Assembly: GCF_014205055.1 (NCBI RefSeq)
Contig: NZ_JACHMS010000001.1
Span: 5,518,001-5,582,000 of the forward strand
Length of the DNA stretch: 64,000 bases
From: Streptomyces luteogriseus
Lineage (GTDB): Bacteria; Actinomycetota; Actinomycetes; Streptomycetales; Streptomycetaceae
Direction: 5' to 3'
This document shows positions 1-64,000 of the stretch, one piece after another. The first letter of the stretch is position 1, and each line of letters begins with the position of its first letter. Below the pieces are notes generated by a model. The model was not told the origin of the DNA, ran no database searches, and was given only the letters and a program-made list of their open reading frames with translations. The position numbers and the translations under genes were made by a program.

Positions 1-5
1 ACCGG

Positions 6-338
6 TCAGCCGACCGGTGTATCTCCTCCGGTGTGCCGTCCGCCACGGTGCGACCCCGTTCCGGTGCGGTGGCGCCGGCCCCGGTGGGGTGCCCGGTCCT
101 CGGCCGCGAGCCGGGCCGCGCCGCGCTCGGACTGGCGCAGCAGCACCCGGCAGGCGCCCGTGACGGCCGCGAGCCCGAGGGCCGTGCCGGCGGCACCGGC
201 CAGAGAGGCGCCGTAACAGAGAAGCACCACCGGGACGAGCAGGCAGCTGAAGGCGGCCCAGCGAACCACATCCGTCGCGGTGTCCCGCGGCGGCGGGGCC
301 GCGTGGTCCGCCTCGGCGGCGGCGCGTGGTGCGGACAT
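6..338 (-). CDS. Small membrane protein of unknown function
   Basis: A 110-residue protein starting at an ATG (336-338) and ending at TGA (6-8). Residues about 27-62 are strongly hydrophobic (Val, Leu, Ala and Gly rich) and can form one long or two short membrane segments. The last third is rich in Arg, His and Gly and is likely cytoplasmic and disordered. No enzymatic motif was recognised. It is transcribed away from the universal stress gene at 646. Family and role unknown; the hydrophobic core and codon bias make it a likely real gene. Confidence 0.6.
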   Translation of the reverse strand: MSAPRAAAEADHAAPPPRDTATDVVRWAAFSCLLVPVVLLCYGASLAGAAGTALGLAAVTGACRVLLRQSERGAARLAAEDRAPHRGRRHRTGTGSHRGGRHTGGDTPVG

Positions 339-645
339 GCGTGCTCCCTGTGGCGTGACTCACGGAGTTCAACGCGTGGCCGGGGCGTCGGTCACTGGTT
401 GCCCCGGTCACTCTCACGGGCAAGTGAATCCTGTGCAAACCGCCTGTACAGCGCAGCAACCATTGCGTTACGGGCGGTGCCTCGTGCATGCTCCCTGGAA
501 CCCGCACGCACCGTGAGCGGGATCTGGGCTAAGGAGGCGTGCCGCCGTACCCTTGGGGGTATGGGGTTGGGAAGACCATTCCCGGACACAGCTCCGCCGC
601 ACCCTGTTGTCCCTCCCGTATAAGGATCACAACGCCGAGACAGCC
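339..645. other. Intergenic region between divergent genes
   Basis: These 307 bases separate two divergent genes and must carry both promoters. A TATAAG-like -10 hexamer lies at 619-624 upstream of the universal stress gene. A TACCC/GGGTA inverted motif at 548-561 is listed separately. No convincing ORF was seen: open frames here are antisense or out-of-frame shadows. Confidence 0.5.
548..561. promoter_or_regulatory. CsoR-like inverted motif (TACCC-N4-GGGTA)
   Basis: The 14-base motif TACCCTTGGGGGTA has 5-base inverted arms around a G/C-rich centre. It resembles the operators of the CsoR family of copper sensors, which are TACCC/GGGTA arms with G tracts between. It lies 85 bases before the start of the universal stress gene. 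The match is by eye only and regulation by copper is inference. Confidence 0.3.
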
Positions 646-1173
646 ATGGCCGGTCACGAATTCTTCGAACCCGCGGACCGCAAGCGGCCCGTCGCCGATC
701 CCACGGCGGCCGAGCCCCTGGCGGCGGAAGAGCCACGCCATTCCTGCGATCCCGCCTTCAAGCACGGGGTCGTCGTCGGCTTCGACGGCTCCACGTCCAG
801 TGAACGCGCCCTGGCGTACGCGATCGGCATGGCCCATCGGTCCGGATCGGGCCTGATCATCGTGCACGTCGCCAACCGGCTGCCGACCACGGTGTGGGCG
901 GGCTGTGAGCCGCCCGTGTTCGTGGATGTGCCGGACCACCGCACCGAGGTGCTCGGTCTCGAGCTGGCCTGTGCGGACTACCTCGCCGAGGTGCCCTGGA
1001 TCCTGGTCGAGCGCGGCGGCGACATCTGCCACGAACTCGAAGAGGTCGGCCGGGAGTACGAGGCCGACGCGATCGTCGTCGGCTCCACCCACGGCATCGT
1101 CGGGCGCATCTTCGGCTCGGTCGCGGGTCGGCTCGCCAAGCGGGCGAAGCGGCCCGTCATCGTCATTCCCTGA
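646..1173 (+). CDS. Universal stress protein (UspA family)
   Basis: A 175-residue cytoplasmic protein with one Usp domain. After a charged N-terminal extension of about 40 residues comes the first strand, VVVGFDGSTSSERAL, whose Asp usually contacts nucleotide. Near the C-terminus, GSTHGIVGRIFGSVAG corresponds to the glycine-rich ATP loop but is two residues shorter than the usual G-x2-G-x9-GS, so ATP binding is uncertain. The ATG at 646 was chosen because the domain lies wholly downstream; an in-frame TTG at 553 would add an unlikely leader. Such proteins act in stress or dormancy. It is monocistronic, followed by a membrane protein gene after 137 bases. Confidence 0.85.
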   Translation: MAGHEFFEPADRKRPVADPTAAEPLAAEEPRHSCDPAFKHGVVVGFDGSTSSERALAYAIGMAHRSGSGLIIVHVANRLPTTVWAGCEPPVFVDVPDHRTEVLGLELACADYLAEVPWILVERGGDICHELEEVGREYEADAIVVGSTHGIVGRIFGSVAGRLAKRAKRPVIVIP

Positions 1174-1310
1174 CGTTCGCGCAGGAGGGATCTCCTGCGG
1201 CAACTCCCTTGTGCACCGCGCGAATCCACTCGCGCGTAGAGGTGTTTGTGCCCTTGTGAAGGGCATATACGGGACACCGCACAACTGCACATGCACGAAG
1301 GGAGCCCGCC

Positions 1311-1871
1311 GTGGACAAAGACGTCTCCGCGGGAAGTGGAATCACGACCGTGGCCGGTCGACTCGCCCTGGGAATCACCCTGTTGGCCTTCGGACTGGGG
1401 CATACGGCTCTGATCGACGGCGTGTCGGCCGCTGACGCCGTGTCAATCGCCCAGTACGTGGGCGGTATCGCGCTCTTCGTCGTGGGGTTGGCCGCCCTGC
1501 GGGAGGGTGACGCCGCCGGTGGTACGGCGTTCTCGGTGCTCGGGGCGCTGTGGTTCACCTGGGCCGTGTCCGGCAGTGCCTCCGGCAACGAGGCAGGGCT
1601 GTTCCTGCTGTTGTTCGCCCTCGTGGCGCTGTCCCTGACGCTCGCGGGTGGGGATCAGCTCGGTCAGGGCGTGAACGGGCTGTTCTTCATCGCCCTGTTG
1701 CTCATGGCGATCGCCGGCTTCGCCGGCAACGACGGACTCGTGAAGGTGGGCGGCTGGTTCGCCGTCGCCGCGGGTGCGGTGGCCTGGTACGCGGCGACCG
1801 CGGTGCTCGCGCACTGGCCCACGGCGATTCCGCGACGCGCTGCGGGCCGGGGCGTGACGGCCACCGGTTAG
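1311..1871 (+). CDS. GPR1/FUN34/YaaH-type acetate transporter-like membrane protein
   Basis: A 186-residue integral membrane protein with six hydrophobic helices in the first 170 residues. The segment around residues 44-80 (IAQYVGGIALFVVGL, then a charged turn, then a TAF...G helix) resembles the second and third helices of the GPR1/FUN34/YaaH family, which moves acetate or succinate, or ammonium in some members. The start is a GTG at 1311 preceded by GAAGGGA. A strong terminator follows at 1910-1953, so it appears to be transcribed alone. Substrate cannot be told from sequence. Confidence 0.7.
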   Translation: MDKDVSAGSGITTVAGRLALGITLLAFGLGHTALIDGVSAADAVSIAQYVGGIALFVVGLAALREGDAAGGTAFSVLGALWFTWAVSGSASGNEAGLFLLLFALVALSLTLAGGDQLGQGVNGLFFIALLLMAIAGFAGNDGLVKVGGWFAVAAGAVAWYAATAVLAHWPTAIPRRAAGRGVTATG

Positions 1872-1909
1872 CTGCGCCGGCTGGGGAGTTGGGCGGCTTC
1901 CCGGCGATG

Positions 1910-1953
1910 AAACGGACCCCCCGTGCTCGGTGGCAGCACGTGGGGGTCCGTTT
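1910..1953. terminator. Intrinsic terminator
   Basis: A near-perfect inverted repeat, AACGGACCCCCC-GTGCT on the left and AGCACG-TGGGGGTCCGTT on the right, encloses a 7-base loop and is followed by a TTTT run. It follows the membrane protein gene ending at 1871 and could also serve glmS arriving from the other strand. Confidence 0.8.
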
Positions 1954-1969
1954 TCGTTCGTTGGCCTGT

Positions 1970-2037
1970 GCGGGTGCGTGGGGGCTTGTCGCGCCCACGC
2001 GGCGGAGCCGCATATCGATACAGCCCCGCGCCCCTGA
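1970..2037. repeat. Dispersed Streptomyces intergenic repeat, variant with extra palindrome
   Basis: Begins GCGGGTGCGTGGGGGCTTG and ends CCCCGCGCCCCTGA. Between them is an extra block containing GCGGCGGAGCCGC. A related copy lies at 7389-7440. Elements of this form are, from memory, very common between Streptomyces genes; function unknown. Confidence 0.5.
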
Positions 2038-2048
2038 GAAGAAGGCCT

Positions 2049-3866
2049 CTACTCCACCGTCACCGACTTGGCCAGGTTCCTCGGCTTGTCGATGTCGCGG
2101 CCGAGCGCCAGCGCCGTGTGGTAGGCGAGGAGTTGGAGGGGGATGCCCATCAGGATGGGGTCGAGTTCGTCCTCGTTCTTCGGGACGACGATCGTCTCGT
2201 CGGCCTTCTCCTGGGGCTGGTGGGCCACCGCGAGGATCCTGCCGCTGCGGGCCTTGATCTCCTCCATGGCGGCGCGGTTCTTCTCCAGCAGGTCGTCGTC
2301 GGGGACGATCGCGACCGTCGGGAGGGCCGGCTCGATCAGGGCCAGCGGGCCGTGCTTGAGCTCCGAGGCGGGGTAGGCCTCGGCGTGGATGTACGAGACC
2401 TCCTTGAGCTTCAGGGACGCCTCGCGGGCCACGGGGTAGCCCCGGACACGGCCGATGAAGAGCATCGAGCGAGCCTCGGCGAACTGGAGGGCCAGCTTCT
2501 TGACGTCCTCCTCGTGCTCCATGATCTCGGCGATCTGCGCGGGCAGCTTGCGCAGGCCCTCGATGATCCGCTTGCCGTCCCGGACCGACAGGTCACGGGT
2601 GCGGCCCAGGTGGAGGGCGAGGAGGGCGAAGGCCACCGTGGTGTTGGTGAAGCACTTGGTGGAGACGACGCAGACCTCGGGGCCCGCGTGCACGTAGATG
2701 CCGCCGTCGGCCTCGCGGGCGATCGCCGAGCCGACCACGTTCACCACGCCCAGGACCCGCGCGCCCTTGCGCTTCAGCTCCTGCACGGCGGCCAGGACGT
2801 CGTAGGTCTCGCCGGACTGGGAGACCGCGACGTAGAGGGTGTCGGGGTCGACGACCGCGTTGCGGTAGCGGAATTCCGAGGCCGGTTCGGCGTCGGCGGG
2901 GATGCGGGCCAGCTCCTCGATCATCTGGGCGCCGATCATGCCCGCGTGGTACGAGGTGCCGCAGCCGAGGATCTTCACGCGGCGGATCCGCCGGGCCTCG
3001 CGGGCGTCCAGGTTCAGGCCGCCCAGGTGCACGGTGGAGAAGCGGTCGTCGATGCGGCCGCGCAGCACGCGGTCCACGGCGTCGGCCTGCTCGTGGATCT
3101 CCTTGTGCATGTAGGTGTCGTGGCCGCCCATGTCGTAGGAGGCGGCCTCCCACTCGACCGTGGTGGGCTCCGCCGTGGTGCGGGTGCCCTCCGTGGTGTA
3201 GGTGCGGAAGTCGTCGGCCTTGAGGGTGGCCATCTCGCCGTCGTCGAGGGTGACGATCTGGCGGGTGTGGGCGACCAGGGCGGCGATGTCCGAGGCGACG
3301 AACATCTCCTTCTCGCCGATGCCGAGGACGACCGGGGAGCCGTTGCGGGCGACGACGATCCGGTCGGGGAAGTCGGCGTGCATGACGGCGATGCCGTACG
3401 TGCCCTCGACGAGCCGGAGGGTCTCGCGGACCTTGTCCTCCAGCTTGGGCGCCTGCGCGCGGGCGATGAGGTGGGTGAGGACCTCGGTGTCGGTCTCGGA
3501 GAGGAACTCGACGCCGTCCGCCTCCAGCTTGCGGCGCAGGTCGGAGGCGTTGTCGATGATGCCGTTGTGCACGACGGCGACCTTGTTGTCGGCCGACATG
3601 TGCGGGTGGGCGTTGACGTCGGACGGGGCGCCGTGGGTGGCCCAGCGGGTGTGGGCGATGCCGGTCGTGCCCTTGAAGCGGGCCGGGACCTTGGCCTCCA
3701 GGTCGCGCACGCGGCCCTTGGCCTTGACCATCTTCAGGCCGGACGTCTTCGGGGACGTGACGACGATGCCCGCGGAGTCGTAGCCGCGGTACTCCAGCCG
3801 CTGGAGGCCCTCCAGGAGGAGGGGCGCGACGTCACGCTTCCCGATGTAACCGACGATTCCGCACAT
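2049..3866 (-). CDS. glmS: Glutamine--fructose-6-phosphate aminotransferase (isomerizing)
   Basis: A 605-residue enzyme making glucosamine-6-phosphate from fructose-6-phosphate and glutamine, the first step toward UDP-GlcNAc for cell wall. The N-terminus MCGIVGYIGKR exposes Cys2, the nucleophile of the class II glutaminase domain (to about residue 215). Two SIS sugar-isomerase domains follow, with GCGTSYHAGM near residue 300 and SQSGETYDVL; the C-terminus KSVTVE is the family ending. The ATG at 3866 is fixed by Cys2. It follows the small gene at 3879-4136 by 12 bases and may be cotranscribed. No glmS ribozyme was seen upstream, as expected for actinobacteria. Confidence 0.97.
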   Translation of the reverse strand: MCGIVGYIGKRDVAPLLLEGLQRLEYRGYDSAGIVVTSPKTSGLKMVKAKGRVRDLEAKVPARFKGTTGIAHTRWATHGAPSDVNAHPHMSADNKVAVVHNGIIDNASDLRRKLEADGVEFLSETDTEVLTHLIARAQAPKLEDKVRETLRLVEGTYGIAVMHADFPDRIVVARNGSPVVLGIGEKEMFVASDIAALVAHTRQIVTLDDGEMATLKADDFRTYTTEGTRTTAEPTTVEWEAASYDMGGHDTYMHKEIHEQADAVDRVLRGRIDDRFSTVHLGGLNLDAREARRIRRVKILGCGTSYHAGMIGAQMIEELARIPADAEPASEFRYRNAVVDPDTLYVAVSQSGETYDVLAAVQELKRKGARVLGVVNVVGSAIAREADGGIYVHAGPEVCVVSTKCFTNTTVAFALLALHLGRTRDLSVRDGKRIIEGLRKLPAQIAEIMEHEEDVKKLALQFAEARSMLFIGRVRGYPVAREASLKLKEVSYIHAEAYPASELKHGPLALIEPALPTVAIVPDDDLLEKNRAAMEEIKARSGRILAVAHQPQEKADETIVVPKNEDELDPILMGIPLQLLAYHTALALGRDIDKPRNLAKSVTVE

Positions 3867-3878
3867 GTATACGTATTC

Positions 3879-4136
3879 CTAGCCGTAGACGATGCGCCGC
3901 AGCTGCCGGAGCGAGAGCTCAGGCGGGGCCACCGCGCGGTATTTGAGGTCCGCCTCGATCCGCTCGAAGATCGCCGCGTTGACCAGGCCCTGGGCCTGGA
4001 GCTCGCGGTGGCGGCGACGGACGTACTCCTCGGTCGTCTCGTCGAAGTAGGCGAGCACGTCCTGGATCACACGCAGCGCCTCACCCCGCCCGAGGGCGGT
4101 GGACCGCGTCAGATGATCAACGAGTTCGTCGTGCAC
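3879..4136 (-). CDS. Small conserved-looking protein upstream of glmS
   Basis: An 85-residue, highly charged, probably all-helical cytoplasmic protein (MHDELVDHLTRSTALGRGEA... to LRQLRRIVYG). It starts at a GTG (4134-4136) and stops 12 bases before glmS, suggesting cotranscription and possibly a role tied to GlmS. Family not recognised. Codon use is typical of the host. A palindrome at 4179-4194 lies about 45 bases upstream and could control both genes. Confidence 0.7.
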   Translation of the reverse strand: MHDELVDHLTRSTALGRGEALRVIQDVLAYFDETTEEYVRRRHRELQAQGLVNAAIFERIEADLKYRAVAPPELSLRQLRRIVYG

Positions 4137-4178
4137 TCGCTAGATCCTGGGGTACCGGCGACGCTTTCGCAAGAATTC

Positions 4179-4194
4179 TGCCCGATTTCGGGCA
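4179..4194. promoter_or_regulatory. Perfect 16-bp palindrome upstream of the glmS unit
   Basis: TGCCCGATTTCGGGCA has perfect 7-base arms around TT. It sits 43-58 bases upstream of the GTG of the small gene before glmS, where an operator is expected. The cognate regulator is unknown. Confidence 0.35.
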
Positions 4195-4416
4195 AGCGCC
4201 TGAAGGGATCCCTTGGGTCAGCTACCACGCCCTCGCCAACAACAGCCTCCTGCTCGGCCGGAACCCGGCCTTCCACCTGCACGCCGGCGACATCGCGTAT
4301 CAACGGCCACAACCACCAGTACGAGCGCACCGACGTGATCAAGGGGAACAAGGTCACCAAGAAGCTCCCGATCGGCGGCACGACCTACCCCGAGACCGGA
4401 CGGACCCAAACCCCTG

Positions 4417-4608
4417 CACGTACGGGAATGGACCTGCCCCGCCTGCGGCGCCCTCCACGACCGCGACCACAACGCCGCGATCAACGTCAAACAGGCCGCC
4501 GGACTGGCGGCATCGGCCTGCGGAGCGCCGGTAAGACCGGGACTCGTCCCGGCACAGCGCGAAGAAACAGGAAGCCATGGAACCCCCACCCGAACCTGTG
4601 CCGCGTAG
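4417..4608 (+). pseudogene. C-terminal fragment of an IS200/IS605-family TnpB
   Basis: Sixty-three codons ending in TAG read [20 protein letters not shown] and then [16 protein letters not shown]. This is the last CxxC of the TnpB zinc finger followed by the RuvC-III motif DRDHNAAIN. The rest of TnpB is absent, so this is a fossil. TnpB proteins are RNA-guided nucleases whose guide RNA comes from the 3' end of the gene and the element's right end, both of which survive here. Confidence 0.85.
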
Positions 4609-4659
4609 CGACACAGGTTCGGGTGGGGGCGGCCAGAATCCTCGGGCTTCAGCCCGAGG
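4583..4659 (+). repeat. IS200/IS605-type right-end hairpins (possible omega-RNA scaffold)
   Basis: Two hairpins flank the end of the TnpB fragment. The first has an 18-bp perfect stem (4583-4600 with 4612-4629) whose 11-base loop contains the tnpB stop codon. The second is CCTCGGGCT-TC-AGCCCGAGG (4640-4659), typical of IS605-family right ends. The element probably ends within GCATGTCAA just after, since phosphatase-like coding resumes at about 4671. Confidence 0.65.
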
Positions 4660-4815
4660 AGCATGTCAACTCGACTACTCCTTCCTGCGCTGCGCGTGGA
4701 CGTCACCCCCGCGCCGAAGGGGCGCCTGGCCACGCTCACGGTGCGCGGCATCGCCGAGACCGGTGACCAGGTGGACCACTTCACGGTGGCGCGCCGGGCG
4801 AAGTAGCCGCGGGCG

Positions 4816-5697
4816 CTACATCCGCTTGAGGATCGCCTGCTTGGCCAGGGCGAACTCCTCGTCCGTCAGCACGCCCGCGCGGTGCAGCTCACCGAGCTCG
4901 CGCAGGCGGCGCAGCAGGGCGTCGTGATCGTCCTCGGCGGACGCGACCGGAGCAGAAGGCAACTCCGGTCGCGCGTCCACGATGTCGGCGGTGGCCCGGG
5001 CCGGGTGCGGAAGCCTGGCCTGGACCGCCGCCGCGACCAGCGCCATCAGCGGGTCCTTCTTGAAGCCCCACAGCTCCACGGCGTTGGGGTCGTACTTGGG
5101 CGGGGCCTTGGTGGGCGCGTGCCGCACGGTGAAGCGCAGGTGGCCGTTCTCCAGACCGGCCGCCGGGTGCCACTCCACGCCCGTGATGTCGGCGAGCGCG
5201 AGCGTGCGGGCGCCGGCGGCGGCCTTGGCGTCCTCCGTCTTCCAGTTCCACTCCAGGCGTATGCGCTCGCCGTCGAAACCGGCGGTGCCGTCCCCTGCGG
5301 AGACCGACAGGGGGACCGAGGGGCCCGGCAGCAGATACGCGTCGACCGGGCCGGCCGGGACCTGGTCGAGGAGCAGGGCGCTGCGGACCTCGTCCACGAC
5401 GTACTCGGCGACGCCGAAACGGTCGGGCTCCACCACTAGCTGGTACGGGTCGTGGGGCTCGGTGAGCCGCCCGCCCGTGGCCTGCAGCAGGGGGTCGGCA
5501 CCGTCGCGCAGCCGGAGCCGGAGCCGCCCCGACTTCTTGCCCTGCTCCAGGGAGATACCCGCCAACGACCCCAGCGGTACGACCAGTTCACCCAACTCCT
5601 TGCGCAGCAGACTGACGTTCTTGTCCCGTCCGGGAGTCAGCCGCAGCGCGTCCCCGTCGAAGGCCCACGTGCCGTCCTTCTGGATGATTTCCGCCAT
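4816..5697 (-). CDS. DUF4429 protein with C-terminal SHOCT domain
   Basis: A 293-residue soluble protein beginning MAEIIQKDGTWAFDGDALRL, a typical DUF4429 start; two such beta-rich modules appear to cover about residues 5-85 and 130-235. The C-terminal 35 residues (LLRRLRELGELHRAGVLTDEEFALAKQAILKRM) form a SHOCT helical hairpin, thought to mediate oligomerisation or membrane association. The ATG at 5697 was preferred over farther upstream frames because the domain begins exactly there. It is divergent from the hexosaminidase with 79 bases between. Cellular role unknown. Confidence 0.85.
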   Translation of the reverse strand: MAEIIQKDGTWAFDGDALRLTPGRDKNVSLLRKELGELVVPLGSLAGISLEQGKKSGRLRLRLRDGADPLLQATGGRLTEPHDPYQLVVEPDRFGVAEYVVDEVRSALLLDQVPAGPVDAYLLPGPSVPLSVSAGDGTAGFDGERIRLEWNWKTEDAKAAAGARTLALADITGVEWHPAAGLENGHLRFTVRHAPTKAPPKYDPNAVELWGFKKDPLMALVAAAVQARLPHPARATADIVDARPELPSAPVASAEDDHDALLRRLRELGELHRAGVLTDEEFALAKQAILKRM

Positions 5698-5728
5698 GGG
5701 GTGGATTGTTCCACCCGTCTCACGAGAG

Positions 5729-5744
5729 AGTGGTCCAGACCTCC
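5729..5744. promoter_or_regulatory. DasR-responsive element (dre)-like operator
   Basis: AGTGGTCCAGACCTCC closely matches the Streptomyces DasR consensus, a palindrome of TGGTC and GACCA arms around two bases. It lies 33-48 bases before the hexosaminidase GTG. DasR represses amino-sugar genes until GlcN-6-P accumulates, which fits the product. Confidence 0.65.
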
Positions 5745-5776
5745 TGGGGCTCAACGGCTCGTGAAGGGACACGCTT

Positions 5777-7381
5777 GTGAGAGATGGCCGTGTGAGACAG
5801 CACCGCAGAACGCTCCGCCTGCTCGGTTCCCTGCTGCTGGTCGCGATGGCCGCCTCGGTGACCGGGGCCGCTCCCGCACCGGCGGCATCGCCCACCCCGC
5901 TCGACCGGGTGATCCCCGCGCCCGCCTCGGTCGCCCCGGGCGGATCCCCGTACCGGATCACCCGCGGCACCCACATCCGCGTCGACGGATCCCGTGAGAC
6001 CCGGGCCGTCGGCGAGTACCTCGCGAAGATCCTGCGCCCCTCGACCGGCTACCGCCTCCCCGTCACCGCCCAGGGCGCCGGGGGCATCCGACTGCGCTTG
6101 GCCGAGGGCCCGTTCGGCGCCGAGGGCTACCGGCTCGACAGCGGCCGGGGCGGCGTCACCATCACCGCCGCCCGGCCCGCCGGGCTCTTCCACGGCGTGC
6201 AGACCCTGCGCCAGCTCCTGCCCGCGGCCGTCGAGAAGGACTACGTCCAGCCCGGCCCCTGGCTGGTCGCCGGCGGCACGATCACGGACACCCCGCGCTA
6301 CGGCTGGCGCGGCGCCATGCTCGACGTCTCCCGCCACTTCTTCACCGTCGAGCAGGTCAAGCGCTACATCGACCAGCTCGCCCTCTACAAGATCAACAAA
6401 CTGCATCTCCACCTCAGCGACGACCAGGGCTGGCGCATCGCCATCGACTCCTGGCCGCGCCTGGCCACCTACGGCGGTTCCACGGAGGTGGGCGGCGGCC
6501 CCGGCGGCTTCTACACCAAGGCCGACTACCGGGAGATCGTGCGCTACGCCTCCTCCCGCCACCTGGAGGTCGTGCCCGAGATCGACATGCCCGGCCACAC
6601 GAATGCGGCGCTGGCTTCGTACGCCGACCTGAACTGCGACGGGGTGGCGCCGCCGCTCTACACCGGCACCGAGGTCGGCTTCAGCTCGCTGTGCGCCGAC
6701 AAGGAGATCACGTACGACTTCGCGGACGACGTGATCCGGGAACTCGCCGCGCTCACGCCGGGCGGGTACCTCCACATCGGGGGCGACGAGGCGCACTCCA
6801 CCAGCCATGAGGACTACGTGAAGTTCATGGACCGGGTGCAGCCGATCGTCGCGAAGTACGGCAAGACGGTGGTGGGCTGGCACCAGCTGACCGGGGCGAC
6901 ACCGGCGAAGGGGGCTCTCGCCCAGTACTGGGGGCTGGACGGCACCAGTGCGGAAGAGAAGGCGCGGGTGGTGAAGGCCGCGCAGGGTGGGACGGGACTG
7001 ATTCTGTCTCCGGCGGACCGGGTGTATCTCGACATGAAGTACACGAAGGAGACGCCGCTGGGGTTGTCGTGGGCTGGGTATGTCGAGGTGAAGCGGTCGT
7101 ACGACTGGGATCCCGGGGCGTATCTGCCCGGGGTGCCGGGCGGGGCCGTACGGGGTGTCGAGGCGCCGATGTGGTCGGAGACGCTGGAGAACTCCGCGCA
7201 CATCGAGTACATGGCGTTTCCGAGGTTGCCCGGTGTCGCCGAGCTGGGGTGGTCGCCGGCTTCGTCGCATGACTGGGAGCGGTACAAGGGGCGGCTTGCT
7301 GCGCAGGCCGAGCGGTGGGATGCGCTGGGGATCGACTATTACAGGTCGCCCCAAGTGCCGTGGGGCGGTAGCGGCAAGTGA
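5777..7381 (+). CDS. Secreted GH20 beta-N-acetylhexosaminidase
   Basis: A 534-residue exported enzyme releasing GlcNAc from chitin oligosaccharides. A Sec signal with a basic start and hydrophobic LLGSLLLVAMAASVTGAAPA core precedes a GH20b N-domain (about 40-160) and the TIM barrel. The catalytic Asp-Glu pair is in HIGGDEAHS near residues 336-337; RGAMLDVSRHFF and HLHLSDDQGWR are GH20 substrate motifs. The GTG at 5777 is preceded by GAAGGGA at 8 bases; a GTG at 5792 is an alternative. A dre-like operator lies just upstream. A strong hairpin at 7456-7494 ends the unit. Confidence 0.95.
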   Translation: MRDGRVRQHRRTLRLLGSLLLVAMAASVTGAAPAPAASPTPLDRVIPAPASVAPGGSPYRITRGTHIRVDGSRETRAVGEYLAKILRPSTGYRLPVTAQGAGGIRLRLAEGPFGAEGYRLDSGRGGVTITAARPAGLFHGVQTLRQLLPAAVEKDYVQPGPWLVAGGTITDTPRYGWRGAMLDVSRHFFTVEQVKRYIDQLALYKINKLHLHLSDDQGWRIAIDSWPRLATYGGSTEVGGGPGGFYTKADYREIVRYASSRHLEVVPEIDMPGHTNAALASYADLNCDGVAPPLYTGTEVGFSSLCADKEITYDFADDVIRELAALTPGGYLHIGGDEAHSTSHEDYVKFMDRVQPIVAKYGKTVVGWHQLTGATPAKGALAQYWGLDGTSAEEKARVVKAAQGGTGLILSPADRVYLDMKYTKETPLGLSWAGYVEVKRSYDWDPGAYLPGVPGGAVRGVEAPMWSETLENSAHIEYMAFPRLPGVAELGWSPASSHDWERYKGRLAAQAERWDALGIDYYRSPQVPWGGSGK

Positions 7382-7388
7382 TCTGTCT

Positions 7389-7440
7389 GCGGGCCGGTGG
7401 GGGCTTGCCGCGCAGTTCCCCGCGTCCCTGAAGGGGCGCC
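7389..7440. repeat. Dispersed Streptomyces intergenic repeat
   Basis: Starts GCGGGCCGGTGGGGGCTTG and ends CGTCCCTGAAGGGGCGCC. It shares its left and right blocks with the copy at 1970-2037 but lacks that copy's central palindrome. It sits between a stop codon and a terminator. Confidence 0.5.
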
Positions 7441-7455
7441 CCCTGCAAGCAAGAT

Positions 7456-7494
7456 GACGGGCACCCCGGAGGACCGTACTCCAAGGTGCCCGTC
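7456..7494. terminator. Bidirectional terminator between hexosaminidase gene and desD
   Basis: Outer arms GACGGGCACC (7456-7465) and GGTGCCCGTC (7485-7494) pair perfectly and enclose an inner GGAG/CTCC stem. The position between two convergent genes fits a shared terminator. Confidence 0.8.
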
Positions 7495-7503
7495 TGCTTG
7501 GGG

Positions 7504-9273
7504 TCAGAACTCGGCTATCGGGTTCTTCAGGGTGCCCACCAACTGCAGGGCACCCGACGGGTCCGACAGGTCGACCATCTGTTCGTTGTTGCGGAGTTGG
7601 AGGCGGTTGAGGCAGGAGAGGGCGAACTCGGGGGCGAACATGTCGTACTGCTCGAACTTGTCGGCGAGTTCGGGCATCGACTCCTGGTAGGCGCGGGTGA
7701 CGTCCGCGACCGTGCGCCAGAAGTCGTCCTCCTCCAGGATTCCCTCGGTGGCGAGGTTCGCCGCGAGGAAGCGGAAGAAGCAGTCGAAGACGTCCGTGAA
7801 GATCGACAGGAGTTTCTTGTCCTCCGGGACCTCCACGCGGAGCCGCTCGACCGTCGGCGGCAGCACCGCGTCCGGGTCCATGACCGCGATCTCCTCGGCG
7901 ATGTCCTTGTAGATCGCGCGCTGCACGACCCCGTCCTTCAGCACCAGGATGACGTTCTCGCCGTGCGGCATGAACACCAGGTCGTAGGCGTAGAAGCTGT
8001 GCAGGAGGGGCGTGAAGTAGGCCTGGAGGTAGCGGCGCAGCCACTCCTTCGGGTCGAGGCCCGACTGCTCGATCAGTGCGCCCGCCACCGAGGCGCCCTG
8101 GTGGTCGACGTGGACCAGGGACGCCATCGTGGCCAGGGACTCGCCCTCCTGGAGCGAGGGCACCGGGCTCTCCCGCCACAGCGCGGCCAGCATCTTGCGG
8201 TACGGCGAGTAGCGGTCCGTCGCCTGCTCGTACTCCAGGTGCCGGTAGCCGACCGCCGCGCGCTCCCGGATGATCGACAGGCCCGTGGAGCGCAGCACCG
8301 GGTCGCCCTCGATGAGCTGGGCCAGCCAGTCGTTGATCGCCGGAGTCGCCTCCATGTAGGCCGCCGAAAGGCCGCGCATGAAGCCCATGTTGATGACCGA
8401 CAGCGCGGTTTTGACGTAGTGCTTCTCAGGGCTGGTCCGGTTGAAGAAGGTCCGGATGGACTGCTGGGCGAGGTACTCGTCGTCGCCCTCGCCCAGGCAC
8501 ACCAGGTGCTTCCGGGCGACCTCGGCGGCGAAGGTGACGGTGAGCTTGTTCCACCACTGCCAGGGGTGGACCGGGATGAACAGGTAGTCGGCGGGGTCCA
8601 GGCCCGCCTCGCGCAGGACGCCGTGGAAGCGCTCGACGGTCTTCTCGCCCAGTTCCTCGCGCAGGAACGACTCGTACTCGATGCCGACACCGGCCGTGAA
8701 CGCGGCGCGCGACCTGTGCGCGGCCAGCCACACCAGCCGGACCGGGCTCGCGGTCTCCGGCGCATACGACAGGTACTCGTGGATGCCGAAGCCGAGCCGG
8801 CCGTTGTTGGCGACGAAGCAGGGGTGGCCCTCGGTCATGCCGGTCTCGATGGCCTGGAAGTCGCCGCGCGCCAGCTCGGCCGCCGCGGTGTTCGGCTTGG
8901 TGAGCTTGTAGCACGTGCCGGAGAGGGTGGAGGAGATCTCCTCCAGGTAGACCGGCAGGATGTCGTCGCTCAGGCCCAGGGACTTCTGCAGTTCGGTGAA
9001 GAAGTCCAGGGCGGCGAGCGGGAGTTCGGCGCCGTTCCGGTGACGGGTGATCGTTGCGGCGTCGACCTGCCAGTGGTCCAGGGCGCGGCGGGCGGCCGAG
9101 AAGCGGTAGCTCGTCAGGCCGTCGTCGCTGCGGACGACGTAACTCTCCCCGTCCTGCTCGGGGGTGATCAGCCGCTCGTGCGCGAACTCGGCGAGCGCTT
9201 TGCGGACCAGCAGGCGGTTGGCCTGGTCCCAGCGCTCGGGGGACAGGTGTGCCACGGCGTCGGACAGGGTCAT
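7504..9273 (-). CDS. desD: Desferrioxamine synthetase (NIS synthetase, IucA/IucC family)
   Basis: A 589-residue NRPS-independent siderophore synthetase that condenses and macrocyclises hydroxamate units of acylated N-hydroxycadaverine into desferrioxamines using ATP. The IucA/IucC domain covers about residues 120-370 (GHPCFVANNGRLG, HPWQWWNKL, KTALSVINMGFMRGLS) and an FhuF-like reductase/transferase region follows (MPHGENVILVLKDG). The ATG at 9273 overlaps the desC stop by four bases, so translation is coupled. It is last in desABCD, transcribed from the iron-box promoter near 12600. Confidence 0.97.
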   Translation of the reverse strand: MTLSDAVAHLSPERWDQANRLLVRKALAEFAHERLITPEQDGESYVVRSDDGLTSYRFSAARRALDHWQVDAATITRHRNGAELPLAALDFFTELQKSLGLSDDILPVYLEEISSTLSGTCYKLTKPNTAAAELARGDFQAIETGMTEGHPCFVANNGRLGFGIHEYLSYAPETASPVRLVWLAAHRSRAAFTAGVGIEYESFLREELGEKTVERFHGVLREAGLDPADYLFIPVHPWQWWNKLTVTFAAEVARKHLVCLGEGDDEYLAQQSIRTFFNRTSPEKHYVKTALSVINMGFMRGLSAAYMEATPAINDWLAQLIEGDPVLRSTGLSIIRERAAVGYRHLEYEQATDRYSPYRKMLAALWRESPVPSLQEGESLATMASLVHVDHQGASVAGALIEQSGLDPKEWLRRYLQAYFTPLLHSFYAYDLVFMPHGENVILVLKDGVVQRAIYKDIAEEIAVMDPDAVLPPTVERLRVEVPEDKKLLSIFTDVFDCFFRFLAANLATEGILEEDDFWRTVADVTRAYQESMPELADKFEQYDMFAPEFALSCLNRLQLRNNEQMVDLSDPSGALQLVGTLKNPIAEF

Positions 9274-9821
9274 GTCGCCACTCCTCGGGCAGCCAGGTAC
9301 TGCTCGCGCGTGCAGAAGCTGAGCAGCGCGCGCTTCTCCGGCTTGTCGATCTCGCGCTCGGCCACGAAGCCGACGGCCTCGTTGAGCGCATGTACTGCCT
9401 TGTTGCTCACGTCGGGCTCCACCACGACCCGGCGGGTGCGCGGGTCGGCGAACAGGTCGTCCATCACGGCGGTGATGACGGCCTTGGTGAAACCGTGGAT
9501 CGGCCGGTCGGTCGGCGCCACCAGGAAGTGCATGCCGACATCGCCGGGCTCCGGGTCGTACAGGCCTTCCAGCTCGACGTACCGGGGGTCGTACTTCTCC
9601 ATCAGGAACGCCGGGCGGCCCTCGTGCAGGCCGATGTAGGCGTCGTGGTGCTCGTGCGCCGCGATCCGCATGTACTCGCGCTCGACGTCCTGGAGTTTCG
9701 CGTCCTGCATCATCCAGTAGGCCGCCTTGGGGTGGGTGACCCAGGAGTGCAGCAGCTCGGCGTCCCTCAGGGGGTCGAGCGGGCGGACGGTGAGCGTGCC
9801 GATGCCGGTGGTGGCGCTCAT
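9270..9821 (-). CDS. desC: Desferrioxamine biosynthesis acyltransferase (GNAT)
   Basis: A 183-residue GNAT enzyme of the IucB/AlcB type that acylates N-hydroxycadaverine with acetyl- or succinyl-CoA, giving the hydroxamates joined by DesD. Motifs include [20 protein letters not shown] and [20 protein letters not shown], the CoA-binding and terminal GNAT elements. The ATG at 9821 is four bases inside the desB coding end (ATGA overlap), and its own stop overlaps the desD start. Confidence 0.96.
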
Positions 9822-11095
9822 ATGGCGAACTCCTGGAACGCGATGCTCTTCTCGACCGGGTAGTACTCGCTGCCGAGCAGCTCGCGGATGATGTACGCGT
9901 TCCGGTACGGGCCCATACCGAGGTCCGGGCTGGTGATGCTGTGCGTGTGGACGCCGCCGTTCTGCAGGAAGATGCCCCGGCCGGTGACGTCGATCGCGTA
10001 GTTGCGGGCGACGTCGAAGTTGCCCTGCGCGTCGTAGACCAGGCGGTCCTTGACGGGGGCCAGGAACTCGGGCTCGGCGTACTTGTAGCCGGTCGCCAGG
10101 ACCAGGCCCTGCGAGTCCAGCTCGAAGTCCTTGCCCTGCTCCTCCTGGCGGAAGCCGAGGGTGTACGTGCCGTTCTCGTACCGGGCGCTGTTCAGCGCGC
10201 AGTTGGTGAGCAGCCGGGTGGGGACCGGGCCGCCGAGGTTCTTCTGGTAGAGCAGGTCGAAGATCTCGTTGATGAGGTCGCCGTCGATGCCCTTGAACAG
10301 GCCCTTCTGCTCGGCCGTGAGGCGGTAGCGGGTCGCCTCGGGCAGCTCGCGGAAGTAGTCGACGTACTCCGGGGACGTCATCTCCAGCGTGAGTTTGGTG
10401 TACTCCAGCGGGAAGAAGCGAGGGGAGCGGGTGACCCAGTTCAGCCGGTAGCCGTGGACGTCGATCTCGCTGAGCAGGTCGTAGTAGATCTCGGCGGCCG
10501 ACTGGCCCGAGCCGACCAGCGTGATCGAGTCCTTCTTCTGCAGCTCCGCCTTGCTGTCCAGGTAGCGGGAGTTGTGCAGGAAGTCGCCGCCCAGGCCCCG
10601 GCAGGCCTCGGGTATGTGGGGCGGGGTGCCGGTGCCGAGGACCAGGTGACGGGCCCGGTAGGTGTCCCCGGCGGTGGTCCGCACGACGTAGAGCTCGTCC
10701 TCGTACGTCACCTCGGCGACCGTCGTGCCGAAGCGGATGCTGCTCAGTTTGCCCGCGGCCCAGCGGCAGTAGTCGTCGTACTCGACGCGCAGCGGGTAGA
10801 AGTTCTCGCGGATGTAGAACGAGTAGAGCCGCCCCTTCTCCTTCAGGTAGTTCAGGAAGGAGTACGGGGACGTCGGGTCGGCGAGGGTGACCAGGTCCGA
10901 CATGAACGGGGTCTGGAGGTGGGCGCCGTCCAGGAACATGCCCGCGTGCCACTCGAAGTCGGGCTTCGACTCCAGGAAGACACCGTCGAGTTCGTCGATG
11001 GGCTCGGTCAGGCAGGCCAGGCCGAGGTTGAAGGGGCCGAGCCCGATCCCCACGAAGTCTCGGGTTCTGGTCGGGTTGTCAGGACGCGCGGTCAA
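9818..11095 (-). CDS. desB: Cadaverine/lysine N-monooxygenase of desferrioxamine biosynthesis
   Basis: A 425-residue flavin-dependent N-hydroxylase (IucD/PvdA/SidA family) that hydroxylates cadaverine using FAD, NADPH and oxygen. FAD motif [14 protein letters not shown] is at residues 16-29, the NADPH motif [14 protein letters not shown] is central, and the C-terminal ATGYKY motif is present. The start at 11095 lies inside the desA end (17-base overlap), implying coupling. Second gene of desABCD. Confidence 0.97.
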
Positions 11096-12521
11096 GGGAC
11101 TCTCCCAGGTACTGCTCGGCGTGGCCGGCGATCAGATCGAGGACGGCGGCGATGTCGGAAGCCTGCGTCTCGGGGTTGAGCAGGGTGAATTTCAGGTAGT
11201 GGCGGCCGCCGACCTTGGTGCCCGCGACGATGGCGTCACCGGAGGCGAACAGGGCCTTGCGGGCGTAGAGGTTGGCGCGGTCGATCTCGGCGGGGTCGGT
11301 GACGGCCGCCGGGATGTAGCGGAAGACCAGGGTGGACAGGCTCGGCTCCACGACGACGTCGAAGCGCGGGTCGGCGGCGATCAGCCGCCAGCCCTCCCGG
11401 GCCAGCTCGCACACCTCGTCGAAGAGCTGCCCGATGCCGTCGGCGCCCATGGTCCGCAGGGTCATCCACAGCTTGAGGGCGTCGAAGCGGCGGGTGGTCT
11501 GCAGGGACTTGTCCACCTGGTTCGGGATGCGCTCCTCCACCATGCGCCGCGGGTTGAGGTACTCGGCGTGGTAGGTGGCGTGGCGGAGCGTGGCGGCGTC
11601 CCGCACCAGCACGGCGGAGGAACTCACCGGCTGGAAGAAGGACTTGTGGTAGTCGACGGTGACCGAGTCGGCGCGCTCGATGCCGCTGATGCGGTCCCGG
11701 TGCTTCAGGGAGGCGAGCAGGCCGCAGCCGTAGGCGGCGTCGACGTGCATCCAGGTGCCGAACTGCTCGCACAGCTCGGCGATCTCGGGCAGCGGGTCGA
11801 TGGAGCCGAAGTCGGTGGTGCCGGCGGTGGCGACGACGGCCATGGGGACGAGGCCGTCCTTCGCGCAGCGCTCCAGCTCGCGGGCGAGCGCGACGGTCTG
11901 CATGCGCTTGTCGTGGTCGACGGGTATGGAGACCACGGCGTCCGGGCCGAGCCCGAGCAGCTTCGCGGACTTCTTCACGCTGAAGTGGCTGACCTCGGAG
12001 GCGAAGATGCGCAATTCGGAGAGGTGGTCGCTCTTCGCCTCCTCGCGGGCGAGCAGCAGGGCCTGGAGGTTGGACTGGGTGCCGCCGGAGGTGAACACGC
12101 CGTCGGCGGCGGGGCCGAGGCCGATCCGCTCGGTCGTCCAGTCGATCAGTTTGCGCTCGATGAGGGTGCCGCCGGCCGACTGGTCCCAGGTGTCCAGCGA
12201 GGAGTTCACGGCGGACAGGACGGCCTCGCCGAGCACGGCCGGGATGACGACCGGGCAGTTGAGGTGGGCCAGATAGCGGGGGTGGTGGAAGTAGATCGCG
12301 TCCCGGAGGTAGACGTCCTCCAGTTCGTCGAGCACCGCGCCGGTGTCGTGCAGCGGCTGGTCGAGGTCGATCGCGTCGATGCGCGGGGACAGCGTGTCGA
12401 CGGTGATGCCGGTGAACGGCCGGTCGGTGGCGGCGAGTTTGGCGGCCACCCGCTCGACTCCGTCGGTCACGGAGCGGCGGTACTGCTCCGCGGTGGTGTC
12501 GTTGAGCAGGTGCGAGCGCAT
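11079..12521 (-). CDS. desA: PLP-dependent lysine decarboxylase, first step of desferrioxamine synthesis
   Basis: A 480-residue group II decarboxylase converting lysine to cadaverine. The PLP lysine lies in [15 protein letters not shown] near residue 292; other motifs are [19 protein letters not shown] and [11 protein letters not shown]. The ATG at 12521 is 67 bases downstream of an iron box, so DmdR/IdeR with Fe2+ should repress it. It leads the tightly packed desABCD unit. Confidence 0.97.
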
Positions 12522-12587
12522 GTGCGGGTCCTCCGGTGGGGACAGTCCGGTGTGGGACGGGGTGGGCTGGTCTCCGGCGTCCAGAAC

Positions 12588-12606
12588 TTAGGTAAGGCTA
12601 ACCTAA
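12588..12606. promoter_or_regulatory. Iron box (DmdR1/IdeR operator) before desA
   Basis: TTAGGTAAGGCTAACCTAA differs from the ideal 19-bp DtxR-family palindrome TTAGGTTAGGCTAACCTAA at one base. It overlaps the expected desA promoter and explains iron repression of desABCD. Confidence 0.95.
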
Positions 12607-12678
12607 CTTGATCGAGATGAGGGCGGGCCCTGCCGTGACAGTGGTCACTCGTGTCACTTCAGTGCCGGTGAGCCGCGG

Positions 12679-13533
12679 CTACGCCTCCGCCCGCAGCTGC
12701 TCCTCGCTCACGCCACGCCGCCAGTAGCCGACGAACGTCACCCTGCGGCGGTCGATCCCGCGGTCGCGCACGAAGTGCCGGCGCAGCTCCTTCACGCATC
12801 CGGACTCGCCGGCGATCCAGACGTACGGCCGCTCGGTCGCGGGCAGATGGGCGGCGCGGAGGGCGTCGAGGGCCATGGGGGACCCCTCGGTGCCCCTCTC
12901 CTCCCTGACCAGCCAGGTGATCTCGGCGTCTGCCGCGGTCACCAGGTCCTGGATGTCGCCGGCGTGCGGGACTTCCAGCCAGACCCGGGCGCGGGTGCCG
13001 GCCGGCAGTGCCTCGACGATGGCCGAGGCGGCCGGTACGGCGGTCTCGTCGCCCCAGACGACGACGAGGTCGGTGTCCTCGGGCGGCCGGAACCGGATCG
13101 CCCGGTTGTCGGCGACGGCCGGCCCGAGCAGCAGGACCCGGTCACCCGCGGCGGCCCCGGCGGCCCAGCGGGAGGCGGGGCCGGCCTGGACCGTGGCGCC
13201 CGGCTCGACGCCGTGCAGGGCGAAGTCGATGTCGATCTCGTCCGGGTCGCGGCGCAGGGCGCGCAGGGTGTACGACCGCATCACGGCCCGTACGTCGTCC
13301 GGGAGTTCACGCCAGCCCTGCCACCAGCCGTCCCCCAGTTCGAGCGGGACGGCCGGCTCGGGCTGCCCGGGGTGCGGCAGGAAAAGCGACAGGGACTGGT
13401 CCCGCCCGCCGGAATGGAAGGCGTGCAGATCGGGTCCCCCGAAGGTGACCCGGACCAGAGACGGCCCGAGCCGCCTCGTCCGCACGACCTGGAGGGAGAA
13501 GAAACGGAACGGGGCGGCTACGGCGGTGGTCAC
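12679..13533 (-). CDS. desF: Siderophore-interacting FAD reductase
   Basis: A 284-residue flavoprotein of the ViuB/SIP family that likely reduces ferrioxamine-bound Fe3+ in the cytoplasm to release iron. The FAD domain contains VRVTFGGPDLHAF and VMRSYTLRALRRDPDEIDIDF; the C-terminal NAD(P) domain has WGDETAVPAASAI, WIAGESGCVKELRRHFV and the family ending FVGYWRRG. The start is a GTG at 13533, 34 bases after desE, so the two form an operon under the upstream iron box. Confidence 0.93.
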   Translation of the reverse strand: MTTAVAAPFRFFSLQVVRTRRLGPSLVRVTFGGPDLHAFHSGGRDQSLSLFLPHPGQPEPAVPLELGDGWWQGWRELPDDVRAVMRSYTLRALRRDPDEIDIDFALHGVEPGATVQAGPASRWAAGAAAGDRVLLLGPAVADNRAIRFRPPEDTDLVVVWGDETAVPAASAIVEALPAGTRARVWLEVPHAGDIQDLVTAADAEITWLVREERGTEGSPMALDALRAAHLPATERPYVWIAGESGCVKELRRHFVRDRGIDRRRVTFVGYWRRGVSEEQLRAEA

Positions 13534-13567
13534 GTGCGGCTCCTGGACGTCAGGAAGGGGGAGGGGG

Positions 13568-14611
13568 TCAGGCGACCTTCTTGGCCGACTCGATGGCCTT
13601 CGCGAGGTTCTCCACCAGAGGCGTGCACTTGTCGTACGACAGGATCGGCTCGGGCGAACGGGAGATGACCTGACCGGCCTTGACCGCGGGCAGCTTCTTC
13701 CAGGTCGCCTCGGTGATGTCGGCCGGCTGGATGGTCGAGGCGCGGTCGTCCATCATGATGATGTCCGCCGGGTACTTGTCGACGTTCTCCCAGCTGAGGT
13801 TCTCGAACCAGCCGCCGTTGGCCTCCTTGGCCTTCGCCGGGGGCTCGACGAGGTTCACGCCGAGAGCCTTGAAGTACTCCAGGTCGATGGAGAAGTCGGA
13901 GCCGGAGACGTAGAAGATGGCGTCCGAGGCGGAACCGGCCAGCACCTTGATCTCGGGGCGGGACTTGGCAGCCTTGCGCAGCCGCTCGGAGGCGGCCTCG
14001 AAGCGCTTCTTCGCCTCGACGACCTTCGCGGCCTTGAGGTCGGCGCCGAGGGACCCCGCGAGCTCGGCCATGCGCTGCAGCGGCTTCGGCATCTGACGGT
14101 CGAAGACCGAGATGGCCACGCTCGGGGCCAGCTTGGCGATCTTGTCCTTGGAGGCCAGCGGGACGTACCAGAGGCTGCCGGCGGCGTCGAAGGTGGTGGT
14201 GATCAACACCTCCGGCTGGAACGCCGCGTACTGCTCGACGTTGAACTGGTCGAACCTGTTGCCGAAGACGGTCAGCTTGCTGACGTCCATGTCGCCGGCC
14301 TGGACGTCGGCCTTGCCGTCCTTGGTCTTGGTCGGGCCGAAGACGCCCTTGACCTCGATGCCGTAGTCGTACAGCGCGGCGGCGACACCGGTGAAGGCGA
14401 CGATCTTCGTGGGGGCGTGGTCCAGGTTCACGGTCTTGCCGCGGTCGTCCTTGAAGGACCAGGGGCCGGACTTGGCGGCACCCTTCGCGTCCGAGCCTCC
14501 GTCCCTGGAGTCCTCACTGCCACACGCGGTCACGAGGGCGCCGAGCCCGAGAGCACCACCGGCGGCGAGCAGGCCGCGGCGGGAGTAACGGGCGGTTCTG
14601 GCGTTCGACAT
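13568..14611 (-). CDS. desE: Ferrioxamine-binding lipoprotein of an ABC importer
   Basis: A 347-residue iron-siderophore binding protein (FecB/PeriplasmicBP2 family). The N-terminus has a twin-arginine RRGLL segment, a hydrophobic core and a lipobox LVTAC (Cys30), so it should be Tat-exported and lipid-anchored. The mature part has two lobes around the KIVAFTGVAAALYDYGIEVKG strand. It captures desferrioxamine-Fe outside the membrane; the cognate permease and ATPase are not in this window. An iron box lies 70-88 bases upstream. Confidence 0.95.
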   Translation of the reverse strand: MSNARTARYSRRGLLAAGGALGLGALVTACGSEDSRDGGSDAKGAAKSGPWSFKDDRGKTVNLDHAPTKIVAFTGVAAALYDYGIEVKGVFGPTKTKDGKADVQAGDMDVSKLTVFGNRFDQFNVEQYAAFQPEVLITTTFDAAGSLWYVPLASKDKIAKLAPSVAISVFDRQMPKPLQRMAELAGSLGADLKAAKVVEAKKRFEAASERLRKAAKSRPEIKVLAGSASDAIFYVSGSDFSIDLEYFKALGVNLVEPPAKAKEANGGWFENLSWENVDKYPADIIMMDDRASTIQPADITEATWKKLPAVKAGQVISRSPEPILSYDKCTPLVENLAKAIESAKKVA

Positions 14612-14680
14612 GACGAGATCTGCTTTCGTGCGTACGGAACCACTGCGGGCACGGCTGACAGCCGCTTGACTGGATCAAGC

Positions 14681-14699
14681 TTAGGTTAGCCTAACCTCG
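14681..14699. promoter_or_regulatory. Iron box before desE
   Basis: TTAGGTTAGCCTAACCTCG matches the 19-bp DtxR/IdeR-family palindrome except at its last bases. It should allow coordinated iron repression of desEF with desABCD. Confidence 0.93.
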
Positions 14700-14752
14700 T
14701 TTTGTGTCCAGGGGGGTGTTCGGGTGTGTGCCCGGGGGTGGGGGTGGAGATG

Positions 14753-14790
14753 CGAACGGGCGCAGTGATCCGAGTCACTGCGCCCGTTCG
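14753..14790. terminator. Strong hairpin terminator
   Basis: A perfect 16-bp stem, CGAACGGGCGCAGTGA with TCACTGCGCCCGTTCG, around a 6-base loop. It follows the end of the acyl-CoA dehydrogenase gene (14820, minus strand) and insulates desE from the catabolic operon. Confidence 0.85.
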
Positions 14791-14819
14791 GCAGGCCACC
14801 TTCGGCCCTGGTCCGTCGC

Positions 14820-15980
14820 TCAGCCCACCAGCCCCAACTCCCGCGCGATCAGCATCCGCTGGACCTCGCTCGTGCCCTCTCCGATTTCGAGGATCTTGGA
14901 GTCGCGCCACATGCGGGCGACCGGGTACTCGTTCATGAAGCCGTAGCCGCCGTGGATCTGGGTGGCCTCTCGGGCGTTGTCCACCGCGACCGTGGAGGAA
15001 TGGAGTTTCGCCAGGGCCGCTTCCTTCTTGAAGGGGGCGCCGGAGACCAGGCGGGCCGCCGCGTCGCGCCAGGCGAGGCGGGACGTGTGGGCCTTCATCT
15101 CCATGTCCGCGATCTTGAACTGGATGGCCTGGTTCGCCGCGATCGGCCTGCCGAAGGCGTGGCGCTCCTTGGCGTACTTGACCGACTCGTCGACGCAGCC
15201 CTGCGCCAGGCCCGTCGCCAGCGCCGCGATCGCGATGCGGCCCTCGTCGAGGATGCGCAGGAACTGGGCGTAACCGCGGCCCTCTTCACCCAGGAGGTTC
15301 TCCGCCGGGACGCGGACGTCCGTGAAGGACAACTCCCGGGTGTCCGAGGCGTTCCAGCCGACCTTGGAGTAGGGGGCCGCGACCGTGAAGCCGGCGGTGC
15401 CCGACGGGACGATGATCGAGGAGATCTGCGGCCTGCCGTCGGGCTTGCGGCCCGTGACCGCCGTGACCGTCACCAGGCCCGTGATGTCCGTGCCCGAGTT
15501 GGTGATGAAGCACTTCGTGCCGTTGATGACCCATTCGTTCGTCGACTCGTCCAGCCGGGCCGTCGTGCGGGTCGCGCCCGCGTCGCTGCCGCCGTCCGGC
15601 TCCGTCAGCCCGAACGCGCCGAGGACGTCGCCCGAGCAGAGGCGGGGGAGCCACTCCCGCTTCTGGGCCTCGGTGCCGTAGAGGTGGATCGGCATCGCGC
15701 CGAGGGAGACGCCGGCCTCCAGGGTGATCGCCACCGAGGAGTCGACCCGCGCCAGCTCCTCCAGGGCCACGCCGAGGGCCAGGTAGTCGCCGCCCATACC
15801 GCCGTACTCCTCGGGGAACGGCAGGCCGAACAGGCCCATGCGGCCCATCTCCCGGACGATCTCGTACGGGAACTCGTGCCGCTCGTAGAAGTCGCCGATC
15901 TTCGGCGCCACCACCTCGTGCGCGAACTCCTCGACCGTGCGGCGGAGTTCCTCCAGCTCGGGGGAGAGACGGTAGTCCAT
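14820..15980 (-). CDS. acdH: Acyl-CoA dehydrogenase, isovaleryl/branched-chain type
   Basis: A 386-residue FAD enzyme, the length I recall for Streptomyces AcdH. Motifs in order: GAFGLTEPDGGSDAGATRTTA (FAD/substrate), the signature ALATGLAQGCVD, and the C-terminal REATQIHGGYGFMNEYPVARMWRDSKILEIGEGTSE region; an active-site Glu is expected at the EIGEGTSE end. Its place after methylcrotonyl-CoA carboxylase and HMG-CoA lyase supports isovaleryl-CoA oxidation. It starts at ATG 15980, six bases after hmgL, and is last in the operon. Assignment of the symbol is from gene order and length, not a search. Confidence 0.85.
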   Translation of the reverse strand: MDYRLSPELEELRRTVEEFAHEVVAPKIGDFYERHEFPYEIVREMGRMGLFGLPFPEEYGGMGGDYLALGVALEELARVDSSVAITLEAGVSLGAMPIHLYGTEAQKREWLPRLCSGDVLGAFGLTEPDGGSDAGATRTTARLDESTNEWVINGTKCFITNSGTDITGLVTVTAVTGRKPDGRPQISSIIVPSGTAGFTVAAPYSKVGWNASDTRELSFTDVRVPAENLLGEEGRGYAQFLRILDEGRIAIAALATGLAQGCVDESVKYAKERHAFGRPIAANQAIQFKIADMEMKAHTSRLAWRDAAARLVSGAPFKKEAALAKLHSSTVAVDNAREATQIHGGYGFMNEYPVARMWRDSKILEIGEGTSEVQRMLIARELGLVG

Positions 15981-15985
15981 GGTGA

Positions 15986-16936
15986 TCAGTGCTCCTCGGT
16001 GTCCTCGTGGGACAGGGCTCGGACGGTGCGGGACGGGCTGGGTCGGCCCAGGTGGGTGGCCATCCACGCGCTCGTGGCGACGAGGCGGCCGAGGTCGATT
16101 CCGGTGTCGATGCCGAGGCCCCGCAGCATCCACACGAGGTCTTCGGTGGCGAGGTTGCCCGTCGCCGACTTCGCGTACGGGCAGCCGCCCAGGCCGCCCG
16201 CCGAGGCGTCGACGGTCGTCACGCCCTGCTGGAGTGCCGCGAGTGTGTTGGCGAGGGCCTGGCCGTAGGTGTCGTGGAAGTGCACGCCGAGGGCCGACAC
16301 CGGGACTCCCGCCTCGTCCAGGGCCGCGAGGAGTGCGACCACATGGCCCGGGGTCGCCACTCCGATCGTGTCGCCCAGGCTCAGCTCGTCGCAGCCCATG
16401 TCCAGGAGGGACGTGCAGACCTTCACCACCTGGGGGATCGGGACCGCGCCTTCCCACGGGTCGCCGAAGCACATGGAGAGGTAGCCGCGGACATGGACGT
16501 CCTCGGACTTCGCGCGGCTCACCACCGGCTCGAACATCGCCAGCGCCTCGTCCACCGTGCGGTTGAGGTTGGCCTTGGCGAAGGACTCCGTCGCGCTGGC
16601 GAAGACCGCGACCCGCCGGGCGCCCAGCGCAAGGGCGCGGTCCAGGCCGCGCTCGTTGGGGACGAGGACGGGCAGCGACACCGGGAGATCCCCGACCATC
16701 GGGAACAGCGCTTCCGCGTCCGCCAGTTGGGGGACCCACTTGGGGTGGACGAAGCTCGTCGCCTCGATCGTCGTCAGGCCCGCGTCGGCCAGGCGGCGGA
16801 TGAACTCCGCTTTGACCTCCGTGGGAACCGTCGCCTTCTCGTTCTGCAGGCCGTCGCGCGCACCGACCTCGTGGATGCGGACACGGGTCGGCAGATCCCT
16901 GCTCGGGACGGCCATCGGGAGCCCTGGGACTGTCAT
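15986..16936 (-). CDS. hmgL: Hydroxymethylglutaryl-CoA lyase
   Basis: A 316-residue HMGL-like TIM-barrel enzyme cleaving HMG-CoA to acetoacetate and acetyl-CoA in leucine breakdown. Catalytic and metal motifs are visible: [11 protein letters not shown] near the N-terminus, [27 protein letters not shown] (metal His pair) and [17 protein letters not shown] with the catalytic Cys. The ATG at 16936 overlaps the carboxylase stop by four bases, indicating coupling. Confidence 0.95.
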
Positions 16937-18849
16937 TCCGCCGCCTCCTCGTGCGGTGCGATGACCGCCAGCACCTGGTCCATGGCGACCGTGGTGCCCG
17001 GTGCCACGTCCAGCTCGGTGACCTTTCCGGCGTGCGGCGCGGAGATGACGTGCTCCATCTTCATCGCCTCCACCACCAGCAGGCTCTGACCGGCGCTCAC
17101 CTCGTCGCCGACGGCGACCTTCACCACCGTCACCGTGCCGGGCATCGGCGCGGTCAGCGAGTCGGCGCCCCCGTGGGCGGCGCGGGTGAGGGACGCGGCG
17201 ACCGGGTCGTGGTCGCGCACATGCCAGGCGTCGCCGTCGCGGCCGAGCCAGTCGGCGGCGCGGTGGAACGTGTGGCGTACGCCGTCCAGCGTGACGGAGA
17301 CCCGGTCGCCGGTGACCGTGGCCGTGCCGCGCGGGGTGTACTCCAGGGGCTCCTGCACCCGCAGGGGGAAGACCGGCTGCTTCGGTACGCCGCCCAGACG
17401 CCAGCCGCTCGGCACCGAGAAGGGGTCCGTCCAGCCGCCAGGTTCCGGCCGCAGGGCTTCCACCCGTACGGCCGCCGCCGCCTCGTACACCTCCTCCGGT
17501 ACGTCCGTGGGGACCAGGTCCTCCACCTCGCGCTCGACCAGGCCCGTGTCCATGTCGCCGGAGACGACCGCCGGGTGGGCGAGGAGACGGCGCAGGAAAC
17601 CGGCGTTCGTCTGCACGCCGAGCGTGACCGTCGCCGCCAGGGCCGCCCGGAGCTTGCGCAGGGCGGTCGCGCGGTCGGGGCCGTAGGCGATGACCTTGGA
17701 GAGCATCGGGTCGTAGAGGCTGCCGACCTCCGTGCCCTCGGTGAGGCCCGAGTCGGTGCGGACGCCGTCGCCCTGCGGTTCGCGCAGTCTCAGCACCGTG
17801 CCGCCGGAGGGGAGGAAGCCGCGGGCCGGGTCCTCGGCGCAGATGCGGGCCTCCACGGCGTGACCGGTCAGCCGTACGTCCTCCTGGGCGAAGCCGAGGG
17901 GCTCCCCGGCCGCGACCCGCAGCTGCCACTCGACCAGGTCCAGGCCCGTGATCAGCTCCGTGACCGGGTGCTCCACCTGGAGGCGGGTGTTCATCTCCAT
18001 GAAGTAGTACGACGACGGGTCGTTGCCGGGGACGATGAACTCCACCGTGCCCGCGCCCCGGTAGCCGCACGAGCGGGCCGCCTGGACCGCCGCCTCGCCC
18101 ATCGCGGAGCGCGTCTCCTCGTCGAGGAGCACGCTCGGCGCCTCCTCGATGATCTTCTGGTGACGGCGCTGGAGGGAGCACTCGCGCTCGCCGAGGTGGA
18201 CCACGTTCCCGTGGCCGTCCGCCAGGACCTGGATCTCGATGTGGCGGGGGCGGTCGATCCAGCGCTCCACCAGGAGCGTGTCGTCGCCGAAGGAGGCGCG
18301 GGCCTCGCGGCGGGCCGACGCGATCTCTTCCTCCAGTCGGGTCAGGTCCCGCACCAGGCGCATGCCCTTGCCGCCGCCGCCCGCGCTGGGCTTGAGCAGC
18401 ACGGGCGCGCCCAGCTCGCGGGCCGCCTCCGCCAGGTCCGGGTCACGCCCGCCGGGCACGACCGGCACCCCGGCCTTCTGGACCGTCTCCTTGGCGCGGA
18501 TCTTGTCGCCCATCAGCGCGATCGCGTCCGCCGGAGGGCCGATGAAGACCAGGCCGGCCTCGGCGCAGGCGCGCGCGAACGCGGCGTTCTCGGCGAGGAA
18601 GCCGTAGCCGGGGTGGACGGCCTGGGCGCCCGTGCGGGCGGCGGCGTCCAGGAGGCGCTCCACCGAGAGGTAGCTCTCGGCCGCCGGGGCCGGGCCGATC
18701 CGCACCGCCGAGTCCGCCTCGCGGACGTGCCGGGCGTCGGCGTCCGCGTCGGAGAAGACGGCCACCGAGCGAACGCCCATCGACCGCAGCGTACGGATCA
18801 CCCGTACGGCGATCTCGCCGCGGTTGGCCACCAGTACTGTCTCGAACAT
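16933..18849 (-). CDS. accA1: Methylcrotonyl-CoA carboxylase alpha subunit (biotin carboxylase with BCCP)
   Basis: A 638-residue biotin-dependent carboxylase subunit. N-terminal [16 protein letters not shown] and ATP-grasp motifs ([36 protein letters not shown]) mark biotin carboxylase; the C-terminal BCCP domain has the biotinylated Lys in [11 protein letters not shown] near residue 600. The partner is the carboxyltransferase encoded just upstream. I chose ATG 18849 with GAGGGG 9 bases upstream; a GTG at 18867 overlapping the previous stop is an alternative. Confidence 0.93.
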
Positions 18850-18863
18850 CGTCGTCCGTCCCC

Positions 18864-20480
18864 TCACATCCGGAAGACGCCGAACTGGGGGTCACCCAGG
18901 GGCGCGTTGGCGCACGCGGTCAGGGCCAGGCCCAGGACCTGACGGGTGTCCAGCGGGTCGATCACACCGTCGTCCCAGAGGCGGGCCGACGCGTAGTAGG
19001 CGTTGCCCTGGCGCTCGTACTGGGCGCGGATCGGGGCCTTGAAGGCGTCCTCGTCCTCGGCCGGCCAGGACTCGCCGCGCCCTTCCAGCTGGTCCCGCTT
19101 GACGGTCGCGAGGACCGAGGCGGCCTGCTCGCCGCCCATGACCGAGATCTTGGCGTTCGGCCACATCCACAGGAAGCGGGGGGAGTACGCCCTGCCGCAC
19201 ATGGAGTAGTTGCCCGCGCCGTACGAGCCGCCGACCACGACCGTGAGTTTCGGTACGCGGGTGCAGGCCACCGCAGTGACCATCTTGGCGCCGTGCTTGG
19301 CGATGCCGCCCGCCTCGTAGTCCTTGCCGACCATGAAGCCCGAGATGTTCTGGAGGAACACCAGCGGGATGCCGCGCTGGTCGCACAGCTCGATGAAGTG
19401 GGCGCCCTTCTGGGCGGACTCGGAGAACAGGATGCCGTTGTTGGCGACGATGCCCACAGGGTGACCGTGGATCCGGGCGAAGCCCGTGACCAGGGTCTGG
19501 CCGAACTCGGACTTGAACTCGGCGAAGCGGGAGCCGTCGACGACCCGGGCGATGATCTCGCGTACGTCATAGGGGGTGCGGGAGTCGACCGGGACCGCGC
19601 CGTAGAGGCTGTGCGGGTCGACCTTGGGCTCCGTCGCCTCCGTGACCTCCCAGGGGAGCGCCCCGCGCGCGGGGAGGGTGGAGACGATGGTGCGGACGAT
19701 GCGGAGCGCGTGCGCGTCGTTCTCCGCGAGGTGGTCCGTGACGCCCGAGACACGGGAGTGGACCTCGCCGCCGCCGAGCTCCTCCGCCGTGACGACCTCG
19801 CCGGTGGCCGCCTTCACCAGGGGCGGGCCGCCCAGGAAGATGGTGCCCTGGTTGCGGACGATCACCGCCTCGTCGCTCATCGCCGGGACGTACGCCCCGC
19901 CGGCCGTGCAGGAGCCGAGGACGGCGGCGATCTGGGGGATGCCGGCGCCGGACATGCGGGCCTGGTTGTAGAAGATGCGGCCGAAGTGGTCGCGGTCCGG
20001 GAAGACCTCGTCCTGCATGGGGAGGAAGGCGCCGCCGGAGTCCACCAGGTAGACACAGGGGAGGCGGTTGTCGAGGGCCACCTCCTGGGCGCGGAGGTGC
20101 TTCTTGACCGTCATCGGATAGTACGTGCCGCCCTTGACCGTGGCGTCGTTGGCGATGACCACCGTCTCGCGGCCGCTGACCCGGCCGATGCCGGCGATGA
20201 CTCCGGCCGCCGGGGCCTGGTCCTCGTACATCCCGTCGGCCGCGAGCGGGGCCAGCTCCAGGAACGGCGAGCCCGGGTCGAGGAGAGTGTCCACGCGGTC
20301 GCGGGGGAGCAGCTTGCCGCGCGCCGTGTGGCGGGCGCGGGCCCTCTCGCCGCCGCCCTGTGCGGCGGAGGCGAGCTTGGTGCGCAGCTCCTCGACGAGG
20401 GCGTGGTGCCCCTCCTCGTTGGCCCGAAAGGCCTCCGACGCGGGGTCTGCCGCGCTCGTGAGCTCCGGTGCCTCGTGCAT
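18864..20480 (-). CDS. accD1: Methylcrotonyl-CoA carboxylase beta subunit (carboxyltransferase)
   Basis: A 538-residue carboxyltransferase of the AccD/MCC-beta class. Both halves of the crotonase-like fold are present: [29 protein letters not shown]-type N-domain and the C-domain [24 protein letters not shown], an MCC-type motif (FMVG). [16 protein letters not shown] and [10 protein letters not shown] are also typical of 3-methylcrotonyl-CoA carboxylases rather than propionyl-CoA carboxylases. First gene of the four-gene leucine catabolic operon; twin TetR-type operators lie within 70 bases upstream. Confidence 0.92.
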
Positions 20481-20500
20481 CCTGCGGGTCCCCTCACCTT

Positions 20501-20545
20501 GTTAATGAGCGTTAACGCATTTCCTTCAGGTTAACGACCGCTAAC
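20501..20545. promoter_or_regulatory. Twin 16-bp operators in the accD1 / TetR divergent promoter
   Basis: Two palindromes, GTTAATGAGCGTTAAC (20501-20516) and GTTAACGACCGCTAAC (20530-20545), have start points 29 bases apart in the 87-base gap between the divergent genes. They share GTTAAnGAnCGnTAAC. They are the obvious binding sites for the TetR protein at 20568, controlling itself and the carboxylase operon. Confidence 0.75.
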
Positions 20546-20567
20546 CTCCCTGTCTAGAATTGTTTTC

Positions 20568-21161
20568 ATGGCCACCAGAACCGACGCCCCCACCCGCCGT
20601 GAGCAGATCCTCAAGGAGGCCGCGCGGCTGTTCGCCGAGCGGGGCTTCCACGGGGTCGGAGTCGACGAGATAGGTGCCGCGGTCGGGATCAGCGGGCCCG
20701 GGCTGTACCGGCACTTCGCGGGCAAGGACGCGATGCTCGCGGAACTGCTGGTGGGGATCAGCGGGCAGTTGCTGACCGGGGCGAAGCGGAGGCTGGCGGA
20801 GGCGGACGGGAGCGGGGCGGAGCGGGTGCTCGACTCGCTGATCGAGGGGCACATCGACTTCGCGCTCGACGACCGGCCCCTGATCACCCTGCACGACCGT
20901 GAGCTGGACCGCCTCCGGGACACCGACCGGAAGATGGTGCGGCAGTTGCAGCGGCAGTACGTGGAGTTGTGGGTCGGGGTGGTGCGGGAGGTGTACCCGG
21001 GGCTCGGTGAGCCCGCGGCCCGCTCCGCTGTGCACTCGGTGTTCGGCTTGTTGAACTCGACGCCGCATCTGGGGAGGGCGGGGTCGTTGCCCGGGCGGGG
21101 GGCCATGGCGGAGCTGCTGCACCGGATGGCCCGGGGGGCGTTCGCGGCGGCGGAGAGCTGA
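20568..21161 (+). CDS. TetR-family repressor of the leucine/acyl-CoA operon
   Basis: A 197-residue TetR regulator. The N-terminal HTH spans about residues 8-55 (REQILKEAARLFAERGFHGVGVDEIGAAVGISGPGLYRHFAGKDAML); the C-terminal ligand-binding domain is helical. ATG at 20568. It is divergent from accD1 with two matching palindromes between, so self-repression and control of the four-gene operon are likely. The ligand is probably an acyl-CoA intermediate (inference). Confidence 0.92.
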   Translation: MATRTDAPTRREQILKEAARLFAERGFHGVGVDEIGAAVGISGPGLYRHFAGKDAMLAELLVGISGQLLTGAKRRLAEADGSGAERVLDSLIEGHIDFALDDRPLITLHDRELDRLRDTDRKMVRQLQRQYVELWVGVVREVYPGLGEPAARSAVHSVFGLLNSTPHLGRAGSLPGRGAMAELLHRMARGAFAAAES

Positions 21162-21300
21162 CACGCGGACCCTCGGTGCCCCACCGGCGTGGTAGGCGTG
21201 ACGAGCGTTACCCCGCCCCCACCCTGGACGGTCGTTGATACTCGCCGGTATCTTGGGCTGAGCAAGCGCTTAGACATGCGAAGTCGTGGAGGTGGCGGTC

Positions 21301-22458
21301 GTGCGCCGTACGGTGTTCAACGAGGATCACGAGGCGTTCCGGGAGACCATCCGCGCCTTCATCGAGGCCGAGGTCGTACCGGTGTACGACGAGTGGTTCG
21401 CGGCGGGCCAGGCGCCCCGCGACTTCTACTACAAGCTCGGTGAGCTGGGCATCTTCGGCATCAACGTGCCCGAGGAGTTCGGCGGCGCGGGCCTGGAGAG
21501 CCACAAGTTCGAGGCCGTGATGTACGAGGAGACCGCTCGCGCCGGTGTCCAGTTCGGCGGCTCCGGTGTGCACGTGCTGCTCGCCCTGCCCTACATCAAG
21601 ATGCTCGCCACCGACGAGCAGAAGAAGCGGTTCCTGCCGAAGTTCGTCTCCGGCGAGGAGATGTGGGCCATCGCGATGACGGAGCCGGGCACCGGTTCCG
21701 ACCTCGCGGGCATGAAGTCCACCGCCAAGCTCTCCGAGGACGGCACGCACTACGTCCTCAACGGCGCCAAGACCTTCATCACCGGCGGCGTGCACGCCGA
21801 CCGTGTGATCGTCTGCGCCCGCACCTCCGCCCCGACCGCCGAGGACCGCCGCCACGGCATCTCCCTCTTCGCCGTCGACACCAAGTCCGAGGGCTACTCC
21901 GTCGGCCGCAAGCTCGACAAGCTCGGCCTGAAGACCTCCGACACCGCCGAGCTGGCCTTCGTCGACGTCAAGGTGCCCGTCGAGGACCTCCTCGGCGAGG
22001 AGAACAAGGGCTTCTACTACCTCGGCCACAACCTGGCCTCCGAGCGCTGGGGCATCGCCTTCGGCGCCTACGCCCAGGCCAAGGCCGCCGTCCGGTTCGC
22101 CAAGCAGTACGTGCAGGAGCGCACCGTCTTCGGCAAGCCCGTCGCGCACTTCCAGAACACCAAGTTCGAGCTGGCCGCCTGCCAGGCCGAGGTGGACGCC
22201 GCCGAGGCCGTCGCCGACCGCGCGACCGAGGCCCTGGACGCCGGCGAGCTCACCCCCGCCGAGGCCGCCTCCGCGAAGCTGTTCTGCACCGAGGTCGCCC
22301 ACCGCGTCATCGACCGCTGCCTCCAGCTGCACGGCGGCTACGGCTACATGAACGAGTACCCGATCGCCCGCCTGTACGCGGACAACCGCGTCAACCGCAT
22401 CTACGGCGGCACCAGCGAGATCATGAAGTCGATCATCGCCAAGGACATGGGCCTGTAA
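21301..22458 (+). CDS. Acyl-CoA dehydrogenase
   Basis: A 385-residue FAD-dependent acyl-CoA dehydrogenase. Motifs: IAMTEPGTGSDLAGMKSTA, HNLASERWGIAFGA (second signature) and the C-terminal HGGYGYMNEYPIARLYADNRVNRIYGGTSEIMK. I place the start at GTG 21301 (MRRTVFNEDH) because GGAGGTGG lies 6 bases before it; a GTG at 21286 would lack a ribosome site. It follows the TetR gene by 139 bases. Substrate chain length cannot be told; the Glu in RIYGGTSE is in the family's usual C-terminal region. Confidence 0.9.
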   Translation: MRRTVFNEDHEAFRETIRAFIEAEVVPVYDEWFAAGQAPRDFYYKLGELGIFGINVPEEFGGAGLESHKFEAVMYEETARAGVQFGGSGVHVLLALPYIKMLATDEQKKRFLPKFVSGEEMWAIAMTEPGTGSDLAGMKSTAKLSEDGTHYVLNGAKTFITGGVHADRVIVCARTSAPTAEDRRHGISLFAVDTKSEGYSVGRKLDKLGLKTSDTAELAFVDVKVPVEDLLGEENKGFYYLGHNLASERWGIAFGAYAQAKAAVRFAKQYVQERTVFGKPVAHFQNTKFELAACQAEVDAAEAVADRATEALDAGELTPAEAASAKLFCTEVAHRVIDRCLQLHGGYGYMNEYPIARLYADNRVNRIYGGTSEIMKSIIAKDMGL

Positions 22459-22503
22459 GGCCCCCGACACCGAGACGCGATCACTGGCCGGTACAACTAC
22501 CCC

Positions 22504-23385
22504 ATGAGCCAGGCACTACAGGACCTCCTCGATCTGCTCGACCTCGAGCAGATCGAGGAGGACATCTTCCGCGGCCGCTCCCGGTCCGCCGTCGTCCCCC
22601 GGGTCTTCGGCGGGCAGGTCGCGGCCCAGGCACTCGTCGCCGCCGGACGCACGGTCCCCGAGGACCGGCCCGCGCACTCGCTGCACGCGTACTTCCTGCG
22701 CCCCGGCGACCCCGGCGCGCCCATCGTCTACACCGTCGACCGGATCCGCGACGGCCGCTCCTTCACCACCCGCCGGGTGGTCGCCGTCCAGCACGGCAAG
22801 CCGATCTTCCACCTCTCGGCGTCCTTCCAGACGTACGAGGACGGACTGGATCACCAGGAGCCGATGCCCGCCTCGCCCGACCCCGAGAGCCTCCCGACCG
22901 GCGCGGAGCGGCTGCGCGGGTACGCGCATCTCGACCCGGCCGTGGTGGAGAAGTTCATCGAGGCCCGCGCCGCCGTCGACCTGCGCTACGTCGACGAACC
23001 GCCGTACGGGAAGTTCGGCGAGCCGCGCGAGCCGCACTCGCAGGTGTGGTTCCGGACCAACGGCAAGCTCGCCGACGACCCCCTGCTGCACGTCGTCCTC
23101 GCCACCTACGTCTCCGACATGACGCTGCTCGACTCCGTGCTGCTCGCGCACGGGCGCGGCGGCTGGGCCGTCGGGGACGTCGTGGGGGCCTCGCTCGACC
23201 ACGCGATGTGGTTCCACCGGCCGTTCCGCGCCGACGAGTGGCTGCTGTACGACCAGGAGTCCCCGTCCGCGTACGGCGGCCGGGGACTGGGACAGGCCCG
23301 CATCCACACGCAGGACGGGCGGCTCGCCATCACCGTGATCCAGGAGGGCGTGGTCCGCGTCCCGCGTGAACCGGGCGCTAGCTGA
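22504..23385 (+). CDS. Acyl-CoA thioesterase II (TesB-like)
   Basis: A 293-residue double hot-dog thioesterase hydrolysing acyl-CoA to free acid and CoA. FGGQVAAQALVAAGRTVPED and SLHAYFLRPGDPGAPIVYTVDRIRDGRSFTTRRV are conserved TesB segments; the second fold carries ATYVSDMTLLDSVLLAHG and SLDHAMWFHRPFRADEWLLYDQESP, with the catalytic Asp expected in the DHAMWFH region. It follows the acyl-CoA dehydrogenase by 45 bases and is likely cotranscribed. Its end overlaps the convergent gene by 8 bases. Confidence 0.92.
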   Translation: MSQALQDLLDLLDLEQIEEDIFRGRSRSAVVPRVFGGQVAAQALVAAGRTVPEDRPAHSLHAYFLRPGDPGAPIVYTVDRIRDGRSFTTRRVVAVQHGKPIFHLSASFQTYEDGLDHQEPMPASPDPESLPTGAERLRGYAHLDPAVVEKFIEARAAVDLRYVDEPPYGKFGEPREPHSQVWFRTNGKLADDPLLHVVLATYVSDMTLLDSVLLAHGRGGWAVGDVVGASLDHAMWFHRPFRADEWLLYDQESPSAYGGRGLGQARIHTQDGRLAITVIQEGVVRVPREPGAS

Positions 23386-24175
23386 GACCCGCCTCCGACA
23401 GCAGGTACGCCGTCATCGGGTCGTAGTGGCGGGGGCTGATCACGTGGTCGTCGAGGGGCACCGTCACCTGCACGGTGCCCTCGGCCTCGGCGATGAAGAG
23501 GGCCGGGTCGTTGCAGTCCGCGTAGCCGACGGAGTCCACGCCGTGCTGGCCCGCGTAGCCCGCCCAGCCGTGGTCGGCGACGACCAGGTCGGGCAGCGGG
23601 CGGCCCTCGCGCTCCAGGCCCTTCAGGATCGCCTTCATCGGTTCGCCCGAGTGGGTGTGCCACAGGGTGGCGCCGTGCTCCAGCACCGCCACGTCCGCGA
23701 ACTGCATGACGTAGCCCTCCTCGGTCGTCAGCCCCTCCGGGATGACGACGATCTCGCAGCCGGCCGCGCGCAGGGCCGCCGCGGTCGCGCGGTGCACGTC
23801 GAGCAGGCCGCCGGGGTGGCCGGTGGCGAACAGGACGCGCTGCTGCCCGTCCGCCGCCTTGCGCAGCCGCCCGGCCAGCCGCTCCAGACCGTCGACGGTC
23901 AGCTCCGGGTCGATGGTGTCCTGGCCGTACCGGTACTCGGGGTCGTCGTTCACACCGACCCGCTCCGCCATCACCGCGAGGACGTCCTGCTCGTCGCTCC
24001 AGCGGTCGCCGAGTTCCAGCCCGAACCAGTAGTGGCGGTCGCTGTTCGCCAGCTTGCGGTAGTGGGAGAGGTTGTTCTCGCGGGGGGTGGCGACGTCGCC
24101 CGCGATGCGCGTCCTGACGAGGTGTTCGACGAGTTCGGCGCGGCTGGGTGTCCCGGATATCGGCATGGCATCCAT
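23378..24175 (-). CDS. Conserved actinobacterial protein, annotated phosphatase-like
   Basis: A protein of about 265 residues with a Rossmann-like layout: VLFATGHPGGLLDVHRATAAALRAAG, IVVIPEG, DVAVLEHGATLWHTHSGEPM and DLVVADHGWAGYAGQHGVDSVGYADCNDPALF. The His and Asp clusters (TGHPGG, WHTHSGE, VADHGW) suggest a metal or phosphate site; relatives are, as I recall, labelled phosphatase without biochemical proof. The start is unsure: ATG 24175 is used, ATG 24166 is possible. It lies downstream of the PucR regulator on the same strand. Confidence 0.65.
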   Translation of the reverse strand: MDAMPISGTPSRAELVEHLVRTRIAGDVATPRENNLSHYRKLANSDRHYWFGLELGDRWSDEQDVLAVMAERVGVNDDPEYRYGQDTIDPELTVDGLERLAGRLRKAADGQQRVLFATGHPGGLLDVHRATAAALRAAGCEIVVIPEGLTTEEGYVMQFADVAVLEHGATLWHTHSGEPMKAILKGLEREGRPLPDLVVADHGWAGYAGQHGVDSVGYADCNDPALFIAEAEGTVQVTVPLDDHVISPRHYDPMTAYLLSEAGLS

Positions 24176-24259
24176 TGTGAGGCAGCCGACTGTGGGCGTC
24201 CCTGGCGTATCGCACGCTGGGATGTGCGTCACGTACTCAGCGGGACACCGCTCACGTAC

Positions 24260-25744
24260 TCAGACGTGCCGCAGCGCGAACCAGAGTTCCATCCGTACGT
24301 CCGGGTCGTCGAGGTCCGTCGCGAGCAGGGCCGCACAGCGGGTGATGCGCTGGCGCACGGTGTTGCGGTGCACGGACAGGGCGACGGCCGTGCGGTCCCA
24401 GCTGCCGTGCAGGGAGAGCCAGGTGCGCAGGGTCTCGGTGAGCGCGGGACGGGCCGTGACGGGGGCGAGCAGGGCGCGGGCGTGGGCCGCCGCCTCACCG
24501 GGCGGGACCAGGTCGGCGAGGGCGGCGCGTGCGCCGTGCCGGAGCAGCGGGGCGCGGGTGGCGCGGGCCCGGGCCAGGGCGCGGGCGGCCTGGGTGTCGG
24601 CGGTGGGCCAGTCGTGCGGTTCCACGGCGGCGCTGACGCCCAGGGTCCAGCCCGGCAGCGGGGCTGCCGGTGCCCGGTCGGCCGGGACCAGGACCCGTAC
24701 GACGTCCCCTGCCGGGTCGACCAGCGCGGACCCGAGCGCGGCGCCGAGCGCGGAGGCGGCGACGGGGTCGGGGGCGCCGTCCCCCTCCGGCCGGGCCCGC
24801 ACGACGACCCACGGCCCGTCGCCGAGCAGCGCCGCGACCTCCTCGGGCGGCTCGCCCAGCAGCATCCGCACCAGCGCGGAGGAGCGGGCGGCCCCGGTGC
24901 CGCTCTGCTGCTCACCGGTGAGCAGCGACAGCAGCACGGCCGCGACGGAGGCGACGGTGTGGTCACCGGGGGTCCGCTGCGGCGCGGCGACCCCGAGCAC
25001 GAACCCGTGCCCGGCGCCGAGGGCGTAGGAGGCGAGGTGGCTGCCCGCGACGGCGTCGGTCGCGGAGGCGGGAGCGGGACGCTCGCCCGGGCCGCCGGCC
25101 GGCCGTACGACGTCAGCCAGCCGCGTGAGCGCCCCGCGCACCTCGTCCCCGGGTTCGCGCCCCGCCCGCGCGATCTCCGCCCCCTCCGGGGCGTACAGCA
25201 CCGTCCATCCGCCCAGTCGCTGCGCGAGTCGGCGCAGCACCGACGGGACCGGGTCGGGGCGGGACGCGGCGGCGGCGAGGCTCTGCTGGGCCTCGGTGAC
25301 ACGGCGCAGTTCGGCGAGACGGGCCTGGGCCATCAGCTGCCAGACGGCCCGGGCCACGCCGGAGAAGGTGGTCCGGGGCGGCACCTCCAGCAGCGGCAGA
25401 CCGTGCGCCGCACACGCCGCGATCAGCGCCTCCGGCACCGTGTCGTGCACCGGCGCCACCCCGAAGCCGAGAGCGGCGCCGCCCGCCGCCGTGATCCGGG
25501 CGACATAGTCGTCGAAGTACCCGGCTGCGGAGCCCGCCGCCTCCGGGATGTGCACGCCGGCCGAGAGCAGCAGTTCCCCGCCCAGCAGATACGGATACGG
25601 GTCCGCCATCTCAGAGGTGTGCACCCAGCGGATGACGACACCCTCGGCGGACGGCCCCGCGAGCTGCCGCAGCGCCAGGTCCTCGCGGGCCAGCAGTTCG
25701 CTCAGCGGTACGGGTGGGGTGGGCGGGACCGCCGGATCCGGCAT
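24260..25744 (-). CDS. PucR-family transcriptional regulator
   Basis: A 494-residue regulator with the PucR N-terminal domain (LLAREDLALRQLAG...VIRWVHTSEMADPYPYLLGGELLLSAG), a central GGDEF-like segment and a C-terminal PucR helix-turn-helix (LHGSWDRTAVALSVHRNTVRQRITRCAALLATDLDDPDVRMELWFALRHV). The ATG at 25744 has GGAGGG about 11 bases upstream. It is divergent from the agmatinase gene, a common arrangement for regulators of purine, polyamine or guanidino compound use. Confidence 0.9.
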   Translation of the reverse strand: MPDPAVPPTPPVPLSELLAREDLALRQLAGPSAEGVVIRWVHTSEMADPYPYLLGGELLLSAGVHIPEAAGSAAGYFDDYVARITAAGGAALGFGVAPVHDTVPEALIAACAAHGLPLLEVPPRTTFSGVARAVWQLMAQARLAELRRVTEAQQSLAAAASRPDPVPSVLRRLAQRLGGWTVLYAPEGAEIARAGREPGDEVRGALTRLADVVRPAGGPGERPAPASATDAVAGSHLASYALGAGHGFVLGVAAPQRTPGDHTVASVAAVLLSLLTGEQQSGTGAARSSALVRMLLGEPPEEVAALLGDGPWVVVRARPEGDGAPDPVAASALGAALGSALVDPAGDVVRVLVPADRAPAAPLPGWTLGVSAAVEPHDWPTADTQAARALARARATRAPLLRHGARAALADLVPPGEAAAHARALLAPVTARPALTETLRTWLSLHGSWDRTAVALSVHRNTVRQRITRCAALLATDLDDPDVRMELWFALRHV

Positions 25745-25820
25745 GGTGTGCGTTCCCTCCATCCAGCACCGACTCGAATGGATGAAACGTACACTTCGCC
25801 GCCGCTGCCCGGCCACCTAG

Positions 25821-25937
25821 GGTCAGTGCTCGTCCCGCGCCGGCGAGACCGACGCCGCCGTCCTCACCGCCTGGCGCGAGCGGCTCACCGGGCGGTCTCC
25901 CGAACGCACGTCCGAACCCGTCCCGGCCCCCCGGTAA
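25821..25937 (+). pseudogene. Orphan coding-like 3' fragment
   Basis: Thirty-eight codons ending in TAA have almost exclusively G or C at the third position and read like a protein tail (AGETDAAVLTAWRERLTGRS, then PERTSEPVPAPR). An in-frame TAG at 25818 and no start codon precede it. This may be the remnant of a deleted gene between the PucR and agmatinase genes. Family not recognised. Confidence 0.3.
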
Positions 25938-25993
25938 AGTCATAGGGCAAGCAGTACATACGCGATGAAGCGTAGGAAAGAAGGCATTTCTCC

Positions 25994-26974
25994 ATGAGCA
26001 GCAACGAGACTCCGCGCGGGCCCGTCGACTCCTCCCGCGTTCCGCGGTACGCGGGGCCGGCGACCTTCGCCCGGCTGCCCCGGCTGGACGAGGTGGGCCG
26101 GGCCGATGTCGCGGTCGTGGGCGTGCCGTTCGACTCCGGCGTCTCGTACCGGCCGGGCGCCCGCTTCGGCGGCAACGCGATCCGTGAGGCGTCCCGGCTG
26201 CTGCGCCCGTACAACCCGGCGCAGGACGCGTCCCCGTTCGCCCTCGCCCAGGTCGCGGACGGCGGCGACATCGCCGTGAACCCGTTCAACATCAACGAGG
26301 CCGTGGAGACCGTCGAGGCCGCCGCCGACGACCTGCTCGGCACCGGCGCCCGCCTGATGACCCTCGGCGGCGACCACACCATCGCGCTGCCCCTGCTGCG
26401 CTCGGTCGCGAAGAAGCACGGCCCGGTCGCGCTGCTGCACTTCGACGCGCACCTCGACACCTGGGACACCTACTTCGGCGCCGAGTACACGCACGGCACC
26501 CCGTTCCGGCGCGCCGTCGAGGAGGGCATCCTCGACACCTCCGCCCTGTCCCACGTCGGCACCCGCGGCCCGCTCTACGGCAAGCAGGACCTGACCGACG
26601 ACGAGAAGATGGGCTTCGGCATCGTCACCTCGGCGGACGTCTACCGGCGCGGTGCCGACGAGGTCGCCGACCAGCTCCGCCAGCGCATCGGCGACCGGCC
26701 GCTGTACATCTCCATCGACATCGACTGCCTCGACCCGGCCCACGCGCCCGGCACCGGCACCCCCGAGGCCGGCGGCATGACCTCGCGCGAACTGCTGGAG
26801 ATCCTGCGCGGCCTGGCATCCTGCAACCTGGTGTCGGCCGATGTCGTCGAGGTGGCCCCCGCGTACGACCACGCGGAGATCACGTCGGTGGCGGCGTCCC
26901 ACACCGCCTACGAACTGACCACGATCATGTCGCGCCAGATCGCCGCGGCCCGGAAGGACTCGGAAGCGAAGTGA
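25994..26974 (+). CDS. speB: Agmatinase/ureohydrolase family enzyme
   Basis: A 326-residue Mn-dependent ureohydrolase releasing urea from agmatine or a related guanidino acid. Metal ligands are clear: [26 protein letters not shown] and [23 protein letters not shown]. The [10 protein letters not shown] loop also occurs in guanidinobutyrases, so substrate is not certain. ATG at 25994 has GAAAGAAGG upstream. Its stop overlaps the next gene's GTG, so the TPP enzyme is translationally coupled, and the PucR regulator is divergent. Confidence 0.88.
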
Positions 26975-28656
26975 CTCACGACCACGACCTGGTGCTCCGC
27001 CCCACGCCCGCCCAGACGGAGGCCGCCCTCAATCCTCCTCCCGGCCGCACCGGCGGAGACCTGGTCGTGGAGACGCTGGCCGGGCTGGGCGCGACGACCG
27101 TCTTCGGTCTGCCCGGCCAGCACGCCCTCGGCATGTTCGACGCGCTGCGCCGCTCGGACCTCAGGTACATCGGCCTGCGGATGGAGAACAACGCCGGGTT
27201 CGCGGCGGACGCCTACGGCCGGATCACCGGTGAGGCCGCGCCGCTGCTGCTGTCGACCGGCCCGGGAGCCCTGACCTCCCTGGCCGCTCTCCAGGAGGCG
27301 GCGGCGGCCTCCGCGCCCGTGCTGGCGATCAGCAGCCAGATCCCGACGGCGGGCCTGGGCGGCGGCCGGCACGGCTACCTCCACGAACTCCCGGATCAGG
27401 CCGCCTCGTTCCGGGGCGTGGTCAAGTCCGTCCACACCGTCCGCACCCAGTCCCAGATCCCCTCCGCGATCGAGGCGGCCTGGACCTCGGCGCTGACCGC
27501 CCCGCACGGCCCGGTGTGGGTGGAGATCCCGCAGGACGTGCTGCTCGCCGAGACGGCGATCCCGGTCGTGACGGGCGGCGACGCCTTCCCCGAGGAGCTG
27601 CCGCCGCGCCCCGAACTGACCGCCGTGGCCGCCGATCTGCTGTCCAAGGCGGCCCGTCCGGCGATCATCGCGGGCGGGGGAGTGGTCCGGGCGGACGCCT
27701 CCGGCAAGCTGAGGCAGCTGGCGGAGCGGCTCCGGGCGCCGGTCGTCACCACCCCCGGCGGCAAGGGCGCGTTCCCCTGGACACACCCGCTGTCCCTCCA
27801 GTCCTGGATCGAGGACCGGCACACCACCGACTTCCTGGAGGACGCCGACGTCCTCCTGGTCGTCGGCTCGGGCCTCGGTGAACTCTCCTCGAACTACCAC
27901 ACGTTCAAGCCGCGCGGCCGGGTCGTCCAGATCGAGGCCGACCTCGGCAAACTGGAGTCCAACCACCCGGCACTGGGCATCCACGCGGACGCCCGCCTCG
28001 CGTTGCAGGCGCTGCTGGAGACGGTGTCCGAACGGCAGGACCCGGGAGCCGAGGAGCGCGTACGGGAGGTGCTCGCGAAGGTCGCCGAGCGCATCGCCGC
28101 CCAGGAACTCACCCTGGAACAGGACGTGCTGGCGTCCGTCCGCAAGGCCCTTCCCGCGGGCTCCCCGTCCTTCTGGGACATGACGATCCTGGCCTACTGG
28201 GCCTGGTCGGCCTTCGACGCCAAGGGTCCCAACCACATGCACTCCGCCCAGGGGGCGGGCGGCCTCGGCTACGCCTTCCCGGCGGCGCTGGGGGCGGCGG
28301 TGGCCGACCCGACCCGCCCGGTCCTCGCCGTCTCCGGCGACGGCGGGGCCCTGTACTCCATCGCCGAGCTGGCGACGGCCCGCCAGTACGACCTGAACGT
28401 CACCTGGCTGATCGTGGACGACGGCGGCTACGGCATCCTGCGCGAATACATGAACGACGCGTTCGGCGAGGCGACCGCGACGGAACTGACCCGGCCGGAC
28501 TACGTGGCCCTGGCGGAGTCCTTCGGTGTCCCCGGGGTGCGGACGACCCCGGAGAGCCTGGAGCAGGACCTCGCCAAGGCGCTTGCCGCGCCCGGGCCTT
28601 CGGTGGTCCTGCTCCCGGCCGTGCTGCGGATGTTCGCGCCGACGCACCTGGGGTGA
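26971..28656 (+). CDS. Thiamine pyrophosphate-dependent enzyme (acetolactate synthase-like)
   Basis: A 561-residue three-domain TPP enzyme. The N-terminal Pyr domain has the cofactor Glu in [20 protein letters not shown]; the C-terminal PP domain has [33 protein letters not shown], the GDG...N-type Mg-TPP motif. Members of this family decarboxylate 2-oxo acids. GTG start at 26971 overlaps the agmatinase stop by four bases (GTGA), so both probably act on one pathway, perhaps decarboxylating a 2-oxo-guanidino or 2-oxo acid intermediate. Exact reaction unknown. A convergent terminator follows. Confidence 0.85.
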
Positions 28657-28665
28657 GCGCCGGGC

Positions 28666-28693
28666 GGTCCGGTCCCGGGGCCGGGTCCGGACC
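28666..28693. terminator. Bidirectional terminator
   Basis: GGTCCGGTCCCGG (28666-28678) pairs with CCGGGTCCGGACC (28681-28693) with one mismatch and a 2-base loop. It lies in the 37-base gap between convergent genes. Confidence 0.7.
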
Positions 28694-29296
28694 CTAGAGG
28701 CCGTCGCGGACCATCGCGGCGACGATGTGGACGTGGCGGTCGGCGGCGGTGCCCGACCACTCGTTGTCGTAGTTCAGGCCGTAGGGCCAGAAGTGGCCGC
28801 CGCCGGTGGAGATCTTGGCGCCGGAGCCGTCGTACTGCCGGACGAGGGCGGTGGCCTGGCCGCCGGTCCAGGTGCCGCTGCCGCCGAGGCGGGACCAGCC
28901 CGAGCTGGTGCCCACGCCGATGGTGTGCGCGATCTCGTGCAGGGCCGTCCGCTCGTTCATGTAGCTGCGGTTGCTGCCGAAGCGGATCGTGCCGTTGATG
29001 TTGCCGTCGGCGGTGGGGACGCCCGGCTCGTAGCGGACGGTGAGGGTCTTGCCCAGGTCGCTGAGGTTGTTGTAGCGGGCCACGGCCGCGTTCATGGCCT
29101 TGGTGATGAGGTCGTAGGCCGAGCGCTGGTCCGCCGTGGGGTTGCTCGCGCGGACGAGGGACCAGGTGATGGTGGCCGCCGCGGCGCGTTCCCGGGCGGG
29201 GGCGGGCGGAGCCTGGGGAGTGGCGGCCTGGGCGACACCGGGGCCGGCCAGCAGAGCAGCGGTGAGGGCGGCTACGAGGGCCTTGCGTGGGCTCAT
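28694..29296 (-). CDS. Secreted HEXXH metalloprotease-like protein
   Basis: A 200-residue exported protein. A Sec signal (MSPRKALVAALTAALLAGPG, cleaved near AQAA) precedes a small domain with the zinc motif HEIAHTIGVGT (His120, Glu121, His124, Gly127). In metzincins the next ligand would be His or Asp at position 130; here it is Thr, so the third zinc ligand must lie elsewhere or the protein may be inactive. Start at ATG 29296, preceded by a CAGGAGGATC ribosome site. Direct repeats lie upstream. Function inferred only from the motif. Confidence 0.75.
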   Translation of the reverse strand: MSPRKALVAALTAALLAGPGVAQAATPQAPPAPARERAAAATITWSLVRASNPTADQRSAYDLITKAMNAAVARYNNLSDLGKTLTVRYEPGVPTADGNINGTIRFGSNRSYMNERTALHEIAHTIGVGTSSGWSRLGGSGTWTGGQATALVRQYDGSGAKISTGGGHFWPYGLNYDNEWSGTAADRHVHIVAAMVRDGL

Positions 29297-29325
29297 GTGC
29301 GGATCCTCCTGTGGGGTGGTCGTCA

Positions 29326-29344
29326 CGAAACTTGCGAAACTTCG
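29326..29344. promoter_or_regulatory. Direct repeat CGAAACTT upstream of the metalloprotease-like gene
   Basis: CGAAACTTGCGAAACTTCG contains two tandem CGAAACTT units 9 bases apart, 30-48 bases before the start of the minus-strand gene. The regulator is unknown. Confidence 0.3.
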
Positions 29345-29495
29345 CACGACGTTCGGGATCTCGGACAAACGGCGCCGCCTGCGGGACGCCTCCAGGACGG
29401 CGGCTATGTAAATCCCTTGTCTGACACGGCAGTTGGCGCGCTGTCGACGGCAAGTATCCCGGCGGGAAAGGCGGAGTCAAGAGTTCCGGCAGAGG

Positions 29496-30116
29496 TCAGT
29501 GGAACCAGAAGAGCAGCGTGTCGGGGTTCGTCCCGAGCTGCCGCGCGCTCTCCCACTCCTGCGCCTCGAACCGCATGGCGTCGACGAACCGGCGGGCAGC
29601 GCCACGGAATTCGGGGTCGAGGCGGTCGAGTACGCGTGTGTAGGCGTCCGCGAGGTCGGCGGCGCGCCGGGCCGGCAACGTGCCGATCGAGGGCACCGCG
29701 TCGCCGGGGTGGGGCAGCCGCAGCGGCGGGCCGCTGAACAGGAACGTGCCCGGGAGGAGGTCGGACGGCACACCGTACCGGGCCAGTTCGTCGTCCATGG
29801 CGTGGAACCAGGACGGGCGGCGCCAGGCGCCGAGGTCGGTGGGGTCGGAGAAGTGCGCCGCGACGGCCTGGTAGAAGGCGTAGCTGTACGCGGGGCAGAG
29901 GTCGGTGCTCGGGGTGCCGTCGATCAGTTCGTCGAGGGCCCGGCTGATGGAGACGTCGAGGTCGATGCCCTGCTCCTGGAAGCGGGCGTCGGTCCGCTCG
30001 CACTCCGTGCGCACCCGGGCGAGGGTGCGCTCCTGCTGCTCGGTCCGCTCCACCGCCGTGAGCAGCCGCACCACCGTTCTCATGTCGCCGGTGCTCATCT
30101 CGAGGCAGTAGCCCAC
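29496..30116 (-). CDS. Hypothetical cytoplasmic protein
   Basis: A 206-residue soluble protein with no recognised motif. N-terminal helices (MRTVVRLLTAVERTEQQERTLARVRTE) precede a region rich in Tyr, Trp and Phe (AYSYAFYQAVAAHFSD, RRPSWFHAMDDELARYG) and a helical C-terminus. I place the start at GTG 30116 with GAAGGGA upstream; ATG 30098 is a shorter alternative. Codon bias supports expression. It resembles domain-of-unknown-function proteins scattered in Streptomyces; no function can be given. Confidence 0.6.
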   Translation of the reverse strand: MGYCLEMSTGDMRTVVRLLTAVERTEQQERTLARVRTECERTDARFQEQGIDLDVSISRALDELIDGTPSTDLCPAYSYAFYQAVAAHFSDPTDLGAWRRPSWFHAMDDELARYGVPSDLLPGTFLFSGPPLRLPHPGDAVPSIGTLPARRAADLADAYTRVLDRLDPEFRGAARRFVDAMRFEAQEWESARQLGTNPDTLLFWFH

Positions 30117-30175
30117 CGCTGCGTTTCCCTTCACCCGTTCGCCGGACACCCGGTGTACATGATCGGGGACGCGGG

Positions 30176-30205
30176 AACGGCCCCGGACCGAGGGGCGGGG
30201 CCGTT
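30176..30205. terminator. Hairpin, probable terminator
   Basis: AACGGCCCC (30176-30184) and GGGGCCGTT (30197-30205) are perfect 9-base arms around a 12-base loop. It lies upstream of the hypothetical gene and downstream, on the same strand, of the coding-like fragment at 30206-30345. Confidence 0.55.
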
Positions 30206-30345
30206 CGACGGCGTGCGGTCGCGCCGGGACGGCTGACGTCGGACGCGTCCAGGCGGTAGACGGCCGACTGGCCGGACTGCGAAGAGGATTCGGAGCCGTT
30301 GCCGGAGGCCGTCCTCGTACTGTTGCTGTAGTCGCTCTCCTTCAC
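30206..30345 (-). pseudogene. Ser/Gly-rich coding-like fragment without a stop
   Basis: From a GTG at 30345 about 45 codons have strong G/C third-position bias and encode a Ser-, Gly- and Asn-rich peptide (VKESDYSNSTRTASGNGSES, then SSQSGQSAVYRLDASDV...). No in-frame stop follows before the hairpin at 30176-30205; the frame continues through non-coding-like sequence. It may be the remnant of a gene or an N-terminal piece lost by frameshift. The rest of the 30117-30525 gap shows nothing else. Confidence 0.3.
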
Positions 30346-30525
30346 CGTGGTGCCGTGCTCTCGCGCCCAGGCCGTCGTTCAACGAGCGGAAGAGCCAGGC
30401 CGGGCCTTCCGGTTCCCGGTGCCGCTCGGCGAAACCGGCCGTCGCCCGGGAAGCCGGATGGCCTCCGGTAACGACTCGTACAAGCCTTCGTCACCCCTAC
30501 AACCATTCGCCCGCGTCCGGGAGTC

Positions 30526-31386
30526 ATGGGGAGCATGACTTCTGGGATATCCCGCCGCGCGAGAGTGCTCGCGGCGGCCGTGGGTACGGGCGTTCTCGTG
30601 CCGCTCGTCGCCGCCGCCACGCCCGCTTCCGCCGCCCCCGCGGCCGTGACCTGCACGTCCGCCAAGGCCGGGCTCGCCGCCAAGCTGAAGAAGGACATCA
30701 CCGCCGCGCTCGCCACCCGCAAGGGCACGGTGGCCGTCGGCCTCTACGACCGCAGCACCAACACGACCTGCACCCTGCGCGCGAGTTCGGCCTACGACTC
30801 GGCCAGTGTCGTCAAGGTCACCGTCCTCGCCGCGCTGCTGTGGGACGCGAAGAAGGCGAACCGGTACCTCACCGACCGCGAGAACACCCTCGCCAAGGCG
30901 ATGATCACCAAGTCGGACAACGCGGCGACCTCCACGCTGTGGAAGCAGCTCGGCATGACGAAGATCAAGAACTTCCTCACGGCCGCCGGCATGACGCAGA
31001 CCAAGCCCGGCGCGAACGGCTACTGGGGTCTGACGCAGATCACCGTCACCGACGAGCAGAAGCTGCTGAAGCTCCTCACCGCCAAGAACGCGGTCCTCAG
31101 CGACAACTCCCGCGCCTACATCGTCAAGCTGATGGGCCAGGTCGTCTCGTCCCAGCGCTGGGGCACCCCGTACGGAGTGCCCTCGGGCGTCTCGGTGGCC
31201 GTCAAGAACGGCTGGCTGCAGCGCTCCACGAACGGATGGCGGGTGCACAGCGTCGGCGCATTCAAGGGCGGCGGCCACGACTACGTGATGACCGTGCTGT
31301 CCCACGGCAACAGCACGATGAACTACGGCATCGCCACCATCCAGGCCGTGGCCAAGGTCATCCACAAGGATCTGGCGGCGAGCTGA
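30526..31386 (+). CDS. Secreted class A beta-lactamase-like serine hydrolase
   Basis: A 286-residue exported protein. A signal peptide with Arg-rich start and AAAVGTGVLVPLVAAATPAS core ends near residue 37. The penicillin-binding fold motifs are Ser94-V-V-Lys97 (SxxK), Ser130-Asp131-Asn132 (SDN) and Lys228-Asn229-Gly230 in place of KTG. No clear Glu166-type residue for beta-lactam hydrolysis was seen, so a peptidase, esterase or inactive role is as likely as resistance. Start ATG 30526, with ATG 30535 possible. Confidence 0.8.
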   Translation: MGSMTSGISRRARVLAAAVGTGVLVPLVAAATPASAAPAAVTCTSAKAGLAAKLKKDITAALATRKGTVAVGLYDRSTNTTCTLRASSAYDSASVVKVTVLAALLWDAKKANRYLTDRENTLAKAMITKSDNAATSTLWKQLGMTKIKNFLTAAGMTQTKPGANGYWGLTQITVTDEQKLLKLLTAKNAVLSDNSRAYIVKLMGQVVSSQRWGTPYGVPSGVSVAVKNGWLQRSTNGWRVHSVGAFKGGGHDYVMTVLSHGNSTMNYGIATIQAVAKVIHKDLAAS

Positions 31387-31392
31387 CGGCGC

Positions 31393-31467
31393 CTAGCCGA
31401 GGACGTCCAGGAGCCTCCTGACGATGGCGAGGATGGTGTAGAGCGCGGGGGGAAGAATGTTTTCCAT
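31393..31467 (-). CDS. Candidate 24-residue hydrophobic peptide
   Basis: An ATG (31465-31467) opens MENILPPALYTILAIVRRLL followed by DVLG and TAG. It has good codon bias and a short amphipathic or membrane-active helix with two Arg. It lies convergent to the beta-lactamase-like gene. No strong ribosome site is seen upstream, so expression is uncertain. Similar short hydrophobic peptides include toxins and signalling peptides, but no family is claimed. Confidence 0.3.
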   Translation of the reverse strand: MENILPPALYTILAIVRRLLDVLG

Positions 31468-31612
31468 ATCCGGGCAAACGACCACAAGACGGGCGAGTGC
31501 CTCTCCGTGTGGCCGACTCACCGGAACGGCCGACCTTCACCTGGCCACCCACCCGACGCCACCGGCCCGCCCCACGGTGGCGCCCATGCCGCGGGCCCCA
31601 CTTCCGGCGTGC

Positions 31613-31978
31613 TCACATCTCCCAGCCCAGCAACGGAACGCGGACCCCGGTGAGCAGGGCCAGAGCCATCACCGCCGACAGCACCAGCACCGCGGCGAGG
31701 CGCACGACGCCCAGTGCGTCCACCGCGGTGCGCAGCGGCGGCCAGGGCGGCAGACGCAGCGACCAGGTCACCGCGACCGAGAGCGCGAGGAGCAGGGCCA
31801 GGTGCGCGATCTCCGCATCTCCGGACATCTGGCGCGGCGCGCTCGGGTCGAGGTCGTAGCCCTCCGCGTACATCGCGAAGGCGAGCACCCGCCAGCACAG
31901 GGCGGCGCACAGGGCCACCACGCTCTCGGCCCGCGCGAAGCGCGGCCGACGTGTCACCTGGGCGAGTGAGGGCATCAT
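31613..31978 (-). CDS. Small integral membrane protein
   Basis: A 121-residue protein with three hydrophobic helices: about residues 20-38 (VVALCAALCWRVLAFAMYA), 56-72 (EIAHLALLLALSVAVTW) and 88-112 (ALGVVRLAAVLVLSAVMALAL). Start at ATG 31978, with a second Met directly after. It is divergent from the ABC exporter gene. No family recognised and no functional residue stands out. Confidence 0.65.
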   Translation of the reverse strand: MMPSLAQVTRRPRFARAESVVALCAALCWRVLAFAMYAEGYDLDPSAPRQMSGDAEIAHLALLLALSVAVTWSLRLPPWPPLRTAVDALGVVRLAAVLVLSAVMALALLTGVRVPLLGWEM

Positions 31979-32119
31979 GGCCGGGGAGCCTAGCCCGGGC
32001 CTAGGCCGTGAGTCGGGGGTTCCTGGTCCTCTGGTCGGGGAAGCGGCGTCGCGGGATGAAATCGGGTGTGTCCCGCGTTGACGCCTTCCGGCAGCTCAGG
32101 ACGGACGGAAGGCACCGGT

Positions 32120-35100
32120 GTGACACCGAAACGGGGATGGGCACGACGACTGTGGGCCTATGCGTGGCGCCACCCGAAGGACGTCGTGCTCGCCCTCGGA
32201 TCCTCGCTGGCCGGCATGGCCGTGATGGCCCTCGTCCCGCTGATCACCAAGGTGATCATCGACGACGTCATCAGTGACCACAGCAGGGACATGACCACCT
32301 GGGCCGGCCTCCTCGTGGTCGCCGCCCTGGTCGTCTACGTCCTCACCTACATCCGCCGCTACTACGGCGGCCGTCTCGCCCTCGACGTCCAGCACGACCT
32401 GCGGACCGAGATGTACGACACGATCACCCGGCTCGACGGCCGTCGCCAGGACGAGCTGTCCACCGGCCAGGTCGTCGGCCGCGCCACCAGCGACCTCCAG
32501 CTGATCCAGGGCCTGCTCTTCATGCTCCCGATGACCATCGGGAACTTCATGCTCTTCCTGATCTCCCTGGTGATCATGGCGTGGCTGTCCGTGCCGCTCA
32601 CCCTGGTCGCCCTGGCCGTCGCCCCCGCCCTCTGGTGGATCGCCAGGCGCAGCCGCACCCGGCTGCACCCCTCCACCTGGTACGCCCAGGCCCAGGCCGC
32701 CGCGGTCGCGGGCGTGGTCGACGGCGCCGTCAGCGGCGTACGCGTGGTGAAGGGCTTCGGGCAGGAGGAGCAGGAGACCGGCAAGCTCCGGGAGGTCGGC
32801 CGCCGGCTGTACGCGGGCCGCCTGCGCACCATCCGGCTGAACTCGGTCTACACCCCGGCCCTGCAGGCCGTCCCCGCCCTCGGCCAGGTCGCGATGCTCG
32901 CGGTCGGCGGCTGGCTGGCGGTGCGCGGCCACATCACGCTCGGCACGTTCGTCGCCTTCTCCACCTACCTCGCCCAGCTGGTCGGCCCGGTCCGCATGCT
33001 CGCGGTGGTGCTCACCGTCGGCCAGCAGGCCCGCGCCGGCACCGAGCGCGTCCTGGAGCTGATCGACACCGAGCCGTCGATCGAGGACGGCCACAAGGAC
33101 CTGCCCGCCGACGCCCCGGCCACGGTCGAGTTCGACGACGTCTCCTTCGGCTACGACGCCGACCGCCCTGTCCTCGACGGGCTGAGCTTCGAGATCCGCC
33201 CGGGCGAGACCCTCGCCGTGGTCGGCTCCTCCGGCTCCGGCAAGTCCACGGTCTCCCTCCTGCTGCCGCGCTTCTACGACGTCACCCGCGGGGCCGTCCT
33301 GGTCGGCGGGCACGATGTGCGCGAGCTGACGACGCAGTCGCTGCGCGCCGCGATCGGCCTCGTCCCCGAGGACTCCTTCCTCTTCTCCGACACGGTCCGC
33401 AACAACATCGCCTACGGCCGCCCGGACGCCACCCAGGAGGAGATCGAGAAGGCCGCCCGCGCCGCCCAGGCGGACCGTTTCATCGCCGAGCTGCCCGAGG
33501 GCTACGACACCACCGTCGGCGAGCACGGCCTCACCCTCTCCGGCGGTCAGCGCCAGCGCGTCGCCCTCGCCCGCGCCATCCTCAGCGACCCGCGCCTGCT
33601 GGTCCTGGACGACGCCACCTCCGCTGTGGACGCGAAGGTCGAGCACGAGATCCACGAGGCCCTGAAGGGCGTCATGGAGGGCCGTACGACCCTGCTGATC
33701 GCCCACCGCCGCTCCACCCTGAACCTCGCCGACCGCATCGCCGTGCTGGACGGCGGCCGCCTCGCCGACCTCGGCACCCACGACGAGCTCCAGCGGCGCT
33801 CCGCCCTGTACCGGCGCCTGCTCACCGACCCGGACGAGTTGGGCGCGGTCTCCCCGGGCCACACCCAGCCGGCCTGCCCCGAGGAGGACACCTCCGTACG
33901 GGACGAGCTCGACGCCGAGTTCGACGCCGAGCGCGGGGTCACCCCGCGGCTGTGGACCGGCGACCGCGAGCGCAAGGACCTGGCCCTCGCCGAGAGCCCC
34001 GCCACCCCCGAGCTGCTCGCCCAGGTCGAGGCACTGCCCCCGGCCACCGATGTACCGGACGTCGACGAGGCGAAGGCCGTCCGGCCGGAGGAGTCCTACG
34101 GCCTGCGCCGGCTGCTGCGCGGCTTCGGACTGCCGCTGCTGGTCAGCCTCGCCCTGGTCGCCGCCGACGCGGGCATGGGCCTGCTGCTGCCCGTGCTGAT
34201 CCGGCACGGCATCGACTCGGGCGTCACCCAGGCCGCGCTCGGCGCCGTGTGGGCGGCGGCCCTGCTGGGGCTGCTGACGGTGGCCGTGCAGTGGGCGGCC
34301 CAGATCGGCGAGACCCGGATGACCGGGCGCACCGGCGAGCGGGTCCTGTACTCGCTGCGGCTGAAGATCTTCTCCCAGCTCCAGCGCCTCGGGCTCGACT
34401 ACTACGAGCGGGAACTGACCGGGCGGATCATGACCCGGATGACGACCGACGTGGACGCGCTGTCGACGTTCCTCCAGACGGGCCTGGTCACGGCCTTCGT
34501 CTCGGTCGTCACCTTCTTCGGGATCATGGTCGCGCTGCTGGTGATCGACGTGGAGCTGGCGCTGGTCGTCTTCGCGACGCTGCCGCCGCTGATCATCGCC
34601 ACGTTCTTCTTCCGCCGGGCGAGCGTGAAGGCCTACGAGCTGGCCCGCGAGCGGGTGTCGGCGGTCAACGCCGACCTCCAGGAGTCGGTGTCCGGGCTGC
34701 GGATCGTGCAGGCCTTCCGGCGCGAGCGGGACGGCGGGCGGCGGTTCGCCGAGCGCAGCCACAGCTACCGCGAGGCCCGTATCCGGGGCCAGTGGCTGAT
34801 CTCGGTGTACTTCCCGTTCGTGCAGTTCCTGTCGTCGGTGGCCGCGGCGGCCGTGCTGATCGTGGGCGGGGCCCGGGTCGACGACGGAACCCTCGCCATC
34901 GGCTCGCTGGTGGCGTACCTGCTCTACATCGACCTGTTCTTCGCGCCCGTGCAGCAGCTCTCCCAGGTCTTCGACGGCTACCAGCAGGCGACCGTGTCGC
35001 TGGGCCGCATCCAGGAGCTGCTCCAGGAGCCGACGTCGACGAAGTCCGCCGACGAGCCCATGGAGGTCCTGTCCCTGCGGGGCGAGATCGCCTTCGAGGA

Positions 35101-35839
35101 CGTGCGCTTCGCCTACGGCGACGACGAAGAGGCTCTGGGCGGGGTCGACCTGCGCATCCCCGCCGGGCAGACCGTCGCCTTCGTCGGCGAGACCGGCGCG
35201 GGCAAGTCGACCCTCGTCAAGCTCGTGGCCCGCTTCTACGACCCCACCGGCGGCCGGGTCACCGTCGACGGCACCGACCTGCGGGACCTCGACCTCACCT
35301 CGTACCGGCACCGACTGGGGGTCGTCCCGCAGGAGGCGTACCTCTTCCAGGGCACCGTCCGCGACGCCATCGCCTACGGCCGCCCCGACGCCACCGACGC
35401 CGAGGTCGAGGCGGCGGCCCGGGCGGTCGGCGCGCACGACATGATCGCCACGCTGGAGGGCGGCTACCTCCACGAGGTCGCCGAGCGCGGGCGCAACCTC
35501 TCCGCCGGGCAGCGCCAGCTGATCGCGCTGGCCCGCGCCGAACTGGTCGACCCGGACGTGCTGCTGCTCGACGAGGCCACGGCCGCCTTGGACCTGGCCA
35601 CCGAGGCCCAGGTCAACCAGGCCACCGACCGGCTCGCGGGCCGCCGCACCACCCTCGTCGTCGCCCACCGCCTCACCACCGCCGCCCGCGCCGACCGGGT
35701 CGTCGTCATGGACCACGGCCGGGTCGCCGAGGACGGCACGCACGAGGAGCTCCTCGCGCGCGACGGCCGGTACGCGGAGCTGTGGCGGACGTTCATCGGC
35801 GCCCCCGAGCCGGAGGAGCCGGTCGGCGCGTCCCGCTGA
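32120..35839 (+). CDS. Fused double ABC exporter (TMD-NBD-TMD-NBD)
   Basis: A 1239-residue membrane protein containing two complete multidrug-type half-transporters. TMD1 covers about 20-310; NBD1 has Walker [12 protein letters not shown] near 370, signature LSGGQRQR and Walker [16 protein letters not shown]2 covers about 670-960; NBD2 has Walker [12 protein letters not shown] near 1022, LSAGQRQL and [11 protein letters not shown]. The catalytic Glu after Walker B is Asp in NBD1, so one ATP site is likely degenerate, as in heterodimeric exporters. GTG at 32120 with GGAAGG upstream was chosen over 32066. It probably exports a drug, lipid or metabolite; no linked biosynthetic genes indicate which. 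Confidence 0.93.
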
Positions 35840-35951
35840 CGGCGCCGCCGGGCCGCGTTTTCGTAACGCTCGTGCAACCGTCCGACATACGTCATGCGTC
35901 CGTACAGGCGTACGCCGATGGTCGCGGACGACGCGGTACGGGAGGACGACA

Positions 35952-36341
35952 GTGCACAGTGGAGCGATACGCCGGCGGCTCGCGCTCGGGCTGGCCGTGC
36001 TGACCGCGTCCGGACTGCTCGCCGTCGCGGCGCCGGGTGACGCACAGGCCGCCACCGCGCTCTGCCCCGGGCGCAAGGTCCGCACCCTGCCGTTCTCCAC
36101 CGGGACCGTGCTCGTCTACAAGCGCGGCGGCTACGTGTGTGCCGTCACCCGCCCCAAGAAGCCCGGCGCGCCGCGCAAGATGTCGGTGAGCGTGCAGGCG
36201 CGGGGCAACCGTCCCGTCGTCGACGAGGGCAGGTACGCCCACCACGCGGGTCCGGTGACCGTGCACGCCGGGCGCCGCTGCGTCTGGCTCAAGGGACAGG
36301 TCGGCAGAGGGAAGTTCAGCTCCGGCTGGATCCTCTGCTGA
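35952..36341 (+). CDS. Small secreted protein of unknown function
   Basis: A 129-residue exported protein. An Arg-rich start and LALGLAVLTASGLLAVAAPG core form a Sec signal with cleavage near AQAA. The mature part has four Cys (ALCPGRK, YVCAVTR, RRCVWLK and the final Cys), likely making two disulfides in a small beta-rich fold. GTG start at 35952 with GGAGG upstream. No enzymatic motif; similar proteins in Streptomyces are of unknown role. Confidence 0.75.
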   Translation: MHSGAIRRRLALGLAVLTASGLLAVAAPGDAQAATALCPGRKVRTLPFSTGTVLVYKRGGYVCAVTRPKKPGAPRKMSVSVQARGNRPVVDEGRYAHHAGPVTVHAGRRCVWLKGQVGRGKFSSGWILC

Positions 36342-36458
36342 CGTCCCGCGCCCGGCGACACGCCCCCCGCGCGTAGAGGGTTTTCCCTATGTCCCCTGGT
36401 GCTCCGGTGAGTTGGTCCGCTAGCTTCCGGCGCACATCTGTCTCACAGGGGAGTGCGC

Positions 36459-37886
36459 ATGCGCAAGGCGCTCAGATGGCTGCTGGCGCTCACGGTGCTC
36501 ATAGGCACACTGGGCACGGCGGGAGCGGCCACCGCCGCCGACGCCGCCGGCACCACCGACATCAAGGAGAGGCTGCTCTCCATACCGGGCATGAGCCTGG
36601 TCGAGGAGAAGCCGTACACCGGCTACCGCTTCTTCGTCCTGAACTACACGCAGCCGGTCGACCACCACAAGCCCTCCAAGGGCACGTTCCAGCAGCGCAT
36701 CACCGTGCTGCACAAGGACGTCTCGCGCCCGACGGTGTTCTTCACCAGCGGCTACAACGTCTCCACGACGCCCCGCCGCAGCGAGCCCACGCAGATCGTG
36801 GACGGCAACCAGGTCTCCCTGGAGTACCGCTTCTTCACCCCGTCTCGGCCCGCCCCGGCCGACTGGTCCAAGCTGGACATCTGGCAGGCCGCCAGCGACC
36901 AGCACCGCGTCTTCAAGGCCCTGAAGGGCATCTACTCCAAGAACTGGATCTCCACCGGCGGTTCGAAGGGCGGCATGACCGCCACCTACTACGAGCGCTT
37001 CTACCCGCGGGACATGGACGGCGTCGTCGCCTACGTCGCCCCCAACGACGTGGTGAACAAGGAGGACTCGGCCTACGACCGCTTCTTCGCCCGCGTCGGC
37101 ACCGAGGAGTGCCGCGACCGTCTGAACGGCGTGCAGCGCGAGGCGCTGGTGCGTCGCGAGCCGCTGGAGAAGAAGTACGCGGCCTACGCCGAGGAGAACG
37201 GTCTGACGTTCACCACCATCGGCAGCCTGGACAAGGCCTATGAGGCGACCGTCCTCGACTACGTGTGGGGCTACTGGCAGTACAGCCTGCTGTCCGACTG
37301 CGACCAGATCCCGGCCGACGCCAAGAACGCCACCGACGAGGCCATCTGGGACTCCGTCGACACGATCTCCGGCTTCTCCGCCTACGCCGACCAGGGCCTG
37401 ACGACCTACACGCCGTACTACTACCAGGCCGGCACCCAGCTCGGCGCGCCGACCATCCACTTCCCGCACGTCGAGAAGCGGTACATCCGCTACGGCTACC
37501 AGCCGCCGCGCAACTTCGTCCCCCGGGACATCCCCATGAAGTTCCAGCCGTCGGCGATGCGCGACGTGGACACCTGGGTCCGGCACCACGCCCGCCAGAT
37601 GCTGTTCGTCTACGGCCAGAACGACCCGTGGGGCGCGGAACCCTTCCGCGTCGGCAAGGGCGCGAAGGACTCCTACGTCATGACCGCCCCCGGCATGAAC
37701 CACGGCGCCAACGTCGCGGGCCTCGTGCCCGAACAGAAGGCCCTGGCCACCGCCCGCATCCTCGACTGGGCCGGTGTCGCCTCCAGCGCGGTGCAGGACG
37801 ACCCGCAGGCGGCCAAGCCGCTGGCGAAGTTCGACGCCAAGCTCGACAAGCGGGACGTGCAGCGTGAGATGACGCTGCGTCCGTAA
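36459..37886 (+). CDS. Secreted S37-type tripeptidyl aminopeptidase (PS-10 family)
   Basis: A 475-residue exported serine peptidase. The signal peptide spans about residues 1-27 (LLALTVLIGTLGTAGAATAA). The alpha/beta-hydrolase nucleophile is in STGGSKGGMTATYYERFYP (Ser near 169), the Asp in YGQNDPWGAEPF near 387 and the His in GMNHGANVAGL near 413. Such enzymes remove N-terminal tripeptides outside the cell. ATG 36459 is preferred over GTG 36453 because AGGGGAG lies 5 bases before it. A strong terminator follows at 37907-37938. Confidence 0.92.
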   Translation: MRKALRWLLALTVLIGTLGTAGAATAADAAGTTDIKERLLSIPGMSLVEEKPYTGYRFFVLNYTQPVDHHKPSKGTFQQRITVLHKDVSRPTVFFTSGYNVSTTPRRSEPTQIVDGNQVSLEYRFFTPSRPAPADWSKLDIWQAASDQHRVFKALKGIYSKNWISTGGSKGGMTATYYERFYPRDMDGVVAYVAPNDVVNKEDSAYDRFFARVGTEECRDRLNGVQREALVRREPLEKKYAAYAEENGLTFTTIGSLDKAYEATVLDYVWGYWQYSLLSDCDQIPADAKNATDEAIWDSVDTISGFSAYADQGLTTYTPYYYQAGTQLGAPTIHFPHVEKRYIRYGYQPPRNFVPRDIPMKFQPSAMRDVDTWVRHHARQMLFVYGQNDPWGAEPFRVGKGAKDSYVMTAPGMNHGANVAGLVPEQKALATARILDWAGVASSAVQDDPQAAKPLAKFDAKLDKRDVQREMTLRP

Positions 37887-37906
37887 CCGTCCGCCGCATG
37901 CACACG

Positions 37907-37938
37907 ACCGCCCCTCGGTCCCGGGACCGAGGGGCGGT
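37907..37938. terminator. Intrinsic terminator
   Basis: ACCGCCCCTCGGTC and GACCGAGGGGCGGT form a perfect 14-bp stem around CCGG, just after the peptidase gene. Confidence 0.85.
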
Positions 37939-37983
37939 TCGTATGTTCCTGCGCCTGCGGTGAATGCTCCGTACGGTGACCGG

Positions 37984-38529
37984 ATGGACAGTTCTGTCGT
38001 CTTCAACACCGTGACCACGGCCATCGCGGTCGTCGCAGTGGTGACCTCCATCGTGTTCAGTGCACGGCAGGCCCGTACCGCGAAGCACGCCAACCACATA
38101 TCGGTGCTGGTCGATCTGCTCAGGGAGTTCCGGTCCGCGGAGTTCCACGAACAGCACGACTACGTGTGTGCCCGTCTGGGCGCCGAGCACGACCCGGCCG
38201 ACGGGGTACGCGGGTTACCGGCCGAGGCCAAGGCGGCCTTCTGCAGCGTCGTGTACTACTACCAGTCGTTCGCCAACCTCGCCGTCTTCGGTCTGCTCGA
38301 CCAGACCCTGCTGGTCACGGTCCTGCGCACCCGGATCGTCTCGGTCTGGAAGGCCGTCGGGCCCTTCGTCGAGCGGGAGAGGGAGCTGCGGGACGAGGGC
38401 AGCGAGGGAACCTATCTGTCGGCCTTCGAGGAACTGGCCCGGCTGGCGGCGGACCTGCCCCCGGAGCACATCCGCAACCAGATGGCCGAGGCCAGGAGAC
38501 GACTGTCACGCAGAGGGCTGATGGGCTGA
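37984..38529 (+). CDS. DUF4760-like membrane-anchored protein, with a TTA codon
   Basis: A 181-residue protein with one N-terminal membrane helix (FNTVTTAIAVVAVVTSIVFSA, about residues 6-26) and a helical cytoplasmic domain (LVDLLREFRSAEFHEQHDYV, YYYQSFANLAVFGLLD, WKAVGPFVERERELRDE). This layout matches DUF4760 proteins. Leu78 is encoded by TTA (38215-38217), the only TTA codon I found in a gene in this window; in Streptomyces that makes translation depend on the bldA tRNA and so on development. ATG 37984 is used. Confidence 0.7.
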   Translation: MDSSVVFNTVTTAIAVVAVVTSIVFSARQARTAKHANHISVLVDLLREFRSAEFHEQHDYVCARLGAEHDPADGVRGLPAEAKAAFCSVVYYYQSFANLAVFGLLDQTLLVTVLRTRIVSVWKAVGPFVERERELRDEGSEGTYLSAFEELARLAADLPPEHIRNQMAEARRRLSRRGLMG

Positions 38530-38552
38530 CACGGACGAGGGCGGAAGCCCGC

Positions 38553-39218
38553 TCACAGCGGCCGGGCGCACCCCACCGGCCGCTTCCCGCCCAGCCGCAC
38601 GTACAGCGCGGTCGGGCCGGGGCAGTCGGCCCGTCCGGCGACCGCCCGGATCACCTTGTACTGCGGCTCGCGCCGGCCCGTGCCGTCGCAGGCGGTCTCG
38701 CGGACCTGTCCGTCGCCGGAGCCGTACACGCAGTCGCCGACGATCGTGCGGGGGCCGCCCCCGCCACCGGGGTCACCGGGGTGCGGCGGCTGGAGGTTGC
38801 GCATACAGGCGTAGCCCTGGGGGACCGCCCCGTCGCCGTCCTCGTCGGACGCGGGCCGCTGCTCGCTGATGTGCAGCACGAAGTCGGTGGCCTCCGGGCA
38901 GCGCGGCCCGTCCCGCACCGTGCCGTCGTGCCGTGCCACGACCCGGGCCGCCGCCCGCTCACCCGTGCACGGCACCTCGGTGAAGCTGGTCGTGCCGAAC
39001 GAACTGCACTCGCCGACCGCGAGGAACACCGCCCCGTACCCGGACGGCCTGGTCGGTGCCGGCGACACCGTGCTGGTCTCTCCGGCCGTCCCGGTCGCCG
39101 GCCCGCCCAGCCGGCCGTCCTCCGCCACGCCTCCCGACGGACTCTGGCAGCCGGTCAGCAACACGCCGAGCAGGACCAGAACCCCGCGGACCACCCCCAC
39201 ACCACTTCGCTCACGCAT
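38553..39218 (-). CDS. Secreted lipoprotein of unknown function
   Basis: A 221-residue protein with a lipoprotein signal: hydrophobic VGVVRGVLVLLGVLLTGC, lipobox LLTGC with Cys at about residue 24. The mature part begins with a Pro/Ser/Thr/Gly-rich linker, then a globular region with eight or more Cys (GECSSFG, VPCTGER, PRCPEAT, YACMRN, GDCVYG, TACDG, ADCPG, VGCARP), likely disulfide-bonded and exposed on the cell surface. Start ATG 39218. No family recognised. Confidence 0.75.
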   Translation of the reverse strand: MRERSGVGVVRGVLVLLGVLLTGCQSPSGGVAEDGRLGGPATGTAGETSTVSPAPTRPSGYGAVFLAVGECSSFGTTSFTEVPCTGERAAARVVARHDGTVRDGPRCPEATDFVLHISEQRPASDEDGDGAVPQGYACMRNLQPPHPGDPGGGGGPRTIVGDCVYGSGDGQVRETACDGTGRREPQYKVIRAVAGRADCPGPTALYVRLGGKRPVGCARPL

Positions 39219-39331
39219 CGCCGTCCCCCCGAGTGTGCTCGCCCAGCGTGACCCGCCGTAGCGGGTGCACGCCAGGCACATGGGGCGGTTTGCGCCCGTT
39301 GGGGGTGGTGCGCCCGGGCTGTGGCGTACGT

Positions 39332-41164
39332 CTAGTACGACAGCCCGTAGCCGACGGGGTACAGCACCTGCTCCGGATCATCCGCCCGCTGCACCGGCAC
39401 CGGCAGCTTCCCGCGCGGCTTCACCCGCCCGGCGATCACCCGTGCGGCGGACCGCAGTTCGACGTCGGTCCAGGAGTACGCGGCCAGACAGGCCGGTGCG
39501 GACGGCAGCTGGGCCACGTCGTACGGGTTGCGGATCGCCACCGCCACGACCGGCCTCCCGGTCGCCACGAGCTGCTCGACCAGCGCCTTCTGGCTGCTGC
39601 CCGCGGTGACGTTGTACGTGGCGACCACCACCGCGTCCGCGTCCCGCGCCGCCGCGACCGCCTTGGCGATGGTGGCCGCCGAGGGGGCCGTGCCGGTCGA
39701 CAGGGCCGTGGCGGTGAAGCCCAGTTCGCTCAGCGCGCCCGCGAGTACGCCCGTGGGCGGTCCCGTCGTGCCGGACGGCGAGGCCGGGTCCGCGCCGACG
39801 ACCAGCACCTTGGGGTACCGGCGGCGCGACAGCGGCAGCAGCCGCCCCTCGTTGGCGAGCAGTGTGGTCGTCCGCTCGGCGATCCGGTCGGCCGCCGCCA
39901 GATGCGCCCGGGTCCCGACGGTCCGGTCGACCCCGCCCTGACCGACGTAGGGCGAACGGAACAGCCCCAGCTTGGACTTCAGCCGCAGCACCCGCAGGAT
40001 CGATTCGTCGAGCCGGGCCTCGGTGAGCTCGCCCTCGCGCACGGCCGTCAGGACGGCGTTCCAGGCGAGGTCGAGGTCGGGCGGGTTGAGCAGCTGGTCC
40101 ACGCCCGCCTTCAGGGCGAGGACCGGTACCCGGGCGTCGCCGTACTTGCTGCGCACGCCCTCCATGCCGAGCGAGTCGGTGACCACGACCCCGTCGTAGC
40201 CGAGGCGTTCGCGCAGGATGCCGGTGAGGATCGGGCGGGAGAGGGTGGCCGGGTCGCCGGAGTCGTCCAGGGCCGGGACCATCAGGTGCGCGGTCATGAT
40301 CGAGTCGATGCCCGCGGCGATCGCCGCCCGGAACGGCGGTGCGTCCAGCTTCTCCCACAGCTCCCGGCTGTGCGTGATGGTGGGGAACCCGGTGTGGCTG
40401 TCGACGTTGGTGTCCCCGTGCCCGGGGAAGTGCTTGGCCGTCGCGGCGACCCCGGACCCCTGGTACCCGGCGACCTCGGCGGCCACCAGCGCGGACACCG
40501 CCCGCGGGTCGGCACCGAAGGACCGTACGCCGATGACCGGGTTGGCCGGGTTGACGTTCACGTCGGCCACGGGGGAGTAGTCCTGCCGGATCCCCATCGC
40601 CCGCAGCTCGGCGCCCGCGATCCGGCCGAGGACCCGGGCGTCGGACCGCGACCCGCCCGCCCCGACGGCCATGGCCCCCGGGAACAGCGTGGCGGGCTTG
40701 CCCACCCGGGCGACGATCCCGTGCTCCTGGTCGGTGGAGATGAGCACGGGCAGCCCGCGCGGCAGCTCCAGGGACGCCTTCTGGATGCCGTCGGAGAGGT
40801 CGGCGATCTGGTGCGGCTCGCGGGTGTTGTGCGCCCAGGCGAAGTAGATGATCCCGCCGACCCGGTACTTCGCCAGCAGCTCGGCGGCCGTGCGGACCCC
40901 GATCTCCTTGAGGTTGGCGTCGATGTCGGCCTGGTCGGGAGCGGTGGCGGAGTGGCCGTAGACCCGCATGACGAAGAGCTGGCCGACCTTCTCCTCCAGC
41001 GTCATGCGGGAGACGAGGGCACGCAGCCGGCTGTCGTCCGGGGCGGCGGCGTGCGCGGGCCCGGCGGCCGCGAGGGCGGCGGTGACGCCGGCCGTGGCGG
41101 CGAGGACGGTGCGTCTGGAGGGCTGGGCGGTGTTTCCCGTGCTTCCCGTGCCGGTGTCGTGCAC
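39332..41164 (-). CDS. Tat-exported GH3 beta-N-acetylglucosaminidase
   Basis: A 610-residue glycoside hydrolase family 3 enzyme. The twin-arginine signal SRRTVLAATAGVTAALAAAG is cleaved near AHAA. The GH3 barrel carries KHFPGHGDTNVDSHTGFP, the His/Asp loop characteristic of NagZ-type N-acetylglucosaminidases, and the nucleophile Asp in VVVTDSLGMEGV. A GH3 C-terminal domain follows. The GTG at 41164 has GGAAGGAG 5 bases upstream. It likely trims GlcNAc or muropeptides outside the membrane, complementing the GH20 enzyme and glmS. An inverted GAAACTTCC/GGAAGTTTC pair lies upstream. Confidence 0.92.
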   Translation of the reverse strand: MHDTGTGSTGNTAQPSRRTVLAATAGVTAALAAAGPAHAAAPDDSRLRALVSRMTLEEKVGQLFVMRVYGHSATAPDQADIDANLKEIGVRTAAELLAKYRVGGIIYFAWAHNTREPHQIADLSDGIQKASLELPRGLPVLISTDQEHGIVARVGKPATLFPGAMAVGAGGSRSDARVLGRIAGAELRAMGIRQDYSPVADVNVNPANPVIGVRSFGADPRAVSALVAAEVAGYQGSGVAATAKHFPGHGDTNVDSHTGFPTITHSRELWEKLDAPPFRAAIAAGIDSIMTAHLMVPALDDSGDPATLSRPILTGILRERLGYDGVVVTDSLGMEGVRSKYGDARVPVLALKAGVDQLLNPPDLDLAWNAVLTAVREGELTEARLDESILRVLRLKSKLGLFRSPYVGQGGVDRTVGTRAHLAAADRIAERTTTLLANEGRLLPLSRRRYPKVLVVGADPASPSGTTGPPTGVLAGALSELGFTATALSTGTAPSAATIAKAVAAARDADAVVVATYNVTAGSSQKALVEQLVATGRPVVAVAIRNPYDVAQLPSAPACLAAYSWTDVELRSAARVIAGRVKPRGKLPVPVQRADDPEQVLYPVGYGLSY

Positions 41165-41205
41165 GTGCGCTCCTTCCGGAGGTGATCCGCTCGGATCCAC
41201 TGAAG

Positions 41206-41242
41206 GAAACTTCCAAGAGGTCACCAATATCCGGGAAGTTTC
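41206..41242. promoter_or_regulatory. Inverted GAAACTTCC / GGAAGTTTC pair upstream of the GH3 gene
   Basis: GAAACTTCC (41206-41214) and GGAAGTTTC (41234-41242) are perfect 9-base inverted arms with start points 28 bases apart, 42-78 bases before the GH3 start. They fit a repressor binding on two turns of DNA. Regulator not identified. Confidence 0.4.
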
Positions 41243-41494
41243 TGCCGGTCAAGGGAACGCGCAGCAACCGCACAAGGCCGCCACCGGCGCGGTTGGAGGG
41301 GGGCGCGCCGATGGCGGTGGGGCCGCCCGCCGCGGTACGGCGGAGAGGGTGGTCAGCGATCGCAGCCAGTGGCGAGGGCCGACACCGCACCGTGGTGACT
41401 CTCCGGCGGCCGGCGATTGGACGGCCACGGTCCGGCCCGGGTTCCCGACTCGGCCCGGATTTCCGCAAGTCGGTACGCGGGAGGAACCAGGGAC

Positions 41495-41710
41495 TCAACG
41501 GGGCGGACGAGCCGCCGCATCCGGCCACCCCGCGCCGAGCACCCGGACGCGTTCCGCGGTGGCCGGACGCCGGGCCGCCCCCGCCCGCCACAGCGCGTAC
41601 AGCCGCCGCACCGGCATCGGATCGGGCGGCACCTCCACCACCCCGGCGGGCAGCGGCCCGCGTCCCGGCCGCGGGATGAGCGCCGCACCGATCCCGGCCG
41701 CGAAACGAGG
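41495..41710 (-). pseudogene. LysR-family regulator remnant (C-terminal part)
   Basis: The minus-strand frame reads FAAGIGAALIPRPGRGPLPA, then GVVEVPPDPMPVRRLYALWRAGAARRP. This is the C-terminal effector-domain segment of LysR regulators (AAGxGxALxPR...VRRxYAxWR). The helix-turn-helix and most of the effector domain are absent. The rest of the 41165-41785 gap holds only the GH3 promoter and no supported gene. Confidence 0.5.
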
Positions 41711-41785
41711 GTGGGCTTCTCGCTCCTGGTTCCCGGTGTCCGGCATGTCGTCGGCGTTCCCGTTCCTGGCCGAGCCGGTGACCCC

Positions 41786-42970
41786 CTAGGACGCCTCGAC
41801 CAGCATCCCGGGCGGGCTGACGTGGAACGTGCGGGCCCGTACGCCGAAGCCCGCGTCGCCGTCCAGGTGACTGTCGTCGTCCCACGTGATCAGCACACTC
41901 TCCGGCCCGTTGCCGAAGGCCGTCGCGGTGCAGGTGTGGGACCGCCGCCCGGGGTCCGTTGTGCTGACCCGGACGGGGTCGCCGAGTGGACCCTGGCTCT
42001 CCGAGCAGACCTTGGCCATCACCGTCGGCACGGTGTCGTGCGTGTCCGCACTCTCCTCCACCCACGCCATCAGGAACCGCCCGCCCGGCAGCCGGGACAG
42101 GGACGGCGAGCTCCGGGTGAAGCCCCGGGGGTTGCCGGCCGTGATGTCGAAGGTCTCGGTGCCGTCGGGCTGGAAGATGCTCGCCGCGATCGTGGTCTGC
42201 GGTTTGCCCAGGTCGCTGGGCTGGATGCCCTCGATGTGCGCGACGACGAAGCGTCCGCTGTCGAGCAGGGTGATCGCGTTGACCCCGGTGAAGCCGCCGA
42301 CATTGGGCTGGATCTCCCCGCCCAGCGGATTGCCCTCGAAGTCGAAGAACCGCAGGGTGAGCCTGCCACCGCCGATCGCCGAGGGGTCCGTCGACCAGGC
42401 GATGACCACGTTGCCGTTGGTGAGGATCGAGGCGGCGGGCTTCTCGTGGAACCCCTCGGTGGTGCTGACCGTGAACTCCGGTGTCGCCGCGCTGCCGTCC
42501 GCGTGGAACCGCCGGGCACGGATGCGCTGGTCAGGCCGCATGCTCGCCCAGGTGACCAGCACACCACCGTCGATCATGAACGCCAGGCAGGGCCGGACCT
42601 TCGGGTCCGCGTCCGCCGTCACGAGCGTCTCCGGACCGGACTTCCGGCCCTCGGTGAACCGCTGGAGCTTCACGGAGGGGCTGGGCCCGGGCGTCCCGAA
42701 CGGGGTCTCCAGCCATACGGCGAACTGGCCGCTGATCCCGGCGGACAGCACGGACGGCCACAACGGCCGCACCCCCGGCCCGTCCGAGGGCTGCGAACTG
42801 ACCGCGAACTCGTCCCCGAGCTTGTCGCCGTCGTCCCCCAGAAACTGCCCCTTGATGACGAATTCGCTCTCGTCCGACCACAGCTCCAGGAACTGCGTGC
42901 CGAACAGGGCGTCGACGGCGGGCTGGAGCTGGTCGCCGGACTTGGTGGTGTTCACAAGGAAGTCAGCCAT
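41786..42970 (-). CDS. Predicted cytoplasmic beta-propeller protein (hypothetical)
   Basis: A 394-residue protein without a signal peptide (MADFLVNTTKSGDQLQPAVD). Seven repeats of 45-60 residues each end in a hydrophobic-W/H turn: LELWSDES, FAVWLETP, VLVTWASM, VVIAWSTD, FVVAHIEG, FLMAWVEE and VLITWDDD. The spacing fits a seven-bladed beta-propeller. Related repeats occur in large bacterial RTX/VCBS-type surface proteins (QVNTTTxxDQxxPxVAxLxDGxFVVxW), but no export or calcium motif is present. ATG 42970; a terminator-like stem lies between it and the next operon. Function unknown. Confidence 0.7.
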   Translation of the reverse strand: MADFLVNTTKSGDQLQPAVDALFGTQFLELWSDESEFVIKGQFLGDDGDKLGDEFAVSSQPSDGPGVRPLWPSVLSAGISGQFAVWLETPFGTPGPSPSVKLQRFTEGRKSGPETLVTADADPKVRPCLAFMIDGGVLVTWASMRPDQRIRARRFHADGSAATPEFTVSTTEGFHEKPAASILTNGNVVIAWSTDPSAIGGGRLTLRFFDFEGNPLGGEIQPNVGGFTGVNAITLLDSGRFVVAHIEGIQPSDLGKPQTTIAASIFQPDGTETFDITAGNPRGFTRSSPSLSRLPGGRFLMAWVEESADTHDTVPTVMAKVCSESQGPLGDPVRVSTTDPGRRSHTCTATAFGNGPESVLITWDDDSHLDGDAGFGVRARTFHVSPPGMLVEAS

Positions 42971-43130
42971 GGCTGCTCTCCGAATCAGGGCGAGGGGAAG
43001 CGAGAGCGGTACGACCGGCCGAGTCCTTGGGAAAAGCGTGTCACGCCCGGGGGGCGGCTGCATCCGGAGCGGTGGGGACGTCCCGAACGCGGAGCCGCGC
43101 GTGCCCGGGCGGGCCCCACGGCCCGGACAT

Positions 43131-43171
43131 GCCGCTGCCCCGCCCCCTGGCAGGCGGGGCGGGGCAGCGGC
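43131..43171. terminator. Strong terminator at the end of the sugar operon
   Basis: GCCGCTGCCCCGCCC (43131-43145) pairs perfectly with GGGCGGGGCAGCGGC (43157-43171) around an 11-base loop, just beyond the last gene of the 46317-43188 operon. Confidence 0.8.
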
Positions 43172-43187
43172 CCGGTGCGAGGACGGC

Positions 43188-44021
43188 TCAGCGGGTGTGC
43201 TCGGTGAACCTCCGCGCCGTCTCGGCCAGGACCTCCTGGCCGTCCCGGGCCCACAGGACGTCGTTGAACAGCTCCACCTCGATGGCGCCGGTGTAACCGG
43301 CCGCCTCCACGTGGTCCTGCCATTCGCGCATGTCGATCGACCCGTCGCCGATCTGGCCGCGGCCGGTGAGGACGCCCTCCGGGAGGGGCGTCGTCCAGTC
43401 GGCGAGCTGGAAGGTGTGGATGCGGCCGCCCGCCCCCGCCCGGGCGATCTGCGCGGGCGCGGTGTCGTCCCACCAGATGTGGTACGTGTCGACCGTGACG
43501 CCGACCTGGTGCGCTGGGAAGCGTTCGGCGAGGTCCAGGGCCTGGGCCAGGGTCGACACCACACAGCGGTCCGCGGCGTACATGGGATGCAGCGGCTCGA
43601 TGGCCAGGCGAACGCCGTGCCGCTCCGCGTACGGGCCGAGTTCCGACAGGGCGTCCGCGATGCGCTCACGGGCGCCGTACAGGTCCTTCGAGCCCGCGGG
43701 CAGACCGCCCGAGACCAGGACCAGCGTGTCCGTGCCCAGCGCAGCCGCCTCGTCGATCGCGCGGCGGTTGTCGGCCAGGGCCGCCGCCCGCTCCCGCGGA
43801 TCGACGGCCGTGAAGAAGCCGCCCCGGCACAACGTCGTCACCGTCAGGCCCGCGTCCCGGACCAGCTTGGCGGTGGCCTCCAGACCGTGCGCCTGCACCG
43901 GCTCGCGCCAGAGCCCCACGTTGCGGATGCCCAACCGGGCGCAACCGTCGGCCAGTTCCGGCAGCGACAGCTGCTTCACCGTCATCTGGTTGATGGAGAA
44001 GCGCTCCAGCGACCCGCTCAC
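43188..44021 (-). CDS. Sugar isomerase/epimerase-type TIM-barrel enzyme (AP_endonuc_2 family)
   Basis: A 277-residue xylose-isomerase-like barrel. Metal-site residues appear in LAIEPLHPMY (Glu), VGVTVDTYHIWWDDT (Asp, His), IHTFQLADWTTPLPEG (His/Asp) and GAIEVELFNDVLW (Glu). Relatives include hydroxypyruvate isomerase, IolE/IolI and 3-keto-glycoside lyases. It overlaps the DUF993 gene by four bases, third and last in the operon. Substrate unknown; the partner oxidoreductase suggests an oxidised or keto-sugar. Confidence 0.85.
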   Translation of the reverse strand: MSGSLERFSINQMTVKQLSLPELADGCARLGIRNVGLWREPVQAHGLEATAKLVRDAGLTVTTLCRGGFFTAVDPRERAAALADNRRAIDEAAALGTDTLVLVSGGLPAGSKDLYGARERIADALSELGPYAERHGVRLAIEPLHPMYAADRCVVSTLAQALDLAERFPAHQVGVTVDTYHIWWDDTAPAQIARAGAGGRIHTFQLADWTTPLPEGVLTGRGQIGDGSIDMREWQDHVEAAGYTGAIEVELFNDVLWARDGQEVLAETARRFTEHTR

Positions 44022-45169
44022 TGGTTCACCCCGTACATGCTCAGCAGCGTCTTCATCCGCTCCTCCGCCAGCTTCGGGTCGGGGAACAGCCCCAGCCCGT
44101 CGGCCAGTTCGTACGCCGTCGCGAAGTGCGGCAGCGAGCGGGCCGACTGCAGGCCGCCGACCATCGTGAAGTGCGACTGATGGCCCGCCAGCCAGGCCAG
44201 GAAGACCACGCCCGTCTTGTAGAAGCGGGTCGGGGTCTGGAACAGGTGCCGGGAGAGACCGACCGTGGGGTCCAGCAGCTCGCGGAAGCCCTGCACATCA
44301 CCGGTGTCCAGGACGCGGACCGCCTCCGCCGCCAGTGGGCCCAGCGGGTCGAAGATGCCGAGCAGCGCGTGGCTGAAGCCCTGCTCGTCACCCGCGATCA
44401 GCTCGGGGTAGTTGAAGTCGTCGCCCGTGTAGCAGCGCACGCCCTTGGGGAGCCGGCGGCGGATGTCGATCTCGCGCCGGGCGTCCAGCAGGGAGACCTT
44501 GATGCCGTCGACCTTGTCGGGGTGGGCGGCGATGACCTCCAGGAAGGTGTCCGTCGCGGCGTCCAGGTCGGACGAGCCCCAGTAGCCCTCAAGTGCCGGG
44601 TCGAACATGGGACCCAGCCAGTGCAGCACCACCGGCTCGGCCGACTGGCGCAGCAGATGGCCGTAGACCTCCAGGTAGTCCTCGGGGGAGGAGGCCGCCG
44701 CGGCGAGCGCCCGGGACGCCATCAGGATGGCCTGCGCGCCGGACTCCTCGACGAGGGCGAGCTGCTCCTCGTAGGCCGCGCGGACCTCCGCGAGCGAACC
44801 GGAGGCGATCTGGTCGGTGCCCACACCGCAGGCGATCCGGCCGCCGACCGCCTTGGCCTCGGCGGCCGACCGGCGGATCAGCTCCGCCGCGCCCGCCCAG
44901 TCCAGCCCCATGCCGCGCTGGGCGGTGTCCATGGCCTCGGCGACGCCCAGCCCGTGCGACCACAGGTGGCGGCGGAAGGCGAGGGTGGCGTCCCAGTCGA
45001 CCGCGGCGGGCGAGTCGGGGGAGACGTCCGCGAACGGGTCGGCGACGACGTGTGCCGCCGAGAAGACCGTGCGGGAGGTGAAGGGCGTGCCGGGGGTCAC
45101 GGCGAGGGGCTCGGTGCGGGGCTCGTAGGTCCGCAACGCCCCGCCGGCGCCGGGGAGTCGGATCGTCAC
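44018..45169 (-). CDS. DUF993 family, dihydrodipicolinate synthase/aldolase-like protein
   Basis: A 383-residue protein of the DUF993 family, a DHDPS-like TIM barrel. Segments RIACGVGTDQIASGSLAEVRAAYEEQLALVEESGAQAILMASRA and DKVDGIKVSLLDARREIDIRRRLPKGVRCYTGDDFNYPEL resemble class I aldolases, and the Lys in GIKVSLLD is the candidate Schiff-base residue. GTG start at 45169 overlaps the oxidoreductase stop (GTGA). No member's reaction is known to me; the operon implies cleavage of a keto-sugar or sugar acid. Confidence 0.85.
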   Translation of the reverse strand: MTIRLPGAGGALRTYEPRTEPLAVTPGTPFTSRTVFSAAHVVADPFADVSPDSPAAVDWDATLAFRRHLWSHGLGVAEAMDTAQRGMGLDWAGAAELIRRSAAEAKAVGGRIACGVGTDQIASGSLAEVRAAYEEQLALVEESGAQAILMASRALAAAASSPEDYLEVYGHLLRQSAEPVVLHWLGPMFDPALEGYWGSSDLDAATDTFLEVIAAHPDKVDGIKVSLLDARREIDIRRRLPKGVRCYTGDDFNYPELIAGDEQGFSHALLGIFDPLGPLAAEAVRVLDTGDVQGFRELLDPTVGLSRHLFQTPTRFYKTGVVFLAWLAGHQSHFTMVGGLQSARSLPHFATAYELADGLGLFPDPKLAEERMKTLLSMYGVNQ

Positions 45170-46317
45170 AGCGAGATCTCCGGAACGTCGAGACGGCGGC
45201 CCTCGGCCGAGGACCGCAGGCCCAGCTCGGCGAGCTGGACACCGCGGGCACCGGCCAGCAGGTCCCAGTGGTAGGGGGCGTCGGCGTAGACGTGCCGCAG
45301 GAACAGCTCCCACTGGGCCTTGAAGCCGTTGTCGAACTCGGTGTTGTCCGGGACCTCCTGCCACTGGTCGCGGAAGACCTCCGTGGCGGGGATGTCCGGG
45401 TTCCACACCGGCTTGGGGGTGGCGCTGCGGTGCTGGACGCGGCAGTTGCGCAGGCCCGCGACCGCGGAGCCCTCGGTGCCGTCCACCTGGAACTCGACGA
45501 GCTCGTCGCGGTTGACGCGGACGGCCCAGGAGGAGTTGATCTGGGCGATCGCGCCGCCCTCCAGCTCGAAGACGCCGTACGCGGCGTCGTCGGCGGTCGC
45601 GTCGTAGGGCTTGTCGTTCTCGTCCCAGCGCTGCGGGATGTGCGTGGCGGTGAGCGCCTGGACGGACTTCACCCGGCCGAACAGCTCGTGCAGCACATAC
45701 TCCCAGTGCGGGAACATGTCGACGACGATGCCGCCGCCGTCCTCCGACCGGTAGTTCCAGGACGGGCGCTGGGCGGTCTGCCAGTCGCCCTCGAAGACCC
45801 AGTAGCCGAACTCGCCGCGCACGGACAGGATCCGGCCGAAGAAGCCGCCGTCGATGAGGCGCTTCAGCTTCAGCAGGCCCGGGAGGAAGAGCTTGTCCTG
45901 GACGACGCCGTGCTTGATGCCGGCCTCGTTCGCCAGCCGGGCGAGGGCCAGGGCGCCGTCGAGGCCGGTGGCGGTCGGCTTCTCGGTGTAGATGTGCTTG
46001 CCGGCCGCGATGGCCTTCTTCAGCGCCTCCTCGCGGGCGGAGGTGACCTGCGCGTCGAAGTAGATGTCGACCGTCTCGTCGGCGAGGACCGCGTCCACGT
46101 CCGTCGACCAGTGCTCCAGCCCGTGCCGCTCGGCCATCGCCTTCAGCGCGTGCTCCCGGCGGCCGACCAGGACCGGCTCGGGCCACAGCACGGTGCCGTC
46201 GCCGAGGTCGAGGCCGCCCTGCTCGCGGAGGGCGAGGATGGAGCGGACCAGGTGCTGGCGGTAGCCCATGCGCCCGGTCACGCCGTTCATGGCGATACGC
46301 ACCGTCTTGCGTGTCAC
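45166..46317 (-). CDS. Gfo/Idh/MocA-family oxidoreductase
   Basis: A 383-residue NAD(P)-dependent sugar dehydrogenase-like enzyme. The N-terminal Rossmann strand VRIAMNGVTGRMGYRQHLVR is atypical in the glycine loop. The conserved EKP motif is present in GKHIYTEKPTATGLDG. The C-terminal domain has GGGIVVDMFPHWEYVLHELFGRV with the active-site His. GTG start at 46317. First gene of a coupled three-gene operon with DUF993 and an isomerase-like protein, divergent from a LacI regulator with an operator between. Confidence 0.88.
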   Translation of the reverse strand: MTRKTVRIAMNGVTGRMGYRQHLVRSILALREQGGLDLGDGTVLWPEPVLVGRREHALKAMAERHGLEHWSTDVDAVLADETVDIYFDAQVTSAREEALKKAIAAGKHIYTEKPTATGLDGALALARLANEAGIKHGVVQDKLFLPGLLKLKRLIDGGFFGRILSVRGEFGYWVFEGDWQTAQRPSWNYRSEDGGGIVVDMFPHWEYVLHELFGRVKSVQALTATHIPQRWDENDKPYDATADDAAYGVFELEGGAIAQINSSWAVRVNRDELVEFQVDGTEGSAVAGLRNCRVQHRSATPKPVWNPDIPATEVFRDQWQEVPDNTEFDNGFKAQWELFLRHVYADAPYHWDLLAGARGVQLAELGLRSSAEGRRLDVPEISL

Positions 46318-46407
46318 GTCGTTCCCTTCGTACGCGGTCGTCGCGCCGCGTACGCCCCACCCGTCACGGGCGGCCCTCTGGGGACCCGTGGACTGGTGAG
46401 CGTTGCA

Positions 46408-46419
46408 GCAAGCGCTTTC
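46408..46419. promoter_or_regulatory. LacI-type operator between oxidoreductase and LacI genes
   Basis: GCAAGCGCTTTC contains the perfect palindrome AAGCGCTT (46410-46417), the usual LacI-family core. It lies 91 bases before the oxidoreductase start in a 337-base divergent promoter region. Nothing else was recognised in that gap. Confidence 0.6.
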
Positions 46420-46654
46420 TATATACGAAGAAGCTAGCCTCTGAACCGCGGTCCGGACAAGACCGTGACCAGGACGAGTTGTTCGAGGGGGCGAACAACC
46501 CGGGGTCGGGGGCTTAAGGTCTGCACGGAACCTTGGCCATGGGTTCGTCGGGACAGGGGCGGTCGACCTGCTGTTCCCTTCGGAACCATGGCCGGTGGTC
46601 TGGGTGTGTACGAGGGCGGAGACGAGACGAGATGCGCGACCGGAGGACGACGAG

Positions 46655-47704
46655 ATGACGGTGACCCTGGCGGACGTGGCGGCCCGCGCGCAGGTCTCGC
46701 CCGCGACGGTGTCGCGCGTGCTGAACGGGAACTACCCCGTGGCCGCGTCCACCCGGGAGCGGGTGCTGAAGGCCGTGGACGAGCTGGACTACGTGCTCAA
46801 CGGGCCTGCCAGCGCCCTGGCCGCCGCCACCTCCGACCTGGTCGGGATCCTGGTGAACGACATCGCCGACCCGTTCTTCGGGATCATGGCGAGCGCGATC
46901 CAGGCCGAGATCGGCGGGCCGGGCGGCCGGGCGGGCGGGGAGCGGCTCGCGGTGGTCTGCAACACGGGCGGCTCCCCGGAGCGGGAGCTGACGTATCTCA
47001 CGCTGCTGCAACGGCAGCGGGCCGCGGCCGTGGTGCTGACCGGCGGGGCGATCGAGGACGCGGCACACCAGGCGGCCATGGACGCGAAGGCGCGGAAGCT
47101 GGTGGAGGCCGGGACGCGGGTCGTGCTGTGCGGACGCCCGCCGGCTCCGGAGACCGGGGCGATCGCGCTGACCTTCGACAACCGCGGCGGCGGGCAGGAG
47201 CTGACCGAGCACCTCATCGGGCTCGGACACCGGCGGCTCGGCTACATCGCCGGCCCCGAGGAGCGCACGACCACGCGGCATCGGCTGGAAGGACACCGGT
47301 CCGCGCTGTCCGCACACGGGATCGAGGAGGATCCCCGGTGGACCGTGCACGGGCGCTACGACCGGCGGTCCGGCTACGAGGCGACGCTGGAGCTGCTGCG
47401 GCGTGACCCGTCGCTGACGGCGGTCGTCGCGGCGAACGACTCCGTCGCCCTGGGGGCGTGCGCTGCCCTGCGCGACTCCGGCCTGCGGATCCCCGAGGAC
47501 GTGTCGGTGGCGGGGTTCGATGATCTGCCGTTCAGTATCGACGCGGTGCCGTCGCTGACGACGGTGCGTCTGCCGCTGGCGGAAGCCGGGGCCCGGGCGG
47601 GACGGATCGCGATGGGGCGCGAGGAGGCACCGCCCGGGGGGATCGCGTCGGTGCGGGGGGAGCTGATGGTGCGGGGGTCCACCGGGGTGCCGCGGCCTTC
47701 TTGA
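46655..47704 (+). CDS. LacI-family transcriptional regulator
   Basis: A 349-residue regulator with the LacI HTH at residues 3-23 (VTLADVAARAQVSPATVSRVLNG) and hinge helix, then a periplasmic-binding-like effector domain (LVGILVNDIADPFFGIMASA, DNRGGGQELTEHLIGLGHRRLGYI, AANDSVALGACAAL, VAGFDDLPFSIDAVPSLTTVR). ATG 46655 with CGGAGGA upstream. It is divergent from the three-gene sugar operon and should control it through the GCAAGCGCTTTC operator. Confidence 0.93.
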   Translation: MTVTLADVAARAQVSPATVSRVLNGNYPVAASTRERVLKAVDELDYVLNGPASALAAATSDLVGILVNDIADPFFGIMASAIQAEIGGPGGRAGGERLAVVCNTGGSPERELTYLTLLQRQRAAAVVLTGGAIEDAAHQAAMDAKARKLVEAGTRVVLCGRPPAPETGAIALTFDNRGGGQELTEHLIGLGHRRLGYIAGPEERTTTRHRLEGHRSALSAHGIEEDPRWTVHGRYDRRSGYEATLELLRRDPSLTAVVAANDSVALGACAALRDSGLRIPEDVSVAGFDDLPFSIDAVPSLTTVRLPLAEAGARAGRIAMGREEAPPGGIASVRGELMVRGSTGVPRPS

Positions 47705-47744
47705 GGCGCTGTGGTGTGAGGGGGCTCGGGGTTCAGGGCGGCGG

Positions 47745-48055
47745 GTTGCCCCCGCCGGTCAGGCCACGCTGGGTAGGTCCGCCGTCCGGCCACGCCGGTC
47801 AGGCCCTGCTGGGTGGGTCTCGCTGGGTAGGTCCGCCGTCCCGGCCCCGCCGGTCGGGCCCTGCTGGGTAGGTCCCGCGCTGGGTAGGCCCGCCGTCCCG
47901 GCCCCGCCGACCAAGCCCCGGTGGGTAGGCCCCGCCGGTCATGCCCCGCTGGGTAGCCCCCGTCGATCACGCCCCGTCGATCACGCCCCGCCGGGCAGGC
48001 GCCTCCGGTGCGTGCCCCGCCGGGCAAGCCCTCCGGTGCGTGCCCCGCCCGGGAA
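47745..48055. repeat. Degenerate G/C-rich tandem repeats
   Basis: About seven copies of a CTGGGTAGG core with GCCCCGCCGGTC-like spacers, then two copies of TCGATCACGCCCCG and two of CTCCGGTGCGTGCCCCGCC. Units vary and have no fixed period. It fills most of the 47705-48110 gap between convergent genes. No supported ORF; a minus-strand open frame through it encodes only Arg/Gly/Pro-rich repeats. Confidence 0.7.
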
Positions 48056-48110
48056 CGTGTCGGGGGGGCGAGTGTGCGGGGCCTTGTGCGAGGGAGAGGG
48101 AGGGGCCTCG

Positions 48111-48683
48111 TCAGCGGACGACGTCGAAGACGTTCTTCTGGAGCCCGTTGGCGTAGGCCTCGTGCTCGACGAGCCGGAGCTTCTGGGTGTCCTTGTCCGT
48201 GGCGCTGAAGAGCCGCTTGCCCGCGCCGAGCAGGAGCGGGAAGACGAGCAGGTGGTAACGGTCGATCAGGCCGGCGTCGGACAGGGCCTGGTTGAGGGTG
48301 GCGCTGCCGTGGATGATGATCGGGCCGCCCTCGGTCTCCTTCAGCGCGGCGACCTCGTCGAGTGAGCGAAGGATCACCGTCTCGCCCCAGTTCGACACCA
48401 GGTTCTCCTCGGCGAGAGTGGTGGAGACGACGTACTTCGGCATCACCTTGTAGTCGGCGAAGTCCTCCATGCCGGGCCACACGGGACTGAACGCCTCATA
48501 GCTGGTGCGGCCCATCATCATCGCGGTGGCTTCCTGCTGCTCCCGGCCCTTGATCTCGAACGCCTCGGGAAGGAACTCGACGTTCTTGAAGGTCCACCCG
48601 GAGTTCCGGTAGCCGGGCTCGCCGCCGGGAGCCTCCACGACGCCGTCGAGCGAGATGAAAGCGGTGCTGATCAGAGTACGCAT
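48111..48683 (-). CDS. Dihydrofolate reductase-family protein (RibD C-terminal type)
   Basis: A 190-residue NADPH-binding reductase-like protein. N-terminal MRTLISTAFISLDGVVEAPG, then MMMGRTSYEAFSPVWPG, YVVSTTLAE and GGPIIIHGSATLNQALSDAGLIDRYHLLVFPLLLGAGKRLF are hallmarks of the RibD_C/DHFR-like family. These are usually not folate enzymes and their substrate is unknown. ATG 48683. Confidence 0.88.
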   Translation of the reverse strand: MRTLISTAFISLDGVVEAPGGEPGYRNSGWTFKNVEFLPEAFEIKGREQQEATAMMMGRTSYEAFSPVWPGMEDFADYKVMPKYVVSTTLAEENLVSNWGETVILRSLDEVAALKETEGGPIIIHGSATLNQALSDAGLIDRYHLLVFPLLLGAGKRLFSATDKDTQKLRLVEHEAYANGLQKNVFDVVR

Positions 48684-48901
48684 CGGGGGTTCCTCGGTAT
48701 CTCGTGTCGGGTCTGCGGCACATTCCGTCGGTGCACGTTTCCACAACACTCGCGGCTGCGGCGCACGAACACCCCTTCCGACTCCGGAGCGCGCAGAAAC
48801 TCATCGGCCGCCGTCCGTCCCTCTCGTCGGCTCGGCCGTCCGCTTCGTCTCGTGCCTGGCTCCGGCCGCCCTGGAGGTCTAAGCTCGCTCACGAGTATCT
48901 C

Positions 48902-48912
48902 TGACTGAGTCA
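48902..48912. promoter_or_regulatory. Palindrome upstream of the MarR-GNAT gene
   Basis: TGACTGAGTCA is a perfect 11-base palindrome 20-30 bases before the GTG of the MarR-GNAT gene, a plausible site for autoregulation. Confidence 0.4.
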
Positions 48913-48931
48913 AACATCGGGGGTCGAGACC

Positions 48932-49906
<975 letters not shown>

Positions 49907-49950
49907 CGAAGGGGAGTCGCAGGCGGGGGTGCCGGGTAGGGTCCGTCCAC

Positions 49951-50754
49951 ATGAAGCTGGCGTTCTCCACCCTCGGTGTCCCCGGCCTGCCCCTGCCCGA
50001 CGTCCTGCGGCTCGCGACCGCCCACGGCTATCACGGCGTGGAGCTGCGCACCCATCCCGAGGAACCGGTCCACACCGGCCTCGGTCCCGCCGAACGGGCG
50101 GACGTCGCGGCCGAGTTCAAGGGAGCGGGCGTAGAGCTCCTGGGTCTGGCGGGCTACGCACGGGTCGCCGCGCCGGGCGACGACGAGCCCGTCCTGGCCG
50201 AGATCCGCGCTCTCCTGGACCTGGCCCACGACCTCGGCGCCCCGTACATCCGGGTCTTCCCCGGCGGCGACCTCGACGTGCAGACCCCCGAAGAGGCCGA
50301 CGCGACGGCCGCCCGCCGCCTGGGCACGGCCGCCGAACACGCCAATGACCTGGGCGTCCGCATCCTCCTCGAAACCCACGACTCGCACCGCACCGCAGCC
50401 GACGCGATGCGGATCCTCGGCCTCGTCGGGCACCGCCAGGTCGGCGCCCTCTGGGACGTGATGCACACCTGGCTCGGCGGCGAACAGCCCTCCGAGACCT
50501 ACGCGGCCCTCTCCCCCCACCTCGGCTACGTCCAGGTCAAGGACATCGCCTCCCCCGACGACACGACCCCCCTGCCCCTCGGCCAGGGCGTTCTCCCGCT
50601 CGCCGAATGCGTCGAGGTCCTCTCCCGCCACAACTGGGACGGCTGGCTCTGCTGGGAGTACGAGAAGCGCTGGTACGAGGACGCGGCACCCCTGTCCGAC
50701 CTCCTGGAGCCCGGGCGTGAGCACCTGAGCAGGCTGCTGAACGAGTCGGCGTGA
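49951..50754 (+). CDS. Sugar isomerase/epimerase-type TIM-barrel protein
   Basis: A 267-residue AP_endonuc_2/xylose-isomerase-like barrel (MKLAFSTLGVPGLPLPDVLRLATAHGYHGVELR). Metal-site residues appear in RILLETHDSHRTAAD (Glu, His), VGALWDVMHTW (Asp, His), VQVKDIAS and GWLCWEYEKRW (Glu). ATG 49951, 45 bases after the MarR-GNAT gene and possibly cotranscribed. It belongs to the same broad family as the enzyme at 43188 but is clearly different. Substrate unknown. Confidence 0.85.
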   Translation: MKLAFSTLGVPGLPLPDVLRLATAHGYHGVELRTHPEEPVHTGLGPAERADVAAEFKGAGVELLGLAGYARVAAPGDDEPVLAEIRALLDLAHDLGAPYIRVFPGGDLDVQTPEEADATAARRLGTAAEHANDLGVRILLETHDSHRTAADAMRILGLVGHRQVGALWDVMHTWLGGEQPSETYAALSPHLGYVQVKDIASPDDTTPLPLGQGVLPLAECVEVLSRHNWDGWLCWEYEKRWYEDAAPLSDLLEPGREHLSRLLNESA

Positions 50755-50761
50755 CGCTTCA

Positions 50762-50794
50762 GCCCCGAGCGGGCCGGGCGGTCCCGCTCGGGGC
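50762..50794. terminator. Bidirectional terminator
   Basis: GCCCCGAGCGGG and CCCGCTCGGGGC form a perfect 12-bp stem with a 9-base loop between the convergent genes ending at 50754 and 50878. Confidence 0.85.
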
Positions 50795-50877
50795 ACCAGC
50801 GGTCGCCTGGGCCGGCAGGACTGCGACAGCACCCGTGCCGGTCAGGGGTGATGTCGCGTTCCGGCCGAAGGCGTCGG

Positions 50878-51762
50878 TCAGCGGGTGCCGGGCTTGCCGA
50901 ACTCCTCGATCAGCACCGGATACTGCTCTTTGCCGTGCCCGGCGGCGACCGCACGATCGGCCATCGCCTTGAGCAGCCTCGGCAGCTCGGCGTTGATCCC
51001 GGCCGCCTCGCTCTCCTCGATCAGATGCGCCATCGCCCGCACGTCGGTCTCCAGCGCCGACACCTCGGCCGGGAACGCGCCCCTGTCGATCTGCTCGGCG
51101 TACCCCGGCAGCCAGTCGGCGACCCCGGCGGCGATCTGTTGCGCGGAGGGCGCGTACGCCGCCGCGTCGACACCGGCCGTCCTCAGGAGGGCCGTGCCCT
51201 GGAGCCAGGCGTTCAGCACGCTCCACATCATGGCCAGTCCGGCCGCGTCGTACAGCGACGCCAGCCCGTGGTCCGTACCGAGGTAGGTGACGGTGCCGAG
51301 TGCGCCGAGTGCCGACTCGTGCGCGTCGAAGTCCGAGCGCGTCCCGCTCTGCAGGATCACCGCGTCAGGGGTGCCGATGGCCGAGGGGATGGCCATGACG
51401 GCACCGTCCAGATAGCGGGCGCCCCGCGCTTCGGCCCACCGGGCCGTCGCCCGGGCCTGGCCCGAGTCGCCCGAGGTCAGGTTGATCAGCGTCGTGCCGT
51501 CCAGCTCGACATCGGCTGCGCCGAGTGCCTCGTGCACGGCTCGGTAGTCGGTGACGCAGATGACCGTCAGGCGACCGGGCTCGATCGCGTCGCCGACGGT
51601 CGGCGCCGATCGCGCCCCCTCGCCCACCAGCCGGTCGGCCTTTCCGGCCGTACGGTTCCACACGGTCGTGGGGTGCCCTGCCTTGAGGAACGCCCCGGCG
51701 AGTGCCTGGCCCATCAGGCCAAGTCCGAGGACAGTCACGGGTGTTGTGGTTTCGTCGTCCAT
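50878..51762 (-). CDS. Imine reductase (IRED) family NADPH enzyme
   Basis: A 294-residue protein with an N-terminal NADPH fold (VTVLGLGLMGQALAGAFLKA, VWNRTAGKAD) and an all-helical dimerisation domain. It closely resembles the (R)-selective imine reductases of Streptomyces, including LGTDHGLASLYDAAGLAMMW, whose Asp in LYDAAG (near residue 171) matches the proposed proton donor of that group. Related 3-hydroxyisobutyrate dehydrogenases use Lys there. Native substrate is unknown; it reduces cyclic imines in relatives. Start ATG 51762, divergent from a MerR regulator. Confidence 0.88.
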   Translation of the reverse strand: MDDETTTPVTVLGLGLMGQALAGAFLKAGHPTTVWNRTAGKADRLVGEGARSAPTVGDAIEPGRLTVICVTDYRAVHEALGAADVELDGTTLINLTSGDSGQARATARWAEARGARYLDGAVMAIPSAIGTPDAVILQSGTRSDFDAHESALGALGTVTYLGTDHGLASLYDAAGLAMMWSVLNAWLQGTALLRTAGVDAAAYAPSAQQIAAGVADWLPGYAEQIDRGAFPAEVSALETDVRAMAHLIEESEAAGINAELPRLLKAMADRAVAAGHGKEQYPVLIEEFGKPGTR

Positions 51763-51778
51763 GGCAGCATCGTCAACG

Positions 51779-51800
51779 TTGATACCGGTGTGAAGGTCAA
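51779..51800. promoter_or_regulatory. Candidate MerR operator between imine reductase and MerR genes
   Basis: TTGATACCGGTGTGAAGGTCAA has TTGA/TCAA ends 22 bases apart in the 50-base divergent gap. On the minus strand TTGACC can serve as a -35 box followed by an over-long spacer, as MerR activators require. Confidence 0.45.
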
Positions 51801-51812
51801 GCGAGGTTGTCG

Positions 51813-52208
51813 ATGCGGATCGGGGAACTGAGCCGACGGACGGGCGTCCACGCCCATCAGCTCCGCTACTACGAGGCCCAGGGTCTGCTTGAACCGGCCC
51901 GCGGGGCGAACGGCTATCGCGAGTACGACGAGAGTGCCCTGCTGCGCGTGAAACAGATCCGCCACCTGCTCGGAGCCGGCCTGTCCTCGGAGGACATCGC
52001 CTACCTGCTGCCCTGTGCGACCGGGGAGGCCCCGACGCTGGTCGGGTGTCCCGAGTTGCTGGCCGCGATGCGGTCACGGCTGCGGCGGCTGGACGACCGG
52101 CTGGCGAGCCTCGCGCAGTCCCGTGACGCCCTCGCCGACTACATCGAGGCGGCCGAACGCGTGGGCGGCGAGAGTTACCCGCCGCTCGGTTTCGCGCTGT
52201 CCACCTAG
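51813..52208 (+). CDS. MerR-family transcriptional regulator
   Basis: A 131-residue regulator with the MerR winged HTH at residues 1-70 (MRIGELSRRTGVHAHQLRYY, then EAQGLLEPARGANGYREYDE) and a dimerisation helix near the C-terminus (MRSRLRRLDDRLASLAQSRDALADYIEAAE). Two Cys (LLPCATG, VGCPE) could sense metal or redox state, though an organic ligand is equally possible. ATG 51813 is used; an in-frame TTG lies 6 bases earlier. Divergent from the imine reductase gene, its likely target. A transposase remnant begins right after its stop. Confidence 0.9.
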   Translation: MRIGELSRRTGVHAHQLRYYEAQGLLEPARGANGYREYDESALLRVKQIRHLLGAGLSSEDIAYLLPCATGEAPTLVGCPELLAAMRSRLRRLDDRLASLAQSRDALADYIEAAERVGGESYPPLGFALST

Positions 52209-52619
52209 GCCATTTCGTACACCTGCCGGAGAACTACGGCAACTGGCGGGGCGTCTACAACCGGCTGCGAATGTGGGCCGTCGACGGCACCTGGGAGCGG
52301 GTGTTCACCGCGCTGGTCGCACAGGCAGACACCGACGAAGACCTCAACTGGGCCGTCTCGGTCGACTCGACCATCGTGCGCGCACACCAGCACGCGACCG
52401 GAACCCGCAAAAGGGGCCCCGGCCGGCGAGCCGGACGATCACGCCATCGGCCGGTCCCGCGGCGGACTGACCACGAAGATCCACCTCGCGGCCGACGGCC
52501 GGTGCCGACCACTGGCGTTCGTCCTCAACACCTGCGCAGACGTGGCATCCGCGCGGTGATTCCGGAACGCGCCGACCAGCAGGCCAACCGGTGGCAGCAC
52601 GGACAGGCGGGCGGCAGAA
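52209..52619 (+). pseudogene. IS5-family transposase remnant, first part
   Basis: Directly after the MerR stop the strand reads LPENYGNWRGVYNRLRMWAV, DGTWERVFTALVAQADTDED, LNWAVSVDSTIVRAHQHATG, the catalytic DST region of IS5-type (IS4 superfamily) DDE transposases. A frameshift follows, then EPDDHAIGRSRGGLTTKIHL, an internal deletion of about 50 codons, and LRRRGIRAVIPERADQQANR ending near GGR. The N-terminal 50 or so residues are missing. The sequel is found at 54279-54375. Confidence 0.85.
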
Positions 52620-52668
52620 CGATGAATCGATCGACAACATATGTCGGTCGCTGATATATATAGGCGGC

Positions 52669-53025
52669 ATGAATGAGCGACCGCTTCAGGAGCCGACGCT
52701 GCTCCTGCTCACTGCCCTGGCCGACGAGCCCAGGCACGGCTATGGACTGATTCAGGAGATCGACGCGATCTCCCAGGGCCGTGTGCGGATGCGCACCGGT
52801 ACTCTCTACGGCGCGCTGGACCGGCTGGTCCAGCAGGGCCTGATCCGGGTCGAGCGCGAGGAGGTCGTGGACGGTCGGGCGCGCAAGGTCTACGCCCTCG
52901 CCGAGGCAGGCCGAGACGTGCTGGCCGCCGAGGCGGAGCGGCTGCGTGCTGTCGTCGCCGAGGCGGAGCGTCGACTGGCCGCCCGTCGCGCCCAGGCCAT
53001 CCGCCCGAAGGGGGCCCTGGCGTGA
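52669..53025 (+). CDS. PadR-family transcriptional regulator
   Basis: A 118-residue PadR regulator: winged helix PTLLLLTALADEPRHGYGLI, TGTLYGALDRLVQQGLIRVE, then a C-terminal coiled helix (AAEAERLRAVVAEAERRLAARR). ATG 52669. The promoter just upstream is unusually A/T rich for this genome (ACATATGT and a TATATATA run at about 52637-52662) and may be its own operator. Its stop overlaps the next gene (GTGA), so it is coupled to the membrane protein it probably controls. Confidence 0.9.
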   Translation: MNERPLQEPTLLLLTALADEPRHGYGLIQEIDAISQGRVRMRTGTLYGALDRLVQQGLIRVEREEVVDGRARKVYALAEAGRDVLAAEAERLRAVVAEAERRLAARRAQAIRPKGALA

Positions 53026-53966
53026 CGCAGCAGCACAGCTCACTCGCGTTCCGCTGGGCGCTGCGCCTCCATCCGGCCGCCTACCGCGCTGAGCACGAAG
53101 CCGAGTTGACCGCGATCTATGCCGAGGCGACGCAGGGTGCCGGCCCGCTCGGTCGGCTGCGCGAGGCGCTCGATGTCGCCGGCCATGGTCTGCGGCGGCG
53201 CACCGGCCTGGGCTCCGACCGGATGGCGGGTCAGGTCCTGGCGCAGGCGGCCCCGCTGGCTGTCGCCGTGGCGACGGGTAGTTTCGTGGCGGGCCTGTTG
53301 TGGCTCTTCGCCCCCGGCGTCCGGACCTTGCCGGCGTCCTCGCTCCCGAATGTGCTGAGCCTGGCCAACACGGGCCTCACGCCGCTGCTCTGGCTGGCGG
53401 CGCTCGCGGCTGTCTGGACCGGGCGCTGGACCGTGGCGCGTGCACTGGTCGTGCCGGCGATGGTGCTGTGCCTGGCCGACGTCCTGCTGGCCGCGTTCTC
53501 CTCCTCCGGCTTCCACGGCACCCCCTCGATCGCAGTGATCCGACTGGCCGTGCCGCTGCTCACCGGCGCCGTCGTCCTCGCCGCACCCAGGGATCTGCTC
53601 GGCCCCTCCCTGTCACAACGCCGCACGATCATGGGAACCACCGTGCTGGCGGCCGTCCTGGTGTCGGGCGAGCAGCTCGTCGACATGTACTACCCCTTTG
53701 CGCTGGGCGTCCTCAGTGTCATCGGCCCGCTGTGGGCCGGGGTCCTGTGGGCCGGGGTCCTCGCGATCGCCCTGCTCTTCGGTACGCGTAACCGGTTGAC
53801 CGTCGCGGGAGTGGCGGTGGCCGTGCTGCCCACCATGCTGCAGGTGACGGTCCAGCTCACCCCCGCGGGCGTGATTGTCCTGCTCCTAGTCCTGCTCAGC
53901 AGCACGGTGCCCTTCCTCCGCGCGCGCCGGCGCCACTTCCAGTCAACCCCGCCGAGCGCGGCATAG
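53022..53966 (+). CDS. Membrane protein coupled to PadR
   Basis: A 314-residue integral membrane protein. A cytoplasmic N-terminal segment of about 65 residues (FRWALRLHPAAYRAEHEAEL, TAIYAEA) resembles the permease-prefix domains seen beside PadR regulators. About seven membrane helices follow (LAVAVATGSFVAGLLWLFA, LWLAALAAVWTG, MVLCLADVLLAAF, VLSVIGPLWAGVLWAGVLAI, VIVLLLVLLSSTVPFL). It overlaps the PadR gene by four bases. Possible role in stress response or as a transporter part; unknown. Confidence 0.8.
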   Translation: MTQQHSSLAFRWALRLHPAAYRAEHEAELTAIYAEATQGAGPLGRLREALDVAGHGLRRRTGLGSDRMAGQVLAQAAPLAVAVATGSFVAGLLWLFAPGVRTLPASSLPNVLSLANTGLTPLLWLAALAAVWTGRWTVARALVVPAMVLCLADVLLAAFSSSGFHGTPSIAVIRLAVPLLTGAVVLAAPRDLLGPSLSQRRTIMGTTVLAAVLVSGEQLVDMYYPFALGVLSVIGPLWAGVLWAGVLAIALLFGTRNRLTVAGVAVAVLPTMLQVTVQLTPAGVIVLLLVLLSSTVPFLRARRRHFQSTPPSAA

Positions 53967-54000
53967 CTGGCTCCGGGACCCCGGGCCGCACCGCGGATAG

Positions 54001-54020
54001 GCCCGGCGCTTCTGCCGGGC
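54001..54020. terminator. Hairpin after the PadR/membrane-protein unit
   Basis: GCCCGGC and GCCGGGC are perfect 7-base arms around GCTTCT, 35 bases after the membrane protein stop. Confidence 0.55.
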
Positions 54021-54090
54021 CTCCTGCCAGCGGGAGGCTTCGCACACAGGGAGTCAGGTGCCCGGCCGGCAGGGTCGTGTCCCGTCGACG

Positions 54091-54126
54091 CCGAGGAGTT
54101 CAAGCACACCTGCTTGAACTCCTCGG
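54091..54126. repeat. Perfect 16-bp inverted repeat with 4-base loop
   Basis: CCGAGGAGTTCAAGCA and TGCTTGAACTCCTCGG pair perfectly around CACC. It lies between the PadR cassette and the second transposase fragment. It could be a terminator, a mobile-element end or a target site. The rest of 53967-54278 has no supported gene. Confidence 0.7.
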
Positions 54127-54278
54127 TTGATGAGGCTCACAGGTGCGTCGCCACGCTGCCGGGGCGGAGAGTCAGGATGGACAGCCGGCAGAAGATCATG
54201 CGGCCAGTGGGGCGGACGGCGGTTGTCGGGGGAGAGACCGCGCATGGTCTGCTCGGAGCCCGGGGCTTGGCGGCCCTT

Positions 54279-54375
54279 CCACCGGCCTACGACCGCGACG
54301 CCTACAAGCACCGCCACCATGTACCTCGCAGGACTCCAGCTCGCCGCCATCTTCATCTGGTCAGCAAGGTGGTCC
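54279..54375 (+). pseudogene. IS5-family transposase remnant, C-terminal part
   Basis: PPAYDRDAYKHRH (54279-54317) corresponds to the PPAFDREAYKQRN segment of IS5-type transposases. After a frameshift and an internal deletion, ATMYLAGLQLAAIFIWSARW (54313-54372) is the usual C-terminus. Same orientation as 52209-52619 and continuing where that fragment stops, it appears to be the rest of the same gene. Confidence 0.8.
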
Positions 54376-54387
54376 AGAAGAAGCGGC

Positions 54388-54594
54388 CTAAGCCCCTATG
54401 TGCCCGTCCTTGACGGCGCCGACGAACGCCGCCCAGCCGCTCCGCGAGAAGACCAGGGCGGGTCCGTGGGCGGCTTTGCTGTCCCGTACCGGGACGTCGG
54501 GGCGGCCGGGGGCGACTTCGAGGCACTCTCCTTGATCGCCGCCGCTGTAGCTGGACTTGTACCAGCCGGTGTACTCACTGTCGATCATGCGCAT
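54388..54594 (-). CDS. DUF397 domain protein
   Basis: A 68-residue protein with the DUF397 core WYKSSYSGGDQGECLEVAPG, then VPVRDSKAAHGPALVFSRSGWAAFVGAVKDG. Such proteins pair with DUF5753/XRE regulators in Streptomyces (as in WhiJ- and BldB-type gene sets), thought to counteract or tune them. It overlaps the end of the XRE gene by 20 bases. Start ATG 54594, with ATG 54588 possible. Confidence 0.93.
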   Translation of the reverse strand: MRMIDSEYTGWYKSSYSGGDQGECLEVAPGRPDVPVRDSKAAHGPALVFSRSGWAAFVGAVKDGHIGA

Positions 54595-55399
54595 GGTCCT
54601 CCGCTGCCGCCCTGACGAGGGCCAGTGACTCCTTCTGCGACAACGCGTCGCTCAGAGCCAGAGCGTAGGCCGTCTGGCAGGCGCTCACCAGAGCCGGATC
54701 ATCCATCAAGTTGCCGGTCTGGAAGCCCTCGACGTAGGCCACCGGGGCCGAGTCCTCGAAGGTCATGAGCGTGAGCAGGCTCTGCATGAGTGAGTGCGCC
54801 CCTACGCCGTAGGGAAGGACGTGCAGACGCAGCCGTCCCGACTCGGCCATGTCCGCGACCTTGTGCAACTGCTCTGCCATGACCTGCGATCCGCCGACGC
54901 GACGACGGAGGACCGCCTCGTCGAGCAGCGTCCAGACGACAGGTTGTGCCGGCCCGTCGAGGATTCGGCGGCGCTGTGTTCGAATGACAACGAGCTCGTC
55001 AAGTTCCTCGGTCGTGTGGTTCGGACGGTAGGCCCCGAACAGGGCGCGTGCGTAGTCGTCGGTCTGAAGCACTCCGGGAACCAGAGACAGTGCGAACTGC
55101 TGCATCTGAAGCGCCAGTTGCTCGAGTTCGGCCACCGCCGCGAAATGATCGGTGTAGTGCGACTCCAGGTCCTCCAGCCACCGCGCGAAGAACCCGTCCG
55201 TCCCCAGCGCCCGGTCGATCCGCCGCGCGTCATCCGGCTTGGGGAGGCGTCGGCCCGCCTCGAAATGGCTGATCAGCGTGGGTGAGCACACCACCTGGTC
55301 GCCCAGTTCCTCCTGGGTGAGGCGGGCGGCGGTCCGCCTCAGTCGCATCTCCTCCCCGTACTTCTGACGCGGCGTTCGAAGCGTGCGACGTTCGTCCAT
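54575..55399 (-). CDS. XRE-family regulator with DUF5753 domain
   Basis: A 274-residue regulator. HTH at about residues 12-65 (YGEEMRLRRTAARLTQEELG, VCSPTLISHFEAGRRLPKPD), then the DUF5753 effector domain (SLVPGVLQTDDYARALFGAY, RILDGPAQPVVWTLLDEAVL, LRLHVLPYGVGAHSLM). ATG 55399 follows a GAGGAG ribosome site. With DUF397 it forms the usual actinobacterial developmental regulator pair. A CTTGACA palindrome 16-36 bases upstream is a likely operator overlapping the -35 box. Confidence 0.93.
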   Translation of the reverse strand: MDERRTLRTPRQKYGEEMRLRRTAARLTQEELGDQVVCSPTLISHFEAGRRLPKPDDARRIDRALGTDGFFARWLEDLESHYTDHFAAVAELEQLALQMQQFALSLVPGVLQTDDYARALFGAYRPNHTTEELDELVVIRTQRRRILDGPAQPVVWTLLDEAVLRRRVGGSQVMAEQLHKVADMAESGRLRLHVLPYGVGAHSLMQSLLTLMTFEDSAPVAYVEGFQTGNLMDDPALVSACQTAYALALSDALSQKESLALVRAAAEDHAHDRQ

Positions 55400-55414
55400 C
55401 GGCCAACTCCTCTT

Positions 55415-55435
55415 CTTGACAAGCGCGATGTCAAG
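55415..55435. promoter_or_regulatory. CTTGACA-N7-TGTCAAG palindrome in the XRE promoter
   Basis: Perfect 7-base arms separated by 7 bases. One arm contains TTGACA, a -35 consensus for the XRE gene, so a bound protein would block transcription. Confidence 0.6.
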
Positions 55436-55531
55436 TTCCACCCCCTGGCAGCGTAGCGAGTGCCGACCTCACTCTGTGAGTGATTCAGCGCAGAACGCAG
55501 TCACCGCAGGTGAGAAGGCAGGCAGACAGAC

Positions 55532-55732
55532 GTGGTAGACCTCATCGCTCGGCTCCTCGAACCGTTCCTCCGTTTCCTCTTCCCGCCCCGCGGCAGGCGT
55601 CGGCGATCGACGGCACCGCCCCCGCGTCCGTGCGTCTGCCCGGTGGCCCGCTGCCGTCCTGACGAGCGTTCGCTCCGAGGAGAGGACAACCGACTGGTAC
55701 GCCCCTACCTGATGGCGGAGGCGGGTGCATGA
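55532..55732 (+). CDS. Small basic hypothetical protein
   Basis: A 66-residue protein (GTG start) beginning VDLIARLLEPFLRFLFPPRG, an amphipathic helix, then Arg/Pro/Ser-rich and ending NRLVRPYLMAEAGA. Similar short proteins ending in LVRPYL-type tails are frequent in Streptomyces beside XRE/DUF397 pairs (memory-based). It overlaps the next gene by four bases (ATGA). Divergent from the XRE gene. Function unknown. Confidence 0.6.
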   Translation: MVDLIARLLEPFLRFLFPPRGRRRRSTAPPPRPCVCPVARCRPDERSLRGEDNRLVRPYLMAEAGA

Positions 55733-56046
55733 CCGGCGGAGCGCGCGACTGTGCGGTGGCCGGGCGGCTGCTGCCCTGGACCGGTACCGAGGGCAGACCG
55801 TGCTACCTCGTGGGTGACGGAACCGGCTATGTCTCGCGGCTCGCCGACGAGATCGAGGACGTGCAGATCGACATGGCGGACCAGCTGCTCGGGCACGCCG
55901 CCGAACTCCTCGCGGAGCGTCGGGTGACCGGCGCGGAACTGCACTACTTGGCCCGGCGGCTCAGCGAGTCGCTACGGGACGTCAAGAGGGTCGCGGAGAG
56001 CAGGGGGGCGCGGCTCGCCCCTGAGTCCGGGCCATGGCCAGGGTGA
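55729..56046 (+). CDS. Small hypothetical protein
   Basis: A 105-residue protein with an N-terminal beta segment (RLLPWTGTEGRPCYLVGDGTGYVSRLADEIED) and a C-terminal helix rich in Leu, Arg and Glu. It overlaps the previous gene by four bases and so forms a two-gene unit divergent from the XRE gene. Such proteins travel with XRE/DUF397 sets in Streptomyces; function unknown. Confidence 0.65.
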   Translation: MTGGARDCAVAGRLLPWTGTEGRPCYLVGDGTGYVSRLADEIEDVQIDMADQLLGHAAELLAERRVTGAELHYLARRLSESLRDVKRVAESRGARLAPESGPWPG

Positions 56047-56048
56047 CG

Positions 56049-56642
56049 TCAGCGCGCATCGGTGCGGCGGGCGTACGCCCGGGCCGCGCGGGCGCGGTCG
56101 CCGCAGCGGGTGGAGCACCAGTGGCGGCGCCCGTGGCGGAGCAGGTAGCGGTTGCAGGGCGGGGAGCCGCAGGCGGTGAGGCGCTCGGCCCCGGGGGAGG
56201 TGAGCAGGTCGGCGGCGTCGGCGGCGAGGGTCGCCAGGGCGAGGTCGACGATCGCGGTGGTGGGGTGCGGGGCGGTGCGGTAGGGGCCGGTCTTGTCGTC
56301 CCATCGCAGCAGCGGGGCCGTGGGGACCCTGGTCATCGCGTCGTTGACGGCGTTCACGGCCGCGGGCAGGGCGGGCACGCCGTCGACACGGGCGGCGAAC
56401 AGCGACCTGATCTGTTCGCGCAGCGACCGCAGCTGGGTCGCGCACATCTCCCGCATGCCGGCGTCGACCGGGGCGAGGTCGCGCTGGGTCAGCCAGTGGT
56501 TCGCCTGTGCGGGGGTGCCCAGGAGGTCGAGCGTGCGCCCGCCGGGCAGGGCGATCGCGGTATTGGCGAGGGCGAGGGAGGCGTGCTCCGCCTCGCCCTG
56601 TGCGGGCGGCGGGGCGGGCTGTTCGATCACGGGCTCCTCCAT
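56049..56642 (-). CDS. ABATE/CGNR zinc-finger transcriptional regulator
   Basis: A 197-residue protein with an N-terminal ABATE stress-response domain (SLALANTAIALPGGRTLDLL) and a C-terminal CGNR zinc finger (LTACGSPPCNRYLLRHGRRH, WCSTRCGDRARAARAYARR). The name motif is CGDR here, a conservative change. Four Cys bind zinc and the basic tail binds DNA. ATG 56642. An inverted CCGTGAGA/TCTCACGG pair in the divergent promoter is its likely operator. Confidence 0.9.
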   Translation of the reverse strand: MEEPVIEQPAPPPAQGEAEHASLALANTAIALPGGRTLDLLGTPAQANHWLTQRDLAPVDAGMREMCATQLRSLREQIRSLFAARVDGVPALPAAVNAVNDAMTRVPTAPLLRWDDKTGPYRTAPHPTTAIVDLALATLAADAADLLTSPGAERLTACGSPPCNRYLLRHGRRHWCSTRCGDRARAARAYARRTDAR

Positions 56643-56666
56643 ACCTCTCATGGTACGGCTTGCCTG

Positions 56667-56721
56667 TATCCGTGAGAAGCGGCTACGGTCGTCTCACGGT
56701 TCAATCATGTCTATCCGTGAG
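56667..56721. promoter_or_regulatory. Shared operators of the CGNR / metallo-hydrolase promoter
   Basis: CCGTGAGA (56670-56677) and TCTCACGG (56692-56699) are perfect 8-base inverted arms. TATCCGTGAG also occurs twice as a direct repeat (56667-56676 and 56712-56721). All lie in the 86-base divergent gap. Confidence 0.6.
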
Positions 56722-56728
56722 GTGCTTC

Positions 56729-57529
56729 ATGTCCTCCCTGCCCGCGACGACCGACTTCCCCGTCCGCGCCCTCGGCGGCCCGACCGCCCTGTTCGAGTAC
56801 GGCGGCCTGCGCTTCCTGACCGACCCGACCTTCGACGCCCCCGGCGACTACGCCCGGCCCGGGGGTCCGGTCCTGACCAAGACCGCGCCCGCCACCGCCA
56901 CGCCCGCCGACCTCGGCGGCGTCGACGTGGTGCTGCTCTCCCACGACGAGCACCCCGACAACCTCGACACCTCCGGCCGGGCCCTGCTTCCCGGCACACC
57001 CCTGACCCTGACCACGCCGGGCGGCGGCGAGCGCCTGCGCGAGAGCCTGGGGGACAAGGTCAGGGGCCTGGCCGACTGGGAGTCCGTCGAGCTGGACCGG
57101 CCCGGCGGCGGCACGGTCACCGTGACCGGCGTCCCGGCCCTGCACGGACCCGGCCCGCGCGAGCAGGTCGAGGCGTTCACCGGCCAGGTCGTCGGCTTCG
57201 TGCTGACCGGCGAGGGCCTGCCCACCGTCTACGTCAGCGGCGACAACGCCTCCCTCGACGCCGTCCGCGAGATCGCCGGCCGCTTCGGCCCCGTCGACAC
57301 CGCCGTGCTCTTCGCCGGGGCTCCCCGCTTCCCCGTCCTCTTCGACAACCAGGTCATCGTCCTGGACAGCGCGATGGCCGCCGAGGCCGCGCGGATCCTC
57401 GGCGCCCGGCGCGTCGTCCCCGTCCACTACGACAGCTGGGCCCACTTCACCGAGGGCCGCGAGCAGTTGGCGGCCGCCTTCACCGCCGCCGGGCTCGCCG
57501 ACCGGCTGGACTGGGGCAAGGGAGCCTGA
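56729..57529 (+). CDS. Metallo-beta-lactamase-fold hydrolase (UlaG/RomA-like)
   Basis: A 266-residue MBL-fold protein of the type with a short metal motif: GPTALFEYGGLRFLTDPTFD, VVLLSHDEHPDNLD (in place of HxHxDH), VPALHGPG, and SGDNASLDA; the last ligand is in VPVHYDSWAHF. Members include L-ascorbate-6-P lactonase and other hydrolases; substrate unknown. ATG 56729. Probably repressed by the divergent CGNR regulator. It ends 7 bases from a convergent gene. Confidence 0.85.
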   Translation: MSSLPATTDFPVRALGGPTALFEYGGLRFLTDPTFDAPGDYARPGGPVLTKTAPATATPADLGGVDVVLLSHDEHPDNLDTSGRALLPGTPLTLTTPGGGERLRESLGDKVRGLADWESVELDRPGGGTVTVTGVPALHGPGPREQVEAFTGQVVGFVLTGEGLPTVYVSGDNASLDAVREIAGRFGPVDTAVLFAGAPRFPVLFDNQVIVLDSAMAAEAARILGARRVVPVHYDSWAHFTEGREQLAAAFTAAGLADRLDWGKGA

Positions 57530-57536
57530 CCTGTCG

Positions 57537-58184
57537 TCACTTCCGCCAGAACAGGTGATGCACCACCCCGCTCGGACTCGGCACGACGTCGCAGTGGAAG
57601 CGGCCGAACAGTTCCTCGGGCGACTCCCACAGCCGTGACCCGGATCCGAGCATCACATCGGGCGAGACCGCCACGTGCAGCGCGTCGACCAGGTCGGCGT
57701 CCAGGAACTGCCGGATGGTCGCCGCTCCGCCGCCGAGCCGGACGTCCTTGCCCCCGGCCGCTTTGCGCGCCTGGGCGAGGACCTCGGCCGGATCCCCGCC
57801 GACGAAGTGGAACGTCGTGTCGGAGAGGGTGAACGAGGGGCGCTCGTGGTGGGTCATCACGAACACCGGGGTGTGGAACGGAGGCTCGTCGCCCCACCAG
57901 CCCTGCCACTCGTGGTTCTCCCAAGGGCCGCGCTGCGGGCTGAACTTGTTGCGGCCCATGATCTCGGCGCCGATGTTGTGGTGGAAGTCGCGCACCAGAT
58001 AGTCGTCGAGGCCCCGGCTCCCGCCCGGGTCGGTGCGGTTCGGCCAGCTCGCGGTCGCGCCGGCCCAGGCGAACATCGTGCCGGGATCGGCATGACCGAA
58101 CGGCCGCTCCAGGCTCTGGCCCTCACCGGCACCGAAGCCGTCACTCGAGACATTGAAGTTCTGCACGCGCAGCAGCTGGGACAC
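57537..58184 (-). CDS. Dihydrofolate reductase-family protein (RibD C-terminal type)
   Basis: A 215-residue RibD_C-like reductase: LRVQNFNVSSDGFGAGEGQS, IMGRNKFSPQRGPWENHEWQ, FVMTHHERPSFTLSDTTFHFV and VRLGGGAATIRQFLDADLVD are typical. GTG 58184 has AGGAGGAG 6 bases upstream. A second member of this family lies at 48111 but sequences differ widely. Substrate unknown. Downstream of the cupin gene on the same strand. Confidence 0.85.
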   Translation of the reverse strand: MSQLLRVQNFNVSSDGFGAGEGQSLERPFGHADPGTMFAWAGATASWPNRTDPGGSRGLDDYLVRDFHHNIGAEIMGRNKFSPQRGPWENHEWQGWWGDEPPFHTPVFVMTHHERPSFTLSDTTFHFVGGDPAEVLAQARKAAGGKDVRLGGGAATIRQFLDADLVDALHVAVSPDVMLGSGSRLWESPEELFGRFHCDVVPSPSGVVHHLFWRK

Positions 58185-58271
58185 AGCGCTCCTCCTGTGG
58201 TCGATGCAAGAGAGACCGCCCGGACCGGGAAAACTCATCGGCGCGGGCCCGGCGCGGCCAAGACTCCGGCT

Positions 58272-58637
58272 TCACCCGGCCTGCGCCACCACGTGGTCGA
58301 TCACCTGCTGGAAGTCCTCACTCGGCGAGAACTCCACCAGTTCGCTGTCCTCCAGCGCCACCGGCACGTGGCCGGGGCCCCAGTAGTACGCCTGCCCCGC
58401 CTCGTACTCCTCCTCGCCGGTGGCCGTCCGCATCCGGATCCGGCCCTTGAGCAGGTAACCCCAGTGCGGGCACGGGCAGGCGTCGTCGGGCAGGCCCTTG
58501 AGGGCCGGGCCCATGTCCGTGCCCTGGGGCAGCGTGATGTAGCCGACCGACATGCCGCCGCCGATCGGCGTCAGGCGCAGTTCCACTCCGTCGCCTTCGA
58601 GGGCCACGGGTACGTCGTTCCGGGTCGCCGCCGTCAT
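58272..58637 (-). CDS. Cupin-domain protein
   Basis: A 121-residue single-domain cupin (VGYITLPQGTDMGPALKGLP, CPCPHWGYLLKGRIRMRTAT, YYWGPGHVPVALEDSELVEF). The usual G-x5-HxH metal motif is altered: one His in PCPHWGYLLKG and one in GPGHVP, so metal binding is uncertain. ATG 58637. It is divergent from a LacI regulator and may be under its operators. Confidence 0.85.
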   Translation of the reverse strand: MTAATRNDVPVALEGDGVELRLTPIGGGMSVGYITLPQGTDMGPALKGLPDDACPCPHWGYLLKGRIRMRTATGEEEYEAGQAYYWGPGHVPVALEDSELVEFSPSEDFQQVIDHVVAQAG

Positions 58638-58774
58638 GGTTCCTCCGCTCCGGCCCGCCAGGGCCTCGAACGCCCCACAGGAAACCCCCGTACCTCCAGC
58701 CTGGCCCGCCGGGCCGAACCCTGCGACATCACGATCCGGTCAAGAGGTACCGCCGGGGGCTTGATTCGGCTGCG

Positions 58775-58814
58775 TGTAATCGATTCCATGCTCCCGTCGA
58801 TGTAATCGATTCCA
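58775..58814. promoter_or_regulatory. Two LacI-type operators TGTAATCGATTCCA
   Basis: The same 14-base site occurs at 58775-58788 and 58801-58814, 26 bases apart. It is a near-palindrome centred on CG (TGnAATCGATTnCA), as typical for LacI-family proteins. They lie 53-92 bases before the LacI gene and could govern it, the cupin gene and the sugar transporter operon. Confidence 0.8.
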
Positions 58815-58866
58815 CGAGCACTCACCCGGTGCTCCCACGACTGATCCACAAGGAGGTGGAGCGGCG

Positions 58867-59865
58867 GTGGCCAGCATCAAGGACGTCGCTGCCGAGGCCG
58901 GCGTCTCCGTCGCCACGGTCTCGCGCGTCCTGAACGACCACCCGTCGGTCAGCGCCGACGCACGCACCCGCGTGCTGGCCGCCGTCGAGACCCTGGGCTA
59001 CCGCCCGAACGCCGTCGCCCGCTCCCTGCGCACCGACCAGACCCACACCCTCGGCCTGGTCATCAGCGACGTGATGAACCCGTACTTCACCGAACTGGCC
59101 CGCTCCGTCGAGGAGGAGGCCCGCGCGCTCGGCTACAGCGTCATCATCGGCAACGCCGACGAGCGCCCGGACCTCCAGGACCACCACGTTCGGACCCTGC
59201 TCGACCGCCGGATCGACGGCCTGCTCGTCTCCCCGACGGACGGCGGCTCGCCGCTGATGCTGGACGCCGCGCGGGCCGGGACGCCCATGGTCTTCGTGGA
59301 CCGGTGGATCCCGGGCGTGGACGTGCCGGTGGTACGGGCGGACGGCCGGACCGCCGTACGGGACCTCGTGGCGCATCTGCACGGGCTGGGGCACCGCAGG
59401 CTCGCCATCATCGCGGGCCCGGCGGCGACCACCACCGGTCAGGAGCGCGTCGAGGCCTTCCGGGAGGCGCTCGGCGCGTACGGGCTCGACCTGCCCGACG
59501 CCTACATAGGGCAGGGCGACTTCCAGGCCGAGAGCGGCCGGCTGGTCACCGAGGGCTTCCTCGATCTGGCCGAACCGCCCGAGGTCGTCTTCGCGGCCGA
59601 CAACCTTATGGCGCTCGGCGCCCTGGACGCCGTACGGGCGCGTGGTCTGCGCGTACCGGACGACCTCGCGCTGGCCGCGTTCGACGACATCCGGTGGTTC
59701 GTGCACACCGATCCGCCGATCACCGCGATCGCCCAGCCCACGGGCGAGCTGGGCCGGGCCGCCGTACGGGCCCTGGTCGACCGCATCGAGGGGCGGCCCG
59801 GCGAGTCCGTCACGCTCCCCGCCCGGCTCGTCGTACGCCGCTCGTGCGGCGAGAACCGTTCCTAG
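58867..59865 (+). CDS. LacI-family regulator of the adjoining sugar ABC importer
   Basis: A 332-residue LacI regulator: HTH at residues 3-23 (SIKDVAAEAGVSVATVSRVL) and an effector domain (LGLVISDVMNPYFTELARSV, VFVDRWIPGVDVPVVRADGR, VFAADNLMALGALDAV, LALAAFDDIRWFVHTDPPIT). The GTG at 58867 follows an AAGGAGGT ribosome site. In usual order it would lead directly into the ABC importer genes, but a TnpB-like gene on the other strand now lies between. Confidence 0.94.
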   Translation: MASIKDVAAEAGVSVATVSRVLNDHPSVSADARTRVLAAVETLGYRPNAVARSLRTDQTHTLGLVISDVMNPYFTELARSVEEEARALGYSVIIGNADERPDLQDHHVRTLLDRRIDGLLVSPTDGGSPLMLDAARAGTPMVFVDRWIPGVDVPVVRADGRTAVRDLVAHLHGLGHRRLAIIAGPAATTTGQERVEAFREALGAYGLDLPDAYIGQGDFQAESGRLVTEGFLDLAEPPEVVFAADNLMALGALDAVRARGLRVPDDLALAAFDDIRWFVHTDPPITAIAQPTGELGRAAVRALVDRIEGRPGESVTLPARLVVRRSCGENRS

Positions 59866-61538
59866 TCAGTGAGCAGGAGTGAGTCTTGTACCCATACCTG
59901 GCCACTGCGGACATCCCGAACGGTCTTGGGTGTCCTGGTCGCCCGCGTACTTGCAGCGTCCGGCGGCACGGATCGTGTCCGTGGTCCGGCAACGCGGGGG
60001 CGGGCTCCCTCACGCCCAGGAGCCTCCGGCCCGGCCTGGACGGTCCGATGCCCCGCACGATCGCTCCGGTCGTGCGGGGGCGGTGTCGTCCGTCGCCGGA
60101 TCGGATGCCCCTGGGCGCGTCGCCCGATCGCGATGCTCGCTGCATCGTGACGGGTCGTCTTACGAGTCCTGCTGGTGAGGGGCTTCTGCCAGTGCTGGGT
60201 GCCCCACTTCGAGGTGTAGGCCGGATCGACAGCGATGATCGCGACACCGGTGGCGTCGGCCATCGACGTGAGCCGGGCGCGGAGCCTGCCCGTGGGCATA
60301 CCGGAGATCAACTGCCGGAAGCGGCACTTACGGCCGTGCTTTTCGCGGGTCTTCTCCGCCGCAAAGTCCAGATCCTCCACGGCGATGGCCTTCACGCCGC
60401 AGGTCTTGGCCCAGTTCAGCAGCCGGGACAGGGCATGGCGTACCTGGGCGTCGCGGTGGTTGGCCGACCCGCTGAGGTCATAGGAGAAGCGGCGGGGTCG
60501 GCCGGTCGGGTTGCCGTGCACGTCGAGCCGCCAGACGGCGAGGTGGTCGGCGTTGGTGTCCACACCGATCACGCCATCGGCGAGGGCGGCTTCGAGCGGG
60601 ATGGTCTTCGTGGGCGGGATCTGCCAGGAGGCAGTCAGGTACCAGCGTCCACGGCCTGTGTCCAGATGAATGCGGTAGGCGACAGCCCGGTTCGCCTCAA
60701 TGCGGTCGGCCCACTCCTGGCCCCGGTGCGGGAAACACACCCTGGCGGCGAGCACGTACCGGCCATGCTTAGCGTTCGCAAGCTCCTTGAGGGGGGCGGG
60801 CAGCTTGATGCTCACCTCTCCGTGCGCGGTGACGCGGATCGTCTCGTTGCCGAAGCGCCTGCCGGACTCACCGTCCGCCTGGAGGAACCAGCGCCCGGCT
60901 TCCCACCGCTTTCGCCACTGGTCCTCGGTGAGCTGCGCGGCGTCGAGATTGTGGCGGGTGCCCAGCAGACGTTTGCCGCCTCGTACCACGCGGACGACAC
61001 CGGCCTGACGGTCAGCTCGTACCTGTTCGAGCCGGTCCTCGAGGACGTGCAGGCGGCGGGTCTTGTTGAACCACTCGTGCGCGGAGCGGTAGCCACCCGG
61101 TTCCTGCTTGGTGCCCTTGTGGCCGACCGGCAGCGACAAGCGGTGCGCGATCGTACGGACACCGGCCTCCAGAGACTGGATGTGCGCGGCCTGCCCACGA
61201 CGGGCCAGCGCCCATTGATCGTGCGTGGCCTTCGTAATCGCACCTGCCCACCGCGAGGACGACTCGGCAGTGAGTCCCTTCTTCCGGGCCGCCCACCTGT
61301 CGGTGGAGTGCTCCAGCCCGTCAGCGCACCGTGCCTTGAGATCACGGGAGGCGAGCGAGCCGAGGTGCGCACCGACCAATGCGAGCACCTCCTCATCGGC
61401 AGGCGTGAGCTGCTTCAACCGTGTACGGACCGCCACCCCCGAGGGGCCGACAGCAACGAACGACGCCGCAAGCTCCCGCAACCCGCCCACCCCATACGGC
61501 CTCTCGAAAACCCGTTCATCACACCCAACGAGCACCAT
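59862..61538 (-). CDS. TnpB-like RuvC nuclease homolog of an IS605-type element, lacking the zinc finger
   Basis: A 558-residue TnpB-related protein. RuvC motifs are in order: GVIGVDTNADHLAVWRLD (Asp), AIAVEDLDF (Glu) and TRHDAASIAIGRRAQG (Asp). Between RuvC-II and -III, where TnpB has a CxxC/CxxC zinc finger, it has AVDPAYTSKWGTQHWQKP without Cys. The N-terminal half is rich in basic helices (KARCADGLEHSTDRWAARKK), suited to RNA binding. After RuvC-III about 85 residues of Arg/Pro/Thr-rich sequence are probably the read-through of the element's right end. No TnpA is nearby. ATG 61538; ends inside the lacI stop region. Confidence 0.85.
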   Translation of the reverse strand: MVLVGCDERVFERPYGVGGLRELAASFVAVGPSGVAVRTRLKQLTPADEEVLALVGAHLGSLASRDLKARCADGLEHSTDRWAARKKGLTAESSSRWAGAITKATHDQWALARRGQAAHIQSLEAGVRTIAHRLSLPVGHKGTKQEPGGYRSAHEWFNKTRRLHVLEDRLEQVRADRQAGVVRVVRGGKRLLGTRHNLDAAQLTEDQWRKRWEAGRWFLQADGESGRRFGNETIRVTAHGEVSIKLPAPLKELANAKHGRYVLAARVCFPHRGQEWADRIEANRAVAYRIHLDTGRGRWYLTASWQIPPTKTIPLEAALADGVIGVDTNADHLAVWRLDVHGNPTGRPRRFSYDLSGSANHRDAQVRHALSRLLNWAKTCGVKAIAVEDLDFAAEKTREKHGRKCRFRQLISGMPTGRLRARLTSMADATGVAIIAVDPAYTSKWGTQHWQKPLTSRTRKTTRHDAASIAIGRRAQGHPIRRRTTPPPHDRSDRAGHRTVQAGPEAPGREGARPRVAGPRTRSVPPDAASTRATRTPKTVRDVRSGQVWVQDSLLLTD

Positions 61539-61661
61539 CCGGAAAGGTCACACATTCGACAGGCGAACTCGAATTCCCATCTCGAGGCAGCACCCCTGAC
61601 CGGAACCTCAGCACTCACTCAAACCCCCACAGTTCCCCATCCCAGTGCAAAGGAGCACGAC

Positions 61662-63206
61662 GTGAGCAACGCGGACGAGTTGCTGCGCATCGAGGGCATA
61701 CGGAAGACCTTCCCGGGCGTGGTCGCGCTGGACGGCGTCGACTTCGACCTGCGCCGGGGCGAGGTGCACGTGCTGCTCGGTGAGAACGGTGCCGGCAAGA
61801 GCACCCTCATCAAGATGCTCTCCGGTGCCTACACCCCGGACTCGGGGCGGATCCTGGTCGGCGGCGAGGAGACGCGCATCCAGGGTGCGCAGGACTCGGA
61901 GCGGCTCGGGATCGCCACGATCTACCAGGAGTTCAACCTGGTGCCCGATCTGACGGTCGCCGAGAACATCTTCCTGGGGCGCCAGCCGCGCCGGTTCGGG
62001 ATGATCGACCGGAAGAAGATGGAGGCCGACGCCGAGGTCCTGCTGAAGCGGGTCGGGGTGCAGGTGTCGCCCCGCGCTCGGGTCCGCGAGCTGGGCATCG
62101 CCCGTCTCCAGATGGTCGAGATCGCCAAGGCGCTCAGCCTGAACGCCCGGGTGCTGATCATGGATGAGCCGACCGCCGTGCTCACCTCCGAGGAGGTCGA
62201 CAAGCTCTTCGCGATCGTGCGCACGCTGCGCGAGGACGGCGTCGGGATCGTCTTCATCACCCACCATCTGGAGGAGATCGCCGCCCTCGGCGACCGGGTG
62301 ACCGTCATCCGAGACGGGAAGAGCGTCGGGCAGGTCCCGGCCTCCACCTCCGAGGACGAGCTCGTCCGGCTCATGGTCGGGCGCTCCATCGAGCAGCAGT
62401 ACCCGCGTGAACGCGCCGAGCGGGGCGCCGCGTTGCTCACCGTCGAGGGACTCACCCGGGACGGCGTCTTCCACGACGTGAGCTTCGACGTGCACGCCGG
62501 TGAGGTCGTCGGCATCGCCGGACTGGTCGGCGCGGGCCGTACCGAGGTCGTACGGGCGGTCTTCGGGGCCGACGCGTACGACAAGGGCATTGTGAAAGTC
62601 TCCGGCGCCCCGATCGCCAAGTACGACGTCAACGCGGCGATGACCGCGGGCATCGGACTCGTGCCCGAGGACCGCAAGGGCCAGGGCCTGGTGCTGGACG
62701 CCTCCGTCGAGGAGAACCTCGGCCTGGTGACCCTGCGGTCGGCCACGCGCGCCGGGCTCGTCGACCTCAAGGGCCAGCGCGAGTCCGCCGAGCGGATCGC
62801 GGGGCAGCTCGGCGTGCGGATGGCCGGGCTCGGCCAGCACGTGCGCACCCTCTCCGGCGGCAACCAGCAGAAGGTCGTCATCGGCAAGTGGCTGCTCGCC
62901 GACACCAAGGTGCTGATCCTGGACGAGCCCACACGCGGCATCGACGTCGGCGCCAAGGTGGAGATCTACCAGCTGGTCAACGAACTCACCGCCGCCGGCG
63001 CGGCCGTCCTGATGATCTCCAGCGACCTTCCCGAGGTGCTCGGCATGAGCGACCGGGTGCTGGTGATGGCGCAGGGCCGGATCGCCGGTGAACTCTCCGC
63101 CGACGAGGCGACCCAGGACGCCGTGATGGCACTCGCCGTCAGCACCCCCACGACAACGACCACGACGACGACCACGAACGGAACGGAGGCCTCCCGTGGC
63201 CACTGA
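61662..63206 (+). CDS. Ribose-type sugar ABC importer ATP-binding protein (double NBD)
   Basis: A 514-residue ATPase of the RbsA/MglA/XylG type. NBD1: Walker [16 protein letters not shown] near residue 40, signature-like [14 protein letters not shown], Walker [16 protein letters not shown]2: [16 protein letters not shown] lacks the Walker A Lys, normal for this family, and has [14 protein letters not shown] and [13 protein letters not shown] run of nine Thr precedes the C-terminus. GTG 61662 follows AAAGGAG. It overlaps the permease gene by 11 bases. The sugar is unknown. Confidence 0.93.
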
Positions 63207-64000
63207 CACGCTCAAGAGCACAACGGGCGCGGGTGGCGCCTCGGGAGGCCTGCGCCGCCTCCTGCTCGACAACGGCGCGCTCACCGCGCTCATCGTCCTC
63301 GTCATCGCGATGTCGGCCCTGTCCGGCGACTTCCTGACGACGGACAACCTCCTCAACGTCGGTGTGCAGGCGGCCGTGACGGCCATCCTGGCCTTCGGCG
63401 TGACCTTCGTGATCGTCTCCGCGGGCATCGACCTGTCGGTCGGTTCGGTCGCCGCGCTGTCCGCCACGGTCCTCGCCTGGAGCGCCACCTCGGCGGGCGT
63501 CCCGGTCTTCCTCGCCGTCCTGCTCGCCATAGCGACGGGCATCGTCTGCGGCCTGGTCAACGGCATCCTGATCTCCTACGGCAAGCTCCCGCCGTTCATC
63601 GCCACGCTGGCCATGCTGTCCGTGGCCCGCGGCCTGTCCCTCGTCATCTCCGAGGGCTCCCCCATCGCCTTCCCCGACTCGGTCTCCCACCTCGGCGACA
63701 CCCTCGGCGGCTGGCTGCCGGTGCCGGTCCTGGTGATGATCGTCATGGGCCTGATCGCGGCCTTCGTGCTCGGCCGGACCTACATCGGCCGCTCCATGTA
63801 CGCGATCGGCGGCAACGAGGAGGCCGCGCGGCTGTCCGGCCTGCGCGTGAAGAAGCAGAAGCTCGCCATCTACGCCTTCTCGGGCGTCTTCGCCGCCGTC
63901 GCCGGTGTCGTGCTCGCCGCCCGGCTCTCCTCCGCGCAGCCCCAGGCCGCCGACGGCTACGAGCTGGACGCGATCGCCGCCGTCGTCATCGGCGGCGCCT
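63196..64000 (+). CDS. Ribose-type sugar ABC importer permease (partial, runs off the window)
   Basis: A GTG at 63196 opens a frame continuing to the right edge (268 codons visible). It encodes an RbsC/XylH-like permease with hydrophobic helices: [39 protein letters not shown], the family motif with [28 protein letters not shown], and [19 protein letters not shown]. The 3' end is outside the window, as presumably is the sugar-binding protein gene. Confidence 0.9.

What the first reader, a model, noticed from the sequence alone, without database searches (positions are those of the whole stretch)
4208..4806. TnpB tail and right-end hairpins fossilised inside a broken purple acid phosphatase gene
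The last 63 codons of TnpB and both right-end hairpins, one an 18-bp perfect stem enclosing the stop codon, survive while the rest of TnpB is lost. The flanks are phosphatase fragments with an internal deletion and two frameshifts. The surviving part is what would encode a TnpB guide-RNA scaffold, so a stand-alone guide RNA usable by another TnpB is conceivable.
Basis: partly seen in the sequence, partly recalled or inferred. Interest (0 to 1): 0.5.

Follow-up and report, generated by a model that had tools for sequence, protein, structure and literature searches.

The report
Broken TnpB transposon end with rewritten hairpin
A dead Streptomyces gene holds the tail of a TnpB jumping element, an ordinary leftover with no matching partner protein found in the genome, but its striking perfect hairpin seems to have been rewritten in one step by a DNA-copying slip, which also appears to have happened to other members of this element family.

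Summary
Window 4399-4608 encodes the last 69 codons and stop of a TnpB. An 18-bp perfect stem (4583-4600/4612-4629) encloses the stop, a second hairpin lies at 4640-4659, and the element ends at TCAA (4669). Around it are three fragments of a purple acid phosphatase that relatives keep in the same slot. Streptomyces cahuitamycinicus (G099) carries the element at the same site, nearly full length but frameshifted; a 97% identical copy with an open tnpB frame lies elsewhere in S. massasporeus. In the window, deletions removed the left end and most of tnpB.

The stand-alone guide RNA is not supported: the three right ends of this family found here lack a TnpB gene, the three open TnpB genes found have no such right end, and motif-flanked guide targets are at chance level.

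The perfect stem is derived: of seven window-only changes, six, within 13 nt, all restore pairing with the unchanged other arm. Among 95 related right ends the longest stem is bimodal (16 bp or more in 9, at most 12 in 86), without a clear link to TnpB integrity. Three of the 9, and none of the 86, have an inverted hairpin core. This points to recurrent template switching. The fossil is ordinary; the rewriting is modestly interesting.

The parts
4217..4299 (+). purple acid phosphatase fragment 1 (residues about 202-229); the gene start is deleted
   Evidence: tblastn with the intact gene from G197; blastn junctions
4299..4398 (+). phosphatase fragment 2 (residues about 395-427), joined to fragment 1 across a 497-bp deletion
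4398..4403 (.). deletion junction: phosphatase joined to the TnpB tail; part of the phosphatase, the transposon left end and the tnpB 5' part lost (about 1.36 kb in G099 coordinates)
   Evidence: comparison with G099 contig L039
4399..4608 (+). last 69 codons and stop of tnpB (zinc ribbon and RuvC-III DRDHN motif; motif names recalled)
4537..4552 (+). small stem of the predicted right-end (omega) RNA scaffold, with changes on both sides in the family
   Evidence: alignment A2, columns 19-34
4583..4629 (+). 18-bp perfect hairpin around the stop codon; 3' arm 4617-4629 rewritten compared with the element in S. cahuitamycinicus and S. massasporeus
4640..4659 (+). terminal hairpin of the right end, covarying in the family
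4666..4669 (+). TCAA, last bases of the element
   Evidence: conserved end in A2; followed at once by the phosphatase sequence that follows GCTAC in the empty site
4670..4685 (+). stretch that would be the 16-nt guide; it is phosphatase sequence
   Evidence: 16-nt guide length from PMC8612924 (passages)
4670..4806 (+). phosphatase fragment 3 (C-terminus, stop at 4804-4806) with a 5-bp duplication that shifts the frame

Best explanation
It is a decayed tnpB-carrying element of the IS200/IS605 kind. The element sat 3' of a GCTAC site in a phosphatase gene, at the same position as in S. cahuitamycinicus (shown by the matching junctions; whether through common descent, exchange of the locus or homing is open). 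Deletions then destroyed the phosphatase and most of tnpB, leaving 272 bp of element (shown). A single template-switch (quasipalindrome-correction) event copied the 5' arm of the right-end hairpin onto its 3' arm and made the 18-bp perfect stem (the derived pattern is shown; the mechanism is inferred). The remnant most likely has no present function (inferred): its right-end RNA, if transcribed at all, has no matching TnpB that I could find in this genome.
For: Same site in G099, with tnpB matching an intact TnpB at 78% and 66% identity in two frames. G099's left flank stops and the window's right flank starts at the same place of the intact gene, GTGCGCTAC|CTCGAC, to within one ambiguous C. 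The phosphatase without insert lies in the same slot in G197 (read as an open gene) and in seven other fetched relatives by blastn layout. A third copy, 97% identical to G099's over 1,244 bp, is open over the part of tnpB held, at another locus in S. massasporeus. Three-way comparison: window-only changes are 4450 and six at 4617-4629, all six making Watson-Crick pairs; window stem 18/18 pairs, G099 12/18; 0 of 400,000 simulations with 7 random changes reached 18/18. Longest stem in 95 right ends: 9 at 16 or more, the other 86 at most 12 (whole right end; similar). Inverted core in 3 of the 9 and 0 of the other 86; arm homogenisation with spacer inversion is what PMC8604942 says template switching does (abstract, in the listings).
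Against: No transcript data. The remnant is more alike between window and G099 than most nearby genes: 0 of 44 fourfold sites in the tail differ, against 38 of 355 in glmS and 27 of 171 in the gene downstream. That is what selection would give. Just upstream (3401-4136) the figure is 5 of 147, but it is low for G197 (9 of 142) and G268 (13 of 140) too, so it does not prove a recent exchange with G099. I lean on the element's youth, because the S. massasporeus copy at another locus differs from the window at only 3 places outside the stem changes; this is an argument, not a test. Gene conversion from an unseen copy with that stem could mimic template switching. One frameshift in a draft contig (G099) may be a sequencing error.
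Confidence: 0.85

Rival explanations
1. Stand-alone guide RNA: the remnant is still transcribed and its scaffold loads another TnpB, guided to intact phosphatase alleles.
For: The whole right-end scaffold is present and scores 179.7 bits with the family model (the window is one of the 24 rows that built the model). Relatives carry the matching target after GCTAC. In ISDra2 the stem called 3b can be removed without loss of activity (PMC10097598, passages), so, if the stems correspond, a rewritten stem need not kill the scaffold. The tail's fourfold sites are unchanged between window and G099.
Against: No TnpB of the family found in the genome. With the motif YTAC plus 16 bases of guide and up to 3 mismatches, 4 places were found against 6 for the reversed control pattern; one is this locus, and only one keeps CTAC, with 3 mismatches in the 16. 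The phosphatase paralogue keeps GCTAC but differs at 5 of the 16. tnpB's own 5' region is gone. No sigma-70-like promoter at 3800-5000, but shuffles give only 0.1, so this says little.
Confidence: 0.04
2. Exapted terminator: the strong hairpin stops minus-strand transcription from the DUF4429/SHOCT gene before glmS, and is kept for that.
For: It lies between the minus-strand gene 4816-5703 and the minus-strand genes 3879-4136 and glmS. The minus-strand fold is -50.8 kcal/mol, z -9.9. In G099 a deletion brings the right end directly against the end of that gene. Two other TnpB-free right ends of this genome sit 10 nt behind stop codons of GH43 genes.
Against: The scan gave 1 terminator-like site against 0.8 expected, and it is not the 18-bp stem. 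The site is known in two genomes only, and G099 lacks the perfect stem. The two GH43 loci look like one duplicated copy (96% identical proteins).
Confidence: 0.12
3. The perfect stem was selected at RNA level by step-by-step compensatory change rather than made by one template switch.
For: Stems of the family covary.
Against: Six changes in 13 nt, all on one arm, with the other arm unchanged in three copies; no stems between 12 and 16 in 95; inverted cores only among the long stems.
Confidence: 0.1

Closest known systems
IS200/IS605-superfamily elements carrying tnpB (IS1341-type where tnpB is alone; label recalled)
   Same: TnpB with PF01385 and PF07282 in the G099 copy, right end overlapping the tnpB 3' end, terminal hairpin, TCAA end, insertion 3' of a short motif
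   Different: decayed to the right 272 bp, no left end; a tnpA was not searched for by family
ISDra2 right-end RNA (reRNA/omega RNA; PMC8612924 and PMC10097598, passages)
   Same: RNA scaffold from the tnpB 3' end and right end, guide taken from the flank
   Different: other sequence; site here GCTAC, not TTGAT; no TnpB partner found; stem perfected
Quasipalindrome correction by template switching (PMC8794818 abstract and outline; PMC8604942 and PMC7202029 abstracts in listings)
   Same: one arm rewritten as the exact complement of the other; spacer inversion in three relatives
   Different: seen here in the right-end hairpin of a TnpB element, by comparison and not by experiment

Membership tests
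TnpB / IS200-IS605 element | TnpB zinc-ribbon/RuvC-III tail in the remnant | tested here: met
   PF07282 over cut-off, 36.2 bits against 26.3; 89% identity to an intact TnpB tail
TnpB / IS200-IS605 element | right end with structured RNA shared with fuller elements | tested here: met
   24-row alignment; 20 of 43 pairs with changes on both sides, 0 of 500 shuffles as high; the count of further pair types was reached by 26 of 500 (rows are related and the window is included)
TnpB / IS200-IS605 element | insertion 3' of a short conserved motif | tested here: met
   of 14 relatives whose left end aligned from its first 25 bases, 11 have GCTAC and 1 GTTAC directly before it; GCTAC|CTCGAC in the intact gene, GCCAC in G099
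TnpB / IS200-IS605 element | complete element | tested here: not met
   left end and tnpB 5' part absent
functional omega (guide) RNA | cognate TnpB in the genome | tested here: not met
   three open PF07282 genes found, none with a right end of this family; the genome-wide model search scored 150 of 8,530 first-look candidates
functional omega (guide) RNA | transcribed and processed RNA | not testable with these tools
   no expression data
functional omega (guide) RNA | target next to the motif in the genome | tested here: not met
   motif plus 16 nt, up to 3 mismatches: 4 places, control 6; no exact motif-flanked target. First 20 bases alone: 8 places, one exact, itself; none preceded by CTAC or TTAC
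template-switch (quasipalindrome) mutation | clustered derived changes that all make the arms complementary | tested here: met
   six of seven window-only changes; 18/18 pairs against 12/18
template-switch (quasipalindrome) mutation | spacer inversion | tested here: inconclusive
   not in the window copy; in 3 of 9 long-stem right ends and 0 of 86 others, two of the three probably one lineage

The most novel reading that the evidence does not exclude
In this Streptomyces TnpB family the right-end (guide RNA scaffold) hairpin is a hot spot where single template-switch events rewrite a whole arm, in either direction and in up to seven lineages, including five elements with an open tnpB frame. 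Guide-RNA stems would then evolve by jumps rather than by paired point changes, perhaps promoted by the single-stranded stage of this kind of transposition.
Probability: 0.6. Interest if true: 0.45.

Novelty: new member of a known kind. Interest (0 to 1): 0.27.

Why it matters
As a fossil it matters little: right ends with a broken or missing TnpB made up 28 of the 95 examined (crude classes). What may matter is a polarised example, backed by a bimodal pattern in the family, of a guide-RNA scaffold stem being rebuilt in one mutational step. That is a caution for reading covariation in such RNAs as proof of selection.

Tried and rejected
Selection on the remnant: fourfold sites in the tail are unchanged between window and G099 (0 of 44). 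I first read a stretch of low divergence as an exchange tract with G099; a recount along glmS did not bear that out, since only 3401-4136 is low (5 of 147) and it is low for G197 and G268 too. G099 is not clearly closer to the window than G197 or G268 over the neighbouring genes.

Link between TnpB loss and perfect stems: 16 bp or more in 5 of 65 intact, 2 of 26 broken, 2 of 2 TnpB-free and 0 of 2 contig-edge right ends (classes, stems). Three of the four without intact TnpB share a GH43-type flank, so no link is claimed. Rows used: 49 of the 73 sources with a match (its other three sources, L050-L052, had none) and 46 of 47, so 95 of 120; dropped were L174, right ends cut at a contig end, and distant or short subfamilies. 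They were chosen by similarity to the window or its model, so the frequency is not unbiased. 'Intact' means a stop-to-stop frame of at least 355 codons holding the RuvC-III motif, a crude test. The fixed offset undercounted L089; one search repeats the count on whole right ends.

Rfam: matches far below the gathering scores only. The lists were cut to at most 15 rows and the library lacks most subscription journals. Stand-alone omega RNAs for IscB are recalled from Altae-Tran 2021, not read.

Full report
What is there. Window 4208-4806 holds three fragments of a purple acid phosphatase gene in different reading frames, with 272 bp of a TnpB element between the second and third. The element part is the last 69 tnpB codons (4399-4605), stop TAG at 4606-4608, and the right end to TCAA at 4669. 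The 18-bp stem (4583-4600 with 4612-4629) and the terminal hairpin (4640-4659) are real, and the long stem is far beyond shuffles. The genome has 8.7 Mb; that it is a Streptomyces is inferred from its nearest named hits.

Where it came from. In the same slot, between glmS with its small neighbour gene and a DUF4429/SHOCT gene (the name glmS is recalled), relatives carry the phosphatase: G197's is an open gene (Pur_ac_phosph_N and Metallophos), and seven more fetched relatives show the same blastn layout. One relative, G099, has the element at the same site and nearly complete; its contig has the length of the Streptomyces cahuitamycinicus 13K301 contig that holds the same hairpin arm. Its left flank ends at GTGCGCCAC, followed by a left end like that of other copies; its tnpB reads in two frames; and the phosphatase sequence to its right is deleted right up to the element's end. 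The window's right flank starts where G099's left flank stops. A third copy, 97% identical to G099's over 1,244 bp and open over the part of tnpB held, lies at another locus in S. massasporeus JCM 4139. In the window, a deletion of about 1.36 kb (G099 coordinates) joined the phosphatase to the TnpB tail, 497 bp are missing inside the phosphatase, about 690 bp including the gene start are missing on the left, and a 5-bp duplication shifts the frame on the right. Of 392 genus members searched, 69 had strong matches to the 418-bp query, three of them (G009, G124, G268) through the phosphatase flank only. Of 95 right ends examined, only the window's continues into the phosphatase.

Is it a guide RNA? 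The remnant contains the whole predicted scaffold (family model). But the three right ends of the family found in this genome have no tnpB beside them apart from the window's tail, and the three open TnpB genes found have no right end of this family. The flank that would serve as guide is phosphatase sequence. With a YTAC motif plus 16 bases and up to three mismatches, the genome gives four places against six for the reversed control: one is this locus, and only one keeps CTAC, with three mismatches in the 16. With the first 20 bases alone, eight places lie within three mismatches, the only exact one is this locus, and none is preceded by CTAC or TTAC. A phosphatase paralogue, 56% identical, keeps GCTAC but differs at 5 of the next 16 bases. 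Expression was not testable.

Why the stem is perfect. Against the two sister copies the window has seven changes of its own in 272 bp: position 4450 and six at 4617, 4618, 4619, 4621, 4626 and 4629. All six create Watson-Crick pairs with an unchanged 5' arm and take the stem from 12 to 18 of 18 pairs; 400,000 trials of random substitution never did this. Ordinary right ends of the family keep an internal loop there: the pairs at columns 75-77 with 100-102 fail in 17 to 21 of 24 sequences. In 95 right ends (of 120 with a model match; see Tried and rejected), 9 have an uninterrupted stem of 16 bp or more and the other 86 have at most 12. By comparison with the usual letters of the family, the 5' arm looks rewritten in L068 and L131 and the 3' arm in the window. 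The core GCGTAGC appears inverted (GCTACGC or a near variant) in three right ends, all among the nine. Arm homogenisation with spacer inversion is what template switching between inverted repeats does according to PMC8604942 (abstract in listings), and PMC8794818 (abstract and outline) reports that the process can create and maintain RNA hairpins. The mechanism is inferred, not observed. Long stems occur with open tnpB frames (5 of 65) as well as without (4 of 28). In ISDra2 stem 3b can be removed without harm (PMC10097598, passages); that it corresponds to part of this stem is my inference.

Other roles. A terminator role is possible but unproven: the minus-strand fold is very strong and the remnant lies between minus-strand genes, yet the terminator scan is at chance. 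The remnant is more alike between window and G099 (0 of 44 fourfold sites differ) than glmS (38 of 355) or the gene downstream (27 of 171). Just upstream the figure is also low (5 of 147), but not for G099 alone. The S. massasporeus copy at another locus is as close to the window (3 differences outside the six stem changes) as the G099 copy (4), which suggests a young, mobile element; selection is not excluded.

Verdict. An ordinary transposon fossil, with a well-polarised case of a right-end hairpin rewritten in what looks like one step.

Noticed in passing
L048 (own genome about 678.8 kb) and L049 (own genome about 6,201 kb): Two further TnpB-free right ends of this family with 21- and 16-bp perfect stems, each 10 nt behind the stop codon of one of two 96% identical GH43-CBM6 genes; G193 (L032) has a truncated TnpB at what looks like the same flank. 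Possibly a right end duplicated together with a gene as its 3' hairpin.
   Followed up: partly
L039:5960-5970: In S. cahuitamycinicus the flank next to the right end is deleted exactly up to the element's TCAA, and the neighbouring DUF4429/SHOCT gene now ends with a stop codon supplied by the transposon end.
   Followed up: partly
window 3401-4136: Fourfold sites differ little from relatives here (5 of 147 to G099, 9 of 142 to G197, 13 of 140 to G268), while the gene downstream has 27 of 171 to G099. Unexplained.
   Followed up: partly
L173, L088, L032: Hairpin core inverted (GCTACGC-like instead of GCGTAGC), which also removes the usual tnpB stop codon from the loop.
   Followed up: partly
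G000:C1:2597354-2598934: A second, open purple acid phosphatase-like gene (56% identical to the G197 gene), so loss of the window copy may be buffered.
   Followed up: no
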